Below are positions 1 through 26,085 of a stretch of DNA of 26,085 nucleotides, in pieces (the stretch's first letter is position 1; each line of letters begins with the position of its first letter). The translations under genes and the position numbers were made by a program. The DNA is taken from positions 1 to 26,085 of IMG/VR virus record IMGVR_UViG_3300049810_002189, one strand, 5' to 3'. The notes below the pieces were generated by a model, which had not been told where the DNA came from, searched no databases, and saw nothing but the letters and a program-made list of their open reading frames with translations. The stretch comes from a virus.

Positions 1-1
1 T

Positions 2-1954
2 GTCACTAAAGTAGATCTAGATAAAGGCACAATAGATGTAGTAGACAGAGACGGAAAAAGATCACCTAATGTTAAAGCAGGCGTATTTTCACCAGGAATA
101 AAAGTTGGTGATAAAAAGTCTCCTACTATAGGTAATTTTCCAAGTGACAATAGAGATCCTCGTTTGTTCGATGGCAAATCACCACATAAAAAAGGTAGTG
201 CAAAATATAAAAAACACATGGCGGCAATGCATGCCGAGTCAGAAGAAGAAGGCAGATGGGCAATATACATTGACGGTAAAGATTCTCAAGTACGTTTTAA
301 AGATTATGTAGATGCAGGTGAAATGGAAGACAAGATGAAAAAGAAACATCCTGAAAAAGACATAGTATGCAAGAAAGTCGGAATGAGTGAAGAAATTGCT
401 GATCCTAGAAAATCAGATGCTGATCAAATAATCCAACAAATTATTGATGGTTATGGCATAGACAATCTAGAAGATGTATTTAGACAATATTATCCGCAAT
501 TATCAGACGAACAAGTAGAAAGATTTATTAGTAAATACAAAAAACCAGAATTAAAATTAGTCAAAACTGAAGATGTAGATTTAAATGATGACATGATTGG
601 TGAGCCCGATGATTTCTACGATGCTGAAGAAAGAACAGAAGCACATAAAGATTTACAAAACGCACTACAAGGCAACTACATGGACGACTATATTATAGAT
701 GGTTATTGTCCAGCATGTGGCGGTTCAGGTTACATGGACGGTGAAGAAACATTTACCAATGACGATGGTGAAGAGGAAGAAAGTTCAGAGTGCGATGGCT
801 TTGGCAACTACGGTTGTGACGAAGGCGAAATGACTTACGGCAGTGATGGACCAAGTTGGGTAGAAATTATTAAACATGACGAAAGTAATGCACAAAGACA
901 AAAATCAAAAGACGAATATCCAGGTGATGAAAAAGTTATAAGTCAAATTGCTAATATGGTTAGAGGCATGGATGATCCAAGAATGGCTATGCAACAAATG
1001 GCTATAGATTATCCGCATATGGGCAGAGCACAAAGAGCCAGTTTGGTTGCCAAAGGCATGAAAGCCGCAGGTTTAACTAATGAAGGACAACGTTGCTGGA
1101 AAGGTTATGAAAAGAAAGGCACAAAGAAGATGTTTGGTAAAACAGTCAATAATTGTGTTAAGAAAGAAGGTGCAGAAATGAACGAACAATTAAAGATTGA
1201 AAAAATCAAAAGTCCTAGTACAGGTGAAGAAATTAAATATACCGTGTTAAACGGTGAGCCGTTTGATGTAAATGGTGCTCCTTTAGAGTATGGCCCTTAT
1301 TGGGATATTATGACAGCAGACGGACATAGTGATATTGAAATTAATTCAAACATGTGGCCAGCCTACGAAAAACGTTATGCCGGTGTTAAAGGTTATAATC
1401 CAGTACACCCAATGAAAAAAGAAGGAAGAATAGAAGATACATTTGGCACTAAAACTATAGACAAGCACGATAAGCCTGAAAAGAAGAAAGCCAAAAAAGA
1501 AGAAAGCATTCAAGTAGGCGACGAACTAATGATAGAAACAGCAGAAGGCGAAGGTATTGTAGTACCTGTACTGCATGTTGTAGGCGAAAACATTTTAGTT
1601 GGTTGGGACCAACTAGCAGAAGATATTTTCACAGAGCAAGATACTCAATTAGCAGAACTTAGAAAATTAGCAGGACTTGAAGAAGCAGAATATCAAGGAC
1701 GCAAAGTCAAGTTGGGCAAACCAACTAGAGGCGATGTTAAGAAGTTTAAAGTTTATGTAAAAGATCCTAAAACAGGAAATGTTAAAAAAGTAAACTTTGG
1801 ACACGGTGGCAGTAGTGCTAAAAAAGCCGGACAAAAGACTATGAAAATTAAAAAGTCTAATCCAGCAAGACGTAAGAGTTTTAGAGCAAGACATAATTGT
1901 GATAATCCAGGACCACGTACTAAAGCAAGGTATTGGAGTTGCCGTAAGTGGTAG
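2..1954 (+). CDS. Modular virion-type protein, 5' end outside window
   Basis: The reading frame is open from base 2, so the gene starts upstream; 650 codons are visible, and the TTG near 164 is not a real start. The protein is acidic and built from short modules. Two Cys pairs resembling a DnaJ-type zinc ribbon lie at visible residues about 236-272 (CPACGGSG, then a second pair). A module with CWKGYEKKG and a second Cys lies at about 365-385. The motif LRKLAGLEEA lies at about 553-562, followed by a strongly basic Lys/Arg/Cys C-terminus (about 564-650) ending in RYWSCRKW. I recognise this modular style and the basic tail from marine T4-like phage structural proteins. The LEE|A site fits the T4 prohead protease rule (L/I-x-E). 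A capsid-packaged, processed protein is inference. The next gene starts directly after its stop. Confidence 0.75.
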   Translation, partial: VTKVDLDKGTIDVVDRDGKRSPNVKAGVFSPGIKVGDKKSPTIGNFPSDNRDPRLFDGKSPHKKGSAKYKKHMAAMHAESEEEGRWAIYIDGKDSQVRFKDYVDAGEMEDKMKKKHPEKDIVCKKVGMSEEIADPRKSDADQIIQQIIDGYGIDNLEDVFRQYYPQLSDEQVERFISKYKKPELKLVKTEDVDLNDDMIGEPDDFYDAEERTEAHKDLQNALQGNYMDDYIIDGYCPACGGSGYMDGEETFTNDDGEEEESSECDGFGNYGCDEGEMTYGSDGPSWVEIIKHDESNAQRQKSKDEYPGDEKVISQIANMVRGMDDPRMAMQQMAIDYPHMGRAQRASLVAKGMKAAGLTNEGQRCWKGYEKKGTKKMFGKTVNNCVKKEGAEMNEQLKIEKIKSPSTGEEIKYTVLNGEPFDVNGAPLEYGPYWDIMTADGHSDIEINSNMWPAYEKRYAGVKGYNPVHPMKKEGRIEDTFGTKTIDKHDKPEKKKAKKEESIQVGDELMIETAEGEGIVVPVLHVVGENILVGWDQLAEDIFTEQDTQLAELRKLAGLEEAEYQGRKVKLGKPTRGDVKKFKVYVKDPKTGNVKKVNFGHGGSSAKKAGQKTMKIKKSNPARRKSFRARHNCDNPGPRTKARYWSCRKW

Positions 1955-2587
1955 ATGTTCGAGAATACACTACACACATTTAATTCACAAGGTACCTGGG
2001 GTACAGCAATAGAGCAAATGCATTGTCCTAATGCAGAAGCATTACACTTATTTGATCAAAGCGGATATGACTTATGTCCACTTGAGCAGGAGTATGCAAA
2101 AGTAAATATGGGCGAAGCAGACTTTGTACGTTATAGAAGATCAATTGCCAAACCATGGTTTGAATCACATACAACTAGTGGTGCTCATATAAATCATTCA
2201 TATTTGTTTGAACGCAAAGGTTATCACGGATATGCCTTAGAACAGTTAGGGCATTGGGCAGAAGGCAATCATCTTATACACAAAATGACTCAACTTAAAC
2301 CTAAGTGGGGTATTGATATCAGTTTAGATTATGTTGATAATAGTAGATATAATACTATGGAATTATTTCATTACGAATGGGATAGCGACAGTATAGATGA
2401 AGTAAAACAAAAGAAATCTGTTATTGAAGAACTACTAACTAATACTGATTGGGACAACTTTGCTAAACAAAAAATTGCTAAAAAATCCGAATGGGCACAC
2501 TTAGATTTTGTTGGACAAAGCGAATGGACTACTAAATACTTAGGCTTACCAAAAGAGAGATTTAAGTTAGTACCATGGAATATATAA
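1955..2587 (+). CDS. Conserved-looking phage protein of unknown function
   Basis: A 210-residue protein whose ATG directly follows the TAG of the upstream gene, which implies translational coupling. I recognise no catalytic family. It is rich in Trp, His and Tyr, with short charged stretches around HYEWDSDSIDEV in the second half, and has no membrane segment or signal peptide. It resembles in style a hypothetical protein seen in marine T4-like phages, but I cannot name it. The following gene starts 13 bases before its stop, so the three plus-strand genes probably form one transcript. Confidence 0.7.
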   Translation: MFENTLHTFNSQGTWGTAIEQMHCPNAEALHLFDQSGYDLCPLEQEYAKVNMGEADFVRYRRSIAKPWFESHTTSGAHINHSYLFERKGYHGYALEQLGHWAEGNHLIHKMTQLKPKWGIDISLDYVDNSRYNTMELFHYEWDSDSIDEVKQKKSVIEELLTNTDWDNFAKQKIAKKSEWAHLDFVGQSEWTTKYLGLPKERFKLVPWNI

Positions 2588-3117
2588 ACAAATTATCACT
2601 TCAGATAGATAAAAAGCAACTACTACAAGATGTTGAGTATATACTTGGCCTAACGCCACTATGGCCTAACCAACAAATCAGTTTAACTAGTATTACAGGC
2701 AACGATGATTGGGACTGTAGCATTGGTAAAATAGCAGATTTACAGCATAAGGAAAGCGACTTTACTGTAGTTAATAACAGCATAAAAGACCGTTATATAG
2801 GCGAATTAATACAAAGTTTAGCACCTAATTACTGTAGATGGCGTATAATGAATAAAGCAAGACGTACTTGTTATAGTGTTCATCATGACGGTACAGAACA
2901 CGTCTTACGCCTACACATACCTGTTATAACAAACAATCAAAACTTTTTAATGTTCTATACGGACAAGCCAGTAGCAAGTGACACAGGCACTGATATTTCA
3001 ATAAAACATTATAATTTGGAACCTGGTAATGCGTACTTGATGCGTACGAATTATTTACATTCTGCAGTAAATTTCAGCAATGAGGATAGAATACATCTCG
3101 TAGCAACTCAATGTTAA
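2575..3117 (+). CDS. Aspartyl/asparaginyl beta-hydroxylase-like (2OG-Fe(II)) protein
   Basis: A 180-residue protein. The C-terminal half carries a double-stranded beta-helix pattern of the Asp/Asn beta-hydroxylase family: HHDG gives an H-x-D pair (H103, D105). The partner histidine is H162 in NYLHSAVN, and R172 in EDRIHLVA could bind 2-oxoglutarate. These positions match the Fe(II) triad and arginine of the family. The substrate is unknown; in phages it could hydroxylate a virion or host protein. It overlaps the preceding gene by 13 bases and ends tail-to-tail with the glutaredoxin gene, sharing TTAA at 3114-3117. Family call is fairly sure, function is not. Confidence 0.7.
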   Translation: MEYINKLSLQIDKKQLLQDVEYILGLTPLWPNQQISLTSITGNDDWDCSIGKIADLQHKESDFTVVNNSIKDRYIGELIQSLAPNYCRWRIMNKARRTCYSVHHDGTEHVLRLHIPVITNNQNFLMFYTDKPVASDTGTDISIKHYNLEPGNAYLMRTNYLHSAVNFSNEDRIHLVATQC

Positions 3118-3335
3118 CCTACTAATTTTTTGTATTCTTGATACCCACCAATTTTATCACCATCTACAATGATTTGTGGGAAAGTTCTAGCACCTGGAAA
3201 AGTTTCCATTAATGCTTCTCTGTCAAAGTCTACATCTAACATTTTAACTGTCAACTCATGACCTTTTTGTTCTGCTAAGTTTTTTGCCATATCGCAGTAT
3301 GGACATTGTGGTTTGCTATATATTTCAACTTTCAT
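3114..3335 (-). CDS. Glutaredoxin
   Basis: A 73-residue thioredoxin-fold protein with active site CPYC (residues 11-14), the cis-proline loop TFPQI (51-55) and the glutathione-site GGYQE (63-67). Its length is typical of small glutaredoxins. It would use glutathione to reduce disulfides; in T4-like phages such proteins serve as electron donors for ribonucleotide reductase, and class Ia nrdA/nrdB are present at 19384-22760. It is not adjacent to them, so the pairing is inference. The start follows a late promoter box by exactly five bases with no Shine-Dalgarno sequence. Confidence 0.95.
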   Translation of the reverse strand: MKVEIYSKPQCPYCDMAKNLAEQKGHELTVKMLDVDFDREALMETFPGARTFPQIIVDGDKIGGYQEYKKLVG

Positions 3336-3340
3336 GCTTT

Positions 3341-3347
3341 TATTTAT
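3341..3347 (-). promoter_or_regulatory. T4-type late promoter box, predicted leaderless
   Basis: On the minus strand ATAAATA is followed by AAAGC and then the ATG of the glutaredoxin gene. The box overlaps the TAA stop of the upstream methyltransferase gene. The five-base spacer would place +1 on the A of the ATG if T4 late promoter geometry holds. Confidence 0.7.
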
Positions 3348-3997
3348 GCCTTACAAATATACATCCATTGGCCTCTTGGATGGCCTACTGGACCGTTAAA
3401 TAATGGCGTTAATCCACAACTTGCAACAATTTTATTCATATGTTGTTCGCTGTAGAATAAATCCTCTTTTGAATGTGTGGTTTGATTGTTTGCTAGTTCT
3501 TCATCTAACCCTTCTAACTGGAAGTAAGTAAAGTAAATTCTGCCATTGGGTGCTAATGTTTCTTTAACGTTTCTTAAGCATTGTTTTATATCTGCTATAC
3601 CAAGATGTGACATTAGACTTTGACACCATGCAAAATTAACTGGTTTATCTACAAATGTGCAATTAAAAATATTGTTTACTGAAAATTTAGGGTTTCTTTC
3701 AAAAACAATTTCTGGTGTTAGTACTTCGTTTAATCCATACTCAATAAGTTCAGGCATCCGATCTAAACCAAAATAATTATCCGAATCCAAATATGGAATA
3801 ATATGTTGGCCTGTTCTTAGTGCTCCACAGCCAACATCAAAAAATACATGATCAGGTTTAAGTCCGTGGTACTTTAAATAATTAAAATGCTCTTTACCCA
3901 TTAAATAAAAATCAATTTTATTTTGTGAACCTACAAACTTTATTGCACCATCTCTGGATATTTTATCTAAGTATTGTTCTTGTTTTGTAGCCGCCAT
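3344..3997 (-). CDS. Class I SAM-dependent methyltransferase
   Basis: A 217-residue protein with the SAM-binding motif I at residues 51-64 (VFFDVGCGALRTGQ) and the acidic end of strand 2 at FGLDR (about 76-80). A later strand carries FVDKPVNFAWCQSLMSHL, followed by PNGRIYFTYF, as in Rossmann-fold methyltransferases. The substrate is unknown; the family includes small-molecule, lipid, sugar and protein methylases, and the GCGALR form resembles a methyltransferase-12/31-like type. Its ATG is five bases from an ATAAATA late box with no ribosome binding site. A separate box immediately upstream of the glutaredoxin gene overlaps its stop codon. Confidence 0.85.
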   Translation of the reverse strand: MAATKQEQYLDKISRDGAIKFVGSQNKIDFYLMGKEHFNYLKYHGLKPDHVFFDVGCGALRTGQHIIPYLDSDNYFGLDRMPELIEYGLNEVLTPEIVFERNPKFSVNNIFNCTFVDKPVNFAWCQSLMSHLGIADIKQCLRNVKETLAPNGRIYFTYFQLEGLDEELANNQTTHSKEDLFYSEQHMNKIVASCGLTPLFNGPVGHPRGQWMYICKA

Positions 3998-4002
3998 AGT
4001 AA

Positions 4003-4009
4003 TATTTAT
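4003..4009 (-). promoter_or_regulatory. T4-type late promoter box, predicted leaderless
   Basis: ATAAATA on the minus strand is followed by TTACT and the ATG at 3997. A second ATAAATA at 4025-4031 lies just upstream in the same short intergenic stretch (3998-4038), so this gene may have two late start points. Confidence 0.7.
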
Positions 4010-4038
4010 CCTTAATACTATGGGTATTTATGGGGGAT

Positions 4039-4446
4039 TTAACTTACGCCGCTTGGGTCTTGATCTCTGTCGTCGTAGTAGTCTGGATCAACTACATCTA
4101 CTTTGCCTTGCGTTCCGTCTTTAGTCATATCATCACCGGGCGGTACTGACATTGTGTTTTCTAAATAGTGAGCACAATCACTTAGGTAAGTGCCTGCTTT
4201 TGTAATTTTTGCTTGCCACCAGTTTGGAAAATCTGAATCTGGTAATTCTTTTAGAGTCTTTGCAATCTCTACACTATATTTTCCCATTTGGTATAATTGG
4301 CGTCTAATCATGTCTCTTTCGTTATCAACATGTCCAATAGCAACTTTGGCATTGTCGCTGTCGCCAGCATCTTTTTCAAATAGTTGGCCGTATATGCCTG
4401 CTAATTCTTGTAATCTTTTTAAATCTTCTTTGCTAACTTTACTCAT
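4039..4446 (-). CDS. Small modular marine-phage virion-type protein
   Basis: A 135-residue acidic protein. It opens with a helical LKRLQELAGIYGQLFEKD stretch that carries the same core as motifs in the genes at 2-1954 and 4448-6424. A helical domain follows, with GHVDNERDMIRRQLYQMGKY and, further on, DFPNWWQAKITKA and HYLENTM; this is a module I recognise as recurrent in marine T4-like phage proteins. The C-terminus is an acidic, probably disordered tail. QLFE|K fits the T4 prohead protease rule. The ATG lies one base after the stop of the upstream nucleotidyltransferase-fusion gene, so the two are co-translated. Function unknown; internal head protein is inference. Confidence 0.7.
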   Translation of the reverse strand: MSKVSKEDLKRLQELAGIYGQLFEKDAGDSDNAKVAIGHVDNERDMIRRQLYQMGKYSVEIAKTLKELPDSDFPNWWQAKITKAGTYLSDCAHYLENTMSVPPGDDMTKDGTQGKVDVVDPDYYDDRDQDPSGVS

Positions 4447-4447
4447 A

Positions 4448-6424
4448 TTACTTTGCTCTGTTTACTTGTTTCATATGTCTTAAGAAACGTTCTGTTTCGC
4501 CTTCATCTGATTTGTTATGAGATCTAGAATCTTTTTTAGGGGGAGTTGCTTTTGCCATTTTTTTATCTAAATCTGCTTGGGTAGACTTATTATAAGGTAC
4601 AAAGTCTGCTTCGCCTAATCCTGCTAATTCACGCATTTTTTGTAAGTCTTCTTCCATGTCATGATCCATTCCACCATGGTCTTTCCAATCTGCATTGTCT
4701 ACAGTATCTTCGGCATGTCTTTGAATAATTTCATCTCTGTCGTCATCCATGTGTAAGTTTAGGTCTCTGCCAATCTCACTCATTTCATCATCTAGTTCTT
4801 TCATTGATAAACCACATGCTTTTGCGTATGCTTCTTCACCGCCAGTTTGTAATGCAGTCATTAGTTCTTCGTATGCTTCTTCCTCACGACTTTGTTCTGC
4901 ACTAACATCGAAACTTTCTTCTTTCTTCTTTTTATCTTGGACTGCTTTCTTCATTGGCTCTTCTTTGTCGCCATCGCCGTCTATATCTATGTAGTCTGGT
5001 TTTGCACCTTTGCTTTCTAATGGTGCACCTTCTGGTTCTCTATTTTGTTGTTCTACATATTCTTTGGCACCTTCTATGCCTTTGTCAACTACTAATGTGA
5101 TGTAGTCTTGCACAACTTCGTTAGCATATTTGTCGTCCCAATCTTCTGCACCATCTTTAATTAATGCTTCTAAATCTTTTAAACATTGTTCTTGATCTTG
5201 GCATGTCATAATAACATCTTCTGCATCTGTCATTGCTATATCAAATGCATTACCGCCTTCTGATACTGGTTTTACACCATATTCGTATCTAATATCATTT
5301 AAGTCTAAATCTTCTAATGCGTATTCCTCACCGTCTACATCAAACTTTTCGCCTTTCTTTTTACCTTGTGCTTTTAAATCTCTTACTTTTTTAGCAAATG
5401 CATTACCTTCTTCAACATCACTTTCTTCTACTAATCCTTTTGAATTAGCAAATTCAATCATATTTCTAAGACCTTCTTCTTTTTGAATTGCATCTAAAAA
5501 CTTTTCTCTAGGTGATTTATCTTCTGCTCCTCTATTTGAGCCTAACATGTTTACCATTTTTCTAAGTGCTTTTGCTTCACCTACACTTACTTCCATTTCT
5601 GAACCGTCATCTGTTTTTACAGTTGCTTTAGGATTTTTGATGTCGTCGCCGTCTTTGGCCATTTCGTCGCTGTCAATGATTTTACCTAATTGATCAAACA
5701 TTGCCAATTCTTTGTAGCCTGGATTTACAGCATAGTCATCATCTTCTGCGTCTACTTCCTGTAATCCTGCCATTTTACGCATGTAATTTAAGTCTAATAT
5801 TTCCTGTTCAGTTATCATAAGTTTCTCTCGTATAAGTTTAAATAAGTCTTCGTTGTATTTATCATATAAGTCCACAAAAACCTGTTTTGCTAGTTCCTCA
5901 TCTCCTTTCATTAGTTCTCTAATTTGACTAGCACTATCTAAATCGTGTCCTGCTATTTTAAATGGAAAGATAGGAGCAGTCATTATATAACCATGCTCAG
6001 CCATGCTTTTCATGTTATCTTCGTGTGTAAATTTCTGTAAATATGCAGGATTACCGTCTTTTTTCATGGACATTCCCATATTAGGAAAGTTGAACCTTGG
6101 GTCATCTACCATATCTTTTTCGCTAACAACCATAATTAATCCTGTGTCGCTAGCCGTAAATTTTTTACCAAAATGATCTATATACTCTTGTCCATTGTAT
6201 GTGTTCCTAACTTGTAAAACATCGCTTTTGTCAATGCCTAACAGTTCCATAAAATTTAATTTATCTTGGAAATTAAATGGTGATTTGCCTGGTTGAACTT
6301 TATCTGTAGTAGCAATATACACATTGGCCCAATCTTTTTTAAGATGTTCAAATACAGACTTGTGTCCTTTATGAAAAGGCTGGAATCTACCTGGGTATAC
6401 TACTATGATATTTGAACGGTCCAT
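4448..6424 (-). CDS. Nucleotidyltransferase (NMNAT/cytidylyltransferase-like) fused to long acidic tail
   Basis: A 658-residue protein. Residues 1-200 form a HIGH-type nucleotidyltransferase domain: GRFQPFHKGH (12-21), IATTDK (37-42) and the SASQIREL signature (164-171) that binds the nucleotide phosphates. Such domains transfer an AMP or CMP group, as in NAD synthesis. Residues 200-658 are very acidic and low in complexity. They hold MRKMAGLQEV (215-224), a calcium-loop-like DIDGDGD (480-486) and MRELAGLGEA (597-606). Ordinary NMNATs lack such a tail, so the protein is probably multi-functional or packaged. Its ATG is five bases from an ATAAATA late box, indicating late expression. The substrate (NMN or other) cannot be decided from the sequence. 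Confidence 0.85.
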   Translation of the reverse strand: MDRSNIIVVYPGRFQPFHKGHKSVFEHLKKDWANVYIATTDKVQPGKSPFNFQDKLNFMELLGIDKSDVLQVRNTYNGQEYIDHFGKKFTASDTGLIMVVSEKDMVDDPRFNFPNMGMSMKKDGNPAYLQKFTHEDNMKSMAEHGYIMTAPIFPFKIAGHDLDSASQIRELMKGDEELAKQVFVDLYDKYNEDLFKLIREKLMITEQEILDLNYMRKMAGLQEVDAEDDDYAVNPGYKELAMFDQLGKIIDSDEMAKDGDDIKNPKATVKTDDGSEMEVSVGEAKALRKMVNMLGSNRGAEDKSPREKFLDAIQKEEGLRNMIEFANSKGLVEESDVEEGNAFAKKVRDLKAQGKKKGEKFDVDGEEYALEDLDLNDIRYEYGVKPVSEGGNAFDIAMTDAEDVIMTCQDQEQCLKDLEALIKDGAEDWDDKYANEVVQDYITLVVDKGIEGAKEYVEQQNREPEGAPLESKGAKPDYIDIDGDGDKEEPMKKAVQDKKKKEESFDVSAEQSREEEAYEELMTALQTGGEEAYAKACGLSMKELDDEMSEIGRDLNLHMDDDRDEIIQRHAEDTVDNADWKDHGGMDHDMEEDLQKMRELAGLGEADFVPYNKSTQADLDKKMAKATPPKKDSRSHNKSDEGETERFLRHMKQVNRAK

Positions 6425-6429
6425 AGTAG

Positions 6430-6436
6430 TATTTAT
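6430..6436 (-). promoter_or_regulatory. T4-type late promoter box, predicted leaderless
   Basis: ATAAATA on the minus strand is followed by CTACT and the ATG at 6424. No Shine-Dalgarno sequence fits in this spacing. It lies in the 21-base gap after the ferredoxin gene. Confidence 0.75.
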
Positions 6437-6445
6437 CTCTTTTTT

Positions 6446-6775
6446 CTAATCTATCAGGACTACCTTGATTGCTTCAGCAGTAGTATATGGTGATTTATGT
6501 GCCATTGGCTCTTGTTGATCTACAATATTTGCATCTCTATATTTTTCTGCGCCTTTTTCATTGATTTCGATAAATGGTATTTCTTCTTGTGGCAATTCGT
6601 CGTCACTCCAGATTGCCTCTACAGGGCACTCTGGTTCACATAAGGCACAGTCAATGCATTCATCAGGGTCAATGTAAAGCATGTCAGGGCCTTCATAAAA
6701 ACAATCTACTGGACATACTTTTACACAGGCTGTATCTTTACAACCAACACAGGGACTTCCGACTACAAATGTCAT
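6446..6775 (-). CDS. fdxA: 7Fe (3Fe-4S/4Fe-4S) ferredoxin, FdxA type
   Basis: A 109-residue protein closely following the Azotobacter ferredoxin I pattern. The cysteines are C9, C12, C17, C21 and C25, then C40, C43, C46 and C50, with the [10 protein letters not shown] and [15 protein letters not shown] stretches. Both the 3Fe-4S and 4Fe-4S cluster ligands appear complete. It is a cytoplasmic one-electron carrier. Cyanophages usually carry plant-type 2Fe-2S ferredoxin (petF), so this type points to a different redox partner and perhaps a heterotrophic host. It is last in the late operon and its ATG overlaps the preceding stop by four bases (ATGA). It could supply electrons to Fe-dependent or radical SAM enzymes in this window; that link is inference. 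Confidence 0.93.
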
Positions 6776-7452
6776 ATTATAAATTCTTTTGGTTCTTGTA
6801 AATGCAATGCACTAGGTGTTACGCATCCTGTAATTGTTAGTGCATATCTAGGCCATAAACCTGCATTACCAGTAGCATGATATATACCTTCAGGCCAACA
6901 ATGTATGTCTCCCATTTTATATTGGTGTATAACATCATTGCCTACACTAACATAATGCCCCCATTGCCAGTCATTAAGTTGTACTAAGTAACGTATTACT
7001 TCTGTATCATCACTAACTTTAGCATGGTTACGTCTGTAGTTATTGTAACTATCTCTGTGCCACGGAATGAATTTTCCTGGAGGTTGTTCTAGAAACATTA
7101 TTTGGGGATTCCATAAACCACTTCTTTCTGCCATTAAATGCATTACATGGTGTAAATTATTTCTAGTCTGCCTACCGCCTGTATTATGTGTATTATATCC
7201 GGCTCTAGTTAAGTCATTATGGTATCCTTCCATAATTTCTTTTGCTTCTTCGTTATAAGGTTGGCCTTTTATACTTACTTCATCATAAGCATCTTCATCG
7301 CGTAAGGCGTTCTTAGACGCATTTACACCTTCTCTAAGCAACGATTCTGGGTTAGATACAAATGTACCTACAAACTGTACATCGGACTCTTTAGATGCAG
7401 GATCGTAATGCCAATCAAAATTTTCTTTATTCCATTCCCAATAACTATCCAT
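6772..7452 (-). CDS. 2OG-Fe(II) / Asp-Asn hydroxylase-like protein
   Basis: A 226-residue protein from the ATG at 7452. This start is chosen because AGGAG lies five bases upstream and it begins one base after the previous stop; a longer reading up to 7530 would lie almost wholly inside the neighbour. Fe(II) ligands are H132 and D134 in PWHRDSY and H192 in IYHATGN, with R202 ([10 protein letters not shown]) as the likely 2-oxoglutarate anchor. The HRD form is typical of Asp/Asn beta-hydroxylases. It follows a second oxygenase-like gene in the same operon, so the pair may act on the same or related substrates. Substrate unknown. Confidence 0.75.
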
Positions 7453-7453
7453 G

Positions 7454-8032
7454 CTACTCCTGTGTACTAAAAAAGAATGTTTGGAACAATCTACCTGAAT
7501 ATTTATCTGTTCCAAAACCAGGTAATACACTTCTGTGGTATAAAGTGCCTTTATAACATACTAATCGATTATAAACATTTCCTACAAATGCTATCTGTTC
7601 CCATTGGTCTAAATTCTCATCTCCTAAGAAGTCTAAGTTGTTAAAATCTGATGCAGAATCTTTAACACCGTCCCATTCATAAATACCCGTTGGTTTATGT
7701 CTATATATTCCTGTACCTGATTCTGCAGGTGCATCCGGTGTTAAGTATAATACTGCCGCCCATGTAGTTTCGTCATGGTGTATCCATGTTTTAGATTCTT
7801 CTGTAGTAATTTGATAAGCGGTGTTGTATTCTTCTGGCCAGTATGTTATAGGTTTTTTAATTATACTATCTTCAAAAAATGTTTTTAAATAATTATGTTG
7901 TTGTAGTTCTTCTGGACCTGTTCTAAATCCAGGATAATTGCCTTCTGTTATAAATTCTCTACTCAGGGCAAATTCTCGTACTTCGTCTGGATTATTATAA
8001 AAGTTATCTATTATAAAAAAGTTTAAATCCAT
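7454..8032 (-). CDS. 2OG-Fe(II) oxygenase-like protein
   Basis: A 192-residue protein. The ATG at 8032 is preferred over a longer reading from 8071 because AAGGAA lies about six bases upstream and the extension sits inside the upstream gene. The N-terminus IIDNFYNNPDEVREFAL resembles a family of uncharacterised phage/bacterial oxygenase-like proteins (DUF6445-like, from memory). The Fe(II) triad is H85/D87 in WIHHDE and H166 in LYHRSV, with R181 before LFQTFFF as a likely 2-oxoglutarate ligand. It overlaps the GH6 gene by 10 bases and is followed by another oxygenase-like gene. The substrate is unknown. An ATAAATA at 7500-7506 inside its 3' end may be an extra promoter for the next gene. Confidence 0.7.
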   Translation of the reverse strand: MDLNFFIIDNFYNNPDEVREFALSREFITEGNYPGFRTGPEELQQHNYLKTFFEDSIIKKPITYWPEEYNTAYQITTEESKTWIHHDETTWAAVLYLTPDAPAESGTGIYRHKPTGIYEWDGVKDSASDFNNLDFLGDENLDQWEQIAFVGNVYNRLVCYKGTLYHRSVLPGFGTDKYSGRLFQTFFFSTQE

Positions 8033-8868
8033 TTTGTATTCCTTACTAGTTCTTCGGCCATTTCGCCCCACATTCTTCCTGCTCTTGGGCCACCGTTTGC
8101 TTTACCGTCGCTTTCACCTGGTATCTTAATCCACAAAAAGGCATCGCATTTTTCTAATCCTGTATTGCATGTAGGTTGTTCACCTAATGCTCTACCTGGT
8201 GGATTACACCAATCGTTGCCATGTGGACCATTGCCGTTACGACTAGTATCTATAACATAATAATCTTGTGGTCTAAGTTCGCATATTTTGTTTGCCCACT
8301 TTGCCGACTCTATTGTTGTTCTATAGTTACTTACATTAACACTAAACCCTCTTACTTTAGTATTGGTAACTTTATTTAAAAATTGATTTACTTCTTCTGG
8401 ACTTAACCAATTGCTATGCCCTACATCTATATACACAATAGCATTAGTTTGTGTTAAAATTTCTAATGCCTGTTTGATTAATTTTATTCTACTGTTTGCT
8501 TCTCCTTTTTCTAAATGAGTTAAATGAGGTATAGCATCAGGTTCAAAAATTACAATTGGCTTGTTTTTGCCTATGCCATTAGCAAAATCTTGTATAAATT
8601 CTAAGTACTCGTCATGTGTTTGAGCACCACCTTTGCTGTATTGACCTATATCCCTATTAGGCATATTATACACTACTAGCACAGGCATTTTGTCGCTACT
8701 GCGTTTGAATAATCTGCGTAAACTTTTATCTAATCCTTTTATAGGTTTAGCACTACGATTACCGTACCATAGACTTAATGGGTGTTTAAAAATTTCTTTT
8801 GAAAGCGGATACTTGTCTTGGTAATCTTTAACTCGATTCCAATCAAAAACCCAAAAAGGATAATTCAT
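8023..8868 (-). CDS. Glycoside hydrolase family 6 (cellulase-like) enzyme
   Basis: A 281-residue protein matching GH6 endoglucanases/cellobiohydrolases along its length. It has PLSLWYG (31-36), VVYNMPNRD (65-73), IVIFEPDAIPHL (105-116), VYIDVGHSNWL (145-155), GFSVNVSNY (174-182), VIDTSRNGNGPHG (205-217), WCNPPGRALG (220-229), CNTGLEKCDAFLWIKIPGESDG (234-255). Compared with Trichoderma Cel6A, D73, D111 (general acid) and D254 (proposed base) are all kept. GH6 enzymes invert the anomeric carbon and cut beta-1,4-glucan. There is no signal peptide and no carbohydrate-binding domain, so it would act in the cytoplasm, in the virion or after lysis. It lies between a methyltransferase gene and two oxygenase genes in a late operon, with a two-base gap upstream. 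True substrate unknown. Confidence 0.93.
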   Translation of the reverse strand: MNYPFWVFDWNRVKDYQDKYPLSKEIFKHPLSLWYGNRSAKPIKGLDKSLRRLFKRSSDKMPVLVVYNMPNRDIGQYSKGGAQTHDEYLEFIQDFANGIGKNKPIVIFEPDAIPHLTHLEKGEANSRIKLIKQALEILTQTNAIVYIDVGHSNWLSPEEVNQFLNKVTNTKVRGFSVNVSNYRTTIESAKWANKICELRPQDYYVIDTSRNGNGPHGNDWCNPPGRALGEQPTCNTGLEKCDAFLWIKIPGESDGKANGGPRAGRMWGEMAEELVRNTKWI

Positions 8869-8870
8869 TA

Positions 8871-9440
8871 TTATACGGTCCTATAAGGTTTATAATACCA
8901 AACACTATCATCCAGTGTCCATACAGCCAATTTATTATTCACAGCAAATTCAGTAATTGCTTTTGTACATGAAGAATAACCATAATCGTGACCTGCTAAA
9001 ATACCGTTTGGTTTTAAATACTTATAATATTTAATCAGTTCTCCTCTAACATTATTATAAGTATGGTCTCCATCTAAAAATATAAAATCAAACTTTACGT
9101 CAAACTCTGCATTCAAAGAGTGGTCGTTATACATATATACATTTTTTAGATGGCTAGTGTGCCCTCTCCATGAGTCCTTATCGGACTCTATTCTTTCGTT
9201 TATTCTTTGCCTTTTGCATCCTTGTAAGTAACTGTCATGTACTTCATTTGCCCAAATATCGACACAATATAAGTTACATGTAGGATTTGCTTCTTTTATT
9301 GTACATGTAGTGCTACCAAGAAAACACCCTATTTCTAATATGTTACTATTTTCAGGTGTAGTAGATACTATGTTAAAAATTGACTCTAAGTCAGATGTTG
9401 ACATTAAACTAGGAATGTCGTATATGTATTTAGGAATCAT
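8871..9440 (-). CDS. Class I SAM-dependent methyltransferase (Methyltransf_24 type)
   Basis: A 189-residue protein. SAM motif I is ILEIGCFLGSTT (34-45), strand 2 ends at LYCVDIW (57-63), and FDFIFLDGDHTYNNVRGEL (117-135) is the typical metal/substrate region of this family. It is followed by YLKPNGILAGHDYG (141-154), as in cephalosporin-hydroxylase/O-methyltransferase-like enzymes and capsule- or glycan-linked methylases. A sugar or small hydroxylated molecule is a reasonable substrate guess. The ATG overlaps the stop of the peptide deformylase gene by four bases and the GH6 gene starts two bases after its stop, so all three are co-translated. Confidence 0.85.
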   Translation of the reverse strand: MIPKYIYDIPSLMSTSDLESIFNIVSTTPENSNILEIGCFLGSTTCTIKEANPTCNLYCVDIWANEVHDSYLQGCKRQRINERIESDKDSWRGHTSHLKNVYMYNDHSLNAEFDVKFDFIFLDGDHTYNNVRGELIKYYKYLKPNGILAGHDYGYSSCTKAITEFAVNNKLAVWTLDDSVWYYKPYRTV

Positions 9441-9991
9441 ACACGATTAACTGATCTTTTCATCTTAGAATACTTTTTAATCAGTTTATCTCTTTTCTTT
9501 AATGCTCGTTGTAATTTGAAATCGCTTACATAAGTAAGATTTAGTATGCCATGCAGATGATCTGTTTCGTGCTGAAAGCAACGAGAATCCATGCCAAAAA
9601 GTTCCATGCTTTGCTCTTCACCTTTTCTATTTTGAAAAGTTACTTGTACGCCTTCTGGTCTAGTTATATGGAAAAACAATCCTGGGAATGTTAGACAGCC
9701 TTCTTCTAATGTAATAAGTTCTTCTGACACATTTACTATTTTAGGATTGTATACTGCAATATTTCCTTCTGTGCTGTGTCTCATTACAAACATTTTTACT
9801 GGATTGCCCAGTTGCGGTGCGGCCAACCCTATCCCTAATCTTTCATGCATTAGTGTAAACATTTCTTGCTCGACTGTTTGCCACACTATGTCTGTGCTTA
9901 ATGGATCAATTGTGCATTCATTTCTTAATGCTGGGTGTTTTGGATCTACTAGTGTGGTATTCCACTTGTTTGCAAATTCTATCTTAGCCAT
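9437..9991 (-). CDS. def: Peptide deformylase
   Basis: A 184-residue protein with all three deformylase motifs: GIGLAAPQ (53-60), EEGCL (96-100; metal ligand C99) and QHETDH (140-145; ligands H141 and H145, catalytic E142). It removes the N-terminal formyl group from new proteins. Phage deformylases are known from cyanophages, where they are proposed to aid turnover or assembly of particular host or phage proteins. Its length and C-terminal basic tail are like full-size bacterial enzymes. It starts 13 bases inside the end of the GGCT-like gene and overlaps the next gene by ATGA. Confidence 0.95.
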   Translation of the reverse strand: MAKIEFANKWNTTLVDPKHPALRNECTIDPLSTDIVWQTVEQEMFTLMHERLGIGLAAPQLGNPVKMFVMRHSTEGNIAVYNPKIVNVSEELITLEEGCLTFPGLFFHITRPEGVQVTFQNRKGEEQSMELFGMDSRCFQHETDHLHGILNLTYVSDFKLQRALKKRDKLIKKYSKMKRSVNRV

Positions 9992-10416
9992 GTTAATGTA
10001 TTATTTTTGAATGTAATTTGGTCGCTATCGTTATGGTCTGGATATTCCTCAGCATAATATGGATCTAAATGATAAATGAATGCTTTGCCTTCTGTGGTAT
10101 TTACTAAGTCTCTGTGATAAAAGTTTTTTGCTCTGTCACCTTGGTGTCCTTCTATCATATCACAGTATTTTAAAAAGTCATCACCACCTTCATACACTTC
10201 GCCGTATATGTCGTTTTTACCGTTTATAATGACACCTGGAAATGCACCTAAATCTACCATTGAAAACTTTGCGTCTGTGGTGACTGCTTTGCCTATAAAC
10301 TCTTTTTCAATTTCATGAGATGTATCATAAAAATCGTGTATAGGTTGATCAAGGCCTCTTACACCAGTTGATTTTAGTGTGCCGTAAACAAATATTTTAT
10401 GTCTTTTTTCTTCCAT
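9979..10416 (-). CDS. Gamma-glutamylcyclotransferase-like (AIG2/GGCT) protein
   Basis: A 145-residue protein with the family substrate loop FVYGTLKS (9-16), GAFPGVI (58-63), YGEVYE (71-76) and CDMIEGH (85-91). E89 sits at the catalytic Glu position of the GGCT fold, followed by FYHRDLV (99-105). Enzymes of this fold form 5-oxoproline from gamma-glutamyl compounds; many phage and bacterial members are uncharacterised. It is the first gene of the late seven-gene operon. TATAAATA at 10435-10442 lies 18 bases before its ATG, so unlike many genes here its mRNA would have a short leader. Confidence 0.85.
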   Translation of the reverse strand: MEEKRHKIFVYGTLKSTGVRGLDQPIHDFYDTSHEIEKEFIGKAVTTDAKFSMVDLGAFPGVIINGKNDIYGEVYEGGDDFLKYCDMIEGHQGDRAKNFYHRDLVNTTEGKAFIYHLDPYYAEEYPDHNDSDQITFKNNTLTWLR

Positions 10417-10429
10417 AATAACCTATTAT

Positions 10430-10461
10430 ACAACTATTTATAGTAGTTGTCAACTATTTAT
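10430..10461 (-). promoter_or_regulatory. Tandem late promoter boxes with direct and inverted repeat
   Basis: Two copies of CAACTATTTAT (plus strand, 10431-10441 and 10451-10461) lie exactly 20 bases apart. On the minus strand they read as TATAAATA (10435-10442) and ATAAATA (10455-10461), upstream of the GGCT-like gene. ACAACTA at 10430-10436 pairs with TAGTTGT at 10444-10450, so the proximal box can sit in a hairpin. The distal box contains the stop codon of the bL33-like gene. Confidence 0.6.
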
Positions 10462-10661
10462 TTACTATGAGGGGGAAGTTTTGCTTCAACAAAATACTCA
10501 TGAATTCTCTTTACAGGATTGTATTTTTTAAGTTTTAATTTCCTGTTTTCTATTACAAGTGCTTTTGTTTTTACTGCGGTGTAATGAAAAGTATGATGAT
10601 CCCTAGTTTCGCCTTCTGGAATTAAGTATACAATAGTTCTTCTTTTATCTTTCTTTGCCAT
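10458..10661 (-). CDS. rpmG: Ribosomal protein bL33 homologue
   Basis: A 67-residue, strongly basic protein. After a short N-terminal stretch beginning MAKKDKRRTIVYL, the segment HYTAVKTKA, then RKLKLKKYNPVKRIHEYFVEAKLP (from residue 40) aligns with bacterial bL33. The E. coli counterpart reads FYTTTKNKR, then [22 protein letters not shown]. It is the Cys-free form and is longer than E. coli bL33 (67 versus 55), with an insertion of about five residues near position 18-24 and a longer tail. bL33 lies near the ribosomal E site. A phage copy could replace or compete with the host protein; that is inference. The ATG is five bases from TATAAATA. Other possibility: an unrelated small basic protein. 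Confidence 0.75.
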   Translation of the reverse strand: MAKKDKRRTIVYLIPEGETRDHHTFHYTAVKTKALVIENRKLKLKKYNPVKRIHEYFVEAKLPPHSK

Positions 10662-10666
10662 GCTAC

Positions 10667-10674
10667 TATTTATA
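10667..10674 (-). promoter_or_regulatory. T4-type late promoter box, predicted leaderless
   Basis: The perfect T4 late consensus TATAAATA is followed by GTAGC and the ATG of the bL33-like gene. The box contains the TAA stop (10670-10672) of the upstream glycosyltransferase gene. Confidence 0.8.
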
Positions 10675-11488
10675 AACCTGAGCCTAATCCTACTGATTCT
10701 TCTCTAATTTTTCTCCAATCTTCAAACGGGTCTATTTCTCCTGCTTTTACTTTATCAAAATAATCGCTTGTTTCTGTTTGTCCAATTCTATTACAGAACC
10801 ATGCCATTTTATGTATAATTGCATCTCGTACTCTGATATTTTTTTCACTCATTAAGTCATCTGGATCTTGCGGATTACCTTCTGCATATTCTCTACTTCT
10901 AAATATGTCATCATCATTATTACCTGTTAAATCAAATCTATCATGTAATACATCAACAGGTATGTCATTGATTATTCCTAGCGGTTTAGCAATTAAATTT
11001 AACCATGCATCATTTTGTGCATTCATACTAAAGTTTCCAATTAGCCTACACCAATCTGTAGGTATTACAGGAAAAAGTGCGTATGGATGTTTATGATTTA
11101 CTTGATTAAATTTTAATAATGTAAACTTGTCATCATACTTGCCTATTTCTAAGTCCCAATCTTTAGTTTGCATAATTGCGTCATCATTCCACAGCATTAG
11201 CCATTCGCCACTTGCTTGGCTCCATAGTTGATTCATGTATTGATGTAGATTTTTATATCCAAGTCTTTCAAAAAGAACGGCTTGTACATCTACATTATAC
11301 TCGTCTTGCATTTTATTTTGAAAGTCGTCTGACTGCACAAAGTCTAATGTTTCTTGATCATCGTTATCGATGCCAAGCATAATCTCAACATTGTCTGTGT
11401 TGCTTACGTTTGATAATAAACTATCAATACTTTTATCTAAAAGTTCTGTTCTTTGTCTGGTTGCTAATAATACACTTATCTTTTTCAT
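10670..11488 (-). CDS. Glycosyltransferase, GT-A fold (GT2-like)
   Basis: A 272-residue protein. The N-terminus ISVLLATRQRTELLDKSIDS is the nucleotide-sugar-binding start of GT-A enzymes. GEWLMLWNDDAIM (94-106) holds a DxD-like acidic site (D102/D103) that would bind the metal and UDP- or GDP-sugar. The later DWCRLIGNFSMNAQNDAWL resembles the acceptor-side segment. Acceptor unknown: phage DNA, virion protein or host glycan are all possible. It overlaps the upstream glycosyltransferase gene by four bases, so the two are made together from the promoter near 12600. Confidence 0.8.
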   Translation of the reverse strand: MKKISVLLATRQRTELLDKSIDSLLSNVSNTDNVEIMLGIDNDDQETLDFVQSDDFQNKMQDEYNVDVQAVLFERLGYKNLHQYMNQLWSQASGEWLMLWNDDAIMQTKDWDLEIGKYDDKFTLLKFNQVNHKHPYALFPVIPTDWCRLIGNFSMNAQNDAWLNLIAKPLGIINDIPVDVLHDRFDLTGNNDDDIFRSREYAEGNPQDPDDLMSEKNIRVRDAIIHKMAWFCNRIGQTETSDYFDKVKAGEIDPFEDWRKIREESVGLGSGL

Positions 11489-12570
11489 TTCTTTTTACTT
11501 ATCTGTATGGATTTTTGTGGTTGTTCTTGTGGTTCTTCTTGTACTTGATCTGATGCACCAATAACAAATGGTCTTTCATCAGGTGACACATATTCGGATT
11601 GTACTCTTGCTTCACCTGTAAGCATTTTTCTAACATTACCATTGAATGTGTAATGCCCAACATGGTTAAGACTTACTCTAGGATCTAACCAAATGTCTCC
11701 GCCCATATCCTGCCAACGTCTGCAGAATGTATAGTCCTCAGATAGATATCTTCTAGTTTCTGGGTCAATAATACAATCAAATAATGCGTACATAAAAGGC
11801 TCAAACTTATTATCAATGTTTAAATCATTGTTGTATTTTGTTTCAGGTAATTTATCAAACATCTCCTGTATGACTTCTTTTTTGATAGTCATAAATCCTG
11901 TACCGCCATCGAGCAATTTAATTAGGTTATCTTTAATTTGCACAGAAGGTATCCTATTACCGTCTTCGTCTTCTTGGAATGCAAAATTAGTAACATAGTT
12001 AGAACTATGCCCTTCGATTGTTTCTGGGGTTTCATTTAATCCGGGTGTTCTTGCGGCTTGTAATATACTATCCCAGTTAAGTGCTTTCTTAGGATATGCA
12101 CCAACAATAATGGGTTTGTCGTATGCTAACATTCTTAGTACATCTTCAGGATTAAATTCTATGTCAGCATCAATAAACATCAGGTGTGTTGCATCTTTGT
12201 TTTCCATAAAGAAACTTACAAGTGTGTTTCTGCCTCTTGTAATTAAACTTTCGTTTGCTAGTGTGCTTAATGTAAACTTAACACCAAATCTGTTCATTAA
12301 CAAAATTAATCTAACCATGCTTCTTAAATATGGTTCTGTTACTTGACCACCGTAACAAGGTGTTGCTATAAACAGATGTTTGTCTTCAAAATTTTGTACT
12401 GGGATTTCTATTTTTCTTTCTAGTAAGTTGAATAGTGTTTCCTGCTCTGCCATTTGCTGAGGCGAAAGATTTTCATTTACTACTGACTCAACCTGCTGTG
12501 AACCTTTAATGGTATTTTGTGCTTTTGCTGGATCGTATTTTTTATTTCTGGACTTTTTATTTCGTGCCAT
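11485..12570 (-). CDS. Glycosyltransferase-like, GT-A fold with DxD
   Basis: A 361-residue protein. A basic, likely disordered N-terminus (1-60) precedes the domain starting LFIATPCYGGQVTEPY (66-81). ESLITRGRNTLV (107-118) and MFIDADIEF (131-139, DxD at D134/D136) are typical of cyanophage glycosyltransferase-like proteins. GGTGFMTIKKEV and EDYTFCRRW further on complete a GT-A pattern. The C-terminus is Gln/Lys rich. The acceptor is unknown. AGGA lies about seven bases before the ATG and an ATAAATA box 29 bases upstream, so this late mRNA has a normal leader. It forms a two-gene unit with the next glycosyltransferase. Confidence 0.8.
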   Translation of the reverse strand: MARNKKSRNKKYDPAKAQNTIKGSQQVESVVNENLSPQQMAEQETLFNLLERKIEIPVQNFEDKHLFIATPCYGGQVTEPYLRSMVRLILLMNRFGVKFTLSTLANESLITRGRNTLVSFFMENKDATHLMFIDADIEFNPEDVLRMLAYDKPIIVGAYPKKALNWDSILQAARTPGLNETPETIEGHSSNYVTNFAFQEDEDGNRIPSVQIKDNLIKLLDGGTGFMTIKKEVIQEMFDKLPETKYNNDLNIDNKFEPFMYALFDCIIDPETRRYLSEDYTFCRRWQDMGGDIWLDPRVSLNHVGHYTFNGNVRKMLTGEARVQSEYVSPDERPFVIGASDQVQEEPQEQPQKSIQISKKK

Positions 12571-12599
12571 TTGTATTCCTGTTATATGTGTGTCGCATT

Positions 12600-12606
12600 T
12601 ATTTAT
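12600..12606 (-). promoter_or_regulatory. T4-type late promoter box with leader and ribosome binding site
   Basis: ATAAATA on the minus strand lies between the 3' end of the tRNA and the glycosyltransferase gene at 12570. The 29-base spacer contains AGGA before the ATG, so this is the leadered form of promoter. Confidence 0.55.
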
Positions 12607-12611
12607 TAAAA

Positions 12612-12686
12612 TGGAGCCACCGGTCAGACTCGAACTGACGACCTACTGATTACAAATCAGTTACTCTACCACTGAGTTACGGTGGC
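12612..12686 (-). tRNA. tRNA-Thr (anticodon UGU)
   Basis: The minus-strand sequence folds as a full cloverleaf. The acceptor GCCACCG pairs with CGGTGGC. The D arm contains CTCAGTGGTAGAG. The anticodon stem ACTGA/TCAGT encloses loop TTTGTAA with anticodon UGU (reads ACA). The T arm GTCAG/CTGAC has loop TTCGAGT. The discriminator base is U and the 3' CCA is encoded. ACA is a common Thr codon in AT-rich genes, so it may support translation of phage proteins. GTAAATA at 12698-12704 upstream is a weak late-box-like match. Confidence 0.95.
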
Positions 12687-12719
12687 TATCTTAATAGTAT
12701 TTACTTAGGGAAGGAAGAC

Positions 12720-12881
12720 TTATTCAGGTCTTTTGGATACAAACTTGTTAAGTTTTTCTGCTTCTTCAATAACCTCTTCTGCCGTTGGCATGTACTCAGG
12801 TTTGTTTGCTTTTGCTTGAAGAATGAGTCTAGCCTCTTGGATAAGTTCTAGACGGATTTCATAAGGTGTTTTGTTTGACAT
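12720..12881 (-). CDS. Small conserved-looking phage protein, unknown
   Basis: A 53-residue protein, MSNKTPYEIR at its start and ending VSKRPE. It is amphipathic and helical: EIRLELIQEARLILQAK, then AEEVIEEAEKLNKFV. I recall similar short proteins in cyanophage genomes (PYEIRLELL...EDVIETAEKLN type), always of unknown function. The ATG at 12881 has a weak AAAGAA upstream. It lies between the tRNA and another small gene on the same strand. The codon pattern and the family-like ends support a real gene. Confidence 0.75.
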   Translation of the reverse strand: MSNKTPYEIRLELIQEARLILQAKANKPEYMPTAEEVIEEAEKLNKFVSKRPE

Positions 12882-12920
12882 ATATTTCTTTACTATGTTA
12901 ATTTGTTACTTGTATTTACC

Positions 12921-13067
12921 TTATTTACTAGATAAATCGTCGTTATACTTTTGCTTTCTGGGAATGGTTTTTGTCTTGTCTTGCTGGACTTTATGACCGT
13001 AGGGAGTGTCGTGTGTAAAGAGTTCACGATGCGATCTAGTTTTCGGAATTGACTTTTTCTTTTTCAT
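12921..13067 (-). CDS. Small basic phage protein, unknown
   Basis: A 48-residue, Lys/Arg-rich protein starting MKKKKSIPKTRSHRELFTHD and containing TPYGHKVQQDK, with a polar C-terminus. No membrane segment. The basic composition suggests nucleic acid or ribosome binding, which is inference. Its ATG lies five bases after ATAAATA with no ribosome binding site, the same arrangement as at seven other genes here. This supports the start and the reality of the gene. Confidence 0.7.
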   Translation of the reverse strand: MKKKKSIPKTRSHRELFTHDTPYGHKVQQDKTKTIPRKQKYNDDLSSK

Positions 13068-13072
13068 AACTG

Positions 13073-13079
13073 TATTTAT
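13073..13079 (-). promoter_or_regulatory. T4-type late promoter box, predicted leaderless
   Basis: ATAAATA on the minus strand is followed by CAGTT and the ATG at 13067. The box overlaps by one base the TAA stop (13079-13081) of the upstream small membrane protein gene. Confidence 0.7.
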
Positions 13080-13246
13080 TATACAGTAATAATCAAACTT
13101 GTCAAGAGCAATAATAAACTTACTGTACCTAGAAAGAAAAATGCTACTAGTAGTGCAAACCAGATAATTGCTAAAGGTTTAATTTCAAATTTGCCGTCAG
13201 TCTTTTTACCAACGCCTATAACGGCCTTAATTGCGTTATTGATCAA
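13079..13246 (-). CDS. Small membrane protein, 55 residues, TTG start
   Basis: Starting at TTG (13246), which overlaps the TGA stop of the upstream gene (TTGA, 13243-13246), the protein reads INNAIKAVIGVGKKTDGKF. One long hydrophobic stretch follows (about 24-54: PLAIIWFALLVAFFFLG, then TVSLLLLLTSLIITV), long enough for one membrane span and possibly two. Coupled translation fits the overlap. The frame stays open a little upstream but has no ATG or GTG there, so the start is uncertain. Function unknown. Confidence 0.55.
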   Translation of the reverse strand: MINNAIKAVIGVGKKTDGKFEIKPLAIIWFALLVAFFFLGTVSLLLLLTSLIITV

Positions 13247-13434
13247 AAGAAAAATGTGTTTAAATACATTACTGCTAACATCATGCCAAATACTACAACC
13301 TGTATGACTGCTGGTATGACAACAAACATTTTCATTACGTCAAAGTTTCCTGTCATAAAGAAATCTTCTCCATTCTGCCAGTTGTGGACTTCTTCGGGTG
13401 TTGCGTTTTTTATTTGTAAGGTATTGGTGTCCAT
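13243..13434 (-). CDS. Small single-span membrane protein
   Basis: A 63-residue protein: a polar N-terminus (MDTNTLQIKNATPEEVHNWQ, about 1-30), then a hydrophobic segment FVVIPAVIQVVVFGMMLAVMY from about residue 37, ending in FFF. This suggests an N-out or N-in single-span protein. Phage proteins of this shape include holins, antiholins and host-membrane modulators, but no family is recognised. It shares TTGA with the next small membrane gene, so the two are probably translated together. Confidence 0.65.
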   Translation of the reverse strand: MDTNTLQIKNATPEEVHNWQNGEDFFMTGNFDVMKMFVVIPAVIQVVVFGMMLAVMYLNTFFF

Positions 13435-13473
13435 GGTGCTATCCAGTATTTGTAAATTGTTTTTAAAAGACGG

Positions 13474-13602
13474 TTAGTGGTCATTCTTAGGTTCCAAATA
13501 ATAAGGTGAATTATTGACATCTCGTAATCCACGTAAAATGCCTGCTATGTTATCAGTTTGTGCGGCGAACAGTAACATCATGTAACATAAAGCATATTTC
13601 AT
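13474..13602 (-). CDS. Very small protein with hydrophobic N-terminus
   Basis: A 42-residue protein from the ATG at 13602. The N-terminus KYALCYMMLLFAAQT is hydrophobic, like a short signal or anchor, and is followed by a polar tail with GILRGLRDVNNSPYYLEP. The ATG overlaps the TGA of the 28-residue gene upstream (ATGA, 13599-13602), which supports both. A longer reading to 13731 in this frame is possible but overlaps the upstream gene completely. Function unknown. Confidence 0.5.
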   Translation of the reverse strand: MKYALCYMMLLFAAQTDNIAGILRGLRDVNNSPYYLEPKNDH

Positions 13603-13685
13603 GTTGCTGGTGTTAGGGCAAGAATACTTATAAAAAATATTGATGCTAGTGTAAATAATTCTGCTTTGTCTCTTAAGTCTTCCAT
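13599..13685 (-). CDS. Tiny membrane peptide, 28 residues
   Basis: The frame reads MEDLRDKAELFTLASIFFIS and ends ILALTPAT: a charged N-terminus and one hydrophobic helix. Its stop shares ATGA with the next small gene. There is no clear ribosome binding site. Its size makes the call uncertain, but the amphipathic-then-hydrophobic layout and the ATGA coupling suggest a real gene. It overlaps an alternative longer frame for the next gene, and only one of the two readings can be correct. Confidence 0.45.
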   Translation of the reverse strand: MEDLRDKAELFTLASIFFISILALTPAT

Positions 13686-13841
13686 CTTTGTCTGTTGTAT
13701 ATGCCCATAAATAGGATATTACAACATACAACCTAGCATGTTATTAAAATTTTATCTTGAATGTGGGCAAAAATAATATAAAAGTAATTTATATTCTCTT
13801 ATACAGTCTATTTATATTATGATATAGATTCAGTAGGGGTT
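13686..13841 (-). other. Very AT-rich intergenic leader with late box
   Basis: This 156-base gap between the radical SAM gene and the small membrane genes holds a perfect minus-strand TATAAATA at 13809-13816. A transcript from it would have a leader of about 120 bases before the ATG at 13685, far longer than elsewhere here, including a possible seven-codon mini-frame (ATG CTA GGT TGT ATG TTG TAA). I see no clear terminator hairpin or tRNA. Confidence 0.5.
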
Positions 13842-14864
13842 TTAGGCCGTTTTGAGTATCTGGATATCTTTGGGATTATTACAATGTTCATGTGGACAAA
13901 CTACTCCCTCAGGTGTTGGCAATTCGAACTCTGAATCAAATACATTGCCATATGTTTTAGCACCACACCAACTGCTAACAATATTACCACGCATGTCAAT
14001 ATTAAATCCTCTTTCACCGATATGACACATCATGCCTTGGAACTTGTTAAGGCCTTGATCCATAATTTGATCTGCATTGTAGTAATTTGTTTCTTCAGGT
14101 GTTTGATATGTAAATAAAAATCTACTTGGATGTGGCTCTGGTGGTGGCGGAGTATTTGGATCTGGTGGAGGCGGTGGCGGAGAGTCTGGGTTTTCTTTCC
14201 ATGTGGGTAAATTTAATATACGCCAGTCATTGCCGTCATAGTCATAAAATGTATCTTGTTTAGCACCAGGACCTAACAGTTTTTTATACATAGTTTTGAT
14301 TGCAATATTCACACCCCAATAGTCTTGTACTGTACTATGGTTATATACTGTTCTAAGACGCTCTGCTAACAGTTCTAGTCTTGGTAAGTAATCTTTTACA
14401 CCTGCTAGTTGATAACTTGTATATACAGAGTCTTTTATTTCTTCTGCAATTTCTATAAGAGAATCTTCGTCCATGGATTGTGGGTGGTAACTGATTACTA
14501 AATCGTCAATTAAATGTTTTGCTTTGCTCCACCAATTAACTGTTCTGCTACCATTAGTAAAAATTATATTATGTCCGTTGTATTCTCTTACTTTTTCTAA
14601 TATTTCTATAAAGCCTGGTATTACTGTAACTTCACCACCAATAAATTCAAAGTTTACTACTTTATCTTGCTGTTGGTAATGTTGACAAATTTTTTCTATT
14701 ATGTGAACATATTTGTTTGTGTCGTGCCAACCTAAACTGCCATCATGTAATTGTGTAGGACAGTATTCGCATTCAAAGTTACAACTATTGCCCATACTCC
14801 ATTGTATAGTAATATCTTTCGACAGTACTTCTGGTCTAGGTCCATGTACTTTAGTTGGATACAT
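13842..14864 (-). CDS. Radical SAM protein with SPASM-like Cys cluster
   Basis: A 340-residue protein. CNFECEYC (28-35) is the CX3CX2C 4Fe-4S motif that binds SAM, with GGE at 76-78 and IFTNGS at 101-106, both typical of radical SAM barrels. The C-terminal part has C280, C300, C323 and C328 (CHIGERGF, SSWCGAKTYGN, VVCPHEHC), a SPASM/twitch-like auxiliary cluster site. Between them, residues 228-245 are an odd proline-rich run (PPPPPP, then PPPPEP). SPASM proteins often modify peptides; others act on sugars or nucleotides. It overlaps the GNAT gene by 14 bases and has AAGGAA before its ATG. Substrate unknown. Confidence 0.88.
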   Translation of the reverse strand: MYPTKVHGPRPEVLSKDITIQWSMGNSCNFECEYCPTQLHDGSLGWHDTNKYVHIIEKICQHYQQQDKVVNFEFIGGEVTVIPGFIEILEKVREYNGHNIIFTNGSRTVNWWSKAKHLIDDLVISYHPQSMDEDSLIEIAEEIKDSVYTSYQLAGVKDYLPRLELLAERLRTVYNHSTVQDYWGVNIAIKTMYKKLLGPGAKQDTFYDYDGNDWRILNLPTWKENPDSPPPPPPDPNTPPPPEPHPSRFLFTYQTPEETNYYNADQIMDQGLNKFQGMMCHIGERGFNIDMRGNIVSSWCGAKTYGNVFDSEFELPTPEGVVCPHEHCNNPKDIQILKTA

Positions 14865-15327
14865 TTAGTTCCTTGGTTACATATATGTTAGGTCCAAATT
14901 CCATACCTTCATCAAAATAATTACCTATAGTTTCAAAACCAAATTTAGTATATGCCGGTAAGGCACTTTTACGAGGTATGCTCCATATCATATTGCAACC
15001 TTCTTTGATTGCTTGTTTTTCTGTAGCATTAAATAGTAATTGAGCAACACCCTTTTTTCTAACATCAGGATCAACCCAAATTCCTCTGCTTCTATAAATA
15101 TTGTCTTTTGTTCTGTGGCCGCTGTTTACACCAACAATTCTGCCATTTGTAATTACACCAAAAAATGATGGGTCGTAATTAAATATATCCATATCAAATT
15201 CTAGTGGATTACCGTCATAAGGCCAAGTCATTGCACTATGAGTTTCTATTGGACTTACTCTATTTTGCCATAAATGTTTTTGCCATACATGACAAATAGT
15301 TTCAAATGTAATATTGGTTGTTTCCAC
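14851..15327 (-). CDS. GNAT-family N-acetyltransferase
   Basis: A 158-residue protein with the acetyl-CoA site: SRGIWVDPDVRKKGVAQLLF (motif A; the usual R/Q-x-x-G-x-G/A is RKKGVA) and, further on, ALPAYTKFGFETIGNYFDEG (motif B). It would transfer an acetyl group from acetyl-CoA to an amine of unknown origin. The start is GTG at 15327: GTG sits exactly five bases after an ATAAATA late box, the same spacing as seven ATG starts here. It is followed, with a 14-base overlap, by the radical SAM gene. Confidence 0.85.
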   Translation of the reverse strand: METTNITFETICHVWQKHLWQNRVSPIETHSAMTWPYDGNPLEFDMDIFNYDPSFFGVITNGRIVGVNSGHRTKDNIYRSRGIWVDPDVRKKGVAQLLFNATEKQAIKEGCNMIWSIPRKSALPAYTKFGFETIGNYFDEGMEFGPNIYVTKELNVSN

Positions 15328-15332
15328 AGTAG

Positions 15333-15339
15333 TATTTAT
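15333..15339 (-). promoter_or_regulatory. T4-type late promoter box before a GTG start, predicted leaderless
   Basis: ATAAATA on the minus strand is followed by CTACT and GTG at 15327. It lies just after the terminator at 15351-15381, so a transcription unit ends and the next begins within about 50 bases. Confidence 0.7.
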
Positions 15340-15350
15340 TTTGTACAGTC

Positions 15351-15381
15351 AAAAAAATAGGCTGTTCCCAGCCTACTTTTT
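15351..15381 (-). terminator. Rho-independent terminator after the subtilase gene
   Basis: On the minus strand TAGGCTG, loop GGAA (GNRA type), CAGCCTA is followed by seven T. This is the strongest terminator hairpin noticed in the window. It lies 14 bases downstream of the subtilase stop and closes the PAAR/PP-loop/subtilase operon. Confidence 0.85.
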
Positions 15382-15394
15382 AGTAAGTAAAAGT

Positions 15395-17116
15395 TTATTT
15401 TAAACTTTCAAAACCTTGTTTATCATTTCCTAACGAGTATTGTCCTGAACCATAAACAACTTCACTTAGTGTTCCACCGTCGTTAACAAAATATGTTTCA
15501 GAACCTAAGTTTCTTTCATCTTCTGAAACTTCACTGCCACCAAATAAACTTACTGAGAAGTGTCTGTTATATTTGGTATTATCGCTTTTAGTTGCTGTTA
15601 AAATAAAGTTATAAATTGTTGTATTACTCATTCCGCCTGTAACACTTGTATTTGCAGTAATGTTCCAACCTGCTGATGCATTACCACTTAAAGTCAATGC
15701 TGGTGGTAGTGCGGCAAAGTCTGAACTTGCAATATCTGTTACAGTATTAGCAACATTTAAACTAATATCAATGTCGCCTGCTCCTGATAGTAGGAAGTCT
15801 CCTAAGTTACCAGCGGCTGTGTTCCATACTGTTGCATAGTATTCGTTTTCTACAAACACAATATTATTTGGTGTTGAACTATATAATCCTGGATCTTGGA
15901 AAAGCAATCCGGTTAGTGATTGTTCAATAATTAATTCTTTTAGTGCATCTGCAGTTGCTTTACCACTGTCATATCTTTGAGATACCATTGCACCTATTCC
16001 TGCAACTATGGCACATGAAATACTTGTACCGTTACCGTTTGCCTTAAGATCATCTCCTGTAACACCTGTGTAGTTTCCTACTTCGACTCTATTACTAATA
16101 TCTGCATAGTTTACACCAACACCTGGAGCAAATACGTCAACTTCTTCACCACCATTTGTTTGTAGTCCTGAACCTTGTTCAACTACTGTTCCTGCATCAT
16201 TTGAAAATGCTGGTACGTTATCTGAACTGTCACTAGCACCTACTGTTAAAATATCATTGATACCTGCTGGTGAAAAATTATCAACATCTCCACCGTTGTT
16301 ACCTGCCGCGGCAACCATTAAGAAACCTTGTCTATTGTGCATCCATGATACATATCTGTCTAGTACTTGTGATTTTGAAAAACTCCATGCCATACATACT
16401 GTTGAAGCACCACGTCTGTTACCATCACTAGTATCATCTGCAAGTACATCGTGGAAAGCAATCGCTTTGAAGGAATTTAGTACATTTTCTAATTTTATTG
16501 CTCCACTGTCAACTGATGAGTCTGATATTTTTACAATACCTATTGAGGCGCCACCGGCTACACCGTATGTAGCACCATTGATCAAACTAGCCATCGCTGT
16601 TCCATGACCGTGTCTGTCTGTTGTATCGTAATCTGTTGCTACCTTTCCGCCTTCGATAAATTCTGCAAAACTGTTTGGACTTGCTGTTACTGAAAATACA
16701 GGTTCAAAAGATTTGCCTGAAAACTCTGGGTGTCCTGTATCTACACCACTATCCATTAAGTATACTGTACTACCAGCACCTGTGTACACAGGGTCATATG
16801 TTGTTCTTAGTGGTAAGTTTCTTGTTACTAATCTTTGTTTGTGCCATTCGCTAGTGTCTTCACTAATTAGCAATGTGGCATCTGCTTGGTCGGTTACATT
16901 CTCTGATGCAACGTAATTTGCTAAAGACGTAATATCGCCTATGCTTGATTCTTCTATATCAATCTTATACATTCCAACGACAGAATGATCAAAATTTGCA
17001 TCTATTGTAGCACCTGCTCCTGTTAATGCAGATTCTGTAGCACTTTTATTAAAGTTTGCCGAATCTCCGTCTATGTACTGATGTTCGAATGATACTATAT
17101 ATGATTTAACAGCCAT
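15395..17116 (-). CDS. Subtilisin-like serine protease (S8) with phage-type C-terminal domain
   Basis: A 573-residue protein. Residues 1-85 look like an I9-type inhibitor propeptide (SYIVSFEHQYI at the start, VGMYKIDI in the middle). The catalytic domain follows: Asp122 in VYLMDSGVDTGH, His171 in HGHGTAMASL, oxyanion Asn273 in AAAGNNGG and Ser365 in GNGTSISCA. All key residues are present. Residues about 425-530 form a beta-rich Ig-like domain, as found in virion proteins and fibres. There is no secretion signal, so attachment to the particle or cytoplasmic action is likely. AAGGGA precedes the ATG and overlaps the stop of the PP-loop gene. Host or virion protein substrate unknown. Confidence 0.93.
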   Translation of the reverse strand: MAVKSYIVSFEHQYIDGDSANFNKSATESALTGAGATIDANFDHSVVGMYKIDIEESSIGDITSLANYVASENVTDQADATLLISEDTSEWHKQRLVTRNLPLRTTYDPVYTGAGSTVYLMDSGVDTGHPEFSGKSFEPVFSVTASPNSFAEFIEGGKVATDYDTTDRHGHGTAMASLINGATYGVAGGASIGIVKISDSSVDSGAIKLENVLNSFKAIAFHDVLADDTSDGNRRGASTVCMAWSFSKSQVLDRYVSWMHNRQGFLMVAAAGNNGGDVDNFSPAGINDILTVGASDSSDNVPAFSNDAGTVVEQGSGLQTNGGEEVDVFAPGVGVNYADISNRVEVGNYTGVTGDDLKANGNGTSISCAIVAGIGAMVSQRYDSGKATADALKELIIEQSLTGLLFQDPGLYSSTPNNIVFVENEYYATVWNTAAGNLGDFLLSGAGDIDISLNVANTVTDIASSDFAALPPALTLSGNASAGWNITANTSVTGGMSNTTIYNFILTATKSDNTKYNRHFSVSLFGGSEVSEDERNLGSETYFVNDGGTLSEVVYGSGQYSLGNDKQGFESLK

Positions 17117-17120
17117 TTTA

Positions 17121-18212
17121 TTATCCCTTCAAAATATTAATTATTGGTAAATCCTTAAACATGTCCACATTACGTTTAAGTAATGGTTTCCTAAAATGCT
17201 TATCAAACACTTGCAGATAAGGATCGTTACCTATATATTTATCTGCATACCATATTTTCAGTGCCTCGAAACCTGTAAATTTGACAGACTTTTTTCCAAC
17301 ACATTTAAATATATTTTTATAAAGATATTCTTTGATATTGCATTCTTCTTCCTGCCACATTACACTGGTAGTACTATCTTGGAAGGTAGAACCTCTACTT
17401 ACATCTCGGCCATATAGTTTATTTAATTGTGTAAAATACTTTGTTGACAATTTATCTATATACACATGGCTTCTAAAAAAATTAAATATACTGCCGTCAT
17501 TACGCAAGTCTAGTGCGTGTCTATATGTTAAATATTTCGAGTGCAATCTATCTATGAACAAACCATTGTTATTGCCAATATCCATTGATACATTTGGTGC
17601 ACTAGATGTTTCTAAAATAGGCCCATCGATGTCTTCAAATACTTTTAATAAAGGTAAAAATTGCGGTGTAACACAATGATATTTTTGTGCTACTTCTAAA
17701 AATTTACCACTATCAAAAAAATCTATAATATCAAAATCTATTACAATAGTGTCATCAGGTATGTTTTTTATTTCGTAATCGTTAAAGGTTATTCCTTGAG
17801 ATCTATAACGTACACAATAGGGTTTAAACGCAATATGCTTACGTTTAAGCAACTCGTATTGTGTTGTGCTGTCAAGACCACCACTTACAAATATATTTGG
17901 TTTAATTGCTTCTAATTTATCTCTGTATACACTTTCAAATAATTCATCATAGTCTTTGTAATCAAAATCTTTTTCTATCATGGATATTATATACTCATGA
18001 TCAGTGTCATCGACTGCAAAATTATCAATATTTTTAGATGCAATTTTATTTTTTATATTTGATGCCAAACCAAAACCGCGTATGTCCTTTTTATATTCAG
18101 ATAAGCAGTCTATACTGTCTAGTTCAGATGTTTTAATTTTATGATAAGTGCGATTGTCAAACTCGCAACTGTTATTAAATAGTTTATCCAATGTTCGTTT
18201 TACTTGCGCCAC
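17121..18212 (-). CDS. PP-loop ATP pyrophosphatase (asparagine-synthase-like)
   Basis: A 363-residue protein with the PP-loop SGGLDS at 110-115 preceded by NIFV. This loop grips ATP in enzymes that adenylate carboxyl or amide groups, such as asparagine synthetase, QueC, TilS and lasso-peptide cyclases. The spacing from the loop to the later strand (YCVRYRSQGITFNDYEI) fits. There is no glutaminase domain, so ammonia or an amine would have to come from elsewhere. The start is uncertain: GTG at 18212, which overlaps the PAAR gene by 29 bases, or TTG at 18191, overlapping its stop. An ATAAATA at 17236-17242 inside its 3' end may be an extra promoter for the subtilase. Confidence 0.75.
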   Translation of the reverse strand: MAQVKRTLDKLFNNSCEFDNRTYHKIKTSELDSIDCLSEYKKDIRGFGLASNIKNKIASKNIDNFAVDDTDHEYIISMIEKDFDYKDYDELFESVYRDKLEAIKPNIFVSGGLDSTTQYELLKRKHIAFKPYCVRYRSQGITFNDYEIKNIPDDTIVIDFDIIDFFDSGKFLEVAQKYHCVTPQFLPLLKVFEDIDGPILETSSAPNVSMDIGNNNGLFIDRLHSKYLTYRHALDLRNDGSIFNFFRSHVYIDKLSTKYFTQLNKLYGRDVSRGSTFQDSTTSVMWQEEECNIKEYLYKNIFKCVGKKSVKFTGFEALKIWYADKYIGNDPYLQVFDKHFRKPLLKRNVDMFKDLPIINILKG

Positions 18213-18450
18213 CGGCTATACCGTGCATACAAGAGGCTTTATCGATACCTACTCTAGCGGCTGGTAGGCCTTCTATATTTACTTTACTTGAACCAGATGC
18301 TATCTTAGGATTGGAATGAGGTGAGTCGCCATGCCCTGCCACTGTGTCGCCTAATCTTGCTGGAGCAATACCTTCTATGTTGGTTTTTGAAGCACCTGAT
18401 GTGATAGGTCCTCCTGCAATTGATGTTCCTTTTAGTGCGGCTTTTGGCAT
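18184..18450 (-). CDS. PAAR-repeat spike-tip protein (T4 gp5.4-like)
   Basis: An 88-residue protein made of PAAR-type repeats: PARLGDTVAGHG, then ASGSSKVNIEGLPAARVGID, then CMHGIAGGASKTNIG. PAAR proteins form the sharp metal-stabilised tip of contractile tail spikes; the T4 version is gp5.4. The ATG at 18450 is used rather than one at 18468 because the latter overlaps the late promoter box. It is followed directly by the PP-loop gene, and the transcript continues to the subtilase. Confidence 0.88.
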   Translation of the reverse strand: MPKAALKGTSIAGGPITSGASKTNIEGIAPARLGDTVAGHGDSPHSNPKIASGSSKVNIEGLPAARVGIDKASCMHGIAGGASKTNIG

Positions 18451-18458
18451 AGTAATAT

Positions 18459-18465
18459 TATTTAT
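18459..18465 (-). promoter_or_regulatory. Late promoter box for the PAAR operon
   Basis: ATAAATA on the minus strand lies eight bases from the PAAR ATG (ATATTACT between). It is back-to-back with the plus-strand box at 18470-18476, so two late promoters diverge within about 18 bases. Confidence 0.6.
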
Positions 18466-18469
18466 CATA

Positions 18470-18476
18470 ATAAATA
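18470..18476 (+). promoter_or_regulatory. T4-type late promoter box on plus strand, predicted leaderless
   Basis: ATAAATA is followed by GTAGT and the ATG at 18482. It is the only predicted leaderless late promoter noted on the plus strand in this window. Confidence 0.7.
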
Positions 18477-18481
18477 GTAGT

Positions 18482-19063
18482 ATGAAACTAGATTGGACCC
18501 ATAATCAAGCAGAAGGTTTTATCTACTGCGAAATAGATAATATTACATACAAATCATATAATGGCGGCGATAATATCCTTAAAATTATTGACGGTAATGA
18601 AGTTAGTAACATGGGGAAATATGATCATGACGACCCATGGGAAGTTGAAAAACAATGGATTAGTGATAATTATTCAGACAGATTTGGCATATATGAACCT
18701 TTTATGGCCGGTCCACAACTAATGGAACAATGGCATAATGACCATCCAGAATATACCGAGGCGTTTCCTGCCTATGGTTTATTAGAAGGTAGATATTTAG
18801 ACCGCTTACAGAGAGATTCTCATGTGCAAGTGGGCAAGGATATGATTACTGTATTATATGATCCTGCTGAAAAACTTCACATTGAGTGGGACAAGCATGG
18901 TACTGATAAATTCTATCGTAGAGAATGGTGTGAAGAAAATAATAGTTTCTACAATGTTCAACCTTGTTGTGTTTTTCCTAATAATCCTGGAAGGACTGAA
19001 TTAAGCGACGAGGTAAAGACTTCTATGATTGAAGAAAATAAATTAGACTTGTCTATTATTTAA
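18482..19063 (+). CDS. Unknown phage protein, 193 residues
   Basis: Starting at the ATG five bases after a late box (MKLDWTHNQAEGF), the protein is rich in Asp, Glu, Trp and Tyr and has no membrane segment or signal. Landmarks include the Cys pair QPCCVFP near the C-terminus and the His/Trp-rich HIEWDKHGT. A longer reading from 18344 is rejected because it would cross the PAAR gene and both promoters. No family recognised. It ends tail-to-tail with the next gene, sharing TTAA at 19060-19063. Confidence 0.75.
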   Translation: MKLDWTHNQAEGFIYCEIDNITYKSYNGGDNILKIIDGNEVSNMGKYDHDDPWEVEKQWISDNYSDRFGIYEPFMAGPQLMEQWHNDHPEYTEAFPAYGLLEGRYLDRLQRDSHVQVGKDMITVLYDPAEKLHIEWDKHGTDKFYRREWCEENNSFYNVQPCCVFPNNPGRTELSDEVKTSMIEENKLDLSII

Positions 19064-19356
19064 GCCTTTGCTAAACTAATACCTGTCGTACCTTCAAGAT
19101 ACTGATCAGCAAGATCCTTTAGTGTATCCATAGTGCAAAATACTTTTTCATTTGAAATAGTAATTTCTTTAGAAGCATCAGCACTAAACAACCACGGCAT
19201 TAATCCTAATCCTTGTTGAGTAATTTGTACTGCCATAGGCTTTTCTATTGTGATACCATTTTCATCTTGACTGATAAAACGTGTAATGATTTCTGTATCG
19301 CTGGTTAATTTGATTGTGACAACGTCACCTTTTGTATGAGATTTATTTACTAACAT
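19060..19356 (-). CDS. Small phage protein with Sm-like beta-barrel pattern
   Basis: A 98-residue protein. GDVVTIKLTSDTEIITRFIS, then ENGITIEKPMAVQI resemble the strand pattern of Sm/Lsm-like barrels, and similar proteins occur in marine T4-like phages with no known function. No catalytic residues are visible. A ribosome binding site (AGAGGAA) and a TATAAATA box 19 bases before the ATG show a leadered late mRNA. RNA binding is only a guess. Confidence 0.7.
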   Translation of the reverse strand: MLVNKSHTKGDVVTIKLTSDTEIITRFISQDENGITIEKPMAVQITQQGLGLMPWLFSADASKEITISNEKVFCTMDTLKDLADQYLEGTTGISLAKA

Positions 19357-19375
19357 GTGTTCCTCTGTGTGTGAA

Positions 19376-19383
19376 TATTTATA
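19376..19383 (-). promoter_or_regulatory. T4-type late promoter box with leader
   Basis: TATAAATA directly abuts the TAA stop of nrdB (19384-19386) and lies 19 bases before the ATG at 19356. The spacer contains AGAGGAA. Confidence 0.7.
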
Positions 19384-20472
19384 TTATAATGAAAAGCCGC
19401 TAAAGGATTCTTTGTCGACATCTTGTTTTGTACCACCAATTACATAACTGCTTATTTCAGTTTCTTGTGGTGCTACTTGGACTTCGCCACCTGTAATCCA
19501 TGCTTGAGTCCAAGGTAACGGATTAGTGCCTGTGTTAAATATTTTTTCTTGTCCTACGGCATGCATTCTTTTACCTGCAATGTATTCTACATATTGTTTT
19601 AATAGTTCTGCATTTAATCCAATGATACTACCATCTTTAAACAAATAGTCCGCCCAATTCTTTTCTTGCTCTACAGCATCTAAAAATAGTTGTGTACATT
19701 CATCATATGTTTCATTGCGTATTTTTTCAAAGTCTTTGTCTTCGCGTGGTAAAAGTTTTAGCATTTGTTGTGTACTTGCTAAGTGAACGTTTTCATCTCT
19801 AGCAATTAGTTTGATAATTTTTGCATTACCTTCCATTTTCTTAAGTTCTGCAAAGGCCCAACTACATGCAAAACTAACATAAAAACGTACACCTTCTAAA
19901 ATGTTTACACTCATTAGGCACATCCAAATACGTTTTTTGTGTTCGTACTCGCTGTATTTAGAACTGCCGTTTTCTCTAAGTCTGTTATATTCAATTAATG
20001 AATCGTAGTATTGTGTTATACTGTCTGAACAATCAATAATTTCTTTAATGCTCATCATTTCATCAAACACTTTACTAGGATCTGGGTACACATTTCTAAT
20101 AATATGTGTATAACTTTTACTGTGAATAGTTTCTGAAAATGCCCATGTTTCGATCCATGTTTCTAATTCAGGTAAACTCACAATTGGTAGTAATGCCAAG
20201 TTAGGTGATCGTCCTTGTACACTATCTAACAGTATTTGTCTTTTTAAATTACTAGTAAAGATATGTTGTTCAAAGTCTGTTAAGTCTTTAAAATCCTTGC
20301 TGTCTTTGGTAATATCAACTTCTTCTGGACGCCAAAAGAAACCTAATTGTTTTTCTGTAAGTTTATCAAACTGTCTATATTTTAAAACATCAAATCGCTG
20401 AATGCCCATGTCTTCTGATAGAAACATTTTACTTTTGTCAGTATATTTTGATTTAGTATTAAGTACGCTCAT
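19384..20472 (-). CDS. nrdB: Ribonucleotide reductase class Ia, beta subunit
   Basis: A 362-residue protein. Iron ligands D83 (LLDS), E114 and H117 (FSETIH), E193 (ILEGVRFY), E227 and H230 (ARDENVH) are all present, as is the radical tyrosine Y121 in SKSYTHIIRN. The C-terminal tail ends GFSL, the part that docks on the alpha subunit. It makes the tyrosyl radical used by NrdA to convert ribonucleotides to deoxyribonucleotides in the cytoplasm. Its ATG overlaps the nrdA stop by one base (TAATG), so the two are translated together. Confidence 0.97.
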   Translation of the reverse strand: MSVLNTKSKYTDKSKMFLSEDMGIQRFDVLKYRQFDKLTEKQLGFFWRPEEVDITKDSKDFKDLTDFEQHIFTSNLKRQILLDSVQGRSPNLALLPIVSLPELETWIETWAFSETIHSKSYTHIIRNVYPDPSKVFDEMMSIKEIIDCSDSITQYYDSLIEYNRLRENGSSKYSEYEHKKRIWMCLMSVNILEGVRFYVSFACSWAFAELKKMEGNAKIIKLIARDENVHLASTQQMLKLLPREDKDFEKIRNETYDECTQLFLDAVEQEKNWADYLFKDGSIIGLNAELLKQYVEYIAGKRMHAVGQEKIFNTGTNPLPWTQAWITGGEVQVAPQETEISSYVIGGTKQDVDKESFSGFSL

Positions 20473-22760
20473 TAAATTTTACAACTCTCACAGTCTTCAT
20501 CATCGATTTCCCCCATTGGCAAATCTTCTAGTTTATCATCTTTGTTAATATCAATCTCACCTTGTCCGTCATATGTATTATTGTAGTATAACTGTTTACC
20601 ACCATACTTATAAAACATAAGAAGATCCTGGATCAGTACGCTCATTGGTACTTTTTCATCTTCGTAGTGCTCTGGATTGTATGATGTATTTACCGAAATT
20701 CCCTGATCTATGTACTTTTGAAGTACAGCCATTATTTTTAAATATCCTTGTGGCGACTTTTGATCCCACAGTAAGTCATACTTGTTTTTATAGTAAGGAA
20801 AGCCAGGTACTACTTGCTTTAATACACCGTGTTTACTTTGCTTGATACTAATGTATCCACGTGGTGGCTCAATTCCATTCGTGCTATTACTAATCTGTGC
20901 TGATGTTTCAGCAGGCATAAGTGCCATTAACGTGCTGTTTCTTATACCATGCTCCTTCAAATTCTTTCTAAGTTCTTTCCAATTTTGTCTTTCTTTATGT
21001 GGTACTAATTCGTCGACATCTTTTTTGTATGTTTGGTTAGGAGTAATGCCTGAACCGTATTTTGTTTCGTTTGTGCCTGAACATTTGCCTTTTTCCATTG
21101 CTAGTTTGTTACTGGCTTTGATTAAACTATAACTCCATGCCTCTGCCCACTCGTCAATTAGTTCCAAGTTTGGCTCTTGATATGTCATGCCATGCTTTGC
21201 CATCCAATATGCAAAGTTAATAATACCAATTCCCAGTGGTCTTCTCTTCATTGTGCTGAGTTCTGCCGCCAATACTGGGTATTGTTGATAGTCTAATAGT
21301 TCGTCTAAACCCCTAACTGCAAGTTTACATACTTTGTTCATTTCTTCAAAGTCTTTGATAACACCCCAATTTACTGCACTCAATGTACACAAACTGATCT
21401 CGCCCTCTTCATCATTGATATGTGTTAGTGGCTTAGTGGGTAAATTAATTTCACAGCATAAGTTACTTTGTCTAACTGGTGCTACATCTTCAATAAATGC
21501 ACCATGTGTGTTAGCATGGTCGACGTTCATTAAGTAAATTCTACCTGTGTCTTTGCGTTCTTGAACGAACGCAGAAAACAATTCAATAGCAGGAATAGAT
21601 TTTTTCCTAATGCTAGTTTTACGTTCAGCCGCTTCGTATAATTCTTTAAATTTGTCTTGATCAGCAAAGAAACTTTCGTATAATTCAGGTACATCTTTAG
21701 GCGAGAACAATGTAATGTTACCGCCACTTATGAGTCTTTCGTACATTAGTTTGTTAAACTGTACACCGTAGTCCATGTGTCTAACACGATTGTCCTCTGT
21801 ACCTTTGTTGTTCTTTAATACTAGCAAATCTTCTACTTCTAAATGCCAGATAGGATAGTATAATGTAGCGGCTCCGCCTCTTACACCACCTTGACTGCAA
21901 CTCTTAACTGCTGATTGGAATAGTTTATAGAAGGGGATAACTCCTGTGTGAGTTGCGTCTCCACTCCTAATAGGCGAGCCAATTGCTCTAATGCTACCTG
22001 CACCTATGCCAATGCCTGCTTTTTGACTTACATACTTAACTACAGCACTAGACGTTGCGTTAATGCTATCTAAACTGTCATCAGTTTCAATTAGTACACA
22101 ACTACTAAACTGTCTTTGTGGTGTACGCACACCTGCCATAACTGGCGTAGGCAAGGAAATTCTAAATGTGCTGATAGCATCGTAGTATGCTTTCACATAC
22201 GCCATTCTTTTCTTTTCAGGATATCTACCAAACAATGTAGCCGCAATCATCATGTATGCTACTTGCGGTGTTTCGTAAATTTGACCAGTTGCTCTGTTCT
22301 GTACTAGGTACTTGCCACGGAACTGTTCCATAGCCGCATAAGTCAAATCTTCATCGCGTTCATGTTTGATATAAGATTGTAATTGATTTATTTCGTCTTT
22401 GGTGTAGAGGTCTGTGAACTCTGAATCATAAAAGCCATCATCAATATTTTTTTGTACAATATCACAAAGACACGGTGGCTCAAATGTGCCATATACTTGC
22501 TTACGCAAATGATAGTTGATTAATCTACCTGCTACATACTGATAGTTTGGTGTCTCTTCTGATATAAGATCTGCTGTACTTTTAATTAATGTTTCTTGGA
22601 TATCAGTAGAGTTGATGCCATCATAGAATTGTATTTGGCTATTGATTTCGACTTGTGATGCACTAACGCCAGTAAGGTCTTCTACTGCATACATCACGAC
22701 CTTGTGTAATTTGTCGATATTTAGGTCTTCTCTAGTGCCGTCTCTCTTTGTAACTTTCAT
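20472..22760 (-). CDS. nrdA: Ribonucleotide reductase class Ia, alpha subunit
   Basis: A 762-residue protein. An ATP-cone allosteric domain lies at about 1-95. The active site shows C221 in FSSCVLIE, N433/C435/E437 in SNLCCEI and C458 in SLCTLSA, matching the three cysteines and the Asn/Glu pair of E. coli NrdA. The C-terminus ends CESCKI, the redox pair that is reduced by glutaredoxin or thioredoxin; a glutaredoxin gene is present at 3114-3335. The start overlaps the previous gene by 29 bases. Phage copies raise dNTP supply during infection. Confidence 0.97.
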   Translation of the reverse strand: MKVTKRDGTREDLNIDKLHKVVMYAVEDLTGVSASQVEINSQIQFYDGINSTDIQETLIKSTADLISEETPNYQYVAGRLINYHLRKQVYGTFEPPCLCDIVQKNIDDGFYDSEFTDLYTKDEINQLQSYIKHERDEDLTYAAMEQFRGKYLVQNRATGQIYETPQVAYMMIAATLFGRYPEKKRMAYVKAYYDAISTFRISLPTPVMAGVRTPQRQFSSCVLIETDDSLDSINATSSAVVKYVSQKAGIGIGAGSIRAIGSPIRSGDATHTGVIPFYKLFQSAVKSCSQGGVRGGAATLYYPIWHLEVEDLLVLKNNKGTEDNRVRHMDYGVQFNKLMYERLISGGNITLFSPKDVPELYESFFADQDKFKELYEAAERKTSIRKKSIPAIELFSAFVQERKDTGRIYLMNVDHANTHGAFIEDVAPVRQSNLCCEINLPTKPLTHINDEEGEISLCTLSAVNWGVIKDFEEMNKVCKLAVRGLDELLDYQQYPVLAAELSTMKRRPLGIGIINFAYWMAKHGMTYQEPNLELIDEWAEAWSYSLIKASNKLAMEKGKCSGTNETKYGSGITPNQTYKKDVDELVPHKERQNWKELRKNLKEHGIRNSTLMALMPAETSAQISNSTNGIEPPRGYISIKQSKHGVLKQVVPGFPYYKNKYDLLWDQKSPQGYLKIMAVLQKYIDQGISVNTSYNPEHYEDEKVPMSVLIQDLLMFYKYGGKQLYYNNTYDGQGEIDINKDDKLEDLPMGEIDDEDCESCKI

Positions 22761-23184
22761 GAATCTTTGTGAGTTTTTCCTGTCTAATAATTTCTCTAAC
22801 TGTTATGTAATTATCAAAATTTTCAATATTTACACTTGTATTCGGTAAAATGTTATAATAACATACTCCGTCAAAAAACACAAGTCCTTCATGATAAATT
22901 TCTTTATTTTCGGCTACAAGCCACCTTACGTTTTTTGTATCTATGTACTCTAATTGTGCTAATGTATGATACAATAATATTGCTTTACCACTCATACAAA
23001 ACATTTCTGCTTCAAGTACTTCCCATGGTGTAGGCCAAGTACCTGGCGTAAAATAGTCAAAAGTTCTAGGTTTTGTTTCTATTCTATTGATGTATTGTAA
23101 CACATTTTTCAACGATGGGCGACCATTTTTATATTCTCGCCATATTGACAATCGTTGTTGGGGATTAACTATTTTGTCAAGCAA
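22732..23184 (-). CDS. Unknown phage protein, probable TTG start
   Basis: A 150-residue protein starting at TTG (23184) directly after the TAA of the fibre gene; no ATG or GTG lies nearby, so the start is uncertain. It contains YFTPGTWPTPWEVLEAEMF and AILLYHTLAQLEY in the middle, followed by YITVREIIRQEKL near the C-terminus. I recall similar Trp-rich stretches (WPTPWE) in other marine phage hypothetical proteins but no function. It overlaps nrdA by 29 bases and so may be co-translated with nrdA. Confidence 0.65.
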   Translation of the reverse strand: MLDKIVNPQQRLSIWREYKNGRPSLKNVLQYINRIETKPRTFDYFTPGTWPTPWEVLEAEMFCMSGKAILLYHTLAQLEYIDTKNVRWLVAENKEIYHEGLVFFDGVCYYNILPNTSVNIENFDNYITVREIIRQEKLTKIHESYKERRH

Positions 23185-24945
23185 TTATCCCAGCCACTTT
23201 CTAACTAAATATTTTACTGTTGCTGGTTGGTAACTGCCGCCTTGCTGTAACCTGTTCTCTGCTGATAATCTAATATTGTTTCCGTTCATATCGACTATAA
23301 AATCAAATGTTCCTGTGTATCCATTACTTAAAACAGCACCAGTGTCATTGAGAGAAGCATCACCGCCGTCTATATCTAAATCACCTGTAATATGTAATGT
23401 ACCAGTCCTGCTGTAACCATTACCAGAACCTGTTGATGATTTTACTGAGTATTCTACTATAATGCTGTCAACATCAACTGCTCCAAATGTTACTACAGAA
23501 CTATTACCAGATGCGGCTCCTGTAATGTTTGTTGATATCGCTTCGAATAATGAATTAGCAGAACCTGTAAGTAATACTGCATAATCATCTTGTGTTAATA
23601 ATCGTTGATTTGTTTTGATATTTGTCAATCCAGTTACTGTTGCATTTGCACTAGCACCGAATAGTTTATTTGTAATTGTTGAAAAGTTTTCTGCTTCTTG
23701 ATTACCAGTAAAGGTAATTGATAGATTTTCGCTACTTCTCACAGGAGTATATGCACTGACTCTAGTGGCTCCTGAATTAAATTTATTGCCTACCTCTGCG
23801 GCAACAAACATATTAAATGCTGGATCATTTAATGAGTCATGTAGCCAATCTTCTAATTGGCCTTTTACGGAATTATTTGCTCTATTGTATGCACCTGCTG
23901 GTATTTTCAGTGTAGTTGCATCGCTACTTACTGCGTATGAAATAGAAAATTCTTCATCTGAAGAGATGTACCAGTATGTGCTACTCGATGTCGACACATT
24001 ACTTGCTGTTGCATAAGTATTTGATGCCGCTGTATTGACTTTATTAATTACATCTGCTATTGTTGTTACTGACGTTAAATCAATAGTAGTAACAGCACTT
24101 GTAGATGCATTAGTTATTTTTATGTCTGTTAAACTACTTAAACTAGCAGTAATTTCTGTTGATTCTGCATAAACTTCTACATGCTTGTTTTCTAAACCAA
24201 TAAATGCTGTGCCAACTTCGTAATCTGCTCTGATATATGCATTGTTGAGTTTCCTATAATCAGCAATATTTTTTGCATCATAAAATCCTAATGTAGCAGT
24301 TGTGCCTACGTTACTTTGATCATTTAATACACTAATAATATCAACATTACTGTAATAGTTTATGGTAATATCGTCTGTGCCTGTTGGATTTGTTCCAAAC
24401 GTAACAGTTGTATTTTGCGAATCATCCATTGGAGACGAAACAAAGAATTCGTTATTAAGTAAGTTTGCTGATGTTCTTGATGCATTTGTACTTAATGCAA
24501 TACCGTTTTTAGCACCTGTAAAATCTGTTGACGCAAATGCTTCGCCATCAAAAACATTTTTGATATTGGAGGTATTTCCAGCAGTGACACTTGTATTAAA
24601 TACAGGATGTCCGTGTGCTTGTCCACTTGCACCAGTAACTACAAAAGTTGTGTTATTAGTTGCTCCATTAAATGTGCCTACACCAAATCTTTTACTAGGC
24701 ATAATAAGCCTTACAAAATTATTATTTAAATATGAATTTGCATAGTTGTATCCGTTTGTAATATTATTAATAGATACTGCATTTGCATTTTGAGCCGTGA
24801 CTCCAATTTCGGGATCTAATCCTATGAAAACTTCTTTGCTATCTGATGCTAATGCAACTTCACCTGGTCGTAAAGGTTGAGGCAAATCTATACGATTGCC
24901 TCTTCGTTGTTGCATTCTTGATATGATTATTTCTTTGTCTGCCAT
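23185..24945 (-). CDS. Tail-fibre or baseplate-associated structural protein
   Basis: A 586-residue protein. The N-terminus (about 7-48: ISRMQQRRGNRIDLPQPLRP, then GEVALASDSKEVFIGLD) resembles the Mtd-type N-terminal domain that anchors fibres. The rest is low in Cys, rich in Thr, Ser, Asn and Ala, beta-structured, and carries repeated NTT/SST-type stretches, as expected for an elongated virion protein. The C-terminus ends KYLVRKWLG. It is likely involved in host contact or baseplate decoration. Its ATG is five bases from ATAAATA, consistent with late expression. Exact position in the virion is inference. Confidence 0.8.
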   Translation of the reverse strand: MADKEIIISRMQQRRGNRIDLPQPLRPGEVALASDSKEVFIGLDPEIGVTAQNANAVSINNITNGYNYANSYLNNNFVRLIMPSKRFGVGTFNGATNNTTFVVTGASGQAHGHPVFNTSVTAGNTSNIKNVFDGEAFASTDFTGAKNGIALSTNASRTSANLLNNEFFVSSPMDDSQNTTVTFGTNPTGTDDITINYYSNVDIISVLNDQSNVGTTATLGFYDAKNIADYRKLNNAYIRADYEVGTAFIGLENKHVEVYAESTEITASLSSLTDIKITNASTSAVTTIDLTSVTTIADVINKVNTAASNTYATASNVSTSSSTYWYISSDEEFSISYAVSSDATTLKIPAGAYNRANNSVKGQLEDWLHDSLNDPAFNMFVAAEVGNKFNSGATRVSAYTPVRSSENLSITFTGNQEAENFSTITNKLFGASANATVTGLTNIKTNQRLLTQDDYAVLLTGSANSLFEAISTNITGAASGNSSVVTFGAVDVDSIIVEYSVKSSTGSGNGYSRTGTLHITGDLDIDGGDASLNDTGAVLSNGYTGTFDFIVDMNGNNIRLSAENRLQQGGSYQPATVKYLVRKWLG

Positions 24946-24949
24946 ACAA

Positions 24950-26085
24950 CTATTTATCTTTTTTGTTTACTTTGTGGAGATGCCATCTTCTTTGTCTTCC
25001 ATATAATACGAATTCTGTGTGACTTATAATATCATCACCGTACTCACGGTAGTACTGATCATCAATAGTGTATGATTGTTTTTTGTAAATTAAGTCATCT
25101 TCGTTATTAAAAGTGTAGTCATATAAATTAGTCAACGTGTCCATACTGCCCTGTTCTTTATAATAATTGCCCCAGTATTTTACTCTGTGTTTAGATATAT
25201 GATTATAATCTTCAATAATTGTTTTGTCTACATTCCATTTTTTTGAAACGTACTCACTTATTTTATCTATAAAATATGGAACTTTTTTATTATAATGAAG
25301 TTGCATAGGGATAATATATGGTATTGCCCAACTGTAAATTTTTATTGCATCTTCTCCAACAGTTGTATCAAAAATTCCTGTATCGTGCCATTTATATAAA
25401 CTATCTTCTAATTGTTTTGACCATTCTTTAAAATCATCTTCTAGGTATTCTATAGCACCTTCATAAAATTCTCTATACGTCACACCATGTGATTTGTACA
25501 AGTATATAGAAATCAAATCGCTTATCCCAGAATTGTGTAGAGCAAGTACTTGGCTAGAATACTTGTAAGATTTTATTAAATCATCTTGCGACATTGTAGA
25601 ATTAGACTTTATTACCTGAATTTCTTCTGACAGTCCTAATTCAACATCTTCAAAATTAGTGACATCTACCAGCATGTCGTATGCAGAAAATGTTTTTAAA
25701 TCAAATTGTTGTCTCTGCATATTCATAGGTGCATTTTCTATTACTTGCAACGAAAAAATATCTAAAGATGAGTGAAAACCTTTCTCGTATAATATGCTCA
25801 TTGTATCTTTCCAAGAGTCGTATGTTTCGCCTGGTAATCCAATTATTAATTCTGTGCCCATTGGTAAATGTCTTTTATTAGCATAGGTCGTTAGCCTTGC
25901 TATTTCGTCTAATTTCATATTTTTTCTTTCAACATTTTCCAATGCTTGTTGTGTGAATGTCTGTAAACTGATTAGAAATTGAGCATTGACTCCGCCCTCG
26001 TTTAATAATTTTATTATTTCTAGTACGTCAGCATTACTGTTTTTAGCATAACTACATTGAAACTTTCTAATAACGCTGTGCTTCT
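24950..26085 (-). CDS. Radical SAM enzyme, C-terminal part (5' end outside window)
   Basis: The frame is open to the window edge, so the start is missing; the TTG at 25942 is not a real start. The visible 378 residues begin KHSVIRKFQCSYAKNSNA. They include FLISLQTFTQQALENVERKN and GTELIIGLPGETYDSWKDTM, the distal barrel strands of B12-binding/Elp3-type radical SAM proteins (SLQS, then ELI-x-GLPGET). The CX3CX2C and any B12 domain would be upstream. The remaining half is helical and Tyr-rich. The reaction is unknown; such enzymes methylate or rearrange carbons on sugars, lipids, peptides or tRNA. Its stop overlaps the late promoter of the fibre gene. Confidence 0.8.
   Translation of the reverse strand, partial: KHSVIRKFQCSYAKNSNADVLEIIKLLNEGGVNAQFLISLQTFTQQALENVERKNMKLDEIARLTTYANKRHLPMGTELIIGLPGETYDSWKDTMSILYEKGFHSSLDIFSLQVIENAPMNMQRQQFDLKTFSAYDMLVDVTNFEDVELGLSEEIQVIKSNSTMSQDDLIKSYKYSSQVLALHNSGISDLISIYLYKSHGVTYREFYEGAIEYLEDDFKEWSKQLEDSLYKWHDTGIFDTTVGEDAIKIYSWAIPYIIPMQLHYNKKVPYFIDKISEYVSKKWNVDKTIIEDYNHISKHRVKYWGNYYKEQGSMDTLTNLYDYTFNNEDDLIYKKQSYTIDDQYYREYGDDIISHTEFVLYGRQRRWHLHKVNKKDK
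24951..24957 (-). promoter_or_regulatory. T4-type late promoter box, predicted leaderless
   Basis: ATAAATA on the minus strand is followed by GTTGT and the ATG at 24945. It overlaps the TAG stop (24950-24952) of the upstream radical SAM gene. Confidence 0.75.

Follow-up and report, generated by a model that had tools for sequence, protein, structure and literature searches.

Why should a phage keep the gene for the tip of its tail spike in one operon with genes for a PP-loop enzyme and a subtilisin-like protease? The question is raised by the IMG/VR virus record IMGVR_UViG_3300049810_002189, of which positions 1 to 26,085 were analysed; this whole stretch of 26,085 nucleotides is called the window here. 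An earlier note had described the three genes as a closed operon under one late promoter, possibly encoding a spike-linked proteolytic factor. The window can be placed in a lineage of T4-like myoviruses from the genes of a 130-kb type A relative (G001; the types are described below), which encodes a tail sheath, a terminase, a DNA helicase and a DnaB-like replicative helicase. The sheath gene supports a contractile tail.

The features of the locus are collected in Table 1. The genes, called PAAR, PPL and SUB below, are packed as the earlier note had it, with an overlap of 8 nt between PAAR and PPL and a gap of 4 nt between PPL and SUB. The start of PPL is the conserved TTG at 18191, and not the GTG at 18212, because in one relative (L007) a stop precedes that point. 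The hairpin behind SUB has a folding energy of -16.8 kcal/mol (z -4.66) and is nearly letter-identical in 10 relatives, and the late promoter of the next gene then follows. As a late promoter is found only before PAAR, and the conserved terminator is followed by another late promoter, the operon is closed. The description of a PAAR spike protein, a PP-loop protein and a subtilase in one such operon is thus borne out, both by these signals and by the profile matches given below. On the other side of the operon, the G001 homologue of the divergent gene has the same promoter at -13.

Table 1 Features of the PAAR-PPL-SUB locus and its neighbours in the window
Feature	Position	Strand	Basis
Trio region: PAAR, PPL (N-type PP-loop protein) and SUB (subtilase)	15395-18450	-	
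T4-type late promoter of the PAAR-PPL-SUB operon, GATAAATA	18459-18466	-	Sequence
PAAR, 88 aa, predicted sharpened tip of contractile-tail spike	18184-18450	-	PF05488
PPL, N-type PP-loop ATP pyrophosphatase-like, 356 aa, TTG start	17121-18191	-	Motifs, profile matches of relatives, model
SUB, proteinase-K-like subtilase, 573 aa	15395-17116	-	PF00082
Intrinsic terminator with GGAA loop, closing the trio operon	about 15352-15381	-	Folding energy and conservation
Next operon's late promoter, AATAAATA, 13 nt upstream of the acetyltransferase GTG	15333-15340	-	Sequence; kept in relatives
GNAT acetyltransferase, at the head of the next operon	14851-15327	-	PF00583, E 1.3e-12; synteny
RSAM, radical SAM enzyme with SPASM/twitch-type auxiliary cysteines	13842-14864	-	PF04055, over cut-off
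phrog_527 small protein, upstream of PAAR	19060-19356	-	Homology
Divergent gene facing away from the PAAR operon	18482-19063	+	Own late promoter at 18469-18476

PAAR matches its Pfam profile with 64 bits (cut-off 27, E 1.5e-17). Four residues of the zinc-ligand type (H40, H45, C74 and H76) are invariant in 9 close relatives, and the His/His/Cys/His set is at least 93% conserved among 74 sequences from phages that carry the PPL-SUB module. There is one PAAR gene each in 9 of 10 records, and the gene is single-copy in the checked records that have it. In being a single domain with these ligands, present once per record in myoviruses, it is like the PAAR tips of contractile tails and type VI secretion systems; it differs in that the gene lies beside nrdAB and a set of enzymes, not beside a spike gene. 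PAAR proteins of jumbo myoviruses have also been described as standalone (PMC7824862). The T4-like phage Cr30 has a PAAR gene of 42% identity, which shares an overlap with the end of its hub/tail-lysozyme gene. Our own search found no gp5 near PAAR and is uninformative, as Gp5_OB was matched in no genome.

In type VI secretion, PAAR tips carry effectors. The locus described here resembles such systems in that an enzyme gene is linked to a PAAR gene. The differences are that the carrier is a phage, that the partners are a subtilase and a PP-loop enzyme, that no immunity gene was seen, and that PAAR has no fusion or extension and swaps independently of SUB and PPL, as shown below, so that this is not a matched effector-PAAR arrangement of the type VI kind. 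Three contigs do encode PAAR fused to a peptidase M15 domain (L077 7932-8897, L078 3264-4148 and L163 2244-3212), the first of them without the module and the other two too short to tell. These fusions are a nearby precedent for enzyme cargo on a PAAR tip.

SUB matches the subtilase profile with 101.6 bits. Its triad (D122, H171 and S365) and oxyanion residue (N273) are invariant in 26 aligned homologues, which confirms the protease with complete triad that had been read from the sequence. The nearest solved relatives are proteinase K and aqualysin (MEROPS family S8), with which it has the catalytic core in common and possibly a prodomain: the N-terminus co-aligns weakly with pro-proteinase K (23.9 bits), suggesting a prodomain of the I9 type. 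It differs from them in being a phage late gene product with no match to the Pfam I9 model and with a C-terminal domain of cadherin/Ig-like fold (model pLDDT 83, Foldseek probability 1.00). This domain had been called virion-type Ig-like. The β-sandwich is upheld by the model, but 'virion-type' is unproven, because the domain recurs in no other protein of the same records. The N-terminus, MAVKSYIVSFEH, has no obvious hydrophobic signal as judged from sequence. Phages of Bacillus, Agrobacterium and Acinetobacter, too, have S8 proteases, annotated as subtilases; these are only 25-30% identical to SUB over part of its length, and come from a collection of cultured phages that is without any PPL relative.

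PPL is the least familiar of the three proteins. Its own sequence matches no Pfam or NCBIfam model, and no solved structure was found for it by sequence. It carries an SGGLDS motif; its relatives L127/L150 match Asn_synthase (PF00733, 24.7 bits) and QueC (PF06508, 24.0 bits), each above the curated cut-off; and its predicted model (pTM 0.81) weakly matches PP-loop enzymes (MnmA, Foldseek probability 0.82). On the basis of motif, profile matches and predicted fold, it is assigned to the N-type PP-loop superfamily. The SGG-DS, SPQ-type PQ and GFE motifs are invariant in 26 homologues. It thus has the SGGxDS PP-loop and predicted fold in common with the C-domain of asparagine synthetase, QueC, MnmA and NAD synthetase, but has a C-terminal half of its own, with the GFE motif, and belongs to no close family. 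Nor does it have the glutaminase domain or conserved catalytic cysteine of such enzymes: no glutaminase domain was matched by Pfam in the window PPL or the relatives scanned, the PP-loop begins within about 50-70 residues of the N-terminus in the type B relatives introduced below, and the alignment of 26 homologues contains no invariant cysteine of the MnmA/TtuA catalytic type or any other. These two absences point to adenylation with formation of an amide or isopeptide bond rather than to thiolation.

Two further proteins accompany the trio. The RSAM gene lies in the next operon of the window, and in many type B cassettes its homologue directly follows PAAR. Among 40 homologues, the CxxxCxxC motif is 100% and the C-terminal cysteines are 97% conserved, the pattern of SPASM/twitch enzymes. 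The usual substrates of SPASM-type enzymes are peptides or proteins. The best named match of RSAM is to the viperin family, and at 48.7 bits it is far below the cut-off of 180, so RSAM is not called a viperin. The second protein, X, is a radical-SAM-like protein without the cysteines, with no CxxxCxxC and a match to W_rSAM_matur in one relative (3.9e-5 in L118). A distant match to X in G001, at 116120, has CxxxCxxC; it is of the true radical SAM type and is not X.

Some other genes of the window may be recorded here. Positions 8023-8868 (-) encode a glycosyl hydrolase of family 6 (cellulase-type; PF01341, 184 bits) and 9437-9991 (-) a phage peptide deformylase. Aspartyl/asparaginyl beta-hydroxylase-like proteins, another protein-modifying class, are encoded at 2575-3117 (+) and 6772-7530 (-), the second being a weak match. 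Of the radical SAM profile PF04055, the product of 24950-26083 (-) matches the C-terminal half alone, with a score under the cut-off; in G001 a likely homologue of this product (L166 10074-11294) has a weak match to phrog_14154, a family of virion structural proteins.

Relatives were collected by scans of uncultured viral contigs anchored on PPL, PAAR, SUB and NrdB, which yielded 72 distinct trio loci, all 72 with a phrog_527 homologue. Three arrangements were found (arrowheads give the strand). In type A, the clade of the window, the order is PAAR>PPL>SUB> and then GNAT>RSAM>, so that RSAM is outside the operon; these loci have no X. The larger clade, type B, has PAAR> (RSAM>) <X <SUB PPL>, with SUB and X adjacent on one strand. 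A third and rarer arrangement has SUB>PAAR> together and X on the other side. The linkage of the trio thus survives strand inversion and reordering.

The gene content is all-or-none. Among 107 loci with PAAR and NrdB and at least 6.5 kb beyond PAAR, a sample that includes overlapping fetches of the same contigs, SUB and PPL are both present in 103, both absent in 4, and found singly in none. Anchoring on PPL, with no selection for the other genes, gave SUB at 79 of 79 loci and PAAR at 76, the other 3 being cut by the contig end. In whole records too, PPL and SUB occur together or not at all, save for a distant and different S8 protein in the 343-kb G005, and the large records without the module lack PPL wholly and also lack this SUB. 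Free separation of the genes, which the earlier note had named as evidence against a unit, is therefore not what is seen; co-occurrence extends well beyond the clade of the window, and what does not hold is a fixed order. Neither PPL nor X was found in the cultured phage records searched, and no paper on the gene set was found in the literature searched. We conclude that the cassette is real, conserved and, as far as our searches show, undescribed; its linkage is observed directly, and its mechanism is what we infer below.

The late promoters give an indication of timing. The motif occurs in 4.7% of random 90-nt windows. NATAAATA stands before PAAR at all 17 type A loci and at 52 of 58 type B loci (69 of 75 overall), in nearly all cases 13-16 nt from the start. 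At none of the 17 type A loci is there a late motif before PPL or SUB. In type B, SUB has one at 58 of 58 loci, about 40-70 nt (mostly 50-70 nt) upstream, and PPL at 4 of 58, the background level. PAAR and SUB therefore have promoters of the late-gene class, and PPL comes under one only in arrangement A. As PPL has no late promoter above background outside the window clade, the set is not simply co-regulated. A distant promoter of its own for the subtilase had been named as a point against the unit: in arrangement B SUB does have its own, but it is close by and of the same late class.

In G001 (L164-L170), by far the commonest distance from NATAAATA to the start codon is exactly 13 nt (15 of the 32 ORFs linked to a promoter, with 23 genes listed), and the window promoters at 15333-15340 and 18469-18476 are also of this type. 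Were transcription to begin at the T4 position, many late mRNAs of these phages, including that of PAAR in most relatives, would be leaderless.

The three proteins diverge fast. In the type A relatives, with near-identical contigs and L099, which is more distant, set aside, identities are about 89-99% for nrdA and nrdB, against 27-67% for PPL, 54-81% for SUB (full-length matches) and 54-91% for PAAR. Values of dN/dS relative to the window are about 0.16-0.40 for PAAR, PPL and SUB, and about 0.02-0.05 for nrdA, nrdB and RSAM. Two contigs, L005 and L007, hardly differ over the region from nrdA to SUB, apart from PAAR and one short stretch of SUB, and diverge again in GNAT. The replacement of PAAR is gene-precise (L005 5748-6008 against L007 5745-6008), and at synonymous sites the PAAR of L005 does not differ from its counterpart in the distant L012. 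The swap suggests that PAAR is a variable part and that PPL and SUB tolerate different PAAR alleles. Because PAAR has been swapped between phages with nearly identical PPL and SUB, a strict partnership of PAAR with either is weakened; of the proposed spike-linked protease operon, the co-transcribed unit and the co-occurrence stand. In a mirror-tree comparison of 70 loci, PAAR, SUB and PPL distances correlate at 0.75-0.82 with each other and at 0.18-0.32 with NrdB, but within type B the correlations among the three are no higher than those with phrog_527 or nrdB. The overall correlation reflects the A/B split, and is not used here as evidence of co-evolution.

On the basis of these observations, we hypothesise, with a probability of somewhat under 0.4, that the cassette is a late module for the tail tip or for entry, in which SUB is a protease of the virion or the entry stage and some phage protein is modified by PPL and the SPASM-type radical SAM enzyme. 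PAAR would cap the tail spike. SUB, an intact subtilase whose synthesis coincides with that of the virion proteins, would most likely ride on or near the tail tip, or mature a tail-tip protein, acting on a protein at the host envelope or during assembly of the tip. PPL would adenylate a carboxylate, most likely forming an amide or isopeptide bond, and together with the SPASM-type enzyme (and X in most relatives) it would modify a phage protein on which the same step depends. The virion location of SUB, the substrates, and the service of all these activities to one pathway are the inferred parts of this scheme. A spike-linked protease is plausible in that PAAR and SUB are both late, PAAR is single-copy in the records checked, and relatives without the module can have the PAAR-M15 fusion. 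Taken together, the late timing, the link with the spike tip, the fast evolution and the M15 precedent make an entry-stage or tip-maturation protease the best reading.

A doubtful but substantial alternative is a RiPP-like maturation cassette, in which RSAM, X and the PP-loop ligase modify a phage protein and SUB trims it without ever leaving the producing cell, PAAR adjoining SUB since the modified protein belongs to the tail tip. Pairs of a radical SAM/SPASM enzyme and a subtilase (QhpD/QhpE) and AsnB-like ligases are classic peptide-maturation classes. In the cassette, the SPASM-type cysteines are conserved, SUB and X are neighbours in type B, and one SUB homologue (L079) matches QhpE (5.7e-8) and PatA (1.9e-9). 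These matches to RiPP protease models are weak, however, both being below the cut-offs, and SUB is much larger than the subtilases of QhpD/QhpE and other radical SAM and subtilase systems, which share with the cassette a SPASM-type enzyme near a subtilase. Nor is there obvious room for the precursor-peptide gene of such systems: the genes abut or overlap, and among ORFs of 70 aa or more none is to spare. X is absent from type A, where RSAM is outside the operon. As for the substrate, there is no PAAR residue that all module-bearing phages keep and other phages lack. This leaves PAAR unsupported as the target of modification, and the search for a modification site specific to these phages gave no candidate.

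It is unlikely, on our reading, that the enzymes serve late host take-over or lysis, with SUB acting in the cytosol on host proteins, PPL making or removing a metabolite or countering a defence, and PAAR an unrelated late neighbour. The lack of an obvious signal peptide in SUB, the elevated divergence, which fits an arms race, and the exchange of PAAR without SUB or PPL would all suit this proposal. Against it, SUB and PPL remain all-or-none beside PAAR through the rearrangements and in the PPL-anchored sample, and SUB is under a late promoter at every type B locus.

That three functionally independent genes have simply not yet been separated, synteny decaying slowly, is improbable. The region on the nrdAB side is also fairly conserved, and within type B the distances of the trio track those of its neighbours equally well; yet three arrangements with strand flips have produced no locus that lost just SUB or just PPL, and the large records without the module have neither PPL nor this SUB. 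Finally, it is highly improbable that SUB is the capsid-maturation (prohead) protease, for which its late promoter and the finding of no S77/S78 protease in G001 might speak, since the G001 record is incomplete and G011, at 250 kb the largest record with the module, has a clear gp21-type S77 protease in addition to SUB, which is thus not needed in that role.

The late tail-tip or entry module can also be put in a stronger form, which we consider rather unlikely: in T4-like phages, PP-loop ligase, SPASM radical SAM enzyme with X, and subtilase would form an obligate kit for the chemical remodelling of the tail tip, or of a protein carried on it as cargo. If this were true, there would be phage particles with a post-translationally modified, protease-armed spike. 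The cassette is common in uncultured T4-like phages, with no homologue of PPL or X in the cultured-phage collection searched, and a PAAR-protease-PP-loop cassette would make enzyme delivery by phage tail tips, or their chemical modification, testable.
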